Of a DNA stretch of 64,000 bases, positions 1-64,000 are shown piece after piece (within the stretch, counting starts at the first letter, position 1; the number at the start of each line of letters is the position of its first letter). Position numbers and translations under genes: made by a program. The notes beneath the pieces are model-generated. The model saw only the letters and a list, made by a program, of their open reading frames with translations, was not told where the DNA came from and did no database searches. The stretch covers positions 62,001 to 126,000 of the forward strand of contig ONKO01000002.1 of assembly GCA_900318445.1 (NCBI GenBank). The letters are read 5' to 3'. Source of the stretch: an uncultured Bacteroidales bacterium (GTDB lineage: Bacteria > Bacteroidota > Bacteroidia > Bacteroidales > UBA932).

Positions 1-1
1 C

Positions 2-1642
2 ATCAACCAGCGACTGGATGCCGAAACCCTGGTGCTCGTAGCGGAAGAGTTCGGTTACAAGGTGGAATTCGTGACGGCCGAGCTCTCTGAGGAAATCGAG
101 CAACAGGAGCCCGACCGCGAGGAAGACCTGGTGGAGCGTCCTCCGGTGATTACCGTGATGGGCCACGTAGACCACGGTAAGACGTCCCTCCTCGACAACA
201 TCCGCAAATCCAACGTGATTGCCGGTGAAGCCGGCGGTATTACCCAGCACATCGGCGCATACAACGTGACGCTCCCCTCCGGACGCCACATCACCTTCCT
301 GGATACCCCTGGTCACGAGGCTTTCACGGCCATGCGTGCCCGCGGTGCCCAGATGACAGACCTTGCCATCATCATTATAGCGGCCGATGACGCCGTAATG
401 CCCCAGACCAAAGAAGCCATCGCCCATGCACAGGCCGCCGGCGTTCCCATGGTCTTTGCCATCAACAAGATTGACAAGCCCGGTGCCAACCCCGACACCA
501 TCCGCCGCCAGCTGTCCGAGATGAACATCCTGGTGGAAGACTGGGGCGGCAAGTACCAGTGCCAGGAAATATCGGCCAAGAAGGGCCTCAATGTGGACAA
601 GCTCCTCGAGAAGGTGCTCTTTGAAACCGACCTCCTGGAACTGAAAGCCAACCCCAACAAGATGGGTAGCGGCGCCGTCATCGAGAGTTCCCTCGATAAA
701 GGCCGCGGTTACCTGGCCACCGTGCTGGTACAGGACGGTACCGTAAACGTGGGAGACGTGATTATCTCCGGATGCTACTACGGCCGCGTCAAGGCCATGT
801 ACAACGAGCGCGGCCAGAAAGTGGAGAGCGCCGGTCCTTCCACGCCGGTGTCCCTCCTGGGCCTGAACGGCGCTCCCGCCGCCGGTGAGAAGTTCAACAT
901 CATGGCCGATGAAAAAGAGGCCAAGTCCATCGCCCAGCGCCGCGAACAGCTCATCCGCATCCAGGGTATCAAGACGCAGAAGCACCTCACCCTGGAGGAA
1001 ATCGGCCGCCGTATCGCGATTGGCAACTTCAAGGAGCTCAACGTCATTGTGAAAGGTGACGTGGACGGTTCCGTGGAAGCCCTCTCCGACTCCCTCATCA
1101 AGCTGTCCACCGAGGAAGTACGCGTGAACGTCATCCACAAGGCTGTGGGTGCCATCAGCGAGTCCGATGTTCTGCTGGCCGAGGCCTCCGACGCCGTGAT
1201 CATCGGCTTCCAGGTGCGTCCGAGCGCCGAAGCCCGCCGCGCCGCCGAGAAGGAGGGCATCGAAATCCGCCTCTACTCCGTGATCTACGACTGTATCAAC
1301 GAGGTGAAGGAAGGTATCGAAGGTATGCTGGAGCCCGAGAAAAAGGAAGAGGTTACCGCTACCGCCGAGGTCAAGCAGACCTTCAAAATCTCCAAGGTGG
1401 GTACCATCGCCGGTTGCCTGGTGAAGGAAGGAAAACTCACCCAGAAAGCGCAGGTCCGCCTCATCCGCGACGGCATCGTGGTCTACACCGGAGAACTTGC
1501 CTCCCTGCAGCGCGGCAAGGACAACGCCAAGGAGGTGCCCGCCGGAATGGAATGCGGCTGTGGCCTCGATCGTTATAATGACATTCACCCCGGTGATATC
1601 ATCGAAGCTTTCCAGATAGTTGAAATCAAGAGAAGCCTGTAG
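2..1642 (+). CDS. infB: Translation initiation factor IF-2, 5' end missing
   Basis: The frame is already open at base 2, so the gene is truncated by the window start; it ends with TAG at 1640-1642. IF-2 is the GTPase that helps place initiator tRNA on the 30S subunit and drives 50S joining. Visible are the whole G domain (P-loop GHVDHGKT, switch II DTPGHE, NKID specificity motif, SAK loop), then domain II, domain III and the C-terminal initiator-tRNA-binding domain ending in EIKRSL. The variable N-terminal region lies outside the window. The next gene starts four bases after the stop, so read-through transcription into it is likely. Confidence 0.97.
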
Positions 1643-1646
1643 CGAC

Positions 1647-3470
1647 ATGAAAAAGAGTATTCTTCATGCCGCTATGGGCATGATATTTAGCTTAATCGTT
1701 TTAGCCGGATGTTCCAGGGAGACCATTCTTCCCGATGAAAACGGTGGTCAGGAAATCATCACAGACCCGACGGCCCCCCAGGTGACGGCCCTCGCCATTA
1801 CCCCGGAGGAAGTCACCCTGAAGCCCAACGAGACTCTCCAGCTCAAGGTCACCGTTACGCCCGAAGAAGCCAGCGGAACCGCATTGGAATGGAAGTCGCT
1901 GGGAACGATGTATGCCATCGTAAGCGAAACCGGTCTGGTCAAGGCCCTGAAAGAGGGAGAAGTGCGCATCCGCGTATCCACCCCGGACAAGAAGGTGAGC
2001 GCCACCTGCAACATCATCATTTCCAAGGGGGAGACGCCGGGGCCGGATCCCGATCCTGATCCGGATCCCGACCCCGATCCCGACCCCGATCCCAACCCCG
2101 ACCCGGTTCCCGGCTCTTACCGCACCTGGGAGGATACGGGTGCCGATTTGCCGGACTACCCTTCATACAATCCGGTATCGGCCCTTGCCGATTTCCCCCG
2201 CATTGACATTACCTGGACAACGCCCACGCAGCGTCTCGCCGAGGGTGAGTACACCTGGGTGGACGGCACTGTCCGCTTCCGGGATCCCAAGGGCATGTAC
2301 AAGGACAAGGACGACTACGAGACCGACTCCAAGGTGCTCAAGATGAAGATCCGCGGCCGCGGCAACACCACCTGGGATGCCGAGGGCGGCATCAAGCATC
2401 CCTACAAGATCAAGCTGGAGGAGCACCGCAAGGTATTTGGCATGAAGGGAGACAAGGACTGGATTCTCCTGGCCGATGTCCAGGACCCCACCCTGCTCCG
2501 CAACGCAGTGGCGCTCCGTATCGCCCGCATGGTTTCCATGCCCTGGACACCCAAGTACCGTGCGGCCGAGGTCTATTTTAACGGAGAGTACGGCGGCTGC
2601 TACCTGCTGGTGGAAGACAAGGAAGTGGACCGCGAGAACAAGATTCCCATCACGGTGGTGGAGCCGGGCCAGACCGACGGCGGATACCTCCTGGAGATTG
2701 ACAACAAGAGCGACTACGACCGCTACTTCCGCACGTCCACCTTCGAGAAAAAGATCAAGTTCAAGGAGCCGGACTTCGGGGACCGCTACACGCCGGACAA
2801 TTCGGCCGATGCCCAGGCGCAGATGAAGTACATCACGGACTACGTGAACGAGGTGGAGCGCCTCCTCAAGGCCCGTTCCTTTGATCCCGAAACCGGTTAC
2901 CAGTCCATGGTGGACCTCTATACCTTCATCGGCAACTATATTGTCCAGGAACTCACCATGAACGTGGACGGCGGCATGCGCCTTTCCACCTACTTTGCCA
3001 AGGACAAGGATACCAAGCTGTTTATGCCCCTGGTCTGGGATTTTGACCTGGCCCTTGGTAACTGCAGCTACCTGCAGAACGACTTTAACCTGCCTGCCGG
3101 AGAGGCCGGTCCCGCCGGATGGTTCATCAAGATCCGGGGCGGTTCCTTTGAAAACGGAGACTGGGACGGTTCCCGCAAGAGCTACTACCAGTACATGTTC
3201 GAGGACCCGCTGTTTGTAGCCGCCCTCAAGGAACGCTGGAACCTGGTGAAGCCCCGCCTGGACAAGATTCCCGGCTTCATTGACAAGATGACGGAGTACA
3301 ACAAGCTGGCCTACGACCACAACGTGAGCGGCGGCAAGAACCCCCGCGCCAAACGCGGCTACTACTCCCCGCCGGACAACTTCCGCAACTGGTCCGAGGC
3401 CGTCTCGTACATGAAGACCTTCTACACCCAGCGTCTCGAGTGGCTGGACGGCGCCATCAACGGGCTATAA
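1647..3470 (+). CDS. CotH-family lipoprotein with Ig-like domain
   Basis: A 607-residue protein of the CotH kinase-like family, probably attached to the outer membrane and exported. The start at 1647 gives a lipoprotein signal (MKKSILHAAMGM, lipobox LAGC, Cys22). Residues about 45-120 look like a bacterial Ig-like (BIG2) domain. A DP-repeat linker follows at about 128-150, encoded by a 6-bp tandem repeat (2047-2105). The CotH-like region fills the remainder, with the family-typical blocks KMKIRGRGNTTW, PYKIKLEE, GDKDWILLA and LVWDFDLALGN. Spore-coat CotH phosphorylates protein; Bacteroidota members are usually secreted proteins of unknown substrate. It lies four bases behind infB and its last six bases overlap the convergent folP. 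Confidence 0.85.
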   Translation: MKKSILHAAMGMIFSLIVLAGCSRETILPDENGGQEIITDPTAPQVTALAITPEEVTLKPNETLQLKVTVTPEEASGTALEWKSLGTMYAIVSETGLVKALKEGEVRIRVSTPDKKVSATCNIIISKGETPGPDPDPDPDPDPDPDPDPNPDPVPGSYRTWEDTGADLPDYPSYNPVSALADFPRIDITWTTPTQRLAEGEYTWVDGTVRFRDPKGMYKDKDDYETDSKVLKMKIRGRGNTTWDAEGGIKHPYKIKLEEHRKVFGMKGDKDWILLADVQDPTLLRNAVALRIARMVSMPWTPKYRAAEVYFNGEYGGCYLLVEDKEVDRENKIPITVVEPGQTDGGYLLEIDNKSDYDRYFRTSTFEKKIKFKEPDFGDRYTPDNSADAQAQMKYITDYVNEVERLLKARSFDPETGYQSMVDLYTFIGNYIVQELTMNVDGGMRLSTYFAKDKDTKLFMPLVWDFDLALGNCSYLQNDFNLPAGEAGPAGWFIKIRGGSFENGDWDGSRKSYYQYMFEDPLFVAALKERWNLVKPRLDKIPGFIDKMTEYNKLAYDHNVSGGKNPRAKRGYYSPPDNFRNWSEAVSYMKTFYTQRLEWLDGAINGL

Positions 3471-4220
3471 TAATGCGTGGAGTTTTGCCGTTTGGACGGC
3501 GGCGGCTACGTCGTGGGAACGGAGCCAGGTGGCGCCTTTCTCCAAAGCGGCGAACTGAATGACTTCTGTTGCGGGCATCGCTTCTTCGGGAGTGATGCCC
3601 AGCGCTTTATAGATCATGCTCTTGCGGGAAACGCCCACAAGGACTTCCTGCGGGAACGCTTCCACGATTTCATCCAGCCGTGCGAGCACTTCGTAGTTCT
3701 GCTCCAGCGTCTTGCCAAAACCAAAGCCGGGATCCAGGATCCATTCGCGGATGCCGTTCTCATCGGCCTTCGTGGAAAAATCCCGGAACCATGCCAGGAT
3801 GTCCTCGGTGGTGGCGCAGGAGGGGCACATTGCCACGTACGGGAGCCCCAGCCGGCCCACCGTCCGGAGCATGTCGGGGTCCAGTTCACCGCCGCCGATG
3901 TCGTTGACGATATACGGGCCGATGACATCGTACGTTCTTCGAACAATCTCTGCCCGGTATGTGTCCACGGAAAGGGCCGGAACACCTTCATGGGCCAATG
4001 CCTTCAGGGTGGGTTCCAATCGGCCCCATTCCTCTTCCATCGATGGGCGAGGCGCGCCGGGGCGGGTGCTGCAGGCGCCGAGGTCAACGACATCGGCCCC
4101 CTCCTCAAACATCTGGTGAATGCGGGGAATGGCGTTTTGAACCTCCGGTACGCGGCTTCCGGAGTAGAAGGAATCGGGCGTGAGGTTCACGATTCCCATG
4201 ATGTGTACAGAACCAATCAT
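3465..4220 (-). CDS. folP: Dihydropteroate synthase
   Basis: 251 residues, normal length for the family. The enzyme joins p-aminobenzoate to 6-hydroxymethyl-dihydropterin pyrophosphate in folate synthesis and is the sulfonamide target. Motifs in order: GIVNLTPDSFY near the N terminus, DLGACSTRPGA (the pyrophosphate loop, usually DIGGESTRPG), SVDT, VNDIGGG, DPGFGFGK and VGVSRKSMI. The ATG at 4220 lies only four bases from a minus-strand TAAATTTG box (4225-4232). It is divergent from tmk and convergent with the CotH gene, whose stop it overlaps. Confidence 0.95.
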   Translation of the reverse strand: MIGSVHIMGIVNLTPDSFYSGSRVPEVQNAIPRIHQMFEEGADVVDLGACSTRPGAPRPSMEEEWGRLEPTLKALAHEGVPALSVDTYRAEIVRRTYDVIGPYIVNDIGGGELDPDMLRTVGRLGLPYVAMCPSCATTEDILAWFRDFSTKADENGIREWILDPGFGFGKTLEQNYEVLARLDEIVEAFPQEVLVGVSRKSMIYKALGITPEEAMPATEVIQFAALEKGATWLRSHDVAAAVQTAKLHALL

Positions 4221-4224
4221 AACT

Positions 4225-4232
4225 CAAATTTA
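4225..4232 (-). promoter_or_regulatory. -7 box of folP promoter
   Basis: TAAATTTG on the minus strand fits the Bacteroidota -7 consensus TAnnTTTG. Only four bases separate it from the folP ATG, so transcription should begin at or next to the start codon. No clear TTTG -33 element is present. Confidence 0.55.
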
Positions 4233-4245
4233 CGACAAATTTTCG

Positions 4246-4253
4246 TATCTTTG
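4246..4253 (+). promoter_or_regulatory. -7 box of tmk promoter
   Basis: TATCTTTG matches TAnnTTTG and lies 20 bases before the tmk ATG at 4274. It is packed back to back with the folP box within a 53-bp divergent intergenic region. Confidence 0.6.
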
Positions 4254-4273
4254 TAGGATATCATCGATATATT

Positions 4274-4954
4274 ATGCTCATCGTACTTGAAGGACTGGAC
4301 GGGGCGGGAAAATCCACCCAGGTCGCACTGCTGAAAGAATATCTGCTGCAACGCTGCGGCAGTCTGGAATACATTCATTTTCCCCGTTATCAGGCTCCGG
4401 TCTACGGAGACCTCATTTCCCGTTTCCTTCGCGGAGACTTCGGGGCCAACGAAGCAGTGCATCCGCAGCTGGTCGCCCTCCTTTTTGCCGAAGACCGCCA
4501 TGGCGCGGGCCCGGGCATCAAGAAGGCCCTTGCCGAAGGCAAAACGGTTCTGCTGGACCGCTATGTATACTCCAACATCGCCTACCAATGCTCCAAACTG
4601 CCCGAAGGTCCCGGGCGAGATGCCCTCAGGGACTGGATCTTCCATACCGAATACGGCAACTTCGAGCTCCCGAAGCCGGATCTCAACATTTTCCTGGACG
4701 TGCCCATCGACTTTGTACAGGAAAGCCTCTCCATGCACCGCGAGGGCAATGACCGCGATTATCTCGCCGGAGCCCAGGACATTCACGAGGCTTCCATCGA
4801 GTTCCAGAAGAGCGTCCGCAGCCTGTATGTAAAGGAGACCGAACGAGATGCACAGTTCCAGCGCATCGACTGTGCCAATGAAAGCGGCCACATGCTGCCG
4901 CCCGATGCCATCTTTGCCAAGATTAAGGCAACCGTAGATCCGTTTCTGAAATGA
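4274..4954 (+). CDS. tmk: Thymidylate kinase
   Basis: 226 residues. Converts dTMP to dTDP in the cytoplasm for DNA synthesis. The N terminus carries the P-loop GLDGAGKST, followed by the DRYVYSNIAYQ block that binds dTMP and the C-terminal LDVP core strand. The start follows a TAnnTTTG promoter by 20 bases. The stop overlaps the ATG of the next gene (ATGA at 4951-4954), implying translational coupling with the DoxX/MauE membrane protein. Confidence 0.93.
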   Translation: MLIVLEGLDGAGKSTQVALLKEYLLQRCGSLEYIHFPRYQAPVYGDLISRFLRGDFGANEAVHPQLVALLFAEDRHGAGPGIKKALAEGKTVLLDRYVYSNIAYQCSKLPEGPGRDALRDWIFHTEYGNFELPKPDLNIFLDVPIDFVQESLSMHREGNDRDYLAGAQDIHEASIEFQKSVRSLYVKETERDAQFQRIDCANESGHMLPPDAIFAKIKATVDPFLK

Positions 4955-6000
4955 AAAGAGGGTATCTTCGTCTGAGGCGCCGCGCTGCGGGCCTTCTGGG
5001 TATTGTGTTCCTGATTTCGGGTATCCTTAAGCTGTGGGACCCGGTTGGGACCATGCTCATCGTGACAGAGTACCTCAAGTTTCTGCACATGCCCTGGCTC
5101 ATTCCGGCAGCCAAGGGCCTTGGCATTGCCCTGTGCACGACGGAGTGCGCCGTGGGCATCGGCCTTATTACCGGCGTGCTGCGGAAGGTATCGGCCATTG
5201 TGGCCTGCGTGATGCTGGGCGGCTTTTCGCTGCTTACCCTGGCGCTGTGGATTTTTGATGCGCCCATGGACTGCGGCTGTTTTGGTGAGGCAATCCACTT
5301 GACGCATGCGCAAAGTTTCCTCAAGAATGTCGCACTCCTGCTTGTGGCGGTACTGGCTTTTGTCCCTTTCCGTGAATTTGGGCACGCCCGGGGCAGCAAG
5401 GCGGTATCGGCCAGTGTAGCCATGCTGGCCATTGTCGCTGCTGTTGTCTATAGCAATACGCACCTTCCCATAGTGGATTTCACGCCCTTCAACTGGGGTT
5501 CCCGCCTGTTTGCTTCGCTGGACGACGAGGCCGAGGAAGAAGAGTTCCGGAAGGCTCCCATCCTGAGTTTCCATAATGCCGACGGAGAGTATCTGGACGA
5601 CATGGCCGCAACCGGAAAGGTGGTTATTTTTTCGGTCTACGACCCTTCGAACGCAGACTGGGCCCTGCTGGAAGAGCACTACCGCACAGCGTCTCTCTCG
5701 GATGCGCTGCCCATGGTACTGGTAGCCGGTCGCGCAGAAGAAGTGCAACTTCCCATGGACATTGAACCATACTTCGCCGACTATAAAACCCTCATTACCC
5801 TCAACCGTTCCAATGGAGGCGGCTCCTATTTCTACGACGGCGAACTCATGCACAAGTGGGGTGCCCGACAGTGTCCCGACACCCTGGTGGAAGACCTGAA
5901 CGGAGACCCCGACGCCCTGTCCACACGGCATGTCACAAGACGAAGAGTGACCGCTCAGGGCTTCTGTGTTGCCCTGGCGGCCATTCTCATGCTACTTTAA
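4951..6000 (+). CDS. DoxX/MauE-type membrane protein with thioredoxin-like tail
   Basis: 349 residues. The first half is a four-helix membrane region of the DoxX/MauE kind, with hydrophobic stretches near residues 12-30, 48-68, 72-95 and 118-135 and the family motif DCGCFGE in the loop before the fourth helix. A long periplasmic portion follows (about 165-325), resembling the thioredoxin-like tails found on such proteins in Bacteroidales, but no CxxC pair is seen there. The last residues form another hydrophobic stretch. Role unknown; MauE relatives support disulfide chemistry or electron transfer. Coupled to tmk by a 4-bp overlap. Confidence 0.75.
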   Translation: MKRGYLRLRRRAAGLLGIVFLISGILKLWDPVGTMLIVTEYLKFLHMPWLIPAAKGLGIALCTTECAVGIGLITGVLRKVSAIVACVMLGGFSLLTLALWIFDAPMDCGCFGEAIHLTHAQSFLKNVALLLVAVLAFVPFREFGHARGSKAVSASVAMLAIVAAVVYSNTHLPIVDFTPFNWGSRLFASLDDEAEEEEFRKAPILSFHNADGEYLDDMAATGKVVIFSVYDPSNADWALLEEHYRTASLSDALPMVLVAGRAEEVQLPMDIEPYFADYKTLITLNRSNGGGSYFYDGELMHKWGARQCPDTLVEDLNGDPDALSTRHVTRRRVTAQGFCVALAAILMLL

Positions 6001-6008
6001 TACACGCA

Positions 6009-6041
6009 AAATCGGACATTTTTGGCTAAAATGTCCGATTT
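6009..6041. repeat. Palindrome, copy 1 of a tandem pair
   Basis: Perfect 14-bp arms AAATCGGACATTTT (6009-6022) and AAAATGTCCGATTT (6028-6041) around a 5-base loop, followed by AGGTAAG. It sits between convergent genes and could act as a bidirectional terminator, but the trailing T-run is weak. Confidence 0.8.
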
Positions 6042-6059
6042 CAGGTAAGCAGTTACGGG

Positions 6060-6092
6060 AAATCGGACAAAAAAGGCAAAAATGTCCGATTT
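6060..6092. repeat. Palindrome, copy 2 of a tandem pair
   Basis: AAATCGGACA (6060-6069) pairs with TGTCCGATTT (6083-6092). The right half and the trailing AGGTAAG are the same as in the copy 51 bases upstream, so this is a repeated unit, not a chance hairpin. Confidence 0.8.
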
Positions 6093-6138
6093 TAGGTAAG
6101 TCTGCGGAGCACCGTGACGGCGTGCCGTGACAAAACCG

Positions 6139-6444
6139 CTACTCTACAATATACACGTCGTCTCCCGGAGCCGCAAAATAATACGTTTCGCGGGCAAAAC
6201 TCTCCAGGGAATCGCGGTTGGTGCGAAGGTTCTCGATTTCGCGGTCCATTTCGTCAATCTCTGCCTGGAGACGGGCCATCTCGGCCTCCTGGCTCTTTTC
6301 CTCAACAGAGGCCTTAATCCAGTTGATTACGCTGTTGTGCGCAAAGAAAAGCAGCCAGAGAGCCACTACCGCCGTTACCACAATCACGAACGGCAGCAGG
6401 TAGTTATGGTCTTTCCGTTTGAGCCAGGCCCACTTGTCTCCCAT
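6139..6444 (-). CDS. FtsB/DivIC-family septum formation protein
   Basis: 101 residues with the layout of FtsB/DivIC: short basic cytoplasmic N terminus, one membrane helix (about 17-37), and a charged coiled coil (about 48-85, EKSQEAEMARLQAEIDEMDR) in the periplasm. The tail FARETYYFAAPGDDVYIVE is typical of the family in Bacteroidota. These proteins form the FtsQLB-type division complex. Last gene of a five-gene operon; one base separates it from the CPBP protease gene. Confidence 0.85.
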   Translation of the reverse strand: MGDKWAWLKRKDHNYLLPFVIVVTAVVALWLLFFAHNSVINWIKASVEEKSQEAEMARLQAEIDEMDREIENLRTNRDSLESFARETYYFAAPGDDVYIVE

Positions 6445-6445
6445 A

Positions 6446-7369
6446 TCAGTCTACTTTGAGTTCTACGGTGTCAATGTTGCCGCGCTCCTGTTCCAGCGGG
6501 ATGCGCTTGAAAGCCCAGAGGCAGGCGGCAAGGACGCAAACGGCGACTACAGAAACAATCCCGTAGGTGACGGGGGCCATGGTCTCGTAAAAGTAGGTGC
6601 TCTCTTCCACCGAGGTCAGCTGAGCCACCACCACGGAAGTTCCGTTGTTCACAAAGTGAATGAGCATGGTAAGCCACAGGGAGCCCGTCTTGTAGTAGAT
6701 GTAGCCCATCACAAGGCCCATGAGGAAGGCATTGAGCGCCTGCCAGGGGTTCATGTGGATAACGGCGAAGAAAAGAGCCGATATCACGATGGCCCATGTC
6801 GGTTTCATCTTGGAAAGCAGCCCGCGAAGCACCATGCCGCGGCACAGCCACTCCTCGAAGATGGGAGCGAAGATGGCCGTCACCAGGAAGGAGCTCCAGA
6901 AAGGACCGGCCATAAGCTGTTCCATTGCCTTCATAAGAACGTCATAGAACTGCTTCATGATGGGCGACGACGTGGTTACCTTAAAATTGAGGTAGTTCAC
7001 GTAGTCGGTTCCGAACATGAAACTGTAGGTGAGAACCACAGTGATGAGGGCCACCTGCCATCCCTTGAACGGGCCAAAGTGGTTGCTGTTAAGCTTATAA
7101 CCGGTTTCGAAGAGGCTGTTTCGCTGGCTCTTCGAAGCCGCATAGATCATGGCCGGCAGGAAGGACAGCGGATAAACCACCACCATCTCATATTTCACCA
7201 CAATCTCCTGGGGCACAAAAAGCAGGAGGATACTGGTTACGAGAGCACCCAGGAGATTACCCAGGAGGAACCAGCCAAAGAGGCCGAACATGCCTTTCAC
7301 GCCCGGAGCATACCAGGCGTGATTGGCATAGAGGTCATAGTTGTTAACTTTGCGGGCGAACAGTTGCAT
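6446..7369 (-). CDS. CPBP-family intramembrane metalloprotease
   Basis: 307 residues with about eight hydrophobic segments. The CPBP (CAAX protease/bacteriocin-processing) signature is complete: EEWLCRG (Glu172, Glu173, Arg177), His205 in IHMNPW and His238-x-x-Asn241 in HFVNN. These residues bind the catalytic metal in Rce1-like proteases. Substrate unknown. It lies within a minus-strand operon, four bases downstream of the nucleotidyltransferase gene and one base before the FtsB-like gene. Confidence 0.88.
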   Translation of the reverse strand: MQLFARKVNNYDLYANHAWYAPGVKGMFGLFGWFLLGNLLGALVTSILLLFVPQEIVVKYEMVVVYPLSFLPAMIYAASKSQRNSLFETGYKLNSNHFGPFKGWQVALITVVLTYSFMFGTDYVNYLNFKVTTSSPIMKQFYDVLMKAMEQLMAGPFWSSFLVTAIFAPIFEEWLCRGMVLRGLLSKMKPTWAIVISALFFAVIHMNPWQALNAFLMGLVMGYIYYKTGSLWLTMLIHFVNNGTSVVVAQLTSVEESTYFYETMAPVTYGIVSVVAVCVLAACLWAFKRIPLEQERGNIDTVELKVD

Positions 7370-7373
7370 ACGG

Positions 7374-8306
7374 CTAATAAAGGGGGCTGGGATAAACGCC
7401 GTCTTTTACCAGCTGGGCAAACTTGGCCACCACGCCGGGACGGTCTTCCTTGAAGGTGACGCCGAACCAGTGGGACGGGGTGGAAAGCACCTCGCAGCTG
7501 CCGTTGCCGCCCTTCACGATAACGTCTACGGCGTAAGGGATGTAGAACTCCTTCTTGGGTTCCATGATGTTCTTTTTGAGGAAGTCCTCGAAGATGGAAG
7601 CGCTCTTTACGAAGTAGTCGGGGGTGAAGCCCCACATGTTCATGGAGCAGAGGGCCTTGGCGGCCAGTTCCACATGGTTCTCACCGGTGACGGAGTTGTT
7701 TCCGTACACCTTGCCATCGGCCTCCTTGCCAATCTCCAGGTGCTCGGCGATGCCGGTGAGGATGTTCTTGTCGTCGTACGAGCAGATGCCGCGGGACACG
7801 GTTCCGTTCTCGGAGAGGGTGTTTTCGAGCTCGAAGCCTACGATGCAGTACTCACCTTCTGTCTTTTCGTGGGCGCGGCACCAATCGGCCAGAATCCGGA
7901 AGGATTCCTTTCCGTAGAAGTCGTCGCCGTTGATGACGGCGAAGGGCTCGTGGATGACATCGGCCGCCATGAGCATGGCGTGGGCGGTGCCCCAGGGCTT
8001 GACGCGGGTCTCGGGCACGGTGAATCCGGCGGGAATCTTGTTAAGTTCCTGGGTGACGAACACAAACTGGAGGGGCTCGCCGTCCACGGTCTTCACATGG
8101 GCATAACGTTCCTTCACGTGGGCTTCCATATCGGCCTTGAAGGACTCACGGACAATATAAACCACTTTGCCGAAGCCGGCTTCCACGGCGTCGTGAATGG
8201 AGTAGTCAATGATGGTTTCCCCGTTGGGGCCCAGGCCGTCCATCTGTTTGAGACCGCCATAACGGCTGCCCATGCCGGCAGCGAGTACAAGGAGTGTAGG
8301 TTTCAT
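7374..8306 (-). CDS. Sugar-phosphate nucleotidyltransferase family protein
   Basis: 310 residues. The N terminus LVLAAGMGSRYGGLKQMDGL is the NTP-binding signature of the GalU/RmlA-like fold, and INGDDFYGK supplies the metal-binding acidic pair. This predicts transfer of a nucleotide to a sugar-1-phosphate, but the sugar cannot be told. The operon partner murQ makes an amino-sugar substrate thinkable; the protein is longer than the MurU enzyme of muramate recycling, so I do not assign that role. A nearby DUF4293 gene precedes it by 12 bases. Confidence 0.8.
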   Translation of the reverse strand: MKPTLLVLAAGMGSRYGGLKQMDGLGPNGETIIDYSIHDAVEAGFGKVVYIVRESFKADMEAHVKERYAHVKTVDGEPLQFVFVTQELNKIPAGFTVPETRVKPWGTAHAMLMAADVIHEPFAVINGDDFYGKESFRILADWCRAHEKTEGEYCIVGFELENTLSENGTVSRGICSYDDKNILTGIAEHLEIGKEADGKVYGNNSVTGENHVELAAKALCSMNMWGFTPDYFVKSASIFEDFLKKNIMEPKKEFYIPYAVDVIVKGGNGSCEVLSTPSHWFGVTFKEDRPGVVAKFAQLVKDGVYPSPLY

Positions 8307-8318
8307 AGCAAGCGTTAA

Positions 8319-8750
8319 TTATTTGTTACGTTTTCTTCTTTCACGGATGCGCATGGCGCTTTCTACCATGAGCTGGTCCTGGAAACAGCCGCGGGCCGCC
8401 AGGAAGCAGAATACGGCAATGCCCAGCGGCAGGATGACGGTGAGGCTGAACACGGGGTCTTCGAAGGTGAAGTACATGTAAGCAAGCCACACCTGCATGC
8501 CCAGGGCGATGATGCCTGAGAGGCTGGAAAGGCGCATCTGCAGGATGAGGGACTTGAAAGTGACAAGGGCCAGCAGTACCCCGAAAGCCAGAATGCCCAG
8601 CAGAATGCCGAAGTAGGGCGCCTGGAGCTGCCAGTAGCTCACTTCCAGGAGGCCGTCGGGACTGGCTACCGTGTAGGCATTGTTAAAAGCGAGCACAGCC
8701 ACCATGATGGCGGCGATGAGGAGGTAAAGGGTCTGTTGTCTTTGCCACAT
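8319..8750 (-). CDS. DUF4293 membrane protein
   Basis: 143 residues with four hydrophobic segments and the N terminus MWQRQQTLYLLIAAIM that is characteristic of DUF4293, a family largely confined to Bacteroidota. The C terminus is strongly basic (RIRERRKRNK) and presumably cytoplasmic. No function is known. It starts four bases after murQ ends, in the same operon. Confidence 0.85.
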   Translation of the reverse strand: MWQRQQTLYLLIAAIMVAVLAFNNAYTVASPDGLLEVSYWQLQAPYFGILLGILAFGVLLALVTFKSLILQMRLSSLSGIIALGMQVWLAYMYFTFEDPVFSLTVILPLGIAVFCFLAARGCFQDQLMVESAMRIRERRKRNK

Positions 8751-8754
8751 AGTC

Positions 8755-9561
8755 TTATTTTTTAAGGTAGGCTTCTACGGCGGCACGCACCTGTCCATAT
8801 TCCAGGAGCATGGCCTTGGCCTTTTCGTAGTCTTCGATTCCGGTCTTCTCCATGATCATGCGAGTGCCGCGGTCTACCAGCTTTTTATTGGTGAGCTGCA
8901 TGTCCACCATCTTGTTGCCCTGCACGTGGCCCAGACGGATCATGACGGCCGTGGAGATCATGTTAAGGATGAGCTTGGCCGATGTGCCGGATTTCATGCG
9001 CGTGGAACCGGTGACGAATTCCGGGCCGACGGTAGCGACCATCGGAACCTCTGCGGCCTCGGTGGAAAGGCTCTCGGCGTTGTTGGTGATGACACCGGTG
9101 AGCAGACCCATCTCGCGGGCCTTCCGGATGGCACCCACCACATAGGGGGCTCCGCCGCTGGCGGTAATGCCGATGACCGTGTCTTCCTTGGTGGGGTGGA
9201 AAGGCTGAAGGTCCAGCCATCCCTGCTCCCAGTCGTCCTCGGCCCCTTCCACGGCGTTGCGGATGGCCCCGTCACCACCGGCCATGATGCCGATGAAAAG
9301 GTCCTTCACGCCATAGGTGGGCGGGATTTCGGAGGCGTCTACGATGCCCAGGCGGCCCGACGTTCCGGCGCCCAGATAAAAAATGCGCCCTCCCTTGGGA
9401 ACGCGCTCCACGATACCGTCAACGATGGTTTCGATGGCGGGAATAGTTTCGGACACAGCCACGGCTACGCCTCTGTCTTCGGCGTTGATGCCCTGGAGGA
9501 TTTCCAGGGTGGACATGGCGTCCAGGTGGTCGTAATGAGAAGATTGTTCAGTTGTTCGCAT
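8755..9561 (-). CDS. murQ: N-acetylmuramic acid 6-phosphate etherase
   Basis: 268 residues from ATG 9561 (MRTTEQSSHYDHLDAM), the start that matches known MurQ N termini. MurQ cleaves the lactyl ether of MurNAc-6-phosphate to give GlcNAc-6-phosphate in cell-wall recycling. It is a SIS-domain protein: GAGTSGRLG binds the phosphosugar, EGAEDDWEQG and TASGGAPYV are further family blocks. An in-frame ATG at 9591 would add ten residues (MHLKCSDNLI); it lies only three bases from the -7 box and is less likely. First gene of the operon running to 6139. Confidence 0.93.
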   Translation of the reverse strand: MRTTEQSSHYDHLDAMSTLEILQGINAEDRGVAVAVSETIPAIETIVDGIVERVPKGGRIFYLGAGTSGRLGIVDASEIPPTYGVKDLFIGIMAGGDGAIRNAVEGAEDDWEQGWLDLQPFHPTKEDTVIGITASGGAPYVVGAIRKAREMGLLTGVITNNAESLSTEAAEVPMVATVGPEFVTGSTRMKSGTSAKLILNMISTAVMIRLGHVQGNKMVDMQLTNKKLVDRGTRMIMEKTGIEDYEKAKAMLLEYGQVRAAVEAYLKK

Positions 9562-9594
9562 AATTAGGTTATCACTGCATTTTAAATGCATCTA

Positions 9595-9602
9595 CAAAGA
9601 TA
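9595..9602 (-). promoter_or_regulatory. -7 box of the murQ operon promoter
   Basis: TATCTTTG on the minus strand, 33 bases before the chosen murQ ATG. No convincing -33 element is seen. Confidence 0.5.
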
Positions 9603-9639
9603 GCAAAAAACAATGAATCCCAGCGCCCGCGGGGGCTAC

Positions 9640-9671
9640 TTTGTAAAATTGCGTGAAAATCATTACCTTTG
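9640..9671 (+). promoter_or_regulatory. Promoter of fabK operon
   Basis: TTTG at 9640-9643, 20 bases, then TACCTTTG at 9664-9671: a full match to the Bacteroidota promoter. Only eight bases lie between the -7 box and the ATG at 9680. Confidence 0.7.
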
Positions 9672-9679
9672 TAAGTTAT

Positions 9680-10609
9680 ATGAAAACAGCGATTACCGAA
9701 ATACTGGGCATTGAGAAGCCGATTTTCCAGGGAGGCATGGCATGGATTGCCGATGCGCGCCTGGCCGCCGCCGTATCCAACGCCGGAGGCCTGGGGCTCA
9801 TCTCGTCCATCAATGCCGGGGCCGAGGCCGTTCGTGCCGAGATCCGCAAAGCCCGCGAGCTCACGGACAAACCCTTCGGCGTCAACATCATGCTGGCAGC
9901 CCCCAACGCCGCAGAAATCGCAGACCTGGTGGTGGAAGAAGGCGTGACCATCCTTACAACGGGCGCAGGCTCCCCCGCCCCGTACATGGAGAAATGGCTG
10001 GAGGCCGGTATCCGCGTCATCCCGGTGGTAGCCTCTGTGGCCTATGCCATCAAGATGGAAGAGCTGGGTGCCACGGCGGTCATTGCCGAGGGTGCCGAGA
10101 GCGGAGGACACGTGGGAGACATCCACACCATGGCCCTGGTGCCGCAGGTGGTGGATGCCGTGCACATCCCGGTCCTTGCCGCCGGCGGAATCTTCGACGG
10201 CCGCGGCGCAGCGGCAGCCTTCATGTTGGGTGCCTGCGGTGTCCAGGTGGGCACGCGTTTTCTGGTGGCCGATGAATGCCGCGTGCACGATGTTTACAAA
10301 GAGCGCCTCATCAAGGCCTCCGACGTAAGCACCATGGTTACCGGCAAGTCCCTCGGAGACGCCGTCCGCGCGCTCAAGACCCCCTTCACCAAGCAGTTCG
10401 CCAAGATGGAGGCAGACCCTTCGGTATCGGCCGATGAAATCCGCGCCTTCGGAACGGGTTCCCTTCGCAAAGCCGTCTTTGACGGAGACCTTGCCGGGGG
10501 CAGTTTCCTCGCCGGAGAAGTGGCCGGCATGATCAAACGGCGGGAAAGCGCCGCCGATATTGTCAACGATATTATTAAAGGAGCAGAAAAACTGATATAT
10601 GGAACCTAA
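9680..10609 (+). CDS. fabK: FMN-dependent enoyl-ACP reductase II (FabK-like)
   Basis: 309 residues from ATG 9680. A GTG at 9653 is in frame but lies upstream of the -7 promoter box, so it cannot be the start of that transcript. TIM-barrel flavoprotein of the nitronate monooxygenase/FabK group: QGGMAW, AGGLGLI, TTGAGSP, EGAESGGHVG and the phosphate-binding AAGGIFDGRG. FabK reduces enoyl-ACP with NAD(P)H in the last step of fatty acid elongation. Assignment as FabK instead of a nitronate monooxygenase rests on its overlap with fabF and fabZ genes. Confidence 0.85.
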   Translation: MKTAITEILGIEKPIFQGGMAWIADARLAAAVSNAGGLGLISSINAGAEAVRAEIRKARELTDKPFGVNIMLAAPNAAEIADLVVEEGVTILTTGAGSPAPYMEKWLEAGIRVIPVVASVAYAIKMEELGATAVIAEGAESGGHVGDIHTMALVPQVVDAVHIPVLAAGGIFDGRGAAAAFMLGACGVQVGTRFLVADECRVHDVYKERLIKASDVSTMVTGKSLGDAVRALKTPFTKQFAKMEADPSVSADEIRAFGTGSLRKAVFDGDLAGGSFLAGEVAGMIKRRESAADIVNDIIKGAEKLIYGT

Positions 10610-11858
10610 GAGAGTGGTAATTACCGGCATGGGCGTCATTTCGTCCGTGGGACAGGATGTCAAAACCTTCTGGAACAATCTGTGCAGCGGCTACTGCGGC
10701 ATCGATTACGTGGAGGAATTCAAGGATATGCCCGTCACCTTCGCCGGCAAAGTGAAAAACTTCAACGCCGAAGACTTTGGCATGGAGAAACCCTTCATCC
10801 GCAAGCAGGACAACTTTACCCTGTACGCCATGGCCGCCGCCTGGCAGGCTATGCAGCAGAGCGGACTTCTCACCGAAGGGGAATCGGCCAATATCGACCC
10901 CTTCCGCCTGGGCGTATACGTGGGTTCCGGTATCGGCGGTTTTGACGTGCAGTTCCGCGAAACCCAGAAGATGATCGAGGACCCCACCGGCAAGTGGATT
11001 TCCCCGCTGTTCATCGCCACCATGATCTCCAACATCGCGGCCGGCCACATTGCCATCAAGCATCAGGCCAAGGGCCCGTGCCTGGACATTGTGACGGCCT
11101 GCGCGACGTCTTCCCACTGCATTGGCGAGGCCTTCCGCGCCATCCGTCACGGATATGCCGATGCCATCATCGCAGGCGGCTCCGAGCATGCCACCATTCC
11201 GCTGGGCGTAGCCGGCTTCTACAATGCCAAGGCCCTTACCCGCGCCACGGACCCCAAGTACTCTTCCCTGCCCTTCAACCTCAACCGTCAGGGCTTCGTG
11301 ATGGGTGACGGTGCCGCTGTCATCATCCTGGAGGAGCTGGAGCACGCCAAAAAGCGCGGCGCCACCATCTTCGGAGAGATGGTGGGCTACGGCAATACCT
11401 GCGACGCCTATCACGCCACGGCACCCCGCCCGGATGCCAGCACGCAGGCCCGTTCCATCCAGGACGCCCTGGGTGAGGCGCATTTTGACGCATCCAAAGA
11501 CAACCTTTATATCAACGCACACGGTACGGGTACGCACCTCAACGACATAGCCGAGACCCTGGCTTGCAAGACGGCCCTCGGAGATTTCGCCTACAAGGCC
11601 CACATCTCCTCCACTAAGTCCATGACCGGCCACATGTTCGGCGCCGCCGGTGCCACCGAGGCCATCGCCACCATCCTGGCCCTGAGAGACGGCATTATCC
11701 CGCCCACCATCAACCTGGACACCCCGGACCCTGAATGCGACCTGGATTACACGCCCAATGTAGCCGTTAAGTCCCAGCTCACCCTGGGCCTTTCCAACTC
11801 CTTCGGCTTTGGCGGTCACAATGCCTGTGTTGCCTTCCGGCCTTATAACAATGAATAA
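10599..11858 (+). CDS. fabF: 3-oxoacyl-ACP synthase II
   Basis: 419 residues. Condenses malonyl-ACP with acyl-ACP. The thiolase-fold triad is intact: Cys168 in TACATSSHC, His308 in NAHGTGTHLND and His345 in MTGHMFGAAG. Its ATG lies inside the last codons of fabK (11-base overlap) and its own end overlaps the FabZ-like gene by eight bases, so the three are surely one translationally coupled operon. No acyl carrier protein gene is adjacent; a dedicated or a general fatty acid role are both possible. Confidence 0.93.
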   Translation: MEPKRVVITGMGVISSVGQDVKTFWNNLCSGYCGIDYVEEFKDMPVTFAGKVKNFNAEDFGMEKPFIRKQDNFTLYAMAAAWQAMQQSGLLTEGESANIDPFRLGVYVGSGIGGFDVQFRETQKMIEDPTGKWISPLFIATMISNIAAGHIAIKHQAKGPCLDIVTACATSSHCIGEAFRAIRHGYADAIIAGGSEHATIPLGVAGFYNAKALTRATDPKYSSLPFNLNRQGFVMGDGAAVIILEELEHAKKRGATIFGEMVGYGNTCDAYHATAPRPDASTQARSIQDALGEAHFDASKDNLYINAHGTGTHLNDIAETLACKTALGDFAYKAHISSTKSMTGHMFGAAGATEAIATILALRDGIIPPTINLDTPDPECDLDYTPNVAVKSQLTLGLSNSFGFGGHNACVAFRPYNNE

Positions 11859-12270
11859 GGAAGAGATTCAGAAGTTCCTCCCCCACCGGGATCCCATGCT
11901 GCTCGTAGACTCCATGGAAGTGGACGGAAGCGGCGTGTGCCATGCCCTTTACCGTGTTCCGGAGCATCCGTTCTACTGTGAGGGGCATTTCCCCGGAAAC
12001 CCCATCGTGCCCGGCGTCATCCTCTGCGAGATGATGGCCCAGGCCAGCAGCGGCCTCTATCCCGAGGCTTTTGACGGCAACCTTCTGGTATATCGCGGCA
12101 TGGATCAGGTAAAGTTCCGCCACGAGGTGCATCCCGGAGACCTGTGCGAAACCCGCGCAACGCTTGTAGAGCACAAAGGCAGCCTCTTTGTCTGCGAAAC
12201 CTCATTATCCGTCGGCGGCGTGCGGTGCTGCCAGGCGTGCATCACCCTGGCGGCGGTGCCGAAGGGCTAG
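11851..12270 (+). CDS. FabZ-like 3-hydroxyacyl-ACP dehydratase
   Basis: 139 residues, hot-dog fold. Start ATG 11851 (MNKEEIQKFLPHRDPMLLVD) sits within the end of fabF. Catalytic His46 (GHFPGNPIVPG) and Glu60 (ILCEMMAQ) are present, as in FabZ, which removes water from 3-hydroxyacyl-ACP. With FabF before and FabK at the head of the operon, condensation, dehydration and enoyl reduction are encoded together; only the ketoreductase step is missing. A stretch of repeats begins right after the stop. Confidence 0.88.
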   Translation: MNKEEIQKFLPHRDPMLLVDSMEVDGSGVCHALYRVPEHPFYCEGHFPGNPIVPGVILCEMMAQASSGLYPEAFDGNLLVYRGMDQVKFRHEVHPGDLCETRATLVEHKGSLFVCETSLSVGGVRCCQACITLAAVPKG

Positions 12271-12292
12271 TTTTTGCCGCGGAACACCGCGC

Positions 12293-12322
12293 TACATTAC
12301 AAAAAATCTCCCCGGTCGAAAC
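12293..12322 (+). repeat. 30-bp direct repeat, left end of repeat island
   Basis: TACATTACAAAAAATCTCCC and ten further bases recur at 13203-13232 with one mismatch. The right copy continues into a complete terminator hairpin; this left copy keeps only the A-run and first arm. It reads like a terminator split by an insertion that duplicated its left half. Confidence 0.8.
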
Positions 12323-12351
12323 GGCACCCGTCTCCCACCGGCAACACCCTG

Positions 12352-12484
12352 GCCGCGTTGACAGGAAAATGCCATTCTGTGCGTTCTGCGTGTCGACGCG
12401 GCAAGCATTTTGGCGAAAACGGCGCAAAACCCGGCCGCGTTGACAGGAAAATGCCATTCTGTGCGTTCTGCGTGTCAACGCGGC
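12352..12484. repeat. 51-bp module, copies 1 and 2
   Basis: Copies at 12352-12402 and 12434-12484. Each begins with GCCGCGTTGACA and ends with TGTC(A/G)ACGCGGC, the reverse complement, around an inner stretch containing GAAAATGCCATTCTG. The 31-base spacer between the two is the same as that between copies 3 and 4. Confidence 0.9.
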
Positions 12485-12529
12485 AATCGCTCTCGTGGTC
12501 TCTAGTGTGATTTGTGTGCTGGCTTCAGC

Positions 12530-12749
12530 AGCGGTACTGCGGAGGAAGGAGACCCTCCCGGGGGACTCCGGTCGCATGGGAGGCCAGGTCGCTTCGCGCC
12601 CATCGCACCCATTGCTCCCTCCGGCCCCTCCCACCGTATCCGGCGTCCCTTGCTTCGCGCGGGACTTGTCTCCGGCGGGCCCCTCCCCCTCCCCCTAACG
12701 CGGGGGTGCGCAAGCCCCCGGGAGGGTCTCCCTCCTCCGCAGTACCGCT
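12530..12749. repeat. 35-bp inverted repeat enclosing 150 bp
   Basis: Left arm 12530-12564 and right arm 12715-12749 are reverse complements with one mismatch (AGCGGTACTGCGGAGGA...CCCGGGGG). The interior is C-rich and non-coding. The shape is that of a miniature inverted-repeat element, though no matching transposase is in the window. Confidence 0.85.
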
Positions 12750-12770
12750 GAAGCTGCCTTATTTTTGATT

Positions 12771-12829
12771 TCAGTGTGGCTATTCCCTATTTGCCGTTAC
12801 AGGTGGAAAGACGAAACGTAGCAGGTGGA
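12771..12829 (+). repeat. 59-bp direct repeat, copy 1
   Basis: Starts TCAGTGTGGCTATTCCCTAT and recurs at 13003-13061 with two mismatches. Confidence 0.9.
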
Positions 12830-12863
12830 GCAACGTTTTGTGCTTCCCACCGGCAACACCTTG

Positions 12864-12996
12864 GCCGCGTTGACAGGAAAATGCCATTCTGTGCATTCTA
12901 CGTGTCGACGCGGCAAGCATTTTGGCGAAAACGGCGCAAAACCCGGCCGCGTTGACAGGAAAATGCCATTCTGTGCGTTCTGCGTGTCAACGCGGC
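12864..12996. repeat. 51-bp module, copies 3 and 4
   Basis: Copies at 12864-12914 and 12946-12996, with the same 82-base period and the same spacer as copies 1 and 2, showing that the whole pair (about 133 bp plus upstream CCCACCGGCAACACC) was duplicated as a block. Confidence 0.9.
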
Positions 12997-13002
12997 AATG
13001 GC

Positions 13003-13061
13003 TCAGTGTGGCTATTCCCTATTTGCCGCTGCAGGTGGAAAGACGAAACGTAGCAGGTGGA
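13003..13061 (+). repeat. 59-bp direct repeat, copy 2
   Basis: Second copy of the 12771-12829 sequence; it begins seven bases after module copy 4. Confidence 0.9.
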
Positions 13062-13202
13062 AGCACAAACCTTATCACGGCGATTACATCTGTACCGGTG
13101 ACAGATTCTCAGTACCTCCCATTGAAAGTCTCCGCGAGCTGTGTGAGGCATGCCATCCATTGGCCTTCCAGTCCCCGTAATTCGGAAATAAATGATTATC
13201 AA

Positions 13203-13248
13203 TACATTACAAAAAATCTCCCCAGTCGAAACGCCGGGGAGAATTTTT
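13203..13248. terminator. Bidirectional terminator between fabZ-like gene and queF
   Basis: TCTCCCC (13217-13223) pairs with GGGGAGA (13236-13242). On the plus strand it is followed by ATTTTT; on the minus strand the stem is followed by six T (plus-strand AAAAAA 13211-13216). It can therefore stop transcripts from both sides. Bases 13203-13232 are the right copy of the 30-bp repeat. Confidence 0.75.
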
Positions 13249-13306
13249 GTTTCTTATTGTCTTTCAATTAGTTACACATCACGGAGAAATGTGACTAGAA
13301 AGCCGC

Positions 13307-13762
13307 TTATTCGTGCTTGGCCAAACGTTCCCAGGCCAGCTGTTCCCACTTGGTGCCCGGGCGGCCGTAATTGGCGTAGGGGTAGATGGAGATACCTCCG
13401 CGGGGGGTGAACAGACCTGTGACTTCAATGTATTTGGGATCCATGAGCTTCACAAGGTCCTTCATGATGGTGTTTACGCAGTCCTCATGGAAGTCTCCGT
13501 GACTGCGGAAGCTGAACAGATACAGCTTAAGGGATTTGGATTCCACCATTTTCACGTCCGGAACGTAGGAGATACGAATCTCGGCAAAGTCCGGCTGGCC
13601 CGTGATGGGGCACAGGGTGGTGAATTCCGGGCAGTTGAAGCGCACCCAGTAGTCGTTTTCCTGGTGCTGGTTCACGAAGGTCTCCAGTACCTCGGGGGCG
13701 TAGTTCTGGCTGTATTCGGTGTGATGGCCAAGGGCCTTCAGTTCTTCGGGATTGCGTGCCAT
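13307..13762 (-). CDS. queF: NADPH-dependent 7-cyano-7-deazaguanine reductase
   Basis: 151 residues from ATG 13762, the short single-domain QueF type. It reduces preQ0 to preQ1 in queuosine synthesis. Cys51 in [13 protein letters not shown] forms the thioimide with the nitrile and Asp58 is the acid; [13 protein letters not shown] is the QueF signature and HGDFHED follows. Five bases after prfA on the minus strand, so the two are co-transcribed; a bidirectional terminator lies 59 bases downstream. Confidence 0.95.
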
Positions 13763-13766
13763 ACGA

Positions 13767-14861
13767 TTATTCCTCCCCTGCCTCTTTGAGACGCTCTGCG
13801 TTTTCTGCAATCTGGAGCTGGTCGATGCACTCCTGGATGTCTCCGTCCATGAACACGGGCAGGTTGTACATGCTCCAGCCAATGCGGTGGTCGGTCACAC
13901 GGCCCTGCGGGTAGTTGTAGGTGCGGATTTTGGCGCTGCGGTCTCCGGTAGAAACCATGGTTTTGCGCTTGGCGGCAATGCCGTCCAGGTACTTCTGGTG
14001 TTCCATGTTGTACAGACGGGTACGGAGTTCCTCCATGGCGCGGTCCAGGTTCTTGAGCTGGGAACGCTCCTCCTGGCACTGCACCACAATGCCGGAAGGG
14101 ATGTGGGTAAGGCGCACGGCAGAGTACGTAGTGTTCACGCCCTGCCCGCCGGGACCCGATGCGCAGAAGAGATCCTTGCGGATATCGGCAGGGTTGAGTT
14201 CGATGTCGAACTCGCCGGCCTCGGGGAACACGGCCACAGAGGCGGCCGATGTCTGGATGCGGCCCTGCGTCTCTGTCTGGGGCACGCGCTGCACGCGGTG
14301 CACGCCGGACTCGTACTTCATGATGCCGTACACGCCGTCGGTGTTCGAAGAGAGCTTGAACACAATTTGCTTGTAGCCGCCGGCCGTACCGGGAGCCTGG
14401 TCGGAGATTTCCAGCTTCCAGCCCCTTCTTTCGGCGAAGTGCTGGTACATGCGGAAGAGGTCTCCGGCAAAGATGGCGGCCTCGTCACCGCCGGTGCCGC
14501 CACGGATTTCCACCATGGCGTTTTTGCTGTCGTCGGGGTCTGCGGGAATGAGGAGGAGCTTGATCTGCTGCTCCATCTCCGGAAGCTTGGGCTCAATCTC
14601 TGCAATCTCGTCCTTGGCCATTTCCTTGAGGTCCTCATCCTTTTCGTTCATGAGGATGTCCTTGGCCTGCGCAAGTTCCTCCACCAGTCTCTTGTACTCA
14701 AGACCGGCAGCAATGATGGGTTGCAGCTCCTTATAATCCTTATTGAGCTGGACGAACTTCTTCATGTCCCCGATTACCTCAGGGTCGGCCAGTTGTTCTT
14801 CCAGTTTCTTGTATTTGTCCTGCAAGCTGAGGACTTTCTCCAGCAACGTATTCTCTGCCAT
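13767..14861 (-). CDS. prfA: Peptide chain release factor 1
   Basis: 364 residues. Reads UAA/UAG in the A site and triggers peptide release. The GGQ motif is at 238-240 ([11 protein letters not shown]); the codon-reading tripeptide of RF1 (P-x-T) appears as PQT at 194-196. The N-terminal coiled region and [15 protein letters not shown] block are normal. Upstream is a good minus-strand promoter; queF follows four bases after its stop. Confidence 0.96.
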
Positions 14862-14884
14862 AATGCAATTTGTGTTTAAGCTTG

Positions 14885-14917
14885 CAAAGATACGAAAAAA
14901 TTCTATCTTCTCCCAAA
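14885..14917 (-). promoter_or_regulatory. Promoter of prfA-queF
   Basis: On the minus strand TTTG (14914-14917), 21 bases, then TATCTTTG (14885-14892), 23 bases before the prfA ATG. The -33 element lies in the end of the neighbouring CoA-transferase gene. Confidence 0.65.
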
Positions 14918-16177
14918 CCGCTCAAACGCTGCCCGCTCCAGGGCCTCACGGTCTTCGGGGTGTGCAATGCTTGTAAGAAGCCGTGCGCGCTCCTGCAGGG
15001 ACTTTCCGTACAGGTTCACGGCGCCGTACTCCGTAACCACCCACTGGACATCGGCCCGGGGGGTGACGACGCCCGCGCCGGGACGCAGGGTGGGAACAAT
15101 CTTGGCGACTCCGTGCGAAGTGCGGGAGGCCATGGCGATAATGGCCTTTCCGCCGCAGGAAAGCTTGGCGCCCCGGACAAAGTCCAGCTGGCCGCCGGTT
15201 CCGGAGTAGATGCGCGTGCCGATGGAATCGGCGCAGACCTGGCCCGTAAGGTCTATCTCGGTGGCCGAGTTGATGGACACCACCTGCGGATTGCAGGAGA
15301 TGATGCGGGGGTCGTTGGTGTAGGCGATGTCCCGCATGAGGACGTCGGGATTGTGGTCGATGAAGCGGTAGACCTCGTCCGAACCCAGCAGGAACGAAGC
15401 CACCACCTTGCCCCGGTCGATGGCCTTGAGGGAACCGTCGATGACACCCGAGCGGATGAGCTCCAGGGCACCATCGGCAAACATCTCCGTGTGAAGGCCC
15501 AGGTGCCGGTGCCCTTTCAGCGAGGCACATACGGCGTTGGGCAGCGAGCCGATGCCCATCTGCAGGCAGGCTCCGTCCGGGACCAGCTCTGCGCAGTGCC
15601 GGCCGATGGTGAGGTCTGTCTCTGAGGGCTGGACATATTCCTTGGTGATGAGCAGACGGTCGTCCTTTACGAGGGCCGTGAACCGTTCCAGCGGGATGAG
15701 GTCTCCGTAGGCGAAAGGCACGTTGGGATTGACTACGGCAATTCGCTCGCGGGCTACTTCCAGGGCCGCCACCGAACAGTCTACGGAGGTTCCCAGCGAA
15801 ACCATGCCGTCTATGGGTTCCGACACCTGCACCATGGCTACATGGCAGGGAAGGACACCGCTCCTGTACAGGGCCTGTGACTCGAAGAGATGGGCCGGGA
15901 GATAATCGGCCACTCCGCTCTGTACGCTGCCGCGCAGGTTGGGGCCTACGAAAAAGCCCTGGTCAAAGAAGGCGTAGGCATACTCGGCGCTGCCGTAAGG
16001 GGCCGGACCTTCGGTATGGAAATGATGGAAATGGACGTCATGGAGTTCGCCTGCACGCTGGCAAAGCGCCTCGATGAGGATATGGGGAACGCTGGCAATG
16101 CTGGAAAGATGGATGTGGTCTCCGCTCCGTACGGATGAGACAGCTTTGTCAGCAGATATAAAGGCAAGTTTTGGCAT
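14903..16177 (-). CDS. Acetyl-CoA hydrolase/transferase family protein
   Basis: 424 residues from ATG 16177 ([20 protein letters not shown]). Belongs to the CoA-transferase family I group with 4-hydroxybutyrate and acetate/butyrate CoA-transferases; [24 protein letters not shown] with the active-site glutamate, [10 protein letters not shown] and [13 protein letters not shown] are its signatures. It moves CoA between carboxylic acids, with a likely role in acetate or other short-chain acid metabolism. The exact acids cannot be told. A TAnnTTTG box ends six bases before the start codon. Confidence 0.88.
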
Positions 16178-16183
16178 ATCATA

Positions 16184-16191
16184 CAAATATA
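16184..16191 (-). promoter_or_regulatory. -7 box of CoA-transferase promoter
   Basis: TATATTTG on the minus strand, six bases before the ATG at 16177; predicts a leaderless or nearly leaderless mRNA. Confidence 0.55.
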
Positions 16192-16204
16192 GCGTTTTTT
16201 ATTG

Positions 16205-16212
16205 TATCTTTG
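16205..16212 (+). promoter_or_regulatory. -7 box of mazG promoter
   Basis: TATCTTTG, 19 bases before the mazG ATG at 16232 and only 13 bases from the divergent box of the CoA-transferase gene. Confidence 0.6.
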
Positions 16213-16231
16213 TGCTCCAATCTCAATTTCT

Positions 16232-17023
16232 ATGCACACACGTGAAGAAAAACTGGAAGCCTTCGGCCGGCTTCTCGACATTATGGACGCGCTCCGGGAG
16301 CACTGCCCGTGGAATGCAGAGCAGACGTTCGACTCCATCCGCCGTCTCACCGAGGAAGAAGTCTACGAGCTCAGCGACTCCATCCTGGAGGGAGACCGCC
16401 AGGCTACGGCCAAGGAAATCGGAGACCTTCTCTATCACATGGTCTTCTATGCCCGCATGGGCCAGGAGGAAGGTGCTTTTGATATTGCCGACTCCATCAA
16501 CAAGGTGTGTGACAAGATGGTGTTCCGTCACCCGCACGTGTTCGGTCCCCATGCCGGCGAAGCCACTACGGCCAAGGAAATTGCCGACAACTGGGAACTC
16601 GTAAAGGCAAAGGAAAAAGGCGGCAACAAGCGCATCATGGCAGGCATTCCCAAGGCCATGCCTGCGCTCTTGAAGGCCCTTTCCATGCAGGAAAAAGCCC
16701 GCGGCTGCGGCTTTGACTGGGCAAAGAAAGAGGATGTCTGGGACAAGGTGCAGGAGGAGGTGGGAGAAGTCACCGAGGCATCCAGAGAGGCCGATGAAAC
16801 CCATCTGGAAATGGAGTTCGGAGACCTTCTGTTTTCTGTCATCAACGCCGCCCGCCTCTACGGCGTGGACCCCGAAGCCGCCCTCAACCGCTCCTCCGAG
16901 AAGTTCCGCCGGCGCTTCACATACCTCGAGGAACATACTCTCCGGAAGGGCGTCCCGTTCAAGGACCTGACCCTGGAGCAGATGGATGCCATCTGGGAAG
17001 AGGCCAAGCAGAAGGGTTTGTAG
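16232..17023 (+). CDS. mazG: Nucleoside triphosphate pyrophosphohydrolase MazG
   Basis: 263 residues from ATG 16232 (MHTREEKLEAFGRLLDIMD). Two MazG domains in tandem as in E. coli MazG: the first has CPWNAEQTFDSI, EEEVYEL and EIGDLLYHM; the second EEVGEV and EFGDLLFSV. The enzyme hydrolyses NTPs to NMPs and pyrophosphate, cleaning the pool of unwanted nucleotides. An upstream in-frame TTG lies before the promoter box and is discarded. Convergent with the HerA-like gene. Confidence 0.94.
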   Translation: MHTREEKLEAFGRLLDIMDALREHCPWNAEQTFDSIRRLTEEEVYELSDSILEGDRQATAKEIGDLLYHMVFYARMGQEEGAFDIADSINKVCDKMVFRHPHVFGPHAGEATTAKEIADNWELVKAKEKGGNKRIMAGIPKAMPALLKALSMQEKARGCGFDWAKKEDVWDKVQEEVGEVTEASREADETHLEMEFGDLLFSVINAARLYGVDPEAALNRSSEKFRRRFTYLEEHTLRKGVPFKDLTLEQMDAIWEEAKQKGL

Positions 17024-17030
17024 CGCTAAT

Positions 17031-18629
17031 CTATTTCACCAAATTCCCCAGAATACTCCGCGTAAGCTCTCGCGTGAGCGTAGTGGTAGCGCTCTTGGTA
17101 GCGCGTTTGACCATCTTCTCGCCCGTAGTGGTGCGGGAAGCGGTTTTCTTGCCGGTTATCTTGGAGGAAACGGCATCGGCGGCCGCTGCGGCGGCAACGC
17201 CTGTTACGGCAGTCAGCACGCTCCGGAGCACTTTGGAGGCGAGGCCTGGCTTCTTTTTAGCCTTGGCTGCCTCCTTCTGGGCCCGGGCCGCTTCCTTCTC
17301 CGCCTCAGCGGCAGCTTCCAGCTCGGCCTTCTGCCGTTCGGCCTCCTCGGTGGCCTTCGTTATGAGTTCGTAGGCACTCTCGCGGTCAATGGGATGGTCG
17401 TATCGGCCAAAAAGGCGGCTGCGGCGAATGATATCGGCCCGCTCCTCCGGGGTGATGGCCCCAATCTGCGACAGCGGGAACAGGATCTTGGCGCGTTCCA
17501 CCATGGCGGGCGTGCCTTTTTCGTCCAGGAAGGAGACCAGCGCCTCGCCGGTGCCCAGTTCCAGGAGCGTCTCGTACGTCTTGAAGGCGGGGTTGGGGCG
17601 GAAGGTATCGGCCGCCACCTTCACGGCCTTCTGGTCCTGCGGAGTATAGGCCCGGAGCGCATGCTGCACGCGGTTTCCCAGCTGGCCCAGGATGTTCACG
17701 GGGATATCGGCCGGGCTCTGGGTGATGAAGTAGATGCCCACACCCTTGGAACGGATGAGGCGGATCACCTGTTCTATCTTGTCGATAAGGGCCTTGGAGG
17801 TACCTTCAAACAGCATGTGGGCCTCGTCAAAGAAGAACACAAGCTTGGGAAGGTCCATCTCCCCCACCTCGGGCAGCGTCGCATAGAGCTCTGAGAGCAG
17901 CCACAGCAGGAAGGTGGAATAAAGTTTGGGCTGGAGCATAAGTTTATCGGCCGCCAGCACGTTCATGATGCCCTTTCCGGCCTCGCACTGGAGGAGGTCG
18001 TAGATGTCGAAGTCCGGTTCACCGAAGAATTTTTCGGCTCCCTGGCTCTCCAGGGCGAGGAGTGCCCGCTGGATGGCCCCGATGCTGGCCTGCGTTACGT
18101 TGCCGTACTGCGTGGTGTATTCCGCGGCGTTCTGCCCCACGAAGTTAAGCATCGCGCGAAGGTCCTTGAGGTCGATGAGGAGGAGGCCGTTGTCATCGGC
18201 AATCCTGAAAACGATGTTGAGAACGCCGGTCTGGGTCTCGTTGAGGTCCATGAGGCGGCCCAGCATCTCGGGACCCATGCGGGAGATGGTGCTGCGAAGA
18301 GGGTGCCCCTGCTCCCCGAAAACGTCGAAAAAGCGCACCGGGCAGCTCTGGAACTGCGGATTCTCTATACCGAACTCCGGCAGGCGCTTCTCGATGAACC
18401 CGGACAGCCGTCCCGCCTTGGAAATGCCGCTGAGGTCTCCCTTCATATCGGCCATAAAGCAGGGTACGCCGGCCTGGCAGAAGGTCTCGGCCAGCACCTG
18501 CAGCGTAACCGTTTTACCGGTACCGGTGGCGCCGGCGATAAGTCCGTGACGGCAGGCCATCCTGCCCGTGATGGAAATGGGGCCGCTGGGGCTATGGGCT
18601 ACGTACAGCCCTCTCTCTTTGTCTAACAT
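17031..18629 (-). CDS. HerA-like/DUF853 ATPase
   Basis: 532 residues, similar in layout to YjgR-type DUF853 proteins. Walker A GATGTGKT near residue 33, Walker B LVFFFDEAH, a sensor-like ITQSPADIP and a C-terminal arginine-rich finger region identify a RecA-fold ATPase of the HerA/FtsK branch. The last 110 residues are a highly charged Ala/Lys/Glu helix followed by an Ala-rich hydrophobic stretch (LTAVTGVAAAAAADAV) and a basic tail. Cellular role unknown; DNA pumping or a membrane-linked function is possible. Downstream it converges with mazG, seven bases away. Confidence 0.85.
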   Translation of the reverse strand: MLDKERGLYVAHSPSGPISITGRMACRHGLIAGATGTGKTVTLQVLAETFCQAGVPCFMADMKGDLSGISKAGRLSGFIEKRLPEFGIENPQFQSCPVRFFDVFGEQGHPLRSTISRMGPEMLGRLMDLNETQTGVLNIVFRIADDNGLLLIDLKDLRAMLNFVGQNAAEYTTQYGNVTQASIGAIQRALLALESQGAEKFFGEPDFDIYDLLQCEAGKGIMNVLAADKLMLQPKLYSTFLLWLLSELYATLPEVGEMDLPKLVFFFDEAHMLFEGTSKALIDKIEQVIRLIRSKGVGIYFITQSPADIPVNILGQLGNRVQHALRAYTPQDQKAVKVAADTFRPNPAFKTYETLLELGTGEALVSFLDEKGTPAMVERAKILFPLSQIGAITPEERADIIRRSRLFGRYDHPIDRESAYELITKATEEAERQKAELEAAAEAEKEAARAQKEAAKAKKKPGLASKVLRSVLTAVTGVAAAAAADAVSSKITGKKTASRTTTGEKMVKRATKSATTTLTRELTRSILGNLVK

Positions 18630-18667
18630 CGCTAGTGGTCTAATTAATTGGTTATCAATGTTATAAG

Positions 18668-18703
18668 TTTTTCTCTTTAGGCAGAGCAGCCTAAAGAGAA
18701 AAA
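18668..18703 (+). repeat. RAYT-associated palindrome, copy A
   Basis: Perfect 15-bp arms TTTTTCTCTTTAGGC / GCCTAAAGAGAAAAA around AGAGCA. Same core as the repeats that flank the RAYT gene at 36271-36300 and 37427-37458. It lies between the HerA-like gene and cstA, both on the minus strand, and may also serve as a cstA terminator. Confidence 0.9.
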
Positions 18704-18709
18704 GAAAAA

Positions 18710-20185
18710 CTACTCAGAATCAATGCGTTGCGAAGGAGCGACGCGGCGGCGCCAGAGCACGAACAGTGCGAGGGCGATGGCAAAGGTGGCAAGGCCGATC
18801 CAGGGAGCCCAGGTCTGGGGCAGCCGGAAGCCCGTCTTGTCAATGAGGATGAAGGTGACGCAGACGGACGTCATGAGGAGCGCAGGCAGGAGCGTCATGA
18901 GATAGTGGGCCGATGACCGCCGCCGGCACAGGTACACCGTTGCCGTCCAGAGCATGAAGGCTGCGAGGGTCTGGTTGCTCCAGCCGAAGTACCGCCAGAT
19001 GGTGTTGAAGCCGTTTGCATCGGCAATGTTGTACCACAGGAGGAGGGCCGATCCGGCAAAGAGCGGGATAGCCACCGCAAGACGCTTGCCGATGACCCGC
19101 TGCTCCAGGTGCAGGAAGTCGGCGATGATGAGGCGCGCACTGCGGAATGCCGTATCACCGGAAGTGATGGGAGCTGCCACCACGCCCAGGATGGCAAGGA
19201 TGCCGCCCAGAAGTCCCAGCCAGTTCTCGGAGACCTTGGTCACCACCGTGGGGGCCGCGGCCGAAAGGTCCGAGCCCACGGCAGCCGCGCCACCGTCGAA
19301 GAAGAACCAGGAGCTCACCGCCGCCCAGATAAGAGCCACCAGGCCCTCGGTGATCATGGAGCCGTAAAATACCGGACGCCCCATTTTCTCACTGCGGATG
19401 CACCGGGCCATGAGCGGGCTCTGCGTGGCGTGGAAGCCGGAAATGGCGCCGCACGCAATGGTAATGAAAAGGCACGGGAAGATGGGCTGTCCCTTGAGGC
19501 CGGCCTGCTCCGACCAGCCGCCCAGGCCGTCCCAGAGCTCCGGCAGCGAGGGCCACTTCACAAACAGGCACACCATGAGGGCGACCGCCATAAAGAGAAG
19601 GGCCACCGCGAAGAGCGGATACACCCGGCCGATGAGTTTGTCGATGGGCAGCAGTGTAGCCACCACATAATAGATAAAGATAATGCCCACCCACAGCATG
19701 ATGGAGCCGCGGGAGCCATCCCCCGCAATGTCTCCGAGGATGAGGGCCGGACTGTAGACGAACACCGTTCCCACCAGGAGCAGCAGGATGATACTGAACA
19801 CCAGCATCACCTTCTTCGTGCGCTGGCCCAGGTAATCACCCACCAGTTCCGGGAAGCCGGCGCCCCCGTGCCGGACAGAGAGCATGCCGCACATGTAGTC
19901 GTGCACGGCACCGGCAAAGATGCATCCGAGCACAATCCAGAGGTAGCTGGCCGGGCCGAACTTGGCACCCATGATGGCACCGAAGATAGGGCCCGTTCCC
20001 GCAATGTTGAGGAACTGGATCATGTACACCTTCCAGCTGGGAAGTGCAATGTAGTCCACGCCGTCGGCCTTGGAGATGGCCGGGGTGGGCCGATGGGGAT
20101 CGGGGCCGAAGACGCGGTCTACGAAGGCTCCGTAAACGAAATAGCCCAGGACAAGGGCCACGATGCTGATAAGAAACGAAAGCAT
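18710..20185 (-). CDS. cstA: Carbon starvation protein CstA family transporter
   Basis: 491 residues with about 13 membrane helices; the shorter CstA form common in Bacteroidota (E. coli CstA is about 700). Family blocks: FVYGAFVDRVFG, LPSWKVYMIQFLNIAGTGPI, FAGAVHDYMCG, SVRHGGAGFPELVG, and ISGFHATQSPLMARCI. CstA relatives import pyruvate or peptides under starvation. Its ATG overlaps the rsmD stop by one base, placing it last in a four-gene operon. Confidence 0.93.
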   Translation of the reverse strand: MLSFLISIVALVLGYFVYGAFVDRVFGPDPHRPTPAISKADGVDYIALPSWKVYMIQFLNIAGTGPIFGAIMGAKFGPASYLWIVLGCIFAGAVHDYMCGMLSVRHGGAGFPELVGDYLGQRTKKVMLVFSIILLLLVGTVFVYSPALILGDIAGDGSRGSIMLWVGIIFIYYVVATLLPIDKLIGRVYPLFAVALLFMAVALMVCLFVKWPSLPELWDGLGGWSEQAGLKGQPIFPCLFITIACGAISGFHATQSPLMARCIRSEKMGRPVFYGSMITEGLVALIWAAVSSWFFFDGGAAAVGSDLSAAAPTVVTKVSENWLGLLGGILAILGVVAAPITSGDTAFRSARLIIADFLHLEQRVIGKRLAVAIPLFAGSALLLWYNIADANGFNTIWRYFGWSNQTLAAFMLWTATVYLCRRRSSAHYLMTLLPALLMTSVCVTFILIDKTGFRLPQTWAPWIGLATFAIALALFVLWRRRVAPSQRIDSE

Positions 20186-20715
20186 TATTCAAAAAAACTG
20201 AAATGTACCCTTCCGTAGCTTCTCTCCTTCACAAAACGGGGATGTTCCCTGAACGAATGCTCATCCCCATGCTCCAGGATAAAATAGCAGCCGGGATGCA
20301 GGAGGTCCAGGGAAAAGATGAGATCCGGGATGCCGGCAAGACCCTCGAGGGCATAGGGCGGATCGGCAAAGACAATATCGAACTTTTCGCGGCAGATGGG
20401 CAGGAAATCGAAGACGTTGTCCCGCACCATGGTCACGTTGGAAAGGCCCAGACGGGCCGCTTCTGTCTTTATGAACGAGGCATTCTCCCGGGCCATTTCC
20501 ACACAGTAGACACGGGAAGCGCCCCGGGAGGCAAACTCAAAGGCAATGGAACCGGTGCCGCCGAATAGGTCCAGGACCTTGAGGTCCTCGAACTCGTATT
20601 CGTTGTCCAGGATATTGAAGAGGCCCTCCTTGGCAAAGTCCGTGGTGGGACGGGCCTTGTATCCGGCCGGGGGCATAAAGCTTTTGCCCTTCAGTTTTCC
20701 TCCGATAATTCTCAT
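20185..20715 (-). CDS. rsmD: 16S rRNA (guanine966-N2)-methyltransferase
   Basis: 176 residues from ATG 20715 (MRIIGGKLKGKSF). Upstream in-frame codons exist, but the MRIIGG start is the family norm. SAM-binding motif DLFGGTGSIAFEFASRGA and the catalytic DPPY (FDIVFADPPYA) identify RsmD, which modifies G966 in the 30S P-site region. Its start overlaps the DUF3822 stop by four bases and its stop overlaps cstA. Confidence 0.93.
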   Translation of the reverse strand: MRIIGGKLKGKSFMPPAGYKARPTTDFAKEGLFNILDNEYEFEDLKVLDLFGGTGSIAFEFASRGASRVYCVEMARENASFIKTEAARLGLSNVTMVRDNVFDFLPICREKFDIVFADPPYALEGLAGIPDLIFSLDLLHPGCYFILEHGDEHSFREHPRFVKERSYGRVHFSFFE

Positions 20716-21377
20716 AGCTGCACCACGGATTTGAAGTAACGGTACAGCGACATTTCCTGCTCCAGGTCCAGCGGAGTGCGGAAGTGCGCGGTGGATACCT
20801 CCGGATTCAGCTGCAGCCGCTTGAGCCCCAGGAAGAGGAAGTACTCGGCCGTGGTGAAATCCGGGGCCAGATACACATTGGCAAGGCACAGGCTCTTGCC
20901 CTGCGCAATCACAAGGTGCAGATATCCCCCGTACCAGGAGGCGACAATCTTGTTGTAGTCCGGGAGCGAATCCAGCGCCCGGAGCAGGTAGTACATCTCC
21001 GGAAGCACGCGTGCCTGTTCCCCGGCCGTAGTGAGGACCGTCTGGGACAGCACCCTGGAAAGGGATTCGTCCAGCGAATTGGAATACACCAGCGTGGCGC
21101 CGAGAGACGGGACCGGGATGGTCTCCACAAGGTCCGTGTCCCGGAGGGAAACAACCTCGGCGAGGGCCTGACGGGCACCGGAAGGATTCAGGAAGGCATC
21201 CGGCACCAGCGCCACCTTGGGCGTAAGGAGGGAAATCTCCACCTTGTCATAACGGCGCTGGAGTTCCGGCATGGTAAAGACGCGCTCGGCGGGATACCAG
21301 GGCGAGCCATTAAAAGAAAATCCACTCAAGGAGACTTGAATGGATATTTCTTTATTAGATATATTGGACTGGTCCAT
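20712..21377 (-). CDS. DUF3822 family protein
   Basis: 221 residues, matching the Bacteroidota-specific DUF3822 family, which is habitually encoded beside rsmD. The sequence is rich in beta-strand-like segments and ends LYRYFKSVVQL; no catalytic motif is seen. The fold of the family resembles actin-like ATPases by report, which I cannot confirm here. Function unknown. Confidence 0.8.
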   Translation of the reverse strand: MDQSNISNKEISIQVSLSGFSFNGSPWYPAERVFTMPELQRRYDKVEISLLTPKVALVPDAFLNPSGARQALAEVVSLRDTDLVETIPVPSLGATLVYSNSLDESLSRVLSQTVLTTAGEQARVLPEMYYLLRALDSLPDYNKIVASWYGGYLHLVIAQGKSLCLANVYLAPDFTTAEYFLFLGLKRLQLNPEVSTAHFRTPLDLEQEMSLYRYFKSVVQL

Positions 21378-21382
21378 ACGGA

Positions 21383-22084
21383 CTATTCCCAGTTACCGGC
21401 GTTGTTGTTGGGGGCGGTGATGCTGCCCACCTGCAGACCTTCGTACTTGTTCTGGTCCTTGCGCTCGGCATCCAGGTTGATACGGAGCTGGTTGTCCAGG
21501 CCCTTGCAGAGAGCCCTGTAGGGCATGCGGGCCTCAAACAGAGGAACCTGAACACCGGAAACAGTCTTGACGGTTGCTTCCATCTCTGTCTTCTGACCAC
21601 CGGAGAACGGGATGAAGGCGAGAGAGTCCACGCAGAAGTCCCTGCGGCTGGCAAACAGGGTGTCGCGTACGGGAACCTCGGTGACAGTAGAGAACACAAC
21701 CTTCTGGCCGGCGGCATAGGCGGCAGCCAGCTTGGCGGTCATCTCGGCGGGTTTGAGCTTCTTGTTGGCCTTCTTGATGGCCTCGGTGTTGGCCACGGCG
21801 AGGGAGTCATCCAGGGAGCCGATCTGCATCACGATATCCATCTTGCCGTTCTCATAGAACAGCTTGAGGGAGTCCACAGTTGAAGAGAAACGACCGTTCA
21901 CGCTCTTGTAAGCCTCCTGAAGGGTACGGATATCCTTGAGGCGCTGGATAGCCACCTGGGAACGGGCAGCAACCTCCTTGTTGAACTGTACGGGTTTCTG
22001 GACACTCTTCACAGTGAGCCAGACGAGCAGGACAATCAGGGCTCCGAGAACAACCTCGCAAGCGATTTTGACAGATTTGTTCAT
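21383..22084 (-). CDS. Membrane-anchored protein of unknown function
   Basis: 233 residues: a single membrane helix at about 8-28 (VVLGALIVLLVWLTVKSV), then a charged extracytoplasmic part beginning with a helical segment (EVAARSQVAIQRLKDIRTLQEAYKSV). First gene of the operon with DUF3822, rsmD and cstA. The opening helix and the phrase YKSVNGRF recall pilin-like or type II secretion pseudopilin layouts, where a helix precedes a small domain, but no prepilin cleavage site is present. No family recognised with confidence. Confidence 0.75.
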   Translation of the reverse strand: MNKSVKIACEVVLGALIVLLVWLTVKSVQKPVQFNKEVAARSQVAIQRLKDIRTLQEAYKSVNGRFSSTVDSLKLFYENGKMDIVMQIGSLDDSLAVANTEAIKKANKKLKPAEMTAKLAAAYAAGQKVVFSTVTEVPVRDTLFASRRDFCVDSLAFIPFSGGQKTEMEATVKTVSGVQVPLFEARMPYRALCKGLDNQLRINLDAERKDQNKYEGLQVGSITAPNNNAGNWE

Positions 22085-22118
22085 TATTCTAGTGTTTTAT
22101 AATTTCCAAATGTTCCGA

Positions 22119-22126
22119 CAAAGTTA
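22119..22126 (-). promoter_or_regulatory. -7 box upstream of the cstA operon
   Basis: TAACTTTG on the minus strand, 34 bases before the ATG at 22084. Confidence 0.45.
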
Positions 22127-22159
22127 ACAAAATCATTTCTCAAAAGCAATAATCTTTTG

Positions 22160-22167
22160 TAAATTTG
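22160..22167 (+). promoter_or_regulatory. -7 box of the DHH phosphoesterase gene
   Basis: TAAATTTG, 20 bases before the ATG at 22188. The -33 position reads TTTC, 20 bases upstream. Confidence 0.5.
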
Positions 22168-22187
22168 CCTCCGGAAACAGCAGTGTC

Positions 22188-23504
22188 ATGGATTTCATCC
22201 ATCAAGAAGATATCGTCACCCTGAAAAGGTGGCTGGCCAGCGCCAGCTATCCGATCATCGTGGCCCATACGCACCCGGACGGAGACGCCCTGGGCGCCGC
22301 TTCGGGCCTGGCACTGTACCTCCGCGGCATGGGGAAAGACGTCGCCGTCATCCTCCCCGACACCCCGCCGGACAACCTCCGCTTCATCCTTCCGAAAGGA
22401 ATCCCCTTCTTCTTCCACGACGAAGACCCCGCCGGGGCAGAGGCCCGCATCGCCAGGGCCGACCTCATCATCCTGGCCGATGCCAATGCCTTCACCCGCA
22501 CTAGCACGCTGGAGCCTTTCCTGAAAGCCTCCGCCGCCCGTAAAGTCCTCATGGACCACCACCTGAACCCCGACACCCAGAGCTTCGGCCTTGTCTTCTC
22601 CACCCCCGACATCTCCTCCGCCTCGGAGGTCGTCTACTGGCTCCTCAAAGCCCTGACAGAGAATGAGATTGAGATAGAGAAGGAGACAGAGAAGGAAACA
22701 GAGAAGGAAACAGAGAAGGAAACAGAGAAGGAAACAGAGAAGGAGACAGAGAAGGAAACAGAGAAGGAGACAGAGAAGGAGACAGAGGGAATGTGCGCCG
22801 GAGAGCCGAAGGCCCCTGTAACTCCGGGGGCATCGGCCTATTTTTTAGCCCCCGGAGTTACAGGGCCTTCGGCGATGCGCGAAGGACCTTTGGCAATGTG
22901 CAAAGGGTCTTCGGAGATGTGGGCAGGGCCTTCGGCAATGTGCAAAGGGTCTTCGGAGATGTGGGCAAAGGGTATCGGCGCAGCGCTGATGACCGGCATG
23001 ACCACGGATACCAACAACTTTGCGAATTCGGTGTTTCCGTCCACGTTCCAGATGGCGTCGGAGCTCATTGCGGCCGGGGTGGACCGGGATGCGCTCATCG
23101 GCAAGATTTATCAGAGCTACCGCGAGAACCGCGTGCGGCTCATGGGCTACATGCAGAGCGAGGAGCTTCACATTCTTGACAACGGCACAGCCTACATGGT
23201 CCTCACAAGGGACATCCAGGAGCGCTTTGACATGCGCGACGGAGAATCGGAAGGCCTTGTCAACGTGCCGCTCACCATTGAGAAAGTGCGCCTTAGCGTG
23301 CTCCTCAAGGAGGACGACGGCCACTTCCGCGTGAGCGTCCGTTCCAAGAAAGGCACCAGCGCGCAGCAGCTGGCGCAGCGCTTCTTCCACGGCGGCGGGC
23401 ACGAGAACGCGGCAGGCGGGAAGATGCTCATCGGCGAGGATATTCCATCGGCCGATGCGGCCCCTGCCTGCCTGGAACAAGTCCTTAAAGACTACCTGAA
23501 ATGA
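22188..23504 (+). CDS. DHH/DHHA1 phosphoesterase (NrnA-like) with repeat insert
   Basis: 438 residues. DHH motifs HTHPDGDALGA and DHHLNP in the N-terminal domain and GGGHENAAGG in the C-terminal DHHA1 domain identify a manganese-dependent phosphoesterase of the NrnA type, which degrades short oligoribonucleotides and/or pAp or cyclic dinucleotides. Between VYWLLKAL (residue about 160) and IGAALMTGMTTDT (about 265) lies an in-frame insert of about 100 residues that normal homologues should not need: ten or so E-T-E-K units, a palindromic segment, then two 14-residue tandem repeats (AMCKGSSEMWAGPS). All catalytic motifs remain. Followed by FKBP lipoprotein genes, with a 4-bp overlap. Confidence 0.88.
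   Translation: MDFIHQEDIVTLKRWLASASYPIIVAHTHPDGDALGAASGLALYLRGMGKDVAVILPDTPPDNLRFILPKGIPFFFHDEDPAGAEARIARADLIILADANAFTRTSTLEPFLKASAARKVLMDHHLNPDTQSFGLVFSTPDISSASEVVYWLLKALTENEIEIEKETEKETEKETEKETEKETEKETEKETEKETEKETEGMCAGEPKAPVTPGASAYFLAPGVTGPSAMREGPLAMCKGSSEMWAGPSAMCKGSSEMWAKGIGAALMTGMTTDTNNFANSVFPSTFQMASELIAAGVDRDALIGKIYQSYRENRVRLMGYMQSEELHILDNGTAYMVLTRDIQERFDMRDGESEGLVNVPLTIEKVRLSVLLKEDDGHFRVSVRSKKGTSAQQLAQRFFHGGGHENAAGGKMLIGEDIPSADAAPACLEQVLKDYLK
22674..22790 (+). repeat. 12-bp microsatellite inside the DHH gene
   Basis: About nine tandem units of GAGAAGGA(A/G)ACA encode Glu-Lys-Glu-Thr. Twelve is a multiple of three, so unit gain or loss keeps the reading frame. Variation between GAAACA and GAGACA units shows the array is not freshly expanded. 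Confidence 0.9.
22806..22872. repeat. Inverted repeat inside the DHH gene
   Basis: Arm 22806-22831 (CCGAAGGCCCCTGTAACTCC then GGGGGC) and arm 22848-22872 are reverse complements except for one extra C, with a loop containing six T. It has the form of a mobile palindrome that entered in frame. Confidence 0.85.
22886..22977 (+). repeat. 42-bp tandem duplication inside the DHH gene
   Basis: Two adjacent units of 42 bases (second starts 42 bases after the first at the shared CAATGTGCAAAGGGTCTTCG) encode the repeated 14-residue unit. Confidence 0.88.
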
Positions 23505-24055
23505 GAAACCGTACCATCATACCGGCTCTCCTCGCACTCCTTGTCAGCGCCGGCTGCGCCAAGCAGGAGCAGGCCACCTACGACAAGCAGTCGGGCTATA
23601 TCGAGAATTTCATAAGCACCCAGATGGGCAAGGACGCCACCGCTACCCTTACGCGGAACGGCGGAGCCTATCGGCTCACCCTGCACGACACCCTGGATCC
23701 CACGCGGGACTCCCTGGCCTGGGGACAGCGGGTGTCGCTCTACTACGGCTGCTTCACGCTGACATCGGCCAGCCTCTCCACTTCCAACCTCGTCGCCACC
23801 AACTTCAAGGAACTGGCTGCGCAGGCCAAGTGGGACACCTCCGACGAAAGCCGCTTCCAGCTGGACACCATCACGCTGGACGCATCGCTCGTTCCGGGCC
23901 TTGCCGACGGCCTTGCGGGCGTACAGCCCCAGGACGAGGGCTATATCCTCTTTACCGGAAAATATGGCTACGGGAAAAACGAGAAGGGCACGATTCCTGC
24001 ATTAAGCGCCCTGGTCTATTACATTTTGATTGATGAAATTTTACCCAATGAATAG
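23501..24055 (+). CDS. FKBP-type peptidyl-prolyl isomerase-like lipoprotein
   Basis: 184 residues. Lipoprotein signal with lipobox SAGC (Cys19). The C-terminal part (about 75-180) looks like a reduced FKBP fold: LAWGQRVSLYYGCFTL, VPGLADGLAGVQPQDEGYILFTGKYGYG and ALVYYILIDEI correspond to the last strands of FKBP domains. Likely a periplasmic folding helper or a degenerate relative. ATGA overlap with the DHH gene and an eight-base overlap with the next FKBP gene give a coupled run. Confidence 0.75.
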   Translation: MRNRTIIPALLALLVSAGCAKQEQATYDKQSGYIENFISTQMGKDATATLTRNGGAYRLTLHDTLDPTRDSLAWGQRVSLYYGCFTLTSASLSTSNLVATNFKELAAQAKWDTSDESRFQLDTITLDASLVPGLADGLAGVQPQDEGYILFTGKYGYGKNEKGTIPALSALVYYILIDEILPNE

Positions 24056-25073
24056 AAAACTGATTCTGATGACGGCTGCCGCCTGCCTCCTTGCAGGCGC
24101 CTGCGCCAAAAACCAGGCATCCACCACGGGACAGGATGCCCAGAAATACCTGCAGCTGTGGATGGAGAAGTATCATCCCGGCATCGCCCCCACGGAAGAC
24201 GGCCTGTACCTGCTGGCCGAGACACCCGGAACAGGCCTGGAATGGACCAGCGAGGCGCCCTATGTCCTGGTGAGAAGCACCATCCGCACCCTCGGGGGGA
24301 CGGTTTCCGCCACCACCGACGAAGAGCTCTCCAAACAGCTGGGCACCTACGTGAAGGGCAACTACTACGGTCCCAAGTATCAGCTGCTCGGAGAAAACTA
24401 CAGCTACGCCGGCCTGGACGCCCTGGTAAGCGGCATGCGCATCGGCGGAACCCGCAAGGCCGTCATTCCCTCCTGGATGCTCACTTCCAGCCGGTATAAT
24501 ACCCAGAAGGAATATCTGGACGCATGCACCAGCAGCACGCACCTTATCTATGAGATTACCCTGGAGAGTTTCACACCGGACCCGGAGGAGACCGCAAAGA
24601 CCCAGCTGAGCACGTTCATCCACAACAACTTCAGCGATGCGGACAATGTGTCCTACGTCCAGGACCAGGAGCCCGACGGCACGTTCTGGTTCTCCAGCGA
24701 CGTTTCCTCATTCAAGGAGGAAGACGCACTGCAGACCGGCGCCACCATCAAGATCAATTACACCGGACGTCTCCTGGACGGAACCGTGTTTGACACCACC
24801 CTCGAGAAAGTGGCCAAGGATGCCGGCATCTACAGCGCCAGCCGCACCTACGAGCCCCAGAGCGTAAGCCTTGCCAGCACCTACAGCGACATCACCATGG
24901 GCGGCAGTTCTTCCCTTATCAACGGTTTCAAGGGTGCCCTCTACCTCATGCACTGGAAGGGCCAGAAGGCAAATGCCCTGTTCACGTCCTCGCACGGTTA
25001 CTCTTCCTCCGGCAGCGGCAGCTCCATTCCCGGCTATGCCTCGCTGTGGTTCGAACTGGAAATCGTCGAGTAA
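24048..25073 (+). CDS. FKBP-type peptidyl-prolyl isomerase lipoprotein
   Basis: 341 residues from ATG 24048 (MNRKLILMTAAACLLAGAC). Lipobox LAGAC. Two FKBP-like regions: a diverged one (about 55-165) and a clearer C-terminal domain with TGATIKINYTGRLLDGTVFDTT, which is the canonical FKBP entry, then GFKGALYLMHWKGQKANALFTSSHGY and LWFELEIVE. Acts on proline bonds of exported proteins in the periplasm or at the outer membrane. The stop is directly followed by the MATE gene ATG. Confidence 0.85.
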   Translation: MNRKLILMTAAACLLAGACAKNQASTTGQDAQKYLQLWMEKYHPGIAPTEDGLYLLAETPGTGLEWTSEAPYVLVRSTIRTLGGTVSATTDEELSKQLGTYVKGNYYGPKYQLLGENYSYAGLDALVSGMRIGGTRKAVIPSWMLTSSRYNTQKEYLDACTSSTHLIYEITLESFTPDPEETAKTQLSTFIHNNFSDADNVSYVQDQEPDGTFWFSSDVSSFKEEDALQTGATIKINYTGRLLDGTVFDTTLEKVAKDAGIYSASRTYEPQSVSLASTYSDITMGGSSSLINGFKGALYLMHWKGQKANALFTSSHGYSSSGSGSSIPGYASLWFELEIVE

Positions 25074-26474
25074 ATGAGCCATACTTCCGTTCCCACAGAA
25101 CTGGGCACCAAGCCCATCGGCGCACTCATCCGGCAATACGCCGTCCCTGGCATCATCGCCATGACGGCGTCTTCGCTGTATAATATGGTAGACAGCATTT
25201 ACATCGGCCATATTCCCGACGTAGGTTCCCTGTCCATCGCCGGCCTCGCCATCACTTTCCCGCTCATGAACATCTCCACCGCATTCGGTACGCTGGTGGG
25301 CGTGGGCGCCGCCACCATGATTTCCGTGCTCCTGGGCCAGAAAAACTACAAGGTAGCCGGGAAGGTGCTCTCCAACGAGGTTACCCTCAACATCCTCACG
25401 GGCCTTGCCTTCACGCTGGTGACGCTCCTGTGGATGGATCCCATCCTCCGCTTTTTCGGGGCGTCGGACGCCACCCTTCCCTTTGCCCGGGACTACATGG
25501 TCATCATCGCCCTGGGCAACATGGTCACGCACCTGTACTTCGGCCTCAATTCCGTGGTGCGATCGTCCGGCAATCCCAAGCTAGCCATGGGACTTACGCT
25601 GTTCACCGTAATTTCCAACGCCATCCTGGACCCCATCTTCATCTTCGTGCTGGACATGGGTATCAAGGGAGCCGCCCTGGCCACCGTCCTGTGCCAGCTC
25701 ATGTCGCTTGCGTACACGCTGCGGTACTTCTTCAACCAGGAGCGTTTCCTGCATCTGCCCCTGTCCCTGAAGCTGTTCCACGTAGACTGGAAGATCGCAA
25801 AGGATTCCCTTGCCATCGGCATGGGACCTTTCCTGATGAATCTCGCCAGCTGCATCGTGGTGCTGTTCATCAACCAGCAGCTGGTCAAGTGGGGCGGAGA
25901 CCTGGCCATCGGCGCATACGGCATCGTGAACCGCCTGACGTTCCTGTTCGTCATGATTGTGATGGGCTTCAACCAGGGCATGCAGCCCATTGCCGGCTAT
26001 AACTTCGGCGCCCGGCAATATGCCCGCGTACGCGAGGTGTATATCAAGACAGCCCTGTGGGCAACCCTGGTCACTACCCTGGGCTGGGTGGTGTCCGAGT
26101 TCCTGGCCGTGCCCGCCGCGAACATTTTCACCGAAGACCCCGTTCTCATGGAAAAGGCCGCCAGAGGCCTCCAGAAACTCAATATCGTGTTCCCCATCGT
26201 GGGTTTCCAGATGGTGACCACCAACCTCTTCCAATGCCTGGGCATGGTCCGGAAGTCGGTCTTCCTGTCCCTGTCCCGGCAACTCCTGTTCCTCCTCCCC
26301 TGCATTTACCTGCTTCCGGCTTTCCTGGAATCCGAGGACGGCGTATGGTACAGCTTTCCTATCGCCGACATCACATCGGCCATCATCACGGGCATCATGG
26401 CCTGGGGACTCCTTGTAAAGCTGGGCAAATTGAAGGACGGGGACGATCCTGCCATTTTGGGAAGTCAGATCTAA
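25074..26474 (+). CDS. MATE-family efflux transporter
   Basis: 466 residues, twelve predicted membrane helices in two similar halves. The N terminus GALIRQYAVPGIIAMTASSLYNMVDSIYIG and the second-half MGFNQGMQPIAGYNFGARQ are classic MATE signatures. It should export organic cations or drugs using a Na+ or H+ gradient; substrate unknown. Starts at the base after the FKBP stop; the kinase gene starts six bases later. Confidence 0.93.
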   Translation: MSHTSVPTELGTKPIGALIRQYAVPGIIAMTASSLYNMVDSIYIGHIPDVGSLSIAGLAITFPLMNISTAFGTLVGVGAATMISVLLGQKNYKVAGKVLSNEVTLNILTGLAFTLVTLLWMDPILRFFGASDATLPFARDYMVIIALGNMVTHLYFGLNSVVRSSGNPKLAMGLTLFTVISNAILDPIFIFVLDMGIKGAALATVLCQLMSLAYTLRYFFNQERFLHLPLSLKLFHVDWKIAKDSLAIGMGPFLMNLASCIVVLFINQQLVKWGGDLAIGAYGIVNRLTFLFVMIVMGFNQGMQPIAGYNFGARQYARVREVYIKTALWATLVTTLGWVVSEFLAVPAANIFTEDPVLMEKAARGLQKLNIVFPIVGFQMVTTNLFQCLGMVRKSVFLSLSRQLLFLLPCIYLLPAFLESEDGVWYSFPIADITSAIITGIMAWGLLVKLGKLKDGDDPAILGSQI

Positions 26475-26480
26475 ACGCTT

Positions 26481-27089
26481 ATGAATACACTTATCAATAT
26501 CGGCCGTTCGTTCGGCAGTGGCGGCGGCTACGTGGGCCAGGCCATCGGCCAGAAACTGGGTATTCCCTTCTACGACAACGCCCTCATCTCCAAGGTGGCG
26601 GAAGAGAGCGGCTACTCCAAGAGCCTGTTCGCCGGCGAGGAGAAGCGCAGCCTGTTCTCCGTGAGCAGCTTCTTCGCCTCCAACCGCCTCAACAGCTACA
26701 TGGACAGCGGGATTGTGAACGACGACGTCATGTTCAACATCCAGAGCGAGGTCATCCGCGGCATCGCCGACAAAGGAGACGCCGTCATCATCGGCCGGTG
26801 CGCAGACTACATCCTGCGCGAGCGCAAGTGCCTCAACGTATTCGTGTGTGCGCCCGAGGAATACCGCATCCAGCGCCTCATGAAGGAGGAAAAACTCACC
26901 GAGGACGAGGCCGAGAAACTCATGCGCAAGAAAGACCGCACCCGCGAGACGTACTACAACTACTACACGTTCGGCGCCTGGGGGCAGGCCGCCAACTACC
27001 ATCTGTGCATAGACAGCTCGGTGCTGGGCATTGACGGCACCGCCGAGTACATCATCGACTTCGGCCGACGGGCCGGCCTCATCAAGTGA
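26481..27089 (+). CDS. Cytidylate kinase-like protein
   Basis: 202 residues. P-loop-like GRSFGSGGGYVGQAIGQKLG at the N terminus, IIGRCADYIL in the middle and the lid-like RKKDRTRETYYNYYTF match the cytidylate kinase-like (CMK-like 2) family, common beside other genes in Bacteroidota and Firmicutes. A nucleoside monophosphate kinase activity is likely but the substrate is unproven; a true cmk is usually longer. Overlaps the next gene by four bases (GTGA). Confidence 0.85.
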   Translation: MNTLINIGRSFGSGGGYVGQAIGQKLGIPFYDNALISKVAEESGYSKSLFAGEEKRSLFSVSSFFASNRLNSYMDSGIVNDDVMFNIQSEVIRGIADKGDAVIIGRCADYILRERKCLNVFVCAPEEYRIQRLMKEEKLTEDEAEKLMRKKDRTRETYYNYYTFGAWGQAANYHLCIDSSVLGIDGTAEYIIDFGRRAGLIK

Positions 27090-28360
27090 GGCACGGTAAA
27101 CTCATACTCGCTGCAGCCGCCTTTCTCCTGACGGCTGCTTTTCTCACGCGCGGAAAACAGCTTCCAGATCTGTCATCGGCCCCGGAAGAGGCGCCCATTC
27201 CCTGGAAGGAAGACCTCAGCGGCAGCCTTTCCAACGAGCTCTCCGAGCTTCCCCTCATGGACCACGCCATTGACAGTTTCCTCAATTTCTGGGGGCTGCA
27301 CGGCGCGTCGCTTGCCATCGTGCGCAACGACTCCCTCCTCTACGCGAGGGGGTATGGATGGGCCGATGCTTCCACGCGGATGCATCCCGACGTGCGCCTC
27401 CGTCTGGCCTCCGTCTCCAAACTGCTCACGGCCGTAGGGATCATGCGGCTGCAGGAAGAAGGCAAGGTGTTCCTGGAAACGCCGGTCTTCGGGCCTTACG
27501 GCATCCTCGGAGAATACGACAAATACATTCGGGACGACCGCTTCTACGAAATCACCGTGGAGCACCTGCTTCGCCACCAGGGCGGGTTTTCTTCGCGCGG
27601 CGGAGACGTCATGTTCAATACGGCGCGGTTCATGCAGCAACACGGGCTCTCGGAGCCGCCGTCCACGGATTTTCTGGTACGGAAGGAAGTTGCCCGGCGC
27701 CTGGCCTTCGAGCCCGGCAGCTATCAGGAGTATTCCAACTTCGGGTACCTTCTGCTGTCGCTGGTGATTGAAAAGGCTTCGGGCATGCCCTATGAGGAGT
27801 TCATGCAGAAAGAAGTCTTTGGTCCGGCCGGCTGCAGGCACTTTTCGCTGGGCGGAGACTACCTCAAGGACCGCCTTCCTGGCGAGACGCGCTACTACAT
27901 GCACCCCGACGCCGAGCCAGGGCCCTCCTTCGACCACCAGTTCGCCTCCGTGGAAAAGTGCTATGGCGGGAATTTCATCTCCGGCCTGTACGGTGCCGGC
28001 GGCTGGATTGGCTCCGTTCCCGAACTGGCGCGCCTTGTCTGTTCCATCGACGGCCATGGCCCCGTGCCGGATATTCTGGAGCCCTTTTCCATCGGCCAGA
28101 TGACGCACTATTTTGATGACAGCACCTACGGTCTGGGCTGGGTAGACTGCAAGCCGGATGGTGAATGGACGCGCACCGGCTCGTTCTCGGGGACATCGGC
28201 CCTTATCAAAGTGTACCCCGACGGCGAATGCTGGATCATGGTCACCAACACCAGCGCCTGGCGCGGCTCCCGCTTCACCCGCAACACCGCCGCCCTGTTC
28301 AAGAACCTCCGCGGCCGCTTTTCCTCGCAGCTCCCCTCCCGCGACCTGTTCCGCGAATAA
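27086..28360 (+). CDS. Serine hydrolase, beta-lactamase class C-like
   Basis: 424 residues starting with GTG at 27086 inside the preceding stop. N-terminal membrane anchor/signal (LILAAAAFLLTAAFL). Class C beta-lactamase fold: Ser109-x-x-Lys112 (ASVSK), the YSN motif in YQEYSNFGY, and RTGSFSG near the C terminus in place of KTG. Relatives include esterases, D-aminopeptidases and peptidoglycan-active hydrolases; no reason to infer drug resistance. A fragment matching its last 15 residues (GRFSSQLPSRDLFRE) occurs inverted at 31440-31490. Confidence 0.87.
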   Translation: MRHGKLILAAAAFLLTAAFLTRGKQLPDLSSAPEEAPIPWKEDLSGSLSNELSELPLMDHAIDSFLNFWGLHGASLAIVRNDSLLYARGYGWADASTRMHPDVRLRLASVSKLLTAVGIMRLQEEGKVFLETPVFGPYGILGEYDKYIRDDRFYEITVEHLLRHQGGFSSRGGDVMFNTARFMQQHGLSEPPSTDFLVRKEVARRLAFEPGSYQEYSNFGYLLLSLVIEKASGMPYEEFMQKEVFGPAGCRHFSLGGDYLKDRLPGETRYYMHPDAEPGPSFDHQFASVEKCYGGNFISGLYGAGGWIGSVPELARLVCSIDGHGPVPDILEPFSIGQMTHYFDDSTYGLGWVDCKPDGEWTRTGSFSGTSALIKVYPDGECWIMVTNTSAWRGSRFTRNTAALFKNLRGRFSSQLPSRDLFRE

Positions 28361-28369
28361 TGTTAAATT

Positions 28370-28547
28370 GCGCGTGGGCGTTGCGATGGCCGAAGGAATT
28401 TGGTTTTTCGCAAAGCCTTGCGAAAAATAAATTCCTTCGGCCGTTGGCCCATACGAACAAAAGCAGGATTCACGGCAAATCCTGCTTAAGATCGTCAGCA
28501 CTGACGAACAAAAGCGTAATTCGCCGCAAATCCTGCTTAAGATCGTC
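28370..28547 (+). repeat. 178-bp inverted repeat, left copy
   Basis: Reverse complement of 31257-31434 with only six differences by my alignment. It contains a nested hairpin (28390-28440: CCGAAGGAATTT...AAATTCCTTCGG with inner TTTTTCGCAA/TTGCGAAAAA) and AAGCAGGATT/AATCCTGCTT at 28461-28487. Its hairpins could terminate the serine hydrolase transcript. Confidence 0.93.
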
Positions 28548-28557
28548 TTGAGATGCG

Positions 28558-28589
28558 TTTGCGGCATCGGGATAATTGTCGTACCTTTG
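28558..28589 (+). promoter_or_regulatory. Promoter of ettA
   Basis: TTTG (28558-28561), 20 bases, TACCTTTG (28582-28589): full consensus, 19 bases before the ATG at 28609. Confidence 0.75.
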
Positions 28590-28608
28590 CGGCAAATTAC
28601 AGAATTAT

Positions 28609-30285
28609 ATGGCCGACGAAAAGATTATCTTCTCGATGAACGGGGTGGGTAAGGTGCTCCCCCACAATAACAAAGTCATTCTCAAAGACATATACCTGAG
28701 CTTCTTCTATGGTGCCAAGATTGGCATCATCGGTCTCAACGGTTCCGGTAAGTCCACGCTCATGAAGATCATTGCCGGTGTGGAAAAATCCTACAAGGGC
28801 GAAGTGGTCTGGGCTCCGGGCTACTCTGTGGGTTACCTGGAGCAGGAACCGCAGATGGACCCCGAAAAGACCGTGCTGGAAGTAGTACAGGAGGGCGTCC
28901 AGGAGGTGATGGACATCCTTAAAGAATACAATGAAATCTCCGAAAAATTCATGGAACCCATGGATGACGACGAGATGAACCGCCTCATCGAGCGCCAGGG
29001 AGAACTCACGGAAAAGATCGAGGCCGTGAACGGCTGGGAAATCGATTCCAAGCTGGAGCGCGCCATGGATGCGCTGCAGTGCCCGCCTTCGGAGCAGAAA
29101 GTGAAGGAGCTTTCCGGTGGTGAGCGCCGCCGCGTGGCCCTGTGCCGCCTGCTGCTGCAGGAGCCGGACGTGCTGCTTCTGGACGAGCCCACCAACCACC
29201 TGGACACCGAATCCATCCAGTGGCTGGAGGCCCATCTGCAGCAGTACAAGGGTACGGTCATTGCCGTCACCCACGACCGTTACTTCCTGGACAACGTAGC
29301 CGGCTGGATCCTGGAACTGGACCGCGGCGAGGGCATTCCCTGGAAGGGCAACTACTCCTCCTGGCTGGAACAGAAGACCAAGCGACTTGCCCAGGAAGAG
29401 AAGGCCGAGAGCAAGCGCCGCAAGACCCTGGAGCGGGAACTCGAATGGGTGCGCATGGCGCCCAAGGCCCGTCAGGCCAAGCAGAAGGCCCGTCTGGGTG
29501 CTTACGAGAAGATGGCATCGGCCGACACCAAGCAGAAAGAAGCCAACCTCGAAATCTATATCCCCAACGGACCGCACCTCGGCAACAAGGTCATCCGTTT
29601 CAACGACGTTACCAAGTCGTACGGTGACAAGGTTCTCTTCGAGCACCTGAGCTTCGAGTTGCCGCCGGCAGGCATCGTAGGTGTCATCGGTCCCAACGGT
29701 GCGGGTAAAACCACCCTCTTCCGCCTCATCATGGGCATTGAGAAGCCGGATGCCGGTACCATTGAAATTGGCGAGACCGTGAAGATTTCCTATGTAGACC
29801 AGCAGCACCGTTCCATCGATCCGGAAAAGACTGTGTATGAGACCATTGCCGGCAACTCCGAGTGGGTGCGCATGGGCGGCAAGGACGTGAACGCCCGCGC
29901 CTGGGTGTCCCGCTTCAACTTCTCCGGAGCAGATCAGGAAAAAAAGTGCGGTGTTCTCTCGGGCGGTGAACGTAACCGTCTGCACCTGGCCCTTACCCTG
30001 AAGGACGAAGGCAACGTGCTCCTCCTGGATGAACCTACCAACGATGTGGATGTGAACACCATCCGCGCCCTGGAAGAAGGTCTGGACGGTTTTGCCGGCT
30101 GCGCCGTGGTGGTGTCCCACGACCGCTGGTTCCTGGACCGTATTGCTACGCACATCCTGGCCTACGAAGGTGAAGGAAAGGTGGTGTTCTTCGAAGGCAA
30201 CTACCAGGAGTACGAAGAGAACAGAAAAATGCGCCTGGGTGATACGGAACCCAAGCGCTTCAAGTACAAGAAACTGATGGAGTAA
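28609..30285 (+). CDS. ettA: ABC-F ATPase, energy-dependent translational throttle EttA
   Basis: 558 residues from ATG 28609 (MADEKIIFSMNGVGKVLPHN). Two soluble ATPase domains without membrane parts: Walker A GLNGSGKST and GPNGAGKTT, signatures LSGGERRR and LSGGERNR, Walker B LLLDEPTNHLD and LLLDEPTNDVD, joined by the charged ABC-F linker. EttA binds the ribosomal E site and gates early elongation according to ADP/ATP. The N terminus and length match EttA better than other ABC-F types. Lies inside the segment bounded by the 178-bp inverted repeats. Confidence 0.93.
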   Translation: MADEKIIFSMNGVGKVLPHNNKVILKDIYLSFFYGAKIGIIGLNGSGKSTLMKIIAGVEKSYKGEVVWAPGYSVGYLEQEPQMDPEKTVLEVVQEGVQEVMDILKEYNEISEKFMEPMDDDEMNRLIERQGELTEKIEAVNGWEIDSKLERAMDALQCPPSEQKVKELSGGERRRVALCRLLLQEPDVLLLDEPTNHLDTESIQWLEAHLQQYKGTVIAVTHDRYFLDNVAGWILELDRGEGIPWKGNYSSWLEQKTKRLAQEEKAESKRRKTLERELEWVRMAPKARQAKQKARLGAYEKMASADTKQKEANLEIYIPNGPHLGNKVIRFNDVTKSYGDKVLFEHLSFELPPAGIVGVIGPNGAGKTTLFRLIMGIEKPDAGTIEIGETVKISYVDQQHRSIDPEKTVYETIAGNSEWVRMGGKDVNARAWVSRFNFSGADQEKKCGVLSGGERNRLHLALTLKDEGNVLLLDEPTNDVDVNTIRALEEGLDGFAGCAVVVSHDRWFLDRIATHILAYEGEGKVVFFEGNYQEYEENRKMRLGDTEPKRFKYKKLME

Positions 30286-30288
30286 TCC

Positions 30289-31194
30289 TTAGACGAGCGC
30301 CGCCAGCCATTCCAGCCAGGCGGCGTCCGTGTTATCGAAGGTGGCGTACTGGTTGTCGTCAATGTCAAGGACAGCCGTTACGTCGCCTTTTTTGTCGAAC
30401 ACCGGTACTACAATCTCCGACTTGGACTCACTGCTGCAGGCAATGTGTCCGGGGAACTCCTCCACGTCGGGCACCACAATGGTCTTCTTCTGTTTCCAGG
30501 CCGTGCCGCACACGCCCTTTCCGTAGCCAATGCGGAAGCAGGCCGATGTCCCCTGGAACGGGCCCAGAACCAGTTCCCCGTCAATGACGCGGTAGAAACC
30601 GGTCCAGAAGAAGTGCATCTTTTGGTTGATGAGGGCGCAGAGGTTGGCCATGCGGGCCACGGTGTCGGTCTCATCACCCAGATACAGTTTGGCATCCTGG
30701 TACAGACGCAGGTAGGCGAAGGTCTTCAGGGACAGGTGGCAGTAGCCTTCGGGGTTCTTGTCCAGGTAGTTCTGGTGATACTCCTCGGCCGGATAGAAGC
30801 TTCTCAGCGGCTCCAGCTGGGTAACCAGCGGAACACCCAGTTTGGCCGACACCTCCTGGAACACGGTCTCAATCACGGGGCGGTCCTCCTCATTCACATA
30901 GAACACGCCGCTGCGGTATCGGGTGCCTTCGTCGTGTCCCTGGCGGTTGAGCGTAAGGGGGTCGGTCACTGTAAAGAACATGCGCGTGAGGAAATCCAGG
31001 CTAACACGCTCCGGATTGTAACGCACCCGCACGGTCTCGGCATAGCCGGTGGTATCTGTATACACTTCCTTATAAGTGGGATTCTCGGTATTGCCGTTGG
31101 CATAACCGGGCATGGCCTCGGCCACACCGTCCACTCCCTTGAAAAAATGCTCGACGCCCCAGAAGCAGCCGCCGGCAAAATAGATTTCTTTCAT
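30289..31194 (-). CDS. MsrA - free methionine-R-sulfoxide reductase fusion
   Basis: 301 residues with two enzymes in one chain. Residues 1-155 are peptide methionine-S-sulfoxide reductase (MsrA), with the GCFWGVE motif and catalytic Cys10. Residues about 160-301 are a GAF domain of the fRMsr type: WTGFYRV, then Cys219 (SACFRIGYG), Cys229 (GVCGTA) and Cys253 (HIACSSESKSEIVVPV), the three cysteines expected in YebR-like enzymes. MsrA repairs S-sulfoxides and fRMsr reduces free R-sulfoxide, so together they cover both stereoisomers of free methionine sulfoxide. Own promoter upstream; convergent with ettA. Confidence 0.92.
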   Translation of the reverse strand: MKEIYFAGGCFWGVEHFFKGVDGVAEAMPGYANGNTENPTYKEVYTDTTGYAETVRVRYNPERVSLDFLTRMFFTVTDPLTLNRQGHDEGTRYRSGVFYVNEEDRPVIETVFQEVSAKLGVPLVTQLEPLRSFYPAEEYHQNYLDKNPEGYCHLSLKTFAYLRLYQDAKLYLGDETDTVARMANLCALINQKMHFFWTGFYRVIDGELVLGPFQGTSACFRIGYGKGVCGTAWKQKKTIVVPDVEEFPGHIACSSESKSEIVVPVFDKKGDVTAVLDIDDNQYATFDNTDAAWLEWLAALV

Positions 31195-31215
31195 AACTTA
31201 ACTAACCTTGAGTCG

Positions 31216-31245
31216 CAAAGATACTCAATTTGCCCGAAACTGCAA
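31216..31245 (-). promoter_or_regulatory. Promoter of the MsrA-fRMsr gene
   Basis: On the minus strand TTG (31243-31245), 19 bases, TATCTTTG (31216-31223), 21 bases before the ATG at 31194. Confidence 0.65.
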
Positions 31246-31256
31246 CAGACGCCGCT

Positions 31257-31434
31257 GACGATCTAAAGCAGGATTTGCCGGGAATTACGCTTTTGTTCGT
31301 CAGTGGTGACGATCTTAAGCAGGATTTGCCGTGAATCCTGCTTTTGTTCGTAAGGGCCAACGGCCGAAGAAATTTATTTTTCGCAAGGCTTTGCGAAAAA
31401 CCAAATTCCTTCGGCCATCGCAACGCCCACGCGC
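31257..31434 (-). repeat. 178-bp inverted repeat, right copy
   Basis: Partner of 28370-28547 in opposite orientation, about 97% identical. Bases 31195-31539 as a whole hold the MsrA-fRMsr promoter, this repeat, the relic at 31440-31490 and the polA promoter; no further gene is seen. Confidence 0.93.
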
Positions 31435-31439
31435 AGTGA

Positions 31440-31490
31440 TTATTCCCGGAACAAGTCGCGGGAGGGAAGCTGCGCGGAGAAGAGTCCGGG
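31440..31490 (-). pseudogene. Relic of a serine hydrolase 3' end
   Basis: Read on the minus strand the bases encode PGLFSAQLPSRDLFRE and a TAA, against GRFSSQLPSRDLFRE and TAA at the end of the gene 27086-28360. The similarity stops a few codons further in. It adjoins the inverted repeat in exactly the same arrangement as the intact gene, so the duplicated unit included the gene end. Confidence 0.7.
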
Positions 31491-31525
31491 AAAAGGGCGA
31501 AGGCGTGGAATTGAGAAATATTTCG

Positions 31526-31533
31526 TAACTTTG
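31526..31533 (+). promoter_or_regulatory. -7 box of polA promoter
   Basis: TAACTTTG, six bases before the polA ATG at 31540; no clear -33 element. Predicts a leaderless or nearly leaderless mRNA. Confidence 0.5.
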
Positions 31534-31539
31534 AAGGCT

Positions 31540-34134
31540 ATGGATAAACTATTCCTCATAGACGGGCATGCGCTGGTATTCAAGATGTACTACGCATTCC
31601 TCCGAAGGCCGATGATCAATTCCAAGGGGGCGGACATGTCCATCCTCTTCGGATTCACGAAATACCTCATGGAACTCATTGAGCGGGAGAAGCCTACGCA
31701 TATTGCGGTGGCGTTCGACCCGCCGGGCGGCACGTTCCGCAATGAGATGTATCCCGCCTACAAGGGCACGCGCCCCCCTACCCCGCAGCTTGTCATCGAT
31801 GCGCTGGAGCCCCTCACGGAGCTGGTGGAGGCTATGGACATTCCTGTCATGATGGTTCCCGGCTTCGAGGCCGACGACGTCCTGGGAAGTGCCGCCACGC
31901 AACTGGCCTCGGACAGCCTCGACGTCTACATGGTCACCCCCGACAAAGACTACGGACAGCTCATCGGAAAGCACGTTTTCCAGCTCAAGCCCGGCAAGGG
32001 CGGCTCGGACAACGAGCTGGTAGACACCGCCGCCCTCTGTGAAAAATGGGGCATTGCGGAGCCGTCGCAGGTTATCGACATGCTGGCCATCTGCGGAGAC
32101 ACCGCCGACAACGTTCCCGGTGTCAAAGGCGTGGGAGAAGTAGGCGCCGCCAAACTCATTGCCAAGTACGGCACCCTGGAGAACATCTACGCCCACATCG
32201 CGGAGCTCACCCCCAAGCAGCAGGCCATGTTCACCGAGGCGCAGCCGCACATGGCCCTTTCCAAGGCCCTTGTCACCATCAAGACAGACATGCAGCTTCC
32301 CGCCACCCTGGAAGACATGCGCTACACCGGAAAGTTTTCCCCGCGCCTCGCCGAGCTGTTCCGGAAATATGAATTCACTTCTTTGAAGAAGTATTTACCC
32401 GCAGAGGCCAGTACTGCAGAAGATACAAAAATGAAGGCCGATGCCCCGAAGGCAATACCAGTCTCCCCGGCAGAAGTCCTTGCTGCGGCAAAAAACAGTG
32501 GGAAAGTGGGGCTGGTGATGACCGGTTCCCAGCTCATTCTGGCTTCCGGAGAAAAAGTGGCCACTGTCATCCTGAGCGAAGCGAAGGATCTGCTGGAGGA
32601 TGCCGCTGTCGCAAAATACGGCGTCGACCTCAAGAAAATGGCGCGGCAGCTGGCGGCCGATGGCATCGGCCTTCAGGGACAGTGGAACGACATCGAGCTC
32701 ATGCACTATGTCATCAATCCCGAGCGCAGCCACGAACTCGCCGCCCTGGCGCAGACATACCTGGGCGTATCGCTGGAGGAAGCATCGGCCCCGGCCACTA
32801 CCGGCTCCCTCTTTGACGACGTCCCCGAGGAGGACGATTCCCCGCGCCTGAAGGAATCGGCCATCCTCATCCCCCTCGGGGAAAAGCTCCGGGAGCAGCT
32901 TCCCGCCTTCTACGACCGCATGGAGGAGCCCCTGGCCAAGGTGCTGGCCCAGATGGAGCTAGACGGCGTGAAGGTGGACATGGCCCAGCTCAGGGTATTT
33001 GCCGACGGCCTCCGCAAGGAGCTCGCCGAGCGCGAAGCCCGCATCCGCGAGATGGCCGATGACCCGCAGCTCAACGTTTCCTCCCCCCGGCAGGTGGGCG
33101 AGGTGCTTTTTGACAAGCTTCAGCTGGACCCGAAGGCCAAAAAGACCGGCAGCAAGACGCAGTACTCCACCGACGAAGCCACGCTCATAGCCATTGCCGA
33201 CCGCCATCCCATCGTGGATGAGATCCTCGAGTTCCGGGCGGTCAAGAAGCTCCTCTCCACCTACATCGAGCCTTTCCCCAGCTATATTTCTCCGGCAGAC
33301 GGACGCGTACATACTACTTTCAATCAGGCACTTACAGCCACCGGACGGCTTTCCAGCTCCAATCCCAACCTGCAGAACATCCCCGTTCGCACCGAGCGCG
33401 GCAAGGAAATCCGAAAGGCTTTTGTGCCGGGAACGCCGGAGGGCGTCATCGTGTCGGCCGACTACTCCCAGATCGAGCTCCGCATCATGGCGCACCTCAG
33501 CTGCGACGCGCACCTCATCCAGGCCTTCCGGGACGGGGTGGACGTGCATGCCGCCACGGCCGCCAAGATCTTCGGCATTCCCGTTTCTGAAGTTACGCGG
33601 GAACAACGTTCCATGGCCAAGACGGCCAACTTCGGCATCATGTACGGCATCTCTTCCTTCGGCCTGGCGCAGCGGCTGCACCTTTCACGAACGGCCGCGA
33701 AGGAGCTCATCGACGGGTACTTCGCCTCTTTCCCGGCCATCCGCTCGTTCATCGACGACAGCATTTCCTTCGCGCGGGAGAACGGCTATGTGGAGACGCT
33801 CTTCGGCCGGCGGAGGTATCTGCCCGACATCGAAGCGCACAACGCCAACGTCCGCGCGCTGGCCGAGCGAAACGCGGTGAACGCCCCCATCCAGGGGACA
33901 TCGGCCGATATCATCAAACTGGCGATGATTGGCGTGGCGGACCGCCTGAGAGAGGAAGGCCTTCGCAGCCGGATGGTGCTGCAGATTCACGACGAACTGG
34001 TGTTCGACGCCCTTCCGGAGGAAGTGCCGGCCCTCAAGGCGCTGGTGAAGGACGTAATGGAAAATGTTATCAAACTCTCGGTCCCGCTCACGGTGGAATG
34101 CAGCGCCGGGGCCAACTGGTTGGAGGCACATTAG
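31540..34134 (+). CDS. polA: DNA polymerase I
   Basis: 864 residues from ATG 31540. N-terminal 5'-3' exonuclease (about 1-285): FLIDGHALVFK, FEADDVLG, TPDKDYGQL, GDTADNVPGVKGVG. The C-terminal polymerase has motif A SADYSQIELRIMAHLS, motif B RSMAKTANFGIMYG and motif C QIHDELVFD, all intact. The middle region (about 310-440) is shortened and I do not find the DxE metal-binding motif of a working 3'-5' exonuclease, so proofreading is probably lost, as in Taq polymerase. Functions in Okazaki fragment maturation and repair. Followed by an ECF sigma gene. Confidence 0.95.
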   Translation: MDKLFLIDGHALVFKMYYAFLRRPMINSKGADMSILFGFTKYLMELIEREKPTHIAVAFDPPGGTFRNEMYPAYKGTRPPTPQLVIDALEPLTELVEAMDIPVMMVPGFEADDVLGSAATQLASDSLDVYMVTPDKDYGQLIGKHVFQLKPGKGGSDNELVDTAALCEKWGIAEPSQVIDMLAICGDTADNVPGVKGVGEVGAAKLIAKYGTLENIYAHIAELTPKQQAMFTEAQPHMALSKALVTIKTDMQLPATLEDMRYTGKFSPRLAELFRKYEFTSLKKYLPAEASTAEDTKMKADAPKAIPVSPAEVLAAAKNSGKVGLVMTGSQLILASGEKVATVILSEAKDLLEDAAVAKYGVDLKKMARQLAADGIGLQGQWNDIELMHYVINPERSHELAALAQTYLGVSLEEASAPATTGSLFDDVPEEDDSPRLKESAILIPLGEKLREQLPAFYDRMEEPLAKVLAQMELDGVKVDMAQLRVFADGLRKELAEREARIREMADDPQLNVSSPRQVGEVLFDKLQLDPKAKKTGSKTQYSTDEATLIAIADRHPIVDEILEFRAVKKLLSTYIEPFPSYISPADGRVHTTFNQALTATGRLSSSNPNLQNIPVRTERGKEIRKAFVPGTPEGVIVSADYSQIELRIMAHLSCDAHLIQAFRDGVDVHAATAAKIFGIPVSEVTREQRSMAKTANFGIMYGISSFGLAQRLHLSRTAAKELIDGYFASFPAIRSFIDDSISFARENGYVETLFGRRRYLPDIEAHNANVRALAERNAVNAPIQGTSADIIKLAMIGVADRLREEGLRSRMVLQIHDELVFDALPEEVPALKALVKDVMENVIKLSVPLTVECSAGANWLEAH

Positions 34135-34136
34135 AA

Positions 34137-34712
34137 GTGGACAGTAAAGAAACAGAAATCATCGAGCGCGCCGTCGCGGGAGACCAGACGGCCTACCGCA
34201 TGCTGTACCAGGTGTACGAGAAAGCGGTGCGCGGACGCGTGAGCGGCTATTTCAAATGGAAGGCCGATATCGACGACGTTGTGCTGGAGAGTTTCCAGAA
34301 GGCGTTTGCCGCCCTGCCGGGGTTTGACACCACGCGGGAATTCCGGCCGTGGCTCCTGACCATCGCCACCCGCACGGCGCTGGACCACCTGAGCAGCATC
34401 CAGCGGGAAGACCAGAAAAAGGAGGGCATCCTGAACAAGGCCTCCACCGAATCGCCGGACGGCCAGCCCCAGCTCACGGACTATACGCCGGAAGACGAGA
34501 TTATCAACGACGAGGTACATGCCCGCCTGATGGGCTACATAGAAGAGCTGCCTTCCCTCTATAAAGACGTGATGATCAAATACATGATTGAAGAACTGGA
34601 ATACGAGGAGATTGCACGGGAACTGGACCTGGAGCTCAATACGGTGCGTACGCGCATCCGCCGGGGCAAGCAGCATCTCTCACAAATGATGTTAAGGGGA
34701 GAAGTGGAATGA
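34137..34712 (+). CDS. ECF-type RNA polymerase sigma factor
   Basis: 191 residues from GTG 34137, chosen because GGAGG lies ten bases upstream (34122-34126) and the start falls two bases after the polA stop; an in-frame ATG at 34098 would overlap polA. Region 2 (AGDQTAYRMLYQVYEKAVRG ... DIDDVVLESFQKAF ... FRPWLLTIA) and region 4 (ELPSLYKDVMIKYMIEELEYEEIA, then LDLELNTVRTRIRRGKQHL) are both present. No anti-sigma gene is adjacent: rsmG follows with a 4-bp overlap. Target promoters unknown. Confidence 0.88.
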   Translation: MDSKETEIIERAVAGDQTAYRMLYQVYEKAVRGRVSGYFKWKADIDDVVLESFQKAFAALPGFDTTREFRPWLLTIATRTALDHLSSIQREDQKKEGILNKASTESPDGQPQLTDYTPEDEIINDEVHARLMGYIEELPSLYKDVMIKYMIEELEYEEIARELDLELNTVRTRIRRGKQHLSQMMLRGEVE

Positions 34713-35362
34713 ACTGTAACGAATTTTTAGCTTTTATTCGGGAAGATTTCCCGCTTACGCCTGCGCAGGAAGCCGCTTTTGAGGCACTGGATGCGTTATA
34801 CCGCGAGTGGAACGCCCAAATCAACGTCATTTCCCGGAAGGATATTGACAACCTCTATGAACACCATGTGCTGCACTCGCTGGCCATCGCCCGGTACCTC
34901 CAGACCGTTCCAGGATTGTATGAAGAATTCTCAGCGGCGTCTGTGCTGGACCTTGGCACCGGCGGCGGTTTCCCCGGCATTCCGCTGGCCATCCTGTTTC
35001 CGTCGGCCCGGTTTGTCCTGTGCGACTCCGTGGGCAAGAAAACCATCGTGGCGCAGGCGGTATCATCGGCCCTCGGCCTTGAAAACGTGCAGGTGGTGAA
35101 CGCCCGCGCGGAATCCCTGCCCCAGACCTTCGACTTTGTGGTTTCCCGCGCGGTGGCGTCCCTCACGGACTTCTACCCCTGGGTCAAAGGCAAATTCTCG
35201 CGCGGAATCCTCTACCTCAAGGGCGGCGATGTGGTCCCCGAAATTGCAGAAGTGATGGCCCGTCACCGGATGGCGCGGGGCTCGGTCCACACCTGGCCGG
35301 TATCTTCCTGGCTCGCGGGCCCCTACTATGACGGGAAACTCGTTATCCATATCGAAAAATAA
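34709..35362 (+). CDS. rsmG: 16S rRNA (guanine527-N7)-methyltransferase
   Basis: 217 residues. SAM-binding motif DLGTGGGFPGIPLAILFP is diagnostic; NVISRKDIDNLYEHHVLHSLAI precedes it and VVSRAVASLTDF follows. RsmG methylates G527 in the 530 loop; loss confers low-level streptomycin resistance in other bacteria. Overlaps the sigma factor stop (ATGA). rpmH lies downstream behind its own promoter. Confidence 0.95.
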   Translation: MNCNEFLAFIREDFPLTPAQEAAFEALDALYREWNAQINVISRKDIDNLYEHHVLHSLAIARYLQTVPGLYEEFSAASVLDLGTGGGFPGIPLAILFPSARFVLCDSVGKKTIVAQAVSSALGLENVQVVNARAESLPQTFDFVVSRAVASLTDFYPWVKGKFSRGILYLKGGDVVPEIAEVMARHRMARGSVHTWPVSSWLAGPYYDGKLVIHIEK

Positions 35363-35363
35363 T

Positions 35364-35394
35364 TTTGCCATTTCGACGGAAATTACTACCTTTG
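35364..35394 (+). promoter_or_regulatory. Promoter of rpmH
   Basis: TTTG (35364-35367), 19 bases, TACCTTTG (35387-35394): one of the best consensus matches in the window. The leader before the ATG at 35431 is AT-rich. Confidence 0.75.
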
Positions 35395-35430
35395 CAGTCC
35401 ATTACGCGAAAAATATAAAAAAGATATATC

Positions 35431-35583
35431 ATGAAAAGAACATTTCAACCTTCCCGCCGCAAGCGTGTGAACAAGCACGGCTTCCGCGCAAGAATGGCTT
35501 CTGCCAATGGCCGCCGCGTTCTCAACGCCCGTCGCCGTCATGCCCGTAAGAAACTCACCGTATCCAGCGAGGATCGTTGGTAA
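35431..35583 (+). CDS. rpmH: 50S ribosomal protein L34
   Basis: 50 residues, very basic, starting [20 protein letters not shown] and ending [10 protein letters not shown]. The conserved L34 core (FQPSxRKRxxxHGFRxRM, GRxVLxxRRxxGR-like repeat) is obvious, with ARRRHARKK in place of the more usual RRxKGRKxL. It stabilises domain assembly of 23S rRNA. Strong promoter before and an intrinsic terminator after it, so it is a single-gene unit. Confidence 0.96.
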
Positions 35584-35606
35584 TCTTAGTGGGGTTTGCA
35601 ACCTAG

Positions 35607-35642
35607 CCCGCGAGTGACCGCTCTGTCGCTCGCGGGTTTTTT
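35607..35642 (+). terminator. Intrinsic terminator of rpmH
   Basis: CCCGCGAGTGAC (35607-35618) pairs with GTCGCTCGCGGG (35625-35636) over 12 pairs with one G-T wobble, six-base loop, then six T. Confidence 0.9.
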
Positions 35643-35643
35643 G

Positions 35644-35651
35644 TATATTTG
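35644..35651 (+). promoter_or_regulatory. -7 box of the gene at 35656
   Basis: TATATTTG starts right after the rpmH terminator T-run and lies four bases before the ATG at 35656. Confidence 0.5.
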
Positions 35652-35655
35652 GGAT

Positions 35656-36219
35656 ATGAAACGTTTGGGAATAGCCATACTCAATTACCTCGTGGACCGG
35701 ACGCACGCGCTGGAGGAGCCGGGCGCGCTGTACGGAATAAGCTGGGAGGAGCAGGAGACACGGGAGCTGGCGTGCTTCATCCGGGAGGCCACCCGCGAGC
35801 TGGAGCGCAGGCGGGCCGATGGTACATGGGCATCGGCTCCCTCCACGACGGTACGCATCACGCAGGGGCTGCGGGTATTCATCGGGGAGGAGGAACTGCG
35901 GCTGAGGCCGATGGCAAAGACCGTGCTGCTTCTCTTCCTGCGGCATCCGGAGGGCATCCCCCTCAAGCGCATAGCCGATTACCGGGAGGAACTGTCGGCC
36001 TACTACCGGAAACTGAGCCGAAGCCTGGAGCCCGGCGCCATCGACCGCAGCATTGAGCGCATCCTGGACTGTTTTTCCAACGATCTCAACGTGAACATCT
36101 CGCGGGTGAACGCTGCCGTAAGGACGCTGGTCGCAGATGCATCGGCCTACCAGATTGCCGGAGCGCACGGCGCATCCAAGCGCATTCCGCTGGACCGTAC
36201 CCTCGTCCTGTGGGAATAG
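35656..36219 (+). CDS. Unknown protein with winged-helix-like C-terminal part
   Basis: 187 residues, not recognised. The first 65 residues are helical and charged. Residues about 75-150 (LRVFIGEEELRLRPMAKTVLLLFLRHPEG, then IPLKRIADY, later VNISRVNAAVRTLV) recall the order of strands and helices of OmpR/PhoB-type DNA-binding domains, with the last helix as a possible recognition helix, but the match is only by eye. No receiver domain or membrane part. It stands alone between rpmH and the RAYT element, with a box four bases before its start. Confidence 0.6.
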   Translation: MKRLGIAILNYLVDRTHALEEPGALYGISWEEQETRELACFIREATRELERRRADGTWASAPSTTVRITQGLRVFIGEEELRLRPMAKTVLLLFLRHPEGIPLKRIADYREELSAYYRKLSRSLEPGAIDRSIERILDCFSNDLNVNISRVNAAVRTLVADASAYQIAGAHGASKRIPLDRTLVLWE

Positions 36220-36234
36220 CCCCCCGCCGCGAAC

Positions 36235-36341
36235 CCGCGCTAAACTGCTGATTATCTGCGCTTTATCCTTTTCTCTTTAGGCTGCTCTGCCTAAAGAGAA
36301 TTTGCTATATACTTCATAGTCAAAGAGTTAAGTCGAGTGCG
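36235..36341 (-). repeat. RAYT-flanking repeat, copy B
   Basis: About 107 bases homologous, in inverted orientation, to copy C at 37387-37499. Core: 12-bp arms TTCTCTTTAGGC / GCCTAAAGAGAA (36271-36300). Outer parts share CGCACTCGAC, TAAGTATATA and TCAGCA blocks with copy C. The RAYT stop codon and last codons (ALDLTL) lie in its outer arm. Confidence 0.88.
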
Positions 36342-37249
36342 ATATGGAGGTACTTTTTCACTTGGACAGGGCGGGCCGATGTCCGGCTCAGCAGATAGTA
36401 GTACAGCTGCTGCTTTTGCTCCAGGGGGAGGGAGGGGATGGCCGATAGCTGCCGCGCCGAGAGGCCTTTGGCCTGGAGAACGTGGGTGCAGTCGGCATAG
36501 ACGGTGTCTGTGTAATTGTCGTGGTCTTCCCGGATTTCGTACTCGCTGCCGGTGTTGTCGTGGAAGGCGCGCAGCATGGTGTCGTAACTGCCATAGTAGC
36601 TGATGGCCTGCTCATAGTCGATGACGTTCCACAGGCCGATGATGTAGTCGGCAAGCTGCTGCCACTCTGTCGCCGATAAATGGCTTTCCCAGCGTTCCAG
36701 CATGGAATAGGTGATGTACTGCCCGTCATCGTGGCACTGCTTTATCTCTTTTAAGGCCATTCTCATATAGGATTTCGCATGCGACTCGTTGAGGGGAAGA
36801 GAGAAGGGATTCCTGTTATTATAGTAAGCGAGGAAGGTCCACCGATAATCTTCGGCACGTTCAACCAGTTTCCGCTCCACCGGGTTGTTGTTGCTGTAGG
36901 CCAGGACGGTCCTAACTTGTTTGTTACCCAGCTTGGCTGCACTTCCGAAGGGATGGCTGAACAAAAACCCTTTCTTCTTCCGCTTTTTGTTCCATTCATA
37001 GGCAAACAGGTGGGAGTAGGTTTGGACAAAGGTTGCCATCTGATTTTTGCTCGCCGCCACAATGACCTGGTGCGTATGATCCGGCATAGGGCACAGGGAC
37101 AGGACGCTCACGCCCCTTTGCCGGGCCTGGCTGCAGTAGATGGTGAAATAGACCAGGTAATCGTGAATGGAATAGAAGATAACACCTTTGTTACGGGTTC
37201 TCTGGAACACATGATGCGCTTCCCCGGAGTACACTTTTCTTTTTTTCAT
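36320..37249 (-). CDS. REP-associated tyrosine transposase (RAYT)
   Basis: 309 residues from ATG 37249; an upstream TTG would add six residues. HUH/Y1 transposase of the IS200-like superfamily: metal-binding His58-x-His60 in CPMPDHTHQVIV, then a helix FVQTYSHLFAYEWN whose Tyr78 is the probable DNA-attacking residue, LAYSNNNPVE and AEDYRWTFLAYY as in RAYT proteins. RAYTs nick hairpin repeats (REP) and are thought to spread them; they do not move as IS elements. Inverted palindromic repeats flank the gene on both sides and another copy lies at 18668-18703, the textbook RAYT arrangement. The 130 C-terminal residues are longer than in many RAYTs. Confidence 0.88.
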   Translation of the reverse strand: MKKRKVYSGEAHHVFQRTRNKGVIFYSIHDYLVYFTIYCSQARQRGVSVLSLCPMPDHTHQVIVAASKNQMATFVQTYSHLFAYEWNKKRKKKGFLFSHPFGSAAKLGNKQVRTVLAYSNNNPVERKLVERAEDYRWTFLAYYNNRNPFSLPLNESHAKSYMRMALKEIKQCHDDGQYITYSMLERWESHLSATEWQQLADYIIGLWNVIDYEQAISYYGSYDTMLRAFHDNTGSEYEIREDHDNYTDTVYADCTHVLQAKGLSARQLSAIPSLPLEQKQQLYYYLLSRTSARPVQVKKYLHIALDLTL

Positions 37250-37386
37250 GCCTTTTTTGTTTGGCAAGATAAAAGATAAACTCTACAAAAAAGAAATTTT
37301 TGTATCGAAAGTGTGGTTTTAGCCACTTTTATGTGCTGTTTTAGCCGATTTTATCATTTTTTGACCGAATTCCACCCTCCCCACCC

Positions 37387-37499
37387 CGCACTCGACCTAA
37401 GCTGCTGATTACTAAGTATATAAAAATTTCTCTTTAGGCAGAGCAGCCTAAAGAGAAAAACGTAGAACGCTGATAGTCAGCAACTTAACGCACTTGCGC
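37387..37499 (+). repeat. RAYT-flanking repeat, copy C
   Basis: Core arms TTTCTCTTTAGGC (37427-37439) and GCCTAAAGAGAAA (37446-37458) around AGAGCA. The wider unit forms an imperfect long hairpin, with CTAAGCTGCTGATTA on one side and TAGTCAGCAACTTAA on the other. On the minus strand the core stem is followed by ATTTTTA, so it may also terminate the long hemicellulose operon, whose last gene ends at 37499. Confidence 0.88.
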
Positions 37500-38842
37500 T
37501 ACTTCTTAATAGGATAGAGGCGAAGCAGCAGCAGGATGAGGAGCGCGATGGCGGCCGGGAAGAGCGAGAACAGGGCCCAGATCATGGTCTGGACCGAGGA
37601 CTCGTTGGTGATGGTGATGACGGTCTCCTGCGTGACAGGGTCTGTGTTGGAAATGAAGCCCGCAAGGCCGAGGAGCGTTGCCACCAAGGCGCCGGAGATG
37701 GCCGATCCGAACTTCTGGGCCATGGTGCCGGAAGAGAAGATGAGGCCGGTGGAGGAAGTACCGTTTTTCTCGGTGGCGTAGTCTGCCACGTCGGCATACA
37801 TGGACCAGATGAGCGGAGAATAAAAGCCGATGCCGATGGACGTGACAATCACATTGAGAATCATGACCCACATCCAGGCGGGATCCATGGGGATGAAGAA
37901 GAACAGGATGGAGGAAACGGCGCAGATGATGGCCGACCAGGCAAACGCCTTGTTCTTGGAGCCCACCTTCTTGGTGAACCAGGGGCACAGGCCGCCGAAA
38001 ATCATGCACACCGCCTCTCCGAACATCATGAACACCGTATAGTTGATGACAAGGCCATAGACGGTGACATCCCCGTGCAGGCAGTATTCCATGAGGTATG
38101 CGGCCACGGCATAACGGAACCCGTTGAAGAAGTTGGTGCAGATGCCGATGAGCGTAAGGTAAATCCAGGGCTTGTTGCGGAAAAGGTCGGCAAAGGGCTT
38201 GAGGGAGAATTTCTCGGCCCGCACCGGCTTCAGGCGCTCCTTGGTGAGGAGGCCGCAGGCCAGCGTACCCAGAGCCGCCACACCGCCCAGCACGGCACCC
38301 AGCACTGCATACTGGTGCTGCGGAGTGCCGCCCACCATCTTCTGCAGATACGGGAACGTGAACAGGGTCACAAAGCCCATGGCGTAGGCCCCCACCATGC
38401 GGTAGGAGGAGAACTGGTTCTTCTCGTTGTCATCCTCGGTCATTACACCAAGAAGCGATCCGTACGGCACATTCACGGCCGTATAGACCACCATCATAAG
38501 AAGGTACAGTGCATACGCATAGATGCGCTTGCCGGCAGGGCCCAGGTCGGGCGTATACAGCAGCAGTGCGAAAACCAGCCCCAGCGGAATGGCGCCGAAG
38601 ATGAGCCAGGGCCTATATGTGCCCCAGCGGGACTGCGTACGGTCTGCGATGGCACCCATGAGCGGGTCTGTCACCACGTCGAACAGGCGCGCCACCAGCA
38701 TGAGAGCAGCGGCATCGGCCACGGTAAGGCCAAAGACATTGGTAAAGAAGAAGGGAAAAGCGATAGACATGACCTTCCAGGTAATACCGCCTGCAGCGGC
38801 GTCCCCGAGGCCATAACCTATTTTCTCGGAAAGTTTAGCCAT
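37499..38842 (-). CDS. GPH-family sugar:cation symporter
   Basis: 447 residues with twelve membrane helices. MelB/GPH-type N terminus (KIGYGLGDAAAGGITWKVM), the loop DPLMGAIADRTQSRWGTYRPW between helices 2 and 3, and VPYGSLLGVM identify the glycoside-pentoside-hexuronide family. As last gene of the mannan operon it most likely brings mannobiose or similar disaccharides from periplasm to cytoplasm for the epimerase and GH130 enzyme. 30 bases behind the epimerase gene. Confidence 0.9.
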   Translation of the reverse strand: MAKLSEKIGYGLGDAAAGGITWKVMSIAFPFFFTNVFGLTVADAAALMLVARLFDVVTDPLMGAIADRTQSRWGTYRPWLIFGAIPLGLVFALLLYTPDLGPAGKRIYAYALYLLMMVVYTAVNVPYGSLLGVMTEDDNEKNQFSSYRMVGAYAMGFVTLFTFPYLQKMVGGTPQHQYAVLGAVLGGVAALGTLACGLLTKERLKPVRAEKFSLKPFADLFRNKPWIYLTLIGICTNFFNGFRYAVAAYLMEYCLHGDVTVYGLVINYTVFMMFGEAVCMIFGGLCPWFTKKVGSKNKAFAWSAIICAVSSILFFFIPMDPAWMWVMILNVIVTSIGIGFYSPLIWSMYADVADYATEKNGTSSTGLIFSSGTMAQKFGSAISGALVATLLGLAGFISNTDPVTQETVITITNESSVQTMIWALFSLFPAAIALLILLLLRLYPIKK

Positions 38843-38872
38843 TGGTTATTGGGATTGATCATACAAAGATAA

Positions 38873-40051
38873 TCAAATAATCGACAAAACCTGCAGGCAC
38901 ATGCGTGTATTGTGGTACGGGCACTTCCAGAAACCCGCCTTGGGCTGCGAGAGGTCCCGCGATCCGTTGGGCAGGATGGCCCACCACCATTCTCCGGAAA
39001 TGGTATCTACCAAATGTTCCCGGATATACGCCCAGGCAGCGAATGCACGCTCAAGTGCCTCTGCATCGGCATGATACTTCCACAGCCAGAGGTTGCCCAC
39101 AACGGACTCTGCCTGCACCCACCACTGGCGGGAGTCGTCGTACTGCCCGTCCGGGAGCTTTTCATACCGCATGGAGCCGTCGGGAAGAAGGCCCTCATTG
39201 CCGGCCGCGCCTACGCGACGGGCCCAGGGCCGCACCCGGTTCACCACATCGGCGTCGTGCAGGGCAAACGCAGCCTCCAACGCCAGCCAGGACGTTTCAA
39301 TGTCATGGCCATAGGAAACTGCACCCGGCAGCACCGTCCAATCCCGCTTAAAGTACAACTGCAAGTGGCCGTCCGCACCCATCACGCGCTCGCCGGTCAA
39401 AGACAGCAGGGCCTCAACGCGCGTTTTCAGGGTTTCGTCGGGCCACACCTGATACAGGTTGGAATAGGCTTCCAGGACATGCAGGTGGCTGTTCATGGTT
39501 TTGTCGGCATTGATATCGTGGGCCGACAAGGACATATCCTCAAGCGGCGAGAAGTCCCGGGAGAGCGCCTCGATATAACCGCCGTTAACCGTATCGGCAA
39601 AATGGCTTTCCACCACCTTGTACAGGTTGACGGCATTCTTGAGGGCTTCGTCGTCGCCGGTGACCTTATACAGCTCCGACAGGGCATAGATGGCAAAGCC
39701 CTGTGCATACAGCTGCTTCTTGGTATCCAGCCGCTCCCCTTCCGCCGTGACGCTCCAGTACACGCCGCCGTATTTGTGGTCGCAGAAATGGTCCAGGAAC
39801 CAGTCACGGGCATGCACGGCCGCCACGAGATACTGCGTATCCTTCAGGGCCGCATAAGCCGCCGCGAAACTCCAGATGAGCCGTGCGTTAAGAATAACCC
39901 CGCGCGGCTCATCGTAAAACACAGTGCCCTCGGCCGATACTTCTCCATAAAAACCGCCCTTGGGGTCCTTTAGCTTAAGCCAATAGGGCAAAATACAGGA
40001 GGTAAGGTTCTCCCTCACCTCCTGCAAAAAAATGTCAGTCCTTGTTTCCAT
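38873..40051 (-). CDS. Cellobiose/mannobiose 2-epimerase
   Basis: 392 residues from ATG 40051, one base after the GH3 stop. (Alpha/alpha)6 barrel of the N-acylglucosamine 2-epimerase group: GGFYGEVS, NARLIWSFAAAY, DTKKQLYAQGFAIYALSELY, MNSHLHVLEAYSNLY, SYGHDIETSWL and QWWVQAESVVG carry the family histidines. Cellobiose 2-epimerases turn the reducing glucose of disaccharides into mannose and back; beside a GH130 phosphorylase the expected job is mannobiose to mannosyl-glucose. No signal peptide, so cytoplasmic. Confidence 0.92.
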   Translation of the reverse strand: METRTDIFLQEVRENLTSCILPYWLKLKDPKGGFYGEVSAEGTVFYDEPRGVILNARLIWSFAAAYAALKDTQYLVAAVHARDWFLDHFCDHKYGGVYWSVTAEGERLDTKKQLYAQGFAIYALSELYKVTGDDEALKNAVNLYKVVESHFADTVNGGYIEALSRDFSPLEDMSLSAHDINADKTMNSHLHVLEAYSNLYQVWPDETLKTRVEALLSLTGERVMGADGHLQLYFKRDWTVLPGAVSYGHDIETSWLALEAAFALHDADVVNRVRPWARRVGAAGNEGLLPDGSMRYEKLPDGQYDDSRQWWVQAESVVGNLWLWKYHADAEALERAFAAWAYIREHLVDTISGEWWWAILPNGSRDLSQPKAGFWKCPYHNTRMCLQVLSII

Positions 40052-40052
40052 A

Positions 40053-42362
40053 TTATCTGTTAGGGGTATCCCAGACCTTGGTTTCTGTGCAACGGACCAT
40101 GACTCCGAGGCCGCCGCAGGAAATGCGGAAGTCTCCCGCTTCCAGGCGCCAGCGGCCGTCAGCGCCCACAAAGGCGAGGGCCGATGCCGGCAGCTCGAAG
40201 CGCACGCACTTTGTTTCCCCGGGCTCCAGGGCCACCTTGTCGAAGCCGCGCAGCCGCTTGACGTCGGGAATGAGGGAAGCTACAAGGTCGGAGCTGTAGA
40301 GAAGGACAGCCTCCTTGCCGGCGCGCTTGCCGGTGTTGGTCACGTCCACGGAGACCTCGAGGACATCGCCCTCCTTGAACTCGGAGGCCGATACCTGCAG
40401 GTTGGAATAGGCAAAAGTGGTGTAGCTGAGGCCAAAGCCGAAAGGCCACTGCACATCCATCACGGCGTCGTAGTTGTAGGAGCCTTCCATGGTCTCACGG
40501 TGCTCGGACACCTTGTAGTCGTAGGTATGCAGGGCGTTGATGTGCTTGGAATAGGTGAAGGGCAGCTTGCCGGAGAAATTCTCGTCACCGGAGAGGAGGG
40601 CGGCCAGTGCATCGGCGCCATAGTTGGAGGGCAGCATCACGTCCACCACGGCGGCGGCCAGCGGCTCGATGTCTCCGATGAGGCGGGGACGGCCCTCATT
40701 GAGCACCAGCACGATGGGCTTCCCGAGAGCGGACAGTTCACGGACCAGCTTCTTCTGGCCGGCCGACAGGTTAAGGTCGTCCATATTGCCGGGCGTCTCG
40801 CAGTAGGAATTCTCTCCCACGCAAGCCACGATGACATCGGCCCCGCGGGCGGCAGCAACCGCCTTCGCAATGCCGGTAGCGTCTTCCTTCTCCCAGGCCA
40901 TGGGTGCCTCGTCATACACCACGCCGGGCTCATAGGTCACATACGGGAAACGAGCCTTCAAGGCCTCCACAATAGTATTGTACTGCGGGACATATTCGTC
41001 GGCGGCACCCTGCCAGCGATAGCTCCAGCCGCCGTTGAGGGCGCGCAGGCTGTTGGCATTGGGGCCCGTCACAAAAATCTTCTTATGCTCCGGCAGGGGC
41101 AGGATGCCGTTATTCTTCAGGAGCACCTCGCTCTCCAGGGCCGCCTCGTAAGACTCGCGGGCATACTCGGGAGCGGCAAAACGGGGATACGCATGCTCTT
41201 CCCAGAGCGGATGGTCAAACAGGCCCAGACGAACCTTCAGGCGAAGGACACGGCGGACGGCGTCGTCAAGACGCTCCTCGGAGATGCGGCCTTCCTTCAC
41301 CAGCTCGATAATGGCCGTGCAGCACTCGGGATCGTAAGGATCCATGATCATGTCAATGCCGGCGTTGATGCCCATGGCAACGGCTTCCTTCTTGTCGGCG
41401 GCCACGTGGTCACGCACGTAGAGGTTGTCAATATCGGCCCAGTCGGTCACCAGCATGCCGTCCCAGCCAAGCTGCTCCTTCACCCAGCCGGTGAGCAGCA
41501 GTGCATTGGCGTGCGTGGGGATGCCGTTGATGGAGGCCGAGTTCACCATAGCGGTAAGGGCACCGGCGCGGAAGCACTCCAGGAAAGGAGCGAAGAACTT
41601 CTCGCGGAGGTCGTTCTCGGCAATGTAGGCCGGTGTGCGGTCTTTACCCGAAGCAGGGACGCCATAGCCCATGAAGTGCTTGATGGAAACGGCCACGTGC
41701 TCCAGGTCAATGTGGTTGGGATCGGAGCCCTGCAGGGCCAGGGTTTCCTCGCGGGCCATCTCGGCCTGCAGATAGGGATCTTCGCCGAAGCTCTCCCAGA
41801 TACGGGGCCAGCGGGGATCGCGCCCGAGGTCCATCACCGGGGAGAACACCCACGGCACCTGCGCGGCGCGGGTTTCGTAGGCCATGGCCGCACCCATCTG
41901 CCGGGCGAACCTACGGTTGAAGGTTGCGCCCAGGTTGATCTCCTGCGGGTACAGGGAACCTTCGTTGATATAGGACGCACCGTGAATCATATCCAGGCCA
42001 TAGATACAGGGAATGCCGATAGCTTCCATGGACTTTTCCTGGATCTGGCGCACCATGGCGGCCGTATGTTCGCGGGAGTGGGCGGCGTCGTGCATCACAT
42101 TGAGGATGGAGCCCACCTTGTACTCTCCGATGATTTTGTCCAGCTTGGCGGGATCGATGGCCTCGTGGGTTTCGTCTTCCAGGGTGGATATATTGAGCTG
42201 GACCAGCTGGCCAGCCTTTTCTTCCAGCGTCATTTTGGAAAGCACACTCTCCACCTTGGCCTCAACGGCTTTGTCGGCGGGAATGGCTGGCGAAGTTTTA
42301 GGTGAGTTACAAGATAACACAGTAGCGGTAAGCATCGCAAGTGGGATTAGGTTTTTGTTCAT
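40053..42362 (-). CDS. GH3 beta-glucosidase-type lipoprotein
   Basis: 769 residues from ATG 42362 (MNKNLIPLAMLTATVLSC, lipobox VLSC); an earlier in-frame ATG at 42407 would overlap GH31 and spoil the signal. GH3 layout: TIM-like domain with KHFMGYG and the nucleophile region MLVTDWADID, then the alpha/beta sandwich and a C-terminal fibronectin-III-like domain (VSVDVTNTGKRAGKEAVLLYSSD). Probably periplasmic. Expected to remove beta-linked glucose (or xylose) from non-reducing ends, as BoGH3 enzymes do in xyloglucan loci. 13 bases after GH31. Confidence 0.92.
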   Translation of the reverse strand: MNKNLIPLAMLTATVLSCNSPKTSPAIPADKAVEAKVESVLSKMTLEEKAGQLVQLNISTLEDETHEAIDPAKLDKIIGEYKVGSILNVMHDAAHSREHTAAMVRQIQEKSMEAIGIPCIYGLDMIHGASYINEGSLYPQEINLGATFNRRFARQMGAAMAYETRAAQVPWVFSPVMDLGRDPRWPRIWESFGEDPYLQAEMAREETLALQGSDPNHIDLEHVAVSIKHFMGYGVPASGKDRTPAYIAENDLREKFFAPFLECFRAGALTAMVNSASINGIPTHANALLLTGWVKEQLGWDGMLVTDWADIDNLYVRDHVAADKKEAVAMGINAGIDMIMDPYDPECCTAIIELVKEGRISEERLDDAVRRVLRLKVRLGLFDHPLWEEHAYPRFAAPEYARESYEAALESEVLLKNNGILPLPEHKKIFVTGPNANSLRALNGGWSYRWQGAADEYVPQYNTIVEALKARFPYVTYEPGVVYDEAPMAWEKEDATGIAKAVAAARGADVIVACVGENSYCETPGNMDDLNLSAGQKKLVRELSALGKPIVLVLNEGRPRLIGDIEPLAAAVVDVMLPSNYGADALAALLSGDENFSGKLPFTYSKHINALHTYDYKVSEHRETMEGSYNYDAVMDVQWPFGFGLSYTTFAYSNLQVSASEFKEGDVLEVSVDVTNTGKRAGKEAVLLYSSDLVASLIPDVKRLRGFDKVALEPGETKCVRFELPASALAFVGADGRWRLEAGDFRISCGGLGVMVRCTETKVWDTPNR

Positions 42363-42375
42363 ATGGTATGCTTGA

Positions 42376-45129
42376 TTATAATCCAACGGAGTCTTCCTGT
42401 CCATCATACAGGATGCTCAAGGCGCTCTCGCCGTCGGGGTCGTATCCGTGCGGATGCTCCGGATCTACCACGCAAACGCGGAACGTGCGGCTGCCCAGCA
42501 TATTGGGGAAAACGCCCTTGCGCGCGCCTATGAACAAGCGGCGGGCGGTGTCGTCCCAGAAAAAGTCGATGGTGCTGTACTCACCCTTCTCGTAGCCATA
42601 GGTGAGTCCGTCGTCCTCGTAGAGCGTAAAGCGGGCATCGGCCCCGGCATAAACCACGATAAGGATGTCGTCGGCCGGCTTCTCGCCGGTATATTCAACG
42701 GACGGGCCGAAGGGGATGATGCTGCCTGCACGTACATATAGCGGCATTCTCTCATAAGGAGCATCCACGGTAAGCCGCTGTCCGCCGGGAATGTAAGCAC
42801 CCGTGTAGAAGTCGTACCAGCCGCCCTCCGGGAAGTACACGCTACGGCTGCGGGCCTTGTACTCATACACCGGGCAGGGCATGAGAGCCGGGCCCAGGAG
42901 CCACTGGTCCGAGAGATCGCGAACCTCCGGATCTTCGGGAAAGTCCATAGGCAGGCCGCGCATGAGGGTCGCATCTTCAAAATGGACCGCACCGGTAAGG
43001 GAATAGAGGTAAGGCATGAGCCTGTAGCGGAGCCGCATATACCAAAGGATGCTCTCGTAGGCCGATGACCCTTTGCCGGTAATGTTCCAAAGCTCGCGGC
43101 GGGGCCACTGACCGTGCGTGCGGAACAGCGGTACAAAGGCGCCAAACTGGTGCCAGCGCGTCTGAAGCTCCTGCCATTCCTCGTTAAAGGCCGGGCTTTG
43201 GAACTTGGACATGACGGAGAAGCCGCCGATGTCCATGCCCCAGAACGGGATACCGCTCATGGAGTAGTTAAGGCCGGCCGCCATCTGCATGCGCATGTCG
43301 GTCCAGGAGGTGCCGATGTCGCCGCTCCAGGAAGCGGTGCTGTAACGCTGCAGGCCGCCAAAACCGTTACGGGTAAGGAGGAACACCCGCTTGTCGGGGT
43401 CTACGCTGCGCTGGCCTTCATAGATGGCCTGGGCATTTACCAGCGCATAGGCATTGAGGTATTCGGTAGAAGAGCCCAGCGCATTGGGGCCGAGGAGCCA
43501 CTTCATATAGTCCAGCGGGAGGCAGTCCCGGAGGTTGGGCTCGCTGGCATCCATCCACCACGCGTCAATCTTCTTTCCGTACTTGCTGTAGAGACTCTCG
43601 TCCATCTGGCGCCAGAACATCTTGCGGCCACCGGCGGCGTAGGCGTCATAGAAACTCTGCTTGTGGCCCAGCCAGTCCACCAGGCTGTCTTCCTCGGCAT
43701 GGGTATAGGCATAACCCGCCTTCTTGAGCTCTTTATAATGCTCCGTGTTGGCGTAGAACTTGGGCCAAACGGAAATCATGAAGCGGGCATGCATCTGGTG
43801 CACGTCGTCCAGCATTTTCTCCGGGTCCGGATAACGCGCCGGGTCAAACGCATGGCTTCCCCACTCATCCGGCAGCCAGTACTGCCAGTCCTGCACAATG
43901 TTGTCCAGCGGGATATGGCGGCGGCGGAACTCCTTCACGGTCTCCACCAGTTCCTTCTGCGTGGAATAACGCTCACGGCTCTGCCAGAAACCCAGGGCCC
44001 ACTGCGGCATCACGGGTGCCTTGCCGGTGAGCTGACGATAGTCTTTGATAACACCGTCGTAGTTATCACCTGCCATGAAATAATAGTCGGCCTCGGGTTC
44101 GAACTCGCTCCAGAACGTGAGGCGGGATTCCTGCTCCGGCGTTTCCAGGGGCGCGACACGAAGGCCGATGTACGACACGCCTCCGTCGGGTTCCCAGTCA
44201 ATGTGGAGGGGCGTAGGAACGCCTTTCTCCAGGTGCACGGTGAATTTGTAGCTATTCGGATTCCAGGCCGGACGCCAGCGGCGGCTCATCACTTCCTTTG
44301 AGCCGATGAAAGTGCGCTGGAAGCCGGCATAGTACTGGATAAAGTGATAGTCTCCGGTTTCGCGGGCGGTGATGGTACCGTCATAAGCGACCTTGGCGCC
44401 CTGCAGCGGCACATCGGGCAAATTCCTGATAGCCCACTCATTCTCGTAGAAGAGGCTGTCTTCCGGCTGCACCAGCGGCTGCCCTTCGGCCGGAGTATAC
44501 GTGCCGGTGAGCTGGAGGTCGAAGACTTCTCCCAGCTGGGCATAGGGCCGGGCACTTCCCCATCGGCTCAAAGAATAGGCGTCGAAGAGGAAGCCGTAGC
44601 CCTTGTTGGAGACCACCACCGGCACGCTGATCTTGGTGTTGTACTGGTACAGTTCCTCGCGGAGTCCCTTGTGGTTGAACTCTCCGGCCTGGTGCTGTCC
44701 CAGGCCATAGAAGGCTTCGTCTTCCGCCGATGCATAGCTCACCGTGGTGCTCCAGGCCTTTTTGCCATCGGCCTGGGCGGGCGCAAAGGAGGCATGGCCG
44801 TCCACCGCGAGCGGGGTACCATCGGCCCGGAAAAAGGCGGTACCGCCGTCCTCTCGGCTCACCTTCACCACGAGCGACGACGTGGAGAGGACCACGCTGT
44901 CCTCCCCTTCCTCCAGGTGGAAGGCTTCACAGCCCTCTTGGGGAAGCACCATGAGGCTCTGGCGGTCAGAGAAGCGGCCGCTGGGCGAAATGCTTACCCG
45001 GACAATATCGGGGCTCACCACCTGGAGGCGGACCGCGCCGCCGTCGGCCGTCCGTACCAGTACCTGGTTACGAGGAGCGGTGCAGGCAACGGCCAGCGTC
45101 AGGCCCATCGCGAGAAAGACATTTTTCAT
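42376..45129 (-). CDS. GH31 glycosidase with PA14 insert, alpha-xylosidase-like
   Basis: 917 residues with a lipoprotein-like start (LTLAVACTAP). GH31 barrel with nucleophile Asp527 (WWMDASEPN) and acid/base Asp604 (SGDIGTSW). A PA14-like insert is seen at about 210-330 (TITARETGDYHFIQYYAGF, HLEKGVPTPLHIDWEPDG). The WMDASEP block, the following LGPNALGSSTEYLNAYAL and the PA14 insert are the features of the CjXyl31A/BoGH31A alpha-xylosidases that trim xyloglucan oligosaccharides. Alpha-galactosidase activity occurs in some GH31 and cannot be excluded. The ATG overlaps the GH130 stop by one base. Confidence 0.92.
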   Translation of the reverse strand: MKNVFLAMGLTLAVACTAPRNQVLVRTADGGAVRLQVVSPDIVRVSISPSGRFSDRQSLMVLPQEGCEAFHLEEGEDSVVLSTSSLVVKVSREDGGTAFFRADGTPLAVDGHASFAPAQADGKKAWSTTVSYASAEDEAFYGLGQHQAGEFNHKGLREELYQYNTKISVPVVVSNKGYGFLFDAYSLSRWGSARPYAQLGEVFDLQLTGTYTPAEGQPLVQPEDSLFYENEWAIRNLPDVPLQGAKVAYDGTITARETGDYHFIQYYAGFQRTFIGSKEVMSRRWRPAWNPNSYKFTVHLEKGVPTPLHIDWEPDGGVSYIGLRVAPLETPEQESRLTFWSEFEPEADYYFMAGDNYDGVIKDYRQLTGKAPVMPQWALGFWQSRERYSTQKELVETVKEFRRRHIPLDNIVQDWQYWLPDEWGSHAFDPARYPDPEKMLDDVHQMHARFMISVWPKFYANTEHYKELKKAGYAYTHAEEDSLVDWLGHKQSFYDAYAAGGRKMFWRQMDESLYSKYGKKIDAWWMDASEPNLRDCLPLDYMKWLLGPNALGSSTEYLNAYALVNAQAIYEGQRSVDPDKRVFLLTRNGFGGLQRYSTASWSGDIGTSWTDMRMQMAAGLNYSMSGIPFWGMDIGGFSVMSKFQSPAFNEEWQELQTRWHQFGAFVPLFRTHGQWPRRELWNITGKGSSAYESILWYMRLRYRLMPYLYSLTGAVHFEDATLMRGLPMDFPEDPEVRDLSDQWLLGPALMPCPVYEYKARSRSVYFPEGGWYDFYTGAYIPGGQRLTVDAPYERMPLYVRAGSIIPFGPSVEYTGEKPADDILIVVYAGADARFTLYEDDGLTYGYEKGEYSTIDFFWDDTARRLFIGARKGVFPNMLGSRTFRVCVVDPEHPHGYDPDGESALSILYDGQEDSVGL

Positions 45130-46280
45130 TACAGATTCTTGTCTATGAGCTTGTTCAACGTTTCTACGGAAAGACCGGTCCTGAGGCCGTCCTCCGGCGT
45201 ATTCATGCAGTAATCTACCAGACGGTCTATCGTGGAGGTGGCTACATGCATACGGGTGTCGGAAGAAGCATAATAGATGAACACCTTGCCGTCTTCGTCG
45301 GCAATCCAGCCGTTGGAAAAGAGCACGTTCATCACATCTCCGATGTATTCGGGGCCTTCCGGGGCCATGAAAAAGCCGCCGGGGCAGGCAATGACGCGGG
45401 TGGGATCCTCCAGCGACGTCATGTACATATAGAGGACATACCGGAGGCCGCTGGCACAGCCGCGAACGCCGTGGGCCAGGTGAAGCCAGCCCTTCGGGGT
45501 CTTGATGGGATGCGGGCCTTCGCCGTTTTTCACCTCCATGATGGTGTGATAGTGGCGGGCATTAATGATCTTTTCCTCGCCGATGACCGCGTTCTCCATG
45601 CTGTCCACAAGGGCCCAGCCGATGCCTCCACCGTTGCCGGCGTCAATGAAGCCGTCCTGCGGACGCGTGTACAAGGCGTATTTGCCATTCACGAACTCGG
45701 GGTGTAGCACTACGTTTCGCTGCTGGCTTTGCGACTGGATGTCGGGCAGGCGTTCCCAGTTCACAAGGTCTTTGGTGCGGGCCACACCGGCGGCAGCCGT
45801 CGCGGCAGAGAGGTCTCCCTCCAGCGAATGGTCCTTGCGCTCTACGCAGAAGATGCCGTAAATCCAGCCGTCTTCATGGGCGGTAAGGCGCATGTCGTAA
45901 ATGTTGGTGGCGGGTTCTCCCCATTCGGGCATGGTGATGGGACGGGGCCAGAAGGTGAAGTTGTCCACCCCGTTCGGGCTCTCGGCCACGGCAAAGAAAC
46001 TCTTGCGGTCGTTTTCCTCCACACGCACCACCAGCACGTATTTTCCGTTCCACTTGATGGCGCCGCTGTTCATGGTGGCATGCACGCCCAGGCGCTCCAT
46101 GAGGTAGGGGTTTCGCTCCTTGTTAAAATCATAGCGCCACTCCAGCGGGGCATGACCGGCCGTTATCACCGGATTCTCATAGCGCTCGTACACGCCGTTC
46201 CCCTCGATGGGGAAATTCTTTTTCTCAATCAGCTGACGGTGGCAGTGCTTGAGCCAAGTCAGACGTTCTTCGTAGTTCAT
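45129..46280 (-). CDS. GH130 4-O-beta-mannosyl-glucose phosphorylase
   Basis: 383 residues, no signal peptide, cytoplasmic. Sequence closely follows the characterised Bacteroides mannosylglucose phosphorylase (GH130 subfamily 1): NPYLMERLGVHATMNSGAIK, ATNIYDMRLTAHEDGWIYGI with catalytic Asp129, SQQRNVVLHPEFV, LYTRPQDGFIDAG and GEGPHPIKTPKGWLHLAHG. It should split mannosyl-glucose with phosphate to mannose-1-phosphate and glucose, saving ATP. Two bases separate it from the upstream GH26 stop. Confidence 0.94.
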   Translation of the reverse strand: MNYEERLTWLKHCHRQLIEKKNFPIEGNGVYERYENPVITAGHAPLEWRYDFNKERNPYLMERLGVHATMNSGAIKWNGKYVLVVRVEENDRKSFFAVAESPNGVDNFTFWPRPITMPEWGEPATNIYDMRLTAHEDGWIYGIFCVERKDHSLEGDLSAATAAAGVARTKDLVNWERLPDIQSQSQQRNVVLHPEFVNGKYALYTRPQDGFIDAGNGGGIGWALVDSMENAVIGEEKIINARHYHTIMEVKNGEGPHPIKTPKGWLHLAHGVRGCASGLRYVLYMYMTSLEDPTRVIACPGGFFMAPEGPEYIGDVMNVLFSNGWIADEDGKVFIYYASSDTRMHVATSTIDRLVDYCMNTPEDGLRTGLSVETLNKLIDKNL

Positions 46281-46282
46281 GG

Positions 46283-47365
46283 TTAATCAATGAGTACAAT
46301 ATCTTCTTTAGCGGCAAAAGCCTTGAAATCATCTTCTCCGGCATAGCCTTTCCAGGGGCCGTAGAAATGGCCGGGCTTGTCCCAGGCGTTGCGCCAGGTA
46401 AGAACGTAGGAAATGGGGAAGCCCTGGATGGCCGGGTACAGGGACTCGCACCACCAGTTGGCGTCCGGAATGCCTTCCAGACCGGTTTCACTGAGGCAGA
46501 TGAGCTTGTTATGCTCCGTTCCGAGAGCGACCAGCGTAGAGAGCATATCCTTTACCTCGGCGGCAAAGCGGGCGCCGGAAGCCTCCACAGGCTCTCCGGG
46601 AGCCACAAATTCATAAATGTCGGTGCCCAGGATGTCCACAAATTCATCTCCGGGATAGCGGGACATATAGTCCTCGGGCGAGATAGGCCCGTTGGGCGAA
46701 TAGCACCACAAAATGTTGGTGAGGCCGCGCTCTTTGGTAAAATAGAGCCAGGTCATGCGATACAGCTCCTGGTATTCCTCCGGGGTGCAGAGTTTTCCGC
46801 CCCACCAGAACCAGCTGGCGAGGTTCTCGTGCCAGGGCCGGAAGATGACGGCAACGTCCCCGAGACTCTCGAAAAAGTCGGCCGCACGCTGAAGCCATAC
46901 GCGGAACTCAGCGTTTTTCTCCCCGCCGGGGAGGATGGATTTCACGACGCTGGCCGATGACACGTCCCAGGCGTCTCCCCCGGTAACGAGGTTGTCCGGG
47001 TGCCAGGAGAAGGTAACCATGCCGCCGCGCGCGATGTGCTGGAGGGCGGCTTTGCGCATGAGGCCGAAGGGCACGCCGTCGAGGTTTTTATCTACGCCAT
47101 GCTCAATGTCTCCGAGGTCAAAACCCACCATGGCGGGATACTGGCCGCAGACGTCCTTTACGTCCGAGCGGTCCAGCGGATCGTTTTCGTAGTCCTCCAC
47201 GCACCAGGTGTGACCATAGGCGTAAGTGTCCTGGTGGGCGTAGGCAATCTGGCCTTTTGAAGAGAGGTCTTTCAGGCGCTGGGCCAGTTCTTCCTTGGGA
47301 GTTTTCATAGAAGGTGTGCAAGCCATTAAGATGGAGGCTGCAAAGATAAAACTAATCTTTTTCAT
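46283..47365 (-). CDS. GH26 beta-mannanase / mannobiohydrolase lipoprotein
   Basis: 360 residues. Lipobox LMAC (Cys16). GH26 barrel with acid/base Glu180 (FRPWHEN) and nucleophile Glu293 (CLSETG); WYWWGG-like aromatic block WFWWGG follows the acid. Similar to the single-domain GH26 enzymes next to GH130 and epimerase genes in Bacteroides, which release mannobiose; periplasmic position is likely. Start ATG overlaps the GH5 stop by one base (TGATG). Confidence 0.92.
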   Translation of the reverse strand: MKKISFIFAASILMACTPSMKTPKEELAQRLKDLSSKGQIAYAHQDTYAYGHTWCVEDYENDPLDRSDVKDVCGQYPAMVGFDLGDIEHGVDKNLDGVPFGLMRKAALQHIARGGMVTFSWHPDNLVTGGDAWDVSSASVVKSILPGGEKNAEFRVWLQRAADFFESLGDVAVIFRPWHENLASWFWWGGKLCTPEEYQELYRMTWLYFTKERGLTNILWCYSPNGPISPEDYMSRYPGDEFVDILGTDIYEFVAPGEPVEASGARFAAEVKDMLSTLVALGTEHNKLICLSETGLEGIPDANWWCESLYPAIQGFPISYVLTWRNAWDKPGHFYGPWKGYAGEDDFKAFAAKEDIVLID

Positions 47366-48906
47366 CAGAAAACGGGGGCTTTATCGTAAACAGACTGAAG
47401 GGTATAGGTTTCGCTGGTGGTGCTCCAGGCCTTGACCATGGCTTTGACGGGAGCTTCGCCGGTAGTGGTATAAGAGCCGTCGCCGTGGTCCACATAGCCA
47501 TGACGCTCCTTCCCGTAGCCGCTAGCACCGTTGTCCCAGAGGAAACCGGAGATACCAAAGGTGCGGGCACACTTGACAAAGTATTCCAGATAGTAAAGGT
47601 AATAGGCCCAGGCCTTGGCGTCGGATTTGTCACGCATGGAACAGCCGAACTCGCCCATATAGATGGGGATATCCTTGGCTACATAGTTGGTATACAGCTT
47701 GTTGAACAGTTCCTTGATCTCTTCTTCTCCCTTGGGATAGGCTTTTCCGGTATGGCCCCAGTCGGCGAGCTGTTTGTCGCCAATGGTGTAATCATACGGG
47801 TCGTAGCAGTGGAAGGCCAGCATCACCTTGCCGGCGGGATCCTTAGGAACGGTGAGGTAGCTCAGGAAGTTGGGACTTGCGGCGTAGCCGGGCACGCCCA
47901 GCCAGCGGGTAGCGTTGTTGCCGCCGGTTTTGCGTACAGCGTCCACAAACACCTGGTTCCACTCGTTGATGACATTGCACTTTTTCTCCACGTTCGTGGT
48001 GGCATGCCACTCACTGCCATAGATGAGCTCGTTGAAGGACTCCAGCATGAGGAAGTCTCCCTTGTCCTTGAACTTGCCAGCAATCTGGGTCCAGACAGCC
48101 GCGATTTCTTCTTTCACCTGCTTGTTCACCTCCTCGTTGTCCACGGCGCCTTTGAGATTCTGCCAATGATTGCCGTCAGACTCGCCGTGGTCTTCGTCGT
48201 GATGGGTGTTGAGGATGACCTTAAGACCGGCGTTCTCAGCAAAGCCCACCACCTTGTAGACACGGTTCAGCCACTCTTCGTCCAGTTTGTACTCCGGAGC
48301 CTCGCCAATGTGTCCCATCCACGTAACGGGGATGCGGACGCTGGTGAAGCCCTTGGCCTTTACACCGTTGAAAGTGGCCTGGGTGGCCGATTTCCCCTGC
48401 CAGGCGGTCTCAGAAGCTACGCCATTTGCATAGGCATCAAAGTGGTTGCCCATGTTCCAGCCAAGGCCCAGCTCCAGGGTGCGGGCGACAGCGGTGTTAC
48501 TGGGCAGCACGGGATCCTTGATCACTTTTTTTCCTTCCTGAGACACGGAAATTTTCACGGACGTACAGCCTTTGGCCGACACAGTAACTTCGGCGCTACG
48601 AGGCTCGTAGGTTTCGTTGGCCGCAAGCTTGAGTTTGACGGTCATCCTGTACTTACTGAAAACGCCGTCCTCATAGCTGAGCCAGCTCTTGGCATCGGAA
48701 GGGATTTCCACTCTGGGGCGCTCCGGAGAAGAAATAGCTATCTCCTGCGTTTTGGCTTCGGGCGTAGCCTCAACCGAGGCGGGGTTGACGCTCAGAGCCG
48801 ACGGGGCCTCCGGCTCAGTGGAGCCGCCACCGGCTTCTGCCCCTTTACTGCAGCAGCAAGCCGCAGATATCATGCAAAGAATGAAAAACTGAGTAAAATA
48901 TCTCAT
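47365..48906 (-). CDS. BACON-GH5 endo-glucanase lipoprotein (GH5_4-like)
   Basis: 513 residues. Lipoprotein-like N terminus (ISAACCCS); residues about 38-127 form a BACON domain (SVEATPEAKTQEIAI ... WLSYE ... VTVSAKGCTSVKISVSQEGK); the GH5 barrel follows with acid/base Glu293 (SFNEL) and nucleophile Glu419 (IYMGEFG). NTHHDEDHG and LELGLGWNMGNHFDAYA resemble subfamily GH5_4. BACON plus GH5_4 is the build of the surface endo-xyloglucanase BoGH5A; glucomannan or mixed glucan activity is also possible. Confidence 0.88.
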   Translation of the reverse strand: MRYFTQFFILCMISAACCCSKGAEAGGGSTEPEAPSALSVNPASVEATPEAKTQEIAISSPERPRVEIPSDAKSWLSYEDGVFSKYRMTVKLKLAANETYEPRSAEVTVSAKGCTSVKISVSQEGKKVIKDPVLPSNTAVARTLELGLGWNMGNHFDAYANGVASETAWQGKSATQATFNGVKAKGFTSVRIPVTWMGHIGEAPEYKLDEEWLNRVYKVVGFAENAGLKVILNTHHDEDHGESDGNHWQNLKGAVDNEEVNKQVKEEIAAVWTQIAGKFKDKGDFLMLESFNELIYGSEWHATTNVEKKCNVINEWNQVFVDAVRKTGGNNATRWLGVPGYAASPNFLSYLTVPKDPAGKVMLAFHCYDPYDYTIGDKQLADWGHTGKAYPKGEEEIKELFNKLYTNYVAKDIPIYMGEFGCSMRDKSDAKAWAYYLYYLEYFVKCARTFGISGFLWDNGASGYGKERHGYVDHGDGSYTTTGEAPVKAMVKAWSTTSETYTLQSVYDKAPVF

Positions 48907-48914
48907 AGCTACGT

Positions 48915-50045
48915 TTATTTAAGTGAAGGCATCGATTCGCGGGTAACGACCAGCGGCGACGACATCAACTGTTTCCAATAATCTTCTGTGTTATAAGGAA
49001 AAGATTCCGTGTTAAGGTCCCAGGCCAGAAACCAGCTCCAGGATTCGTCTGCGGCAAGGCACTTGATGGGAGCGGGAATATTGCCGCATTCGCTGATGGT
49101 CACCAGTTTGTGGCCACCGGTTAACTCCACAGCAGCCTTGTACTGCCGGGCCTTTGCGTTGATATTGTCCTCATAGACATCCACGCCCACAATGTCCACG
49201 AGGTCGTTACCGGGATACCACGAGGCATAGTCTTTCTCTGCGCCGGGAGTGGCATCCAGGGTCCATACCCAGATGAGGTTGTTGAGACCATACTCCCCTT
49301 CCAGCTTGTCCCGGAGGAGTTTCCAAAGCTTTTTGCAGGCTTCAGCTCCGCCCCGGCCCCACCAGAACCAGGCGTTATTCGTTATGCCGTATAGGTTGTA
49401 GTTGCCGGCGGCCTCGTGAAGCGGGCGCCACAGGACGGGAATACCCTCATTCTGGAGCAGTTTCAGATAGCCGGCCACCTTTTCGATGTCAGCGAGGATA
49501 AACGCGTTTTCCCACGTTCCTTCCTTCAGTGCATTCACAATGCTGAAAGACGTTTTTTCACTATAGAAAGCATAACCGTCAAAATTGCCGGCCTTGCCCT
49601 TCTCCCAGGCCTCTTTCGAGGTGGGCACGTTCCAGTGCCACATGAAGGACACCAGGCCGCCATTTTCCCACTGCTCTTTAGCGGCAGAGATATCCCCGTA
49701 GTTCACCACCCAGTCCCAGTTCTGCGGCGTGGGAGAATACTGGAGGAAGATGTAGTCGTAGCCGGCCACGGCGGGATGCTTGCCGGTAATGCGATAGATT
49801 TCGTTTACCCGGTCATTGTTGTTGGCCGTGCCGCCGGACTGGATGCCGCTGAGCATTTTGGAGCCGGCTTTCTCCCTTAAAAAGCTGTACACCTTCCGGG
49901 CACTGGCCGATGCCTGTGCATTTGTGAGCGCAGCATCTATTCCGGTATTCTGCGATGCGGGGCCCTCCGGTTCCGTGGACGGGGTATCCTTACCACAAGA
50001 CCAGAGAGTCAGTGCCGACAGTATGAGAACTAGAAGTCTTTTCAT
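48915..50045 (-). CDS. GH26 endo-beta-mannanase lipoprotein
   Basis: 376 residues from ATG 50045 (MKRLLVLILSALTLWSCG); an ATG two codons upstream is equally possible. Lipobox LWSC followed by acidic residues. GH26 acid/base Glu211 (RPLHEAAG) and nucleophile Glu319 (TISECG), with the aromatic WFWWGRGG after the acid. It shares only the catalytic core with the second GH26 of the operon, so the two are old paralogues with probably different modes or places of attack. Eight bases before the BACON-GH5 gene. Confidence 0.92.
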   Translation of the reverse strand: MKRLLVLILSALTLWSCGKDTPSTEPEGPASQNTGIDAALTNAQASASARKVYSFLREKAGSKMLSGIQSGGTANNNDRVNEIYRITGKHPAVAGYDYIFLQYSPTPQNWDWVVNYGDISAAKEQWENGGLVSFMWHWNVPTSKEAWEKGKAGNFDGYAFYSEKTSFSIVNALKEGTWENAFILADIEKVAGYLKLLQNEGIPVLWRPLHEAAGNYNLYGITNNAWFWWGRGGAEACKKLWKLLRDKLEGEYGLNNLIWVWTLDATPGAEKDYASWYPGNDLVDIVGVDVYEDNINAKARQYKAAVELTGGHKLVTISECGNIPAPIKCLAADESWSWFLAWDLNTESFPYNTEDYWKQLMSSPLVVTRESMPSLK

Positions 50046-50090
50046 AATCATGGAACCCGGAGGGAGGGTCAGCCCCCTCCGGATTAAAAA

Positions 50091-52538
50091 CTACAGCAGG
50101 GTTATCTCATTGATAATCCAATCGGATCCCTGGAGAACGAATGCCACTCTGCCGTCTCCCTGATACTGGGTATTGAGGCCGAAGTAGTCGCCGGCATGGG
50201 TCTTCAGGTGTTCAAGAAGCGTTTCAGTGATGGTCAGGACAATCCGGGTCACATCCTTGCCACCGGCATTATCGGTAGTAAGATAAGCGCCACCGAGTTC
50301 AGGGAAGGAGACGTCACCGTTCCCCCAACTGCCATCGTTGATCTGAACCTGACCCCAATTTTCGGTCTGTTCGCAGTAGATGATGAGCTTAGCACCGGGA
50401 CCGGCATCTTCAAAATACTTGAGAGCCAGACCGAAACGGCCGTCATCACCCCAGGTCATCATAGTGGGGCCCTTGTAAATGGTCACTTCCTGAGGGATCT
50501 CACCCACAATCTCCACCTTGGTAAAGGTAAGGCCGCTTCCCTGAATGATGATACCCAAGTTGGACACACCTTCGGACGAGCCCTTCTTCGCCTCAATATT
50601 ATCCAGGATTTCCTTGGTCAGTTCCACTTCGGTGCAACGGTCCAGGATTCCATCCGTAAACCAGCCGTAAAGATCTGTAGGAACAAGGGTTCCGTTAAGC
50701 TGGGCTCCAGACGCACCATTGAAATTGATGGTGGTCCAGTCTCCATAATTAAGCTGAGCCTGATCCCACTGATTCTCCACCTGCGTATAGTAGAAGCGGA
50801 GTTTTGAACCGGGCCGCACACCTTCAAACTTGGAGGCAGGAATCATGACCCGGCCGCCATCATTCCAGGTAATCTGGAGATTGCCTTCCCAGACTGTAGT
50901 GAATTCCTGTTCCAGGAGAACGCCGATGGGTGAAGGGCAGGTTTCCACATCACCGTTCAGGAGAGCGAACTTCATTTCATACGTTCCCACCTTGTTCCAG
51001 GGCATGAAGAACTGGATCTGGGTATCGGAACGCATGGCATACTTCGTTACCTTCTCCTCGCCGATGAAGATATTCTCAATCAGCATGAAGTTTTCACCAA
51101 CCAGGTTGACAATTCCGCCGATGTGTTCTTCCTGCGGCATGGAGGAGATAATAATCAGGGAATCATAATGCAGGTCAATCTGATCATCGGCCGTAATGGT
51201 TTCACCGTTAGCCAGCGTCAGTACCACCTTTCCGGGGACAGAACTGGGAGCCGTGGTAACCACGATATTCTTACTGGCATCGAGTTCGAACTCGACGGGC
51301 TTTCCGCCCAGGGTGATTGCGGTAATGAGATCCAGGTCGGTACCCGAAACCGTAAATGTTTCACCAGCCGTAAGGGTAAGAGGAGTAATACCGGTAACGG
51401 TGGGATGGACCAAAGTGTAGGCAACGGAAACTTCATCGCCATTGGCCATCACGAGAGTGGCATCTCCTTCCTGAGCTACGGCAGGAACCGTAAGTGTAAT
51501 CTCTTCTTCGCTATAGGAGAATTCCACCTCGGCGGCATTTTCCAGATTGATCTTGGAGACCAGATCCAGATCCTTTCCGGTAATGGTGAGTTTCTCACCG
51601 GCCTTGACAGGCTGGGGAGCGGCCACAACCTTCGTGGGCTTCACAACCTCGTACTCACCGGCATCGAAGGCCTCGCCTTCGTAGGAAACCAGGGAGATGT
51701 TGCCAGGAGTTGCAGTGGCAGGGAAGACAAAATCGATAGCCTCCGTGGAACCGTTTGCCACGGTATAAGTGAAGGCCACAGCCTCTGCTCCGGGCAGGTT
51801 CACGGTCTTGATCATGTCCAGATGAGAACCGGTGACAGTAATCTTGTCACCCACCTTATAGGTTGCCTTGGCAGCCTTTTTCACCGTGGGCTGGCCCAAC
51901 ACCAGCTCCTGGGAGCTGTACACATGGTTGGGGATGGTGGACTGGTCGACAAGTTCATTTACATCGCTGAGGATGATGGGGCCATCCACGGCCGATGCCG
52001 GAACTTTTACCTTGAGCTCGTGGCGGGACTGGCTTTCAAATTCCGTTACAACAGCATTCTCGCCGGAGAAGATCACTTCTTTCACCACATTCAGATACTC
52101 ACCGGTAATGGTAATGACATCGCGGGAAACCACAGCCAGGGGCGAGATCTTTTCAATTCCGATAGGCTCGGTAAAAGACAGGTCGGTCATGGAAACCAGG
52201 CTGCGACCGTCGGCGGTCACGATGGAAACCTTACCGACTTCGGGACCTTCCAGCGGGACAAGCACCTGGAGGGTATCCAGTTTGGTGCCCTTGGACAGTT
52301 TCACGAACTCACTCACGGAGATGTTCTCACCGGCAAAGTGGACTTCTGCCACCTGGTCCAGGCCACGTCCGTAAATATTGAGGGCTCCGCCGCGCATCAC
52401 CGGGTTGGGGGCAATACCGGCGAGGGAGAAAGCTTCTTTCAGCGGATCGGTAGCCAGCTCTTTCTTCTGGCAGCCAGTCAGCGAGACCATTGCAGCGCAG
52501 AGCGATACAACAAGGGAATATTTCAATATCTTTTTCAT
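50091..52538 (-). CDS. IPT/TIG-repeat surface glycan-binding lipoprotein
   Basis: 815 residues, lipobox LTGC (Cys22). After the signal come about six IPT/TIG-like repeats, each marked by a variant of GxxLDLVxxIxLxG (for example HLDMIKTVNLPGAE, DLDLVSKINLENAA, DLDLITAITLGGKP). The C-terminal 290 residues are two copies of one domain: each has a W-G/D-D-G-R start, PG(S/A)KL-Y-Q, a QxNxGxW strand and an ending W-I-E-like strand. No glycosidase motif. The build fits an SGBP that holds glycan on long stalk repeats near SusCD. Confidence 0.87.
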   Translation of the reverse strand: MKKILKYSLVVSLCAAMVSLTGCQKKELATDPLKEAFSLAGIAPNPVMRGGALNIYGRGLDQVAEVHFAGENISVSEFVKLSKGTKLDTLQVLVPLEGPEVGKVSIVTADGRSLVSMTDLSFTEPIGIEKISPLAVVSRDVITITGEYLNVVKEVIFSGENAVVTEFESQSRHELKVKVPASAVDGPIILSDVNELVDQSTIPNHVYSSQELVLGQPTVKKAAKATYKVGDKITVTGSHLDMIKTVNLPGAEAVAFTYTVANGSTEAIDFVFPATATPGNISLVSYEGEAFDAGEYEVVKPTKVVAAPQPVKAGEKLTITGKDLDLVSKINLENAAEVEFSYSEEEITLTVPAVAQEGDATLVMANGDEVSVAYTLVHPTVTGITPLTLTAGETFTVSGTDLDLITAITLGGKPVEFELDASKNIVVTTAPSSVPGKVVLTLANGETITADDQIDLHYDSLIIISSMPQEEHIGGIVNLVGENFMLIENIFIGEEKVTKYAMRSDTQIQFFMPWNKVGTYEMKFALLNGDVETCPSPIGVLLEQEFTTVWEGNLQITWNDGGRVMIPASKFEGVRPGSKLRFYYTQVENQWDQAQLNYGDWTTINFNGASGAQLNGTLVPTDLYGWFTDGILDRCTEVELTKEILDNIEAKKGSSEGVSNLGIIIQGSGLTFTKVEIVGEIPQEVTIYKGPTMMTWGDDGRFGLALKYFEDAGPGAKLIIYCEQTENWGQVQINDGSWGNGDVSFPELGGAYLTTDNAGGKDVTRIVLTITETLLEHLKTHAGDYFGLNTQYQGDGRVAFVLQGSDWIINEITLL

Positions 52539-52549
52539 TGCGCTTCAGA

Positions 52550-53830
52550 TTATTTGATAGGGACCACACGGATGTTGTCAATGTAGATCTTCGGGGCGGA
52601 AGGAGAGCCTTCGTTTTCCTTACCGGCGGCCACAAAGATTTCCATACCGGTGAAAGAGTTGGCGTCCAGAGTCCCCTTGGCAACGGAGCCATCCCAATAA
52701 TAGATGAAATCTGTCGAAATGGGGAAAGTAGCGGTGAGCCACTTACCGCCGGTATCGTAGGAGCCAGTAGCCAACCAAGGCTTCCACATGGCACGAGGCA
52801 GAGAAACTGCATCGTCGTGGAAATAGGTGTTACCGGCTTTCTGAAGGGTGATCAGGTCGTGACCGGCAAACCAAATCTGCATGGGGGTACCCTTCCAGGG
52901 ATCGGAGGCAGGAATCATGTATTCGAACTTGAGGGCCATGTTGGAGAAGCCGCTGAAGTCTACGTTCCGCGTCAGGTCATCGGCACCGTCGTCCTCATAG
53001 GTTTCGGGAGTATTCCAGTTGCCCGGCCAGTACTCGAAGTGATAACCTGCGTCGGGCCAGTCGGTACCGTCGGACTTGAGGCCGCCGGCATCGTAGAGCA
53101 GCAGATAGTTGCCGTCCAGGGCTACGTCACTGGTCTCAATCTTGGCGGCATGCCAGTAGTTGCCGGCGCGGCCGCGCTGGTCGTCGAAGCTGAACAGGAT
53201 ATTGCGGTTGTCCCTGTACATGAACGTGGACTGACCGGTACCGGAAGCAGTCGTCACTTTCACCTTACCGGGCAGTGCGCCGGCAGGAATTTTTACGTCA
53301 AAAGAACTGGTTCCATCAGCAGACGTAATCTCGACAGGATCTGCACCGGCGAACTCCACGGTGAAAGGAGTGGTGAAGTAAGAACCGGTGATGGTTACCA
53401 CATCGCCAGGCTTAGCCCACTCGAAGGACATGGTCTCCACCTTGGGTACCGGAGGCAGCACCTTGAAGTCGAACAGGACTACAGAACTGTCACGCGTTAC
53501 CAGGTGAATCTTATCGTCCTGCTTCTTGGGCAGGTTCTTGGGAACGCTCACGACCAACGTGTTGGCAGTCATATAACTGGTATTCAGAATGGCTGGCTGA
53601 TCGTTGAAGTAAAGGTCATGAACGCTGGTGAGATTCTCACCGACAAGGCACACGACCTCTTCCATAAAGCCCTGGGTAATGACAATGTCTCTGTCGGCAT
53701 AGCGAACGTAGTGCACGGTAGGTACACCGGCGGTTTCCCGGAAGCGGTCCGGGTAGTCAACAGTTTCGCAGGAAGCCACAGCCATTGCAAGACCCATGAG
53801 AATACTGGTATATTTAAGGATTGCTTTCAT
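52550..53830 (-). CDS. Surface glycan-binding protein B-type lipoprotein
   Basis: 426 residues, lipobox VASC (Cys21). Two IPT-like domains (about 35-120 and 125-200) precede a C-terminal binding domain (SFDDQRGRAGNYWHAAKIETSDVALDGNYLLL onward, ending KIYIDNIRVVPIK). This matches the SGBP-B layout of xyloglucan and mannan loci in Bacteroides. Placed directly behind susD, the usual position. 11 bases separate it from susD. Confidence 0.88.
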   Translation of the reverse strand: MKAILKYTSILMGLAMAVASCETVDYPDRFRETAGVPTVHYVRYADRDIVITQGFMEEVVCLVGENLTSVHDLYFNDQPAILNTSYMTANTLVVSVPKNLPKKQDDKIHLVTRDSSVVLFDFKVLPPVPKVETMSFEWAKPGDVVTITGSYFTTPFTVEFAGADPVEITSADGTSSFDVKIPAGALPGKVKVTTASGTGQSTFMYRDNRNILFSFDDQRGRAGNYWHAAKIETSDVALDGNYLLLYDAGGLKSDGTDWPDAGYHFEYWPGNWNTPETYEDDGADDLTRNVDFSGFSNMALKFEYMIPASDPWKGTPMQIWFAGHDLITLQKAGNTYFHDDAVSLPRAMWKPWLATGSYDTGGKWLTATFPISTDFIYYWDGSVAKGTLDANSFTGMEIFVAAGKENEGSPSAPKIYIDNIRVVPIK

Positions 53831-53841
53831 GGATTCAGGAA

Positions 53842-55623
53842 TTAAAAGTCATAGTGATAGGTTTCACGGACGTCCACGGAGACAGACTCGGCAGTAGAAG
53901 CCACATGAGGGTTCATGACTACGTCCTCGGTCGGGAACGGAAGGGTGAACATGGAAGGTTTCACGTCGGTGAGCTCTTCATCGGGCTTGTAGATAATCTT
54001 GGAATTATCCCAGGGATTGGCACCGGGGCCCTTGTACTCTCCATCGGCCACCACGTATTTCTTGTAGGCATCGTCAAGACCATCCCAGTGGGAACGGCGC
54101 TGGGCCTTGAGCTCGGCAATCACTTCGTCCACCTGATAGTAGGAACGACGGACCAGGTCGTACCAGTAGTCGCCCTCCATGGCCAGTTCCAGACGGCGTT
54201 CTTTCCAGATATCCTGGATGGTAACGGTAGGAAGCTGAGGAGCATGGGCACGCTCGCGCACCTTATTTACATAAATGCGGGCATTCGTAGGATCGTTCGT
54301 AAGCATGCAGGCCTCTGCATACACCAGGTAGATGTCGGAAAGGCGAAGGATATGCGTGGGCAGCTGGTTGCACATGCGGTCGGCGCTGACGCCCAGGGCG
54401 GCCAGATGGTCGGAGCCGCAGCCGAACAGATGCTTCACGTAGTTGGCGCCGGAGGCGCATCCCCACTTCTTGTTGGAGTTGTTCTTCTCCGTCCCGGGGC
54501 AGTAATACGTGGGATCATAATAGAAACGGTAGAAATCGAATCCGCCGGCCTCTACCCAGAAGTAAGGGTACTGATCGCCGAACATCATGATGGTCGCAGC
54601 GCGACGGTCATCCTTGTCGGCAGCCTTGCGGACTTCCGGATCGGTATCGGCAGAAACACCGAATGCATCCTGCAGGTCCACGCTGGGGCCTTTCCAAGCT
54701 CCCCAGAGGTCACCGAACTCACTGAATCCTTCACCGGCCACGTCGCACTGGATGGAATTCTGGGCCGTCCAGATACCGCTGGTCGAGGTCCACAGCCAGG
54801 AAATGAGGTTCTCACCGGTCTGCTGGTACACGGAGGGGCTCAGGCGGAAAACGTCGGAGTACTTGGGCGTAAGGCTGCGGCCGGAATGCTCGATCACGTC
54901 CAGGGCATAATCGCGGGCCTTTTTCAGGTCTTCCTGGTCCAGGCTACCGGTAACGCCGGCCTTGGCCAGATATACCTTGGCGAGGAGGCCTTCGGCGGCA
55001 TAGTAATCGATACGATTGTACTTGCCGATGTTGGCATCCTTCGGAAGAAGCTCCAGAGCCTTTTCCAGCGTTATCACGATATACTCGTACACATCGGCCT
55101 TCTTCACCTTGTACTGCTCGTTATAGGTGGCGTCCTTGATGACCTCCGTGTTGTTGTGGATGATGGGAACGTCACCGAAGGTACGGACCAGAAGGAAGTA
55201 TGCCACGGCCTTCCAGGTGAGCGCTTCACCGATGGCCTTGTTCTTGGCAGCCTCGCTGGCCTGCGTCTTGGCGTTGCGGATATTGTTGATGACGGTATTG
55301 CACTGAGCGTTCACGGCCCACAGGGAGTAGGACATGTTCTTGAGGTCTGCGTCGGTACCGTTGACGGTAAGCGTCGCATAGGCCGAATTGCTCTGGTAGA
55401 CGTTTCCGGCCATGGTCTCGGAACCGTAAATATAGAAACGGATTACATCGTACCACGGAGAGTTGTAGAGGTAGTTCACGGACTGCTCTACCTGGACGTC
55501 GTTCAGATAATAGTTGGCAGTGGTATAGCTGTCTTCGGCCGGACGGTCCAGGAACTTGGAGCAGGAAGCGGTCGCAAGCACAGCAGCTGCAGCGATAACA
55601 ATATATTTAACTGTGTTTTTCAT
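53842..55623 (-). CDS. susD-like: SusD-like starch-binding family protein
   Basis: 593 residues from ATG 55623, chosen because GGAGGA lies eight bases upstream and because it gives a clean lipoprotein signal (MKNTVKYIVIAAAAVLATASC). SusD family: KFLDRPAEDSYT after the signal, TPR-like helices, and the C-terminal blocks LRLSDIYLVYAEACML, WKERRLELAMEGDYWYDLVR and LPFPTEDVVMNP. SusD lids the SusC pore and binds the oligosaccharide. 14 bases after susC. Confidence 0.95.
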   Translation of the reverse strand: MKNTVKYIVIAAAAVLATASCSKFLDRPAEDSYTTANYYLNDVQVEQSVNYLYNSPWYDVIRFYIYGSETMAGNVYQSNSAYATLTVNGTDADLKNMSYSLWAVNAQCNTVINNIRNAKTQASEAAKNKAIGEALTWKAVAYFLLVRTFGDVPIIHNNTEVIKDATYNEQYKVKKADVYEYIVITLEKALELLPKDANIGKYNRIDYYAAEGLLAKVYLAKAGVTGSLDQEDLKKARDYALDVIEHSGRSLTPKYSDVFRLSPSVYQQTGENLISWLWTSTSGIWTAQNSIQCDVAGEGFSEFGDLWGAWKGPSVDLQDAFGVSADTDPEVRKAADKDDRRAATIMMFGDQYPYFWVEAGGFDFYRFYYDPTYYCPGTEKNNSNKKWGCASGANYVKHLFGCGSDHLAALGVSADRMCNQLPTHILRLSDIYLVYAEACMLTNDPTNARIYVNKVRERAHAPQLPTVTIQDIWKERRLELAMEGDYWYDLVRRSYYQVDEVIAELKAQRRSHWDGLDDAYKKYVVADGEYKGPGANPWDNSKIIYKPDEELTDVKPSMFTLPFPTEDVVMNPHVASTAESVSVDVRETYHYDF

Positions 55624-55637
55624 CTTGCTGTCCTCCA

Positions 55638-58600
55638 TTAGAATGTAATGTTGACACCGAAGGAGCAGGTCATCGGGGAAGGATAACGGCCGTTATCCAC
55701 GCCGAAGGTAAGACCGGAAGAATCCTGCGTAGAAGCACCCACCTCGGGATCGTAACCTCTGTACTTCGTGAAGGTGTATAGGTTCTGGATATTGCAGTAT
55801 ACGCGGACATTCTCAATCTTGGCTTTCTCCAGGAGTTTCTTGGGGAAGGTGTAGCCCAGCGTAATGTTCTTGATGCGGACGTAGGAGCCGTCCTCCACAT
55901 AACGGTCGCTGATACGGTCGTTGTCGTTCGGGTCCTTTATGGTAGGACGAGGGGTGCGGGTATCGGCATTCGACACCTGAACGTTGTTAATGTCTGTCTG
56001 CCAGCTGCCGTCGGTATAAACCTTTTCAGCGTCGATGGGAACGAGACGGGCACGGTCGGCGATGCAGTTATGCTGGTTCACCCAGACACTGTTCATATGC
56101 GTCAGACCACTCCAGTCCTGGCCCATGAGGTTATAGTTGAGAACCTTGTTACCAACAGACCCGTTAAGGAAGATGCTCAGGTCTACGTTCTTGTAGCGGA
56201 AAGTATTGGTCCAGCCGAAGGTGAACTTCGGGAGCGGGGAGCCAATGTTGGTACGGTCCAGTTCATTGATGACGTTATCTCCGTTGACATCGGCAAATTT
56301 GAGGTCGCCGGGCCATACGGTAGAATTACGGTCGAATACACCGTCCTCGGGGAATTTTTCGGCTTTGGGAGAATTCATGATATCCTCCAGATCCTTGTAA
56401 ACACCCACGACCTTGTAACCGTAGAAGTTGTACAGGGATTCTCCGATTTCGGTAACGGAGACAATATCGTTCCACTGGCCATAACCCACGAGCTGGGCAT
56501 TGGCACTGCCGTCAAGGGCAACGAGTTTATTCTGGTTGAAGGAAATCTGGAAATTGCTGTCCCAGCCAAAGTTCTTGCCATCAATGGGATGCGTATCCAG
56601 CGTAATCTCGATACCGCGGTTGCGGATGGTACCGAAGTTACCCTTAGGGGCGGCAAGGGCAGAAGAAGCATTGCCCTGGGTGCCCATGTAGGAAGGAAGA
56701 GCCATGGACATGAGCATGTCGGAAGAGGTCTTCTGATACAGGTCCACGGTAAGGTTGAGACGGTTCTTGAAGAAGTTGAGGTCGAAGCCGATGTTGGTCT
56801 GGACCTGTTTCTCCCAATGGATACCGGTGTTGGAGATGTTGGCAGGGCGCTGGCTGTCACCAAGGGCACTGGGCATCTTGCTCATGCCGGACTCCCAGGC
56901 ACCGGCGCCGATGTTGGCGTTACCAGTCTGGCCCCAGCCGATACGGATTTTACCGTCATTCAGAACGTTCTTGTTAGTAAAGAACTTCTCGTTGGTGAAG
57001 CGCCAGCTTCCGGCTACGGAATGGAAACCAGCCCAACGGTTATCGGGACCGAAGTTGGACGATCCGTCATAACGGAAGGTGTAGGTAAGGAGGTAACGGT
57101 TGTCGTAGTTGTAGGTCTCACGGGTGAAGAAGGAAGCCATGGCACTGCTGCCGAATCCGGAACTGGCCTTGGGCGTACCCGTTGCCAGGCGCAGGTTGTG
57201 GATTTCGTCGGAAGGAAGGCCCGTGTTGCTGGCCTGCATGTAATTCCAGCGTGATTCCCAAGCTTCCTGACCCACCATGGCAGTGAGGCTGTGCTTTCCA
57301 AAAGTATTGGAATACGTCAGGTAGTTCTTGATGGACCAGTAGGTGCTGGCATTACGCTGCTGGCTGATGGAGTTGGACTCCTGGCCCAGGAAGCTCACCT
57401 TGGGCTTGTAGGTATCGGCCTTGGAGGCGCTGATATCAAAGCCCAGTTCGCTGCGGAATACAAAGTGCTTGATGGGAGTAAGCTCGGCATAGATGTTGCC
57501 CGTGAGTTTCTGGCGCTGGAGCAGATTCTCATTGTACATGGCCATAGCTACCGGGTTCTTGGTCGTATAACCTTCGCGGACCACAGTGGCATAATTGCCA
57601 TCCAGGTCATAGACGGGGATGTCGGGCAGGGAAGTCAGGGAATAGTAAATCACACCTTCCTGACCATCGGCCAGTTTCAGATTATCATTTGTGACGGCAT
57701 AGGTGGCATTCACACCCAGCTTGAACCATTCCTTGAGCTGGGCGTCCAGGTTGGTACGCACGCTGAAACGGTTGAAGTTGGAGCCGATGATGGTACCCTG
57801 CTGGTCCATGTAGGAACCGGACACATAGTACTGAACCTTCTCGGAACCGCCCTGGGCGCTTACCTGATGTTGGTGCTGGATGGCGGTGCGGAACACCTCA
57901 TCCTGCCAGTTGGTACCCTTACCCAGAATGGAGGGATCGGCATAGAGGGGATTCGATTCTGTCACTTCACCCAAAGCTACCATATCGTTGTAGTACTCAG
58001 CGAACTGGCGCAGGTTCATCATGTCAAGACGGCGGGTCTGCCGGGAAACGGCAAACATGCCATCATAAGAGAACTTGGCGTCACCGGCCTTACCGTGCTT
58101 GGTGGTGATGAGGACGACACCGTTAGCACCCTGGGCACCGTAGATAGCGGTAGCGGAAGCATCCTTGAGGATTTCCATGCTCACGATATCGGCCGGGTTG
58201 ATGGTAGAGAGAGGAGAGATGGTGGAGACACGGCCGTTACCGAGAGCGTCACCCAGACCAAAATCTGCACCGGAGTTGCCGCCGCCCTGCACGATGACAC
58301 CGTCAATGACGTACAGAGGCTCGGCATTGGCGTTCACGGTAGCTTGACCGCGGACGCGGATGGAAGAGGAAGAGCCCGGAGCACCGGACGTTTGCACGGC
58401 AGACACGCCGGCAGCACGACCCTGCAGAGACTGGTCCAGGCTGGTGATGATGGAGCCCTTCAGGTCTTCCTCCTTCATGGAGACGGAAGCACCGGAGAGG
58501 TCGCTCCTTTTCATGGTACCGTAACCCACGACGACAACCTCGTCGAGGAACTCGGTATCCTCTTTCAGGACCACGTTGATGACAGACTGGCTGCCAACAG

Positions 58601-58841
58601 CGATTTCCTGAGTTGCATAGCCGATGGAAGAGAACACGAGCGTAGCGCCGGGCTTCACCGTGATCACGTAGTTTCCATCGAGGTCTGTGGTGACACCGTT
58701 CTGGGTGCCTTTCTCCATTACGGACACGCCGATCGCCGGTCCCTGGGCATCAGAGACAGTACCACGGACGGTCTTGTTCTGTGCGAACAGAGCCGCGGTG
58801 GCGAGGAGTGCCAGCATGAAGGTCACAAATTTTTGTTTCAT
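55638..58841 (-). CDS. susC-like: SusC-like TonB-dependent transporter
   Basis: 1067 residues. Signal peptide, then the carboxypeptidase-D-like N-terminal extension (VRGTVSDAQGPAIGVSVMEKG), the TonB box region (EVVVVGYGTMKRSDLSGA), plug domain (IRVRGQATVNANAEPLYVIDG, DPADIVSMEILKDASATAIYG-type block) and a 22-strand barrel ending in the aromatic SFGVNITF. Imports oligosaccharides through the outer membrane with TonB energy. Third-to-last position of the mRNA 5' end: only the GH5_7 gene precedes it, 24 bases upstream. Confidence 0.96.
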   Translation of the reverse strand: MKQKFVTFMLALLATAALFAQNKTVRGTVSDAQGPAIGVSVMEKGTQNGVTTDLDGNYVITVKPGATLVFSSIGYATQEIAVGSQSVINVVLKEDTEFLDEVVVVGYGTMKRSDLSGASVSMKEEDLKGSIITSLDQSLQGRAAGVSAVQTSGAPGSSSSIRVRGQATVNANAEPLYVIDGVIVQGGGNSGADFGLGDALGNGRVSTISPLSTINPADIVSMEILKDASATAIYGAQGANGVVLITTKHGKAGDAKFSYDGMFAVSRQTRRLDMMNLRQFAEYYNDMVALGEVTESNPLYADPSILGKGTNWQDEVFRTAIQHQHQVSAQGGSEKVQYYVSGSYMDQQGTIIGSNFNRFSVRTNLDAQLKEWFKLGVNATYAVTNDNLKLADGQEGVIYYSLTSLPDIPVYDLDGNYATVVREGYTTKNPVAMAMYNENLLQRQKLTGNIYAELTPIKHFVFRSELGFDISASKADTYKPKVSFLGQESNSISQQRNASTYWSIKNYLTYSNTFGKHSLTAMVGQEAWESRWNYMQASNTGLPSDEIHNLRLATGTPKASSGFGSSAMASFFTRETYNYDNRYLLTYTFRYDGSSNFGPDNRWAGFHSVAGSWRFTNEKFFTNKNVLNDGKIRIGWGQTGNANIGAGAWESGMSKMPSALGDSQRPANISNTGIHWEKQVQTNIGFDLNFFKNRLNLTVDLYQKTSSDMLMSMALPSYMGTQGNASSALAAPKGNFGTIRNRGIEITLDTHPIDGKNFGWDSNFQISFNQNKLVALDGSANAQLVGYGQWNDIVSVTEIGESLYNFYGYKVVGVYKDLEDIMNSPKAEKFPEDGVFDRNSTVWPGDLKFADVNGDNVINELDRTNIGSPLPKFTFGWTNTFRYKNVDLSIFLNGSVGNKVLNYNLMGQDWSGLTHMNSVWVNQHNCIADRARLVPIDAEKVYTDGSWQTDINNVQVSNADTRTPRPTIKDPNDNDRISDRYVEDGSYVRIKNITLGYTFPKKLLEKAKIENVRVYCNIQNLYTFTKYRGYDPEVGASTQDSSGLTFGVDNGRYPSPMTCSFGVNITF

Positions 58842-58865
58842 GCTACTTGTGAGTTTGGTTAATGG

Positions 58866-60131
58866 TTAGTTATTAAGATTAATCGTGTGTTCCCTGATAA
58901 TGGAGACGGTGGAATCCGTCACATACACGCCATTGAGGCCCTGCGCCTCCTGGGCGGGGTCTCCGGTGTAGGGGTCTCCGCTCTCCCACTGCTCGTGAAG
59001 CGGATTGGCAAAGCCGCTCCAGCCCCAGAAGTTGGCGCCCTGGAGTTCTTTTCCCACGCGGGAGAAAACATAGGTATAATAGGTATCGCGCGCACGCGTG
59101 GAAGCAGCCTTGTCGGCCTTGAATCCGTCGCGCGGGAAGCCGAATTCCTCGCACACGACGGGAAGGCCCAGGCGGGCGGCCACTTCGGCATGCTCCTTCA
59201 GGTACGCGCCGGTCTTTTCGATGGCGGCCGGGAGCGTACCCTCAAGGTCTTCGGCGCTGGCCCAGCTCCAGTTGTAAGGCCAGATGTGAATGGTCATGTA
59301 GTCCACGCCGGGGATGGTGTTCACCTGTTCCAGCAGAACGGAATCGTTCTCACAGCCCATGAGGCCTTCGTTACCGGTGGAGAGAAGGTGGTTGGGGTCC
59401 AGTTCCTTGATGATGCGGGCCGTTTCTGCCATCCAGCCGATGAAACCGGCGCGGATCTCGGGGTCGTCGGAGAAACAGCGGGGCTCGTTGCCGATTTGCC
59501 AGGAGAAGATGGCGGGATCTTCCCGGTAGGGTTTGCCGCTAATGCTGTTGGTGCGGCCGACGATCTTGCGCACGTGGCTATAGAATAGTTCCTGGCTTTC
59601 CTTAGAAGTCTGGAATTTGCGCATCTGCTGCATGAAGGGCCAGTAGCCGTCCACAAGGGGAATGAGGGCTTTTTCACCGGTAGCCCACTCCATGTACTGA
59701 CCGTAGCCGCCGCTCCACTCCCAGGAGTTATTAAGGTAGAGGACAGCCTGCATATCCCGCTTGCCCAGTTCTATGAGGAAGCGGTCCAGGCCCACCAGGA
59801 GAGTATCATTGTACACACCGGGAGCGGTTTCGAGGGTGGGTTCCACGCGGGAGAAGACGCCGCTTTCCCCTTGTGCGCCCACGAGCACGCGGAGGTTCTT
59901 AAGACCCAGGGCGCTGAGGGTGTCCAGCTCTTTTGTAAGCCTGTCAAAGTCTCCCCCACGGCCTTCGGAGGCCAGGATGGGGCCATACCAGAAGTTGGTG
60001 CCGATATACGTGTAAGGCTTTCCGTTACGGATAAACTGACCGTCTTTGACGGTGACAAAGGAAGAAGAGGTGCAGCTGGCGAACGTAAGGCTAAGGAGTG
60101 CGCCGAGAGCAAGTTTTAGTGAATAATTCAT
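58866..60131 (-). CDS. GH5_7 endo-beta-1,4-mannanase lipoprotein
   Basis: 421 residues from ATG 60131 (MNYSLKLALGALLSLTFASC, lipobox FASC). Longer in-frame starts at 60164 and 60146 are unlikely; the first overlaps the -7 promoter box. GH5 barrel with acid/base Glu216 (WQIGNEPRC) and nucleophile Glu329 (VVCEEFGFPRD); FIRNGKPYTYIGTNFWYG and LYLNNSWEWSGGYGQYMEWA are typical of subfamily 7 mannanases. As head gene of the operon and a lipoprotein, it is the likely surface enzyme for first attack on mannan. Confidence 0.92.
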   Translation of the reverse strand: MNYSLKLALGALLSLTFASCTSSSFVTVKDGQFIRNGKPYTYIGTNFWYGPILASEGRGGDFDRLTKELDTLSALGLKNLRVLVGAQGESGVFSRVEPTLETAPGVYNDTLLVGLDRFLIELGKRDMQAVLYLNNSWEWSGGYGQYMEWATGEKALIPLVDGYWPFMQQMRKFQTSKESQELFYSHVRKIVGRTNSISGKPYREDPAIFSWQIGNEPRCFSDDPEIRAGFIGWMAETARIIKELDPNHLLSTGNEGLMGCENDSVLLEQVNTIPGVDYMTIHIWPYNWSWASAEDLEGTLPAAIEKTGAYLKEHAEVAARLGLPVVCEEFGFPRDGFKADKAASTRARDTYYTYVFSRVGKELQGANFWGWSGFANPLHEQWESGDPYTGDPAQEAQGLNGVYVTDSTVSIIREHTINLNN

Positions 60132-60161
60132 TATGCTGGCCGACATAAATATTGTGTATTG

Positions 60162-60169
60162 CAAAGATA
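60162..60169 (-). promoter_or_regulatory. -7 box of the hemicellulose operon
   Basis: TATCTTTG on the minus strand, 30 bases before the GH5_7 ATG. No good -33 element is visible, consistent with an activator-dependent promoter; the AraC gene lies just upstream, with its stop at 60221. The 51 bases between them are AT-rich with no clear inverted operator. Confidence 0.6.
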
Positions 60170-60220
60170 CACGATACGCAGCAGCATGAAAAGAACATTT
60201 TTAGCTAATTCTAATACTTT

Positions 60221-61099
60221 TTAAACATAGACGCGGCTCTTGTTGAACAGCGTCCGGAAATCGCGCGGAGTGGTACCGCGCCGCGCCTTGAAAATGCGGT
60301 TGAAATTGGAGAGGTTATTGAAGCCGCAGGCATAGCTGATTTCGTTGATGCTGCGGGTGGTATCCACCAGCATGCGGGCCGCATTTCCGAGACGGATATC
60401 GATGATGTAGTCCGACAGCGTACGGGTGGTATGCTGCTTGAAAAACCGGCTGAAGGCGCTGGGGGTCATTCCTACCATGGCAGCAAGGTCCTCCAGGCGC
60501 AGTTCCTCGGCAAAATGCACTGATATATACTCTTTTACCTTGGCGACGCGGCGGCTCTCGCGGCCGGTTTCCTTATGCGCAAAAGAGCTGGAAGCAAGCG
60601 TGCGGGCGCCCTGGTCCAGCGAGAGCTCATTGAGGATCCTGAGCATGGACAGAAACTGCTCGAAACTCTCCTGCTGCTGGGCCAGTTTATCGAGAAGTCC
60701 ATACACTTTCATAATGGCATCCATGGAGAAAGCAACGCCCAGACGGGCCCTTTCAAACATCTTTTGTACGCTGGAAAACTGATTGCGACCAAGAAGCCTT
60801 TCGTCGAGGAGCGTAGAGGAAAACTGGATGGTGATTTCCCGAACATCCGGCGAGGAGCAGTTCCCCTGCTGCCAGGCATGTTCCAAACCATCTCCGGTTA
60901 CCAGAACCAGGTCATAGTCAGCCACTTCCTCAATGCTATCCCCCACGACCCGGTGCACACCGCGGCAGTGCTCAACAAAGTTAAGCTCATACTCCTCATG
61001 GGAGTGGATGGGATAATTGAACTCGCTTTTGTGCCTCTCAACTATGTAGAAGCAGTCTTTGTCGGTGATGGGCGGAATTTCCCGGAGTACGTTGGACAT
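60221..61099 (-). CDS. AraC-family transcriptional regulator
   Basis: 292 residues. N-terminal cupin-like sensor (about 15-150: FNYPIHSHEEYELNFVEHC, LVLVTGDGLEHAW) and a C-terminal double helix-turn-helix (about 185-285: EELRLEDLAAMVGMTPSAFSRFFKQHT, ISYACGFNNLSNFNRIFKARRGTTPRDFR). Encoded immediately upstream of and on the same strand as the hemicellulose operon, it is its probable activator; most Bacteroides loci use hybrid two-component or SusR regulators instead. Has its own promoter. Confidence 0.9.
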   Translation of the reverse strand: MSNVLREIPPITDKDCFYIVERHKSEFNYPIHSHEEYELNFVEHCRGVHRVVGDSIEEVADYDLVLVTGDGLEHAWQQGNCSSPDVREITIQFSSTLLDERLLGRNQFSSVQKMFERARLGVAFSMDAIMKVYGLLDKLAQQQESFEQFLSMLRILNELSLDQGARTLASSSFAHKETGRESRRVAKVKEYISVHFAEELRLEDLAAMVGMTPSAFSRFFKQHTTRTLSDYIIDIRLGNAARMLVDTTRSINEISYACGFNNLSNFNRIFKARRGTTPRDFRTLFNKSRVYV

Positions 61100-61121
61100 A
61101 ATAGTATCAGTGTTAGTGATA

Positions 61122-61152
61122 CAAATATAGAAATCTTTTGATACTATTTCAA
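61122..61152 (-). promoter_or_regulatory. Promoter of the AraC regulator gene
   Basis: On the minus strand TTG (61150-61152), 20 bases, TATATTTG (61122-61129), 22 bases before the ATG at 61099. Confidence 0.65.
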
Positions 61153-61187
61153 CATTTTTAGCAGCGAACGGGCTGCGGGGGGCGTGA

Positions 61188-61655
61188 CTAATACGCGGTC
61201 TGGCGGGAAATATTCAGCTGCTGGATCTTGTAGGTGTCACCGGCGTTAGCGGTGGCGTAGATGGTAACCTGAAAGAGTTCTCCACCGGCATTGAGAAGGC
61301 CGATGAGGTATTTCTTGTTGGATTCCGACGCCTTGTGGGTTACCTGGAAGGAGCGGGGCGTGTTGGCCTCGAAGAAAGAGCGGAGAATCTCCTGGGCCTG
61401 CTTGCGGGAGCAGTTGCGGGTGCTGGAGATGACCGTAACGTCCAGGTTGTCGGCGAACCAGCTGGAGAGCGACGCGGCGTCTCCCAGCGTAAGGTACTTG
61501 GTAATGGAGGAAAAGACAGAGAACTCACCGCCCGGGCTCTGGGACAGGATGCGGTTACTGGTCTCAATTCTGGTCTGGGCCCCTGCCGACAGCCCGATAC
61601 AGAGCGCGGCGGCCAGGAAGACGGTATGAAGTTGCATTCTCATTCCGCGTCTCAT
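61188..61655 (-). CDS. DUF4783 periplasmic protein
   Basis: 155 residues with a cleavable signal (LHTVFLAAALCIGLSAGAQ). The rest resembles DUF4783, an NTF2-like Bacteroidota family: LGDAASLSSWFADNLDVTV, SRKQAQEILRSFFEANTPRSFQVTH, YLIGLL and a final YKIQQLNISR. Function unknown. Starts at codons 1, 5 and 7 are all ATG; codon 5 or 7 give a more usual signal peptide. Divergent from rlmH. Confidence 0.8.
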   Translation of the reverse strand: MRRGMRMQLHTVFLAAALCIGLSAGAQTRIETSNRILSQSPGGEFSVFSSITKYLTLGDAASLSSWFADNLDVTVISSTRNCSRKQAQEILRSFFEANTPRSFQVTHKASESNKKYLIGLLNAGGELFQVTIYATANAGDTYKIQQLNISRQTAY

Positions 61656-61657
61656 TC

Positions 61658-61688
61658 TTGCAAATTCCGAGCCGAATCGTTACATTTG
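61658..61688 (+). promoter_or_regulatory. Promoter of rlmH
   Basis: TTG (61658-61660), 20 bases, TACATTTG (61681-61688). The ATG follows after seven bases that read TGAGGAA, a possible ribosome site crowded against the -7 box. Confidence 0.65.
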
Positions 61689-61695
61689 TGAGGAA

Positions 61696-62169
61696 ATGAA
61701 TATCGTTCTCCTGACAGTCGGGAAGACCGACGTAAAGTGGGTTAAAGAGGGCCTGGACCTGTATGCGTCCCGGCTCAAGCACTATGTTCCCTTTACCGTC
61801 ATAGAGATTCCGGAACTCAAGAAAGTAGCCAGTTTCACCCGGCAGCAAATCAAGGACAAGGAAGGGGAACTCATCCTCAAGCAGGTGGGCCCGCAGGACA
61901 CCTTAATATTACTAGATGAGCACGGCCGCGAGTTCCGCTCGCTGGAATTTGCCGAATACATGGAAAAGCAGCTGGGAACGGGTGCCAAGAACCTTGTTTT
62001 CGCCGTGGGAGGGGCCTACGGCTTCTCTGAGCCCGTTTACCAGCGGGCGGGCGGGAAGATTTCCCTTTCCAAAATGACCTTCTCGCACCAGATGGTGCGC
62101 ACCATCTTTGCAGAGCAGCTGTACCGGGCTTTCACCATCCTGAAGGGAGAGCCATACCATCATGAATAA
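61696..62169 (+). CDS. rlmH: 23S rRNA (pseudouridine1915-N3)-methyltransferase
   Basis: 157 residues, SPOUT-class. MNIVLLTVGKTDVKWVKEGLDLY start, LLDEHGREFRSLEFAEY, FAVGGAYGFSEPVYQRA (knot SAM loop) and the end FSHQMVRTIFAEQLYRAFTILKGEPYHHE are diagnostic. Methylates pseudouridine 1915 in helix 69. The stop overlaps the next start by eight bases. Confidence 0.96.
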   Translation: MNIVLLTVGKTDVKWVKEGLDLYASRLKHYVPFTVIEIPELKKVASFTRQQIKDKEGELILKQVGPQDTLILLDEHGREFRSLEFAEYMEKQLGTGAKNLVFAVGGAYGFSEPVYQRAGGKISLSKMTFSHQMVRTIFAEQLYRAFTILKGEPYHHE

Positions 62170-64000
62170 GCGCATGAACATACGCCGATGGTTCTCGATG
62201 GCGCTCATGGCAGCCGCCATCGTGGTCCTCGCCGTCTCCCTCCTCTCCGGCAACCGCCACAGCAACTTGGAATCGGCCGCCGAGGAACTGGGTGAGAAGA
62301 TGGACCGCCGTATGGCCCTTCTGGACAAGTACATCAGCCAGGCGCTGCACACTCCCACGGACGAGTGGCTCAACCTCAAGGGGCTTCCCGAAGACATGGT
62401 GGTGTACCGCTACGTGGAAGACACCCTCCAGAGCTGGGCACACCAGTTCCCCATCCGTAACGACGACATCCGTCCCCGCACGCTGGTCCAGCGGCTCGGA
62501 GATTCCCGCGACAACCTTTCCTCTCCCCTCAGTGACGTTCCCGAGCGTCTCATCTACGCCAACCACGGCCCCAAATGGTACCTGGAAAAGGCCGTCCAGG
62601 GAGACGGGTGCAAGGTAATCGCCGGCCTGGAAGTGGTGAACGAGCTCCAGGCGGGTTCGCTCAGCGGCATCAACCGGCACTTCCGCCAGGATGCCCGCTT
62701 CTCCATCCGGCCCATATCGGCCTCGGTGGGTGCTCCCGTCAAGGTGGACGGCATTCCCCTCATGAAGCTCACCAGCGAGTCCATGGCCGAGCCTTCCCAG
62801 CGCAACTCGAGCCTCACGTGGCTGGCGGTAGCGTTGCTCATCACCGCCTCGCTGCTCCTGCTATCGACGCATCCGTCGGCCCTCTGGCTGGTGCTGGTGA
62901 TGGCGCTGCAGCTGTCGGCCCTCACCTGGCTGTACGTCTACGGGCGCGGGCTCTCGCAGGTGTCACAGCTCTTTACGCCTCTCCTCTATGCCGACGGCCA
63001 CTTTCTGTACTCGCTGGGCGCGGTGGTCCTCGTGAACCTGGCCATCACGCTGGCCGTCCTGGACCTGTACCTGGTACGCTGGACCCTTCTGAAGGCCCTC
63101 CGCCGCCGTGGCCGCCGCTGGATGCAGTGGATTCTCATCGTAATCCTAGGCATCCTCGTCATTACCATCTGCACCTATATCCACGCAACGTTCAAGAGCA
63201 TCCAGTACAACTCCAACATTACGCTGGAGCTGTTCAAGGTAGACCTGCTGTCCCGTCACACGGCACAGGTCTATATCAGCTTCCTGGCCCTTACCCTCAC
63301 CATCCCGCTGCTGCTGCAGATGGGCTCTCCCCTGTTCCGCGGCCTATGCGGCATCCGCTACGACGCATTCTCGGCCGGCGGCCGCATCCTGTACGCCCTT
63401 GCCGTGGGAGCCTACTTCGTGGTGGCATCCACCACCATGGGCTTCCGCAAGGAGCAGCAGAGGGTGGACGTCTGGGCCAACCGGCTGGCCATGGACCGGG
63501 ACATCGGCCTGGAAATCCAGCTGCGCTCGGTGGAAGGATCCATATCGGCCGACCCTGTCATCGGCGCCCTGTCCATCCTGGAAGAGGGAAATGACATCAT
63601 CCGCAGCCGCCTGGTGAGCAGCTACATGGGACGCATCTCGCAGGACTACGACATTTCCGTGATCCAGCCCCGGGCAGATGCATCGGCCGCAGGCATCTTC
63701 CAGGACCGCATCCGCGGCGGCACGCAGTTGGGAGACAACTCGCACTTCTTCTACAGTTCGCTGGGCAGCGGGCGCGTCTCGTACACCGGCCTCTTTACCT
63801 ATTATGTAAAGGACTATGGCTCCAGCACCATCCTGGTGACGGTGGAGTCCAAGCACAACAGAGAGGACCGCGGCTACCTGAGCCTCCTTGGCATCGCAGA
63901 CCCCGGACGCGTTTCCCTGCCGCCGGTCTACTCCTGGGCCAAGTATGCCGATGCGCGCATGGTGCAGTACAAGGGCTCCTTCGCCTATCCCACCGTACTG
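62162..64000 (+). CDS. Large membrane protein, probable sensor histidine kinase N-terminal part
   Basis: 613 residues are visible and the frame is open at the window end, so the 3' end is missing. ATG 62162 overlaps rlmH. One membrane helix near 13-30, a periplasmic stretch (about 31-215), then roughly six to seven helices (about 217-435: LTWLAVALLITASLLLL, LVLVMALQLSALTWLYVY, ILIVILGILVITICTYI, and so on) and another soluble region from about 440. This layout is that of large Bacteroidales sensor kinases encoded beside rlmH-like genes, but no kinase motif is inside the window, so the call is an inference. Confidence 0.6.
   Translation, partial: MNKRMNIRRWFSMALMAAAIVVLAVSLLSGNRHSNLESAAEELGEKMDRRMALLDKYISQALHTPTDEWLNLKGLPEDMVVYRYVEDTLQSWAHQFPIRNDDIRPRTLVQRLGDSRDNLSSPLSDVPERLIYANHGPKWYLEKAVQGDGCKVIAGLEVVNELQAGSLSGINRHFRQDARFSIRPISASVGAPVKVDGIPLMKLTSESMAEPSQRNSSLTWLAVALLITASLLLLSTHPSALWLVLVMALQLSALTWLYVYGRGLSQVSQLFTPLLYADGHFLYSLGAVVLVNLAITLAVLDLYLVRWTLLKALRRRGRRWMQWILIVILGILVITICTYIHATFKSIQYNSNITLELFKVDLLSRHTAQVYISFLALTLTIPLLLQMGSPLFRGLCGIRYDAFSAGGRILYALAVGAYFVVASTTMGFRKEQQRVDVWANRLAMDRDIGLEIQLRSVEGSISADPVIGALSILEEGNDIIRSRLVSSYMGRISQDYDISVIQPRADASAAGIFQDRIRGGTQLGDNSHFFYSSLGSGRVSYTGLFTYYVKDYGSSTILVTVESKHNREDRGYLSLLGIADPGRVSLPPVYSWAKYADARMVQYKGSFAYPTVL

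Follow-up and report, generated by a model that had tools for sequence, protein, structure and literature searches.

The transposase gene at 36320–37249 (minus strand) of the window, the whole 64,000-nucleotide stretch of Bacteroidales DNA analysed here, and a family of palindromic elements lying between the genes of the same genome quite probably form a REP/RAYT-type pair of a Bacteroidales lineage, in which the transposase would act on its own intergenic palindromic family and the elements would follow the drift of its recognition in place. This reading is built on the architecture of the element, its genome-wide copies, the cognate pairing of transposases and cores, the way residues 71–100 of the protein vary together with the core, and elements that have kept their orthologous sites despite the change of one base pair in the core.

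Transposase gene and flanking elements

From its ATG start, the minus-strand open-reading frame (36320–37249) encodes 309 amino acids; from the alternative TTG start at 37267 it covers 36320–37267 and encodes 315. The product matches Pfam Y1_Tnp (E-value = 4.4e-7) and carries the HUH motif as His58-Thr-His60 (37070–37078, minus strand; numbering from the ATG). It also matches NCBIfam REP_Tyr_transpos with an E-value of 2.6e-10, but its 40.4 bits lie below the cut-off of 80, so the curated model is not passed. In an alignment of 78 sequences (the window protein and 77 of 80 related loci; L269 was excluded because of a stop codon, and L225 and L247 were left out), His58, His60, Tyr118, Asn121 and Asn122 are invariant. 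On account of its YSNNNP motif and its invariance in the 78 sequences, Tyr118 (36896–36898, minus strand) is the probable catalytic residue. A sequence-only reading of the window had named Tyr78 instead, and had to be corrected: in this alignment, position 78 is listed neither among the invariant positions nor among the nearly invariant ones.

In the structure model of the protein (mean pLDDT 92.7), residues 68–89 form a helix, and the best structural match is 4er8, the E. coli RAYT with its REP hairpin (E-value = 1.1e-4); the IS200/IS605 transposases IS608 and ISDra2 appear at rank 2 and below. A phmmer search against the PDB sequences gave no match at an E-value of 0.01, and a profile search against them gave ISDra2 at 0.0089 and 4er8 only at 0.41. 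Pfam, the invariant residues and the match to 4er8 together indicate an HUH motif and a putative catalytic tyrosine in a Y1 fold, as in RAYTs, and agree with the sequence-only reading in its naming of an HUH/Y1 transposase of RAYT type. The nearest other transposase copies in the same genome are two full-length relatives of only 42% and 38% identity; several near-identical copies, as expected of an IS200/IS605 gene that is mobile as a unit, are absent.

The gene is framed by two inverted copies of the element. Copy B (36227–36343, minus strand), recognized from the sequence and a skeleton scan, overlaps the 3' end of the gene, whose TGA stop codon (36320–36322, minus strand) lies inside it; copy C (37384–37500, plus strand), recognized by inverted-repeat comparison and the skeleton scan, lies upstream of the gene. 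The core hairpin TTCTCTTTAGGC-N6-GCCTAAAGAGAA is exact in B (36271–36300) and C (37428–37457), and also in copy A (18627–18743, plus strand; core at 18671–18700), a third copy that is situated at 18.6 kb between two other genes, apart from the transposase gene, and was found by its exact core and the skeleton scan. In 100 shuffles of the window the core did not occur. The inverted arms at 36237–36341 and 37387–37491 are 79% complementary over 105 nt. The perfect core in B and C, the homology of the flanks and the position of the stop codon in copy B had all been seen correctly beforehand; the elements, at about 36227–36343 and 37384–37500, reach slightly beyond the span then given, 36235–37499. 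An Rfam search of the window yielded no match.

A fourth element of the same skeleton lies at 13173–13286 and has another, imperfect core, AAAATCTCCCC...GGGGAGAATTTTT, different from all three cores that go with the transposases identified in this genome; it may be a relic of a former specificity.

Design and genome-wide copies of the element

A count over the whole genome, proposed by the sequence-only reading as its check, located 36 occurrences of the core with up to three mismatches in the assembly, which is 2,308,810 bases long and 88% complete, so that the core is not confined to the neighborhood of the gene. The reversed core pattern has no match there. Of these cores, 14 have no mismatch, 12 have one, 10 have two and 0 have three. 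Because three mismatches were allowed, this distribution rules out that the near-identity of the 36 cores is a by-product of the search pattern.

All 36 copies share one design in an ungapped alignment. The element, about 115–117 bp long, consists of a family-specific tag, an arm with shared key positions, a family-specific core palindrome, a second arm and the inverted tag. The consensus of this family begins with a weak tag near TTCGCGAA and continues through TAA-N4-YT-N7-AR-N4-TTA, a T- or A-rich step and a 12-bp stem to a six-base loop, followed by the mirror image. Mean pairwise identity among the copies is 0.94 in the stem, 0.55 in the arms, 0.39 in the tags and 0.29 in the flanks. Compensating changes keep the outermost stem pair paired in 31 of 36 copies (permutation p = 2e-4), and the first loop pair forms in only four, against about 13 expected (p = 4.5e-4). 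The element is symmetrical as a whole, and its predicted folds could be those of a REPIN, an inverted REP doublet forming one long hairpin, but covariation of pairing within an arm is absent among the 36 copies. The arms were rejected as separate hairpins on this ground. The 36-copy consensus of this family has no GT[AG]G column, and thus no GT[AG]G foot; several related families do have a GTGG, which lies in their outer tag, well away from the stem of the core.

With ORFs called mechanically, 33 of the 36 copies lie between two ORFs, 16 of them convergent, 13 tandem and four divergent; two more are at an edge and one is inside an ORF. The median distance from the centre of the element to the ORF is 55–56 bp, so that the element nearly fills the intergenic gap.

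One transposase, one core

Each of the two paralogues in the genome of the window (G000) is flanked by copies of another core within the same element frame, and these cores have 25 and six copies in the genome. The core of the first is absent from all 100 congeners; that of the second was found among the 100 only in G028, which has five copies and a transposase relative beside one of them. Among the 100 congeners, the window core with up to two mismatches occurs only in G037 and G038, in a single copy per genome, and hence is not equally common in other genomes; equal occurrence there would have weighed against the sequence-only reading. Both copies are situated on 2.1 kb that are 97% identical in G000, G037 and G038, whereas the neighborhood of the transposase is 75–86% identical between genomes; from this difference, the copy in G037 and G038 was probably carried there by transfer. 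The shared segment of at least 2.1 kb (L026, L066 and L067 in the three genomes), which carries one element, is probably a recently shared mobile segment.

A syntenic transposase has homologous neighbors on both sides in G037, G019 and G005 and on at least one side in G038, and the G000 protein shares only 50–55% identity with these four counterparts. The cores at the syntenic genes are TTCTCTTTAGGC in G000, TCCTCGTTC in G037 and G038, TTCTCGTTC in G019 and AATCCTCGGC in G005. The TCCTCGTTC pattern with up to two mismatches has 51, 58 and 41 copies in G037, G038 and G019, in all three of which cores of this type flank the syntenic transposase. In the other 98 genomes it has no copy (78 genomes), one copy (19, among them an exact match in G005) or two copies (one genome), and the reversed pattern gave one match in each of four genomes. 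Flanking inverted palindromic repeats with many intergenic copies, and a repeat class of its own for each transposase (three cores for three relatives in the genome of the window, and different cores across species), are both features of RAYTs.

Occurrence in the genus and beyond

A relative of the transposase at E-value ≤ 1e-20 is encoded in 58 of 101 genomes of the genus, that of the window included. At least two matches to a core-free skeleton pattern were found in 37 of these 58 genomes, against three of the 43 without a relative; the reversed skeleton gave eight matches in all across the 101 genomes. One of the three exceptions, G030, has 44 skeleton matches, with one core, peculiar to this genome, among the matches listed, and no transposase relative even by profile at E-value ≤ 1. 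Its assembly is 97% complete, and its elements include L275–L280. Six full G030 elements resemble one another more in the arms (0.64, against 0.44 in the genome of the window) and less in the cores (0.86, against 0.94). The gene may have been lost or left unassembled in G030, or the genome is a counter-example to the pairing.

A scan of named genomes yielded 301 relatives, the best 80 of which come from records titled Bacteroidales or Bacteroidia, many of them ruminant. Skeleton elements flank 39 of these 80 loci on both sides, 27 on one side and 14 on neither, so that 66 of 80 have an element nearby, against two of 80 in the reversed control (none on both sides, two on one, 78 without); the thresholds of this survey were set after the loci of a first sample had been seen. 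In that first sample, eight of 35 loci had no element, three of them being distant Y1 proteins or fragments. Two loci of the genome of the window, L034 and L035, encode distant Y1 proteins and have no skeleton but other palindromes close by, including several GGACCTGGTCC-like repeats near L035. Eight transposase relatives occur in the single genome G044 (L048 and L184–L190). Head-to-tail arrays with a period of about 130–135 bp are present in G038, five elements at L178 (C12:34207–34765) and three at L123 (C1:34321–34605).

Core switching at shared sites

The transposase of G101 (the genome of L217) is 85% identical to that of G019. G101 has 43 copies of the element, 42 of the TCCTCGTTC type and one with TTCTCGTTC; G019 has 41, of which 37 are exact TTCTCGTTC, two are exact TCCTCGTTC and two have mismatches. 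Thus 39 of the 41 G019 cores are exact, although two mismatches were allowed (the pattern leaves the switched pair free), and here, too, the search pattern does not account for the conservation of the core. The comparison of sites used 36 elements of G019 and 43 of G101, a genome that was fetched in part. At 13 sites the DNA is homologous on both sides (flanks 69–97% identical), and at 12 of these the core has switched on both sides of the stem; the remaining site has TTCTCGTTC in both species, with the right arm lost from the G101 copy. The 17 one-sided pairings were reduced manually to 11, all of them switched; those removed involved a second partner for one element, a degenerate copy or the vicinity of a contig end. 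In total, 23 of the 24 shared sites examined are switched, the change being one base pair of the core.

Identity between the elements at two-sided and one-sided sites is 0.67 and 0.67 in the arms, against 0.55 for random pairs (0 of 2000 random sets reached either value), and 0.73 (p = 0.001) and 0.69 (p = 0.02) in the stem flanks, against 0.61. The corresponding values are 0.69 (p = 0.10) and 0.79 (p = 0.005) against 0.59–0.60 for the loops, and 0.50 (p = 0.07) and 0.47 (p = 0.30) against 0.46 for the tags. Because arms and stem flanks are alike beyond random pairs, the elements at these shared sites are in the main the same elements, with the core changed in place. About one of 84 copies in the two genomes looks half-switched. 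That both sides of the stem change together favors a templated process, and that loops are partly kept favors point changes. Replacement of the whole hairpin is not favored, since loops are identical at eight of the 24 sites (one of them unswitched). An escape of truncated elements from the switch was suggested by L317, which has no right arm and is unswitched, but L303 has lost its right arm and yet switched.

At wider distances, unrelated cores occupy shared sites, for example at two neighboring sites in L024/L168 and in L030/L137/L179. Between G000 and G019, G037 or G038, however, the arms exceed background in only one of 13 pairings tested (p = 0.004; 41 elements of G000 with duplicates included, 40 of G019, 35 of G038 and 19 of G037, with G037 and G038 fetched in part).

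Protein residues that follow the core

Of the 78 alignment rows, 67 had a core and entered the comparison of cores with proteins. Core similarity is 0.97 at protein identities of at least 90% (9 pairs), about 0.6 at 60–90% (121 pairs) and 0.31–0.32 below 60% (2081 pairs), and some pairs at 82–88% identity have unrelated cores. Among 129 pairs of 60–96% identity, core similarity correlates with identity over residues 71–100 (36950–37039, minus strand; most of helix 68–89 and the loop behind it) at rho = 0.63, against 0.30 for the whole protein, and none of 3000 random 30-column sets equalled this value; the pairs are non-independent, and 71–100 is the best of many windows of residues. Tag similarity, by contrast, has a rho of −0.02 with residues 71–100, 0.68 with 141–180 and 0.60 with the whole protein. 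Residues 71–100 thus covary with the core, and tag similarity tracks other parts of the protein.

In five switch pairs and ten same-core pairs, all picked by hand, residues 71–100 hold 0.06–0.26 and 0.02–0.14 of the differences, respectively; the ranges overlap, and the one-sided p of 0.0099 is uncorrected for the choice of residue range. Only three of the 50 differences in the switch pair L202/L210 fall in residues 71–100. In L257/L261, from neighboring species, 26 of 36 differences fall in residues 31–90, and the proteins are otherwise nearly identical, with unrelated cores; nucleotide identity is 0.38–0.73 over locus residues 16–75 and at least 0.91 in the other blocks. By their sequences, these two genes look like a natural mosaic, or domain swap. 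Helix alpha3 of the E. coli RAYT binds DNA, and one of its residues touches the stem of the REP (PMC8266576); we infer that helix 68–89 corresponds to alpha3.

Mechanism and alternative explanations

Under the preferred REP/RAYT-type reading, each core would have one transposase gene, kept in its place in related species and acting on its own element family. A dimer of the transposase would bind the core as a single-stranded hairpin, helix 68–89 and the loop to about residue 100 reading the core stem and other parts of the protein choosing the outer tag. Tyr118 would cut near the tag, and the unit of about 115 bp would occasionally be copied into gaps between genes. As recognition drifts, the resident cores would follow in place, presumably through selection of matching cores or through conversion of short tracts, and the rest of the element would drift, apart from a few fixed positions in the arms. 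Against this reading we count the 44 elements of G030 without a detectable transposase, the loci without an element (14 of 80 and 8 of 35), the NCBIfam score below cut-off, the missing GT[AG]G foot and the partly kept loops at switched sites, which speak against wholesale replacement.

The elements might instead be selected binding sites for a cellular task, such as chromosome organization or the control of gene ends, bound by a domesticated transposase whose mobility is rare or over. This is possible but would be somewhat surprising. It fits the persistence of elements at orthologous sites, a core far better conserved than arms and tags, the 33 of 36 copies between two ORFs, and the description of RAYTs as single-copy, vertically inherited, domesticated transposases (PMC8049555). 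A fixed cellular signal, however, would hardly have cores that differ wholly between related species within a retained frame; different cores moreover coexist within one genome, and the close tandem arrays in G038 suggest continuing multiplication.

Slightly less probable, and in our view unlikely, is that the transposase itself rewrites resident elements in place, nicking or copying only the core, so that a change in residues 71–100 would lead to the conversion of dozens of sites, with the arms as fixed docking frames.

It is quite improbable that the pairing of core and transposase reflects recent common descent only and that the switch at shared sites is independent re-insertion at favored places. 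For the shared sites of G000, re-insertion may still apply, because 12 of the 13 pairings with G019, G037 and G038 are at background in the arms; for the close pair G019/G101 it is disfavored, as the arms (0.67 against 0.55) lie beyond all 2000 random sets and the sequences beside the stem resemble each other as well.

If the hairpins were ordinary terminators of the intrinsic kind between converging genes, with the transposase there by chance, this would account for the 16 of 36 copies between convergent ORFs and the strong hairpins in all four strands folded. The explanation is rejected as scarcely credible: A-runs outnumber T-runs behind the stem (at +15.5 to +17.5, A in 19–21 and T in 13–16 of 36 copies), and a common sequence that is specific to the genome and tracks the transposase would not be expected of terminators.

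Comparison with known systems

The REP/RAYT arrangement recognized by the sequence-only reading is supported by the fold match to 4er8 and by the finding that transposases and cores go together in paralogues and in different species; what departs from it is the three-part unit of about 115 bp and the absence of a GT[AG]G foot. As in the gammaproteobacterial systems (REPs, BIMEs and REPINs), a Y1/HUH transposase, with 4er8 as best structure, has inverted flanking copies, many intergenic copies and a repeat class of its own, and syntenic transposases have different repeats, which PMC3686654 describes for RAYTs, together with their co-evolution with their own REPs, under the name orthoswitches. 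The gammaproteobacterial REPs are, however, 20–50 nt long, whereas the unit here has a 24-base core between two 25-bp arms with shared key positions, and the 309-residue protein has a second domain. In the orthoswitch model of PMC3686654, new variants spread and old copies remain and decay; this does not fit G019 and G101, where 23 of the 24 examined sites switched in place. The stem mismatch required in E. coli REPs (PMC8266576) resembles the unpaired first loop pair of the window family.

A 2018 paper already described RAYTs of Bacteroidetes whose genes are bordered by 'atypical secondary structures' that recur elsewhere in the genome (PMC6006769). TnpA-Y1 subclass 2.6 of that paper shares these features with the window system and has other published motifs and another length: its median length is 179 residues with NH[LIV]H and YIH[QN]NP, against 309 residues with DHTH and YSNNNP. 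The terminal-inverted-repeat-associated Y1 transposases (TIRYTs) of the same paper have terminal inverted repeats at the ends of the element, as here, but each repeat here is a complete palindromic element with many genomic copies. With IS200/IS605 (IS608, ISDra2), the window system has the catalytic fold and, putatively, hairpin substrates in common; unlike them, it gives no sign of the gene moving as a unit, as each core has one gene in the genome of the window and the gene keeps its place in related species. In the openly accessible literature, we found no description of the three-part frame, the division between core and tag in the protein or in-place switching.

Other repeats in the window

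Inverted repeats of 179 nt, 97% complementary and 2.7 kb apart, are located at 28369–28547 and 31257–31435, and enclose genes that, as named from their translations, probably encode an ABC-type ATPase and a peptide methionine sulfoxide reductase-like protein. Inside them, palindromes spaced 51 bp with TGACGA/TCGTCA ends recall CGTC-tagged repeats; palindromes with this tag are described in Bacteroidetes (PMC3733652). Two tandem palindromic repeats, also spaced 51 bp (AAATCGGACA...TGTCCGATTT), are intergenic at 6004–6100. The window further contains tandem repeats of 12 and 21 bases at 22641–22966, and direct repeats of 160 nt (98%) and 59 nt (97%) at 12333–13061.

Biological meaning

On the mechanism by which RAYTs and their repeats come to change partners, the authors of the term orthoswitch say that they can only speculate (PMC3686654). 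Dozens of transposases that use one frame with different cores bear on this question, as do two close species with a switch at nearly all of the examined shared sites, and the close pairs and the mosaic L257/L261 narrow the change of specificity to part of one domain. The shared arms provide a core-independent means of finding such repeats in Bacteroidales, and specificity, homogenization and spread are directly testable in one system. If the transposase did rewrite its elements in place, the genome would contain a self-updating set of repeats whose target code can be swapped via one protein helix. Related species have the same device with different hairpins, which makes it possible to observe a DNA-recognition code while it changes.
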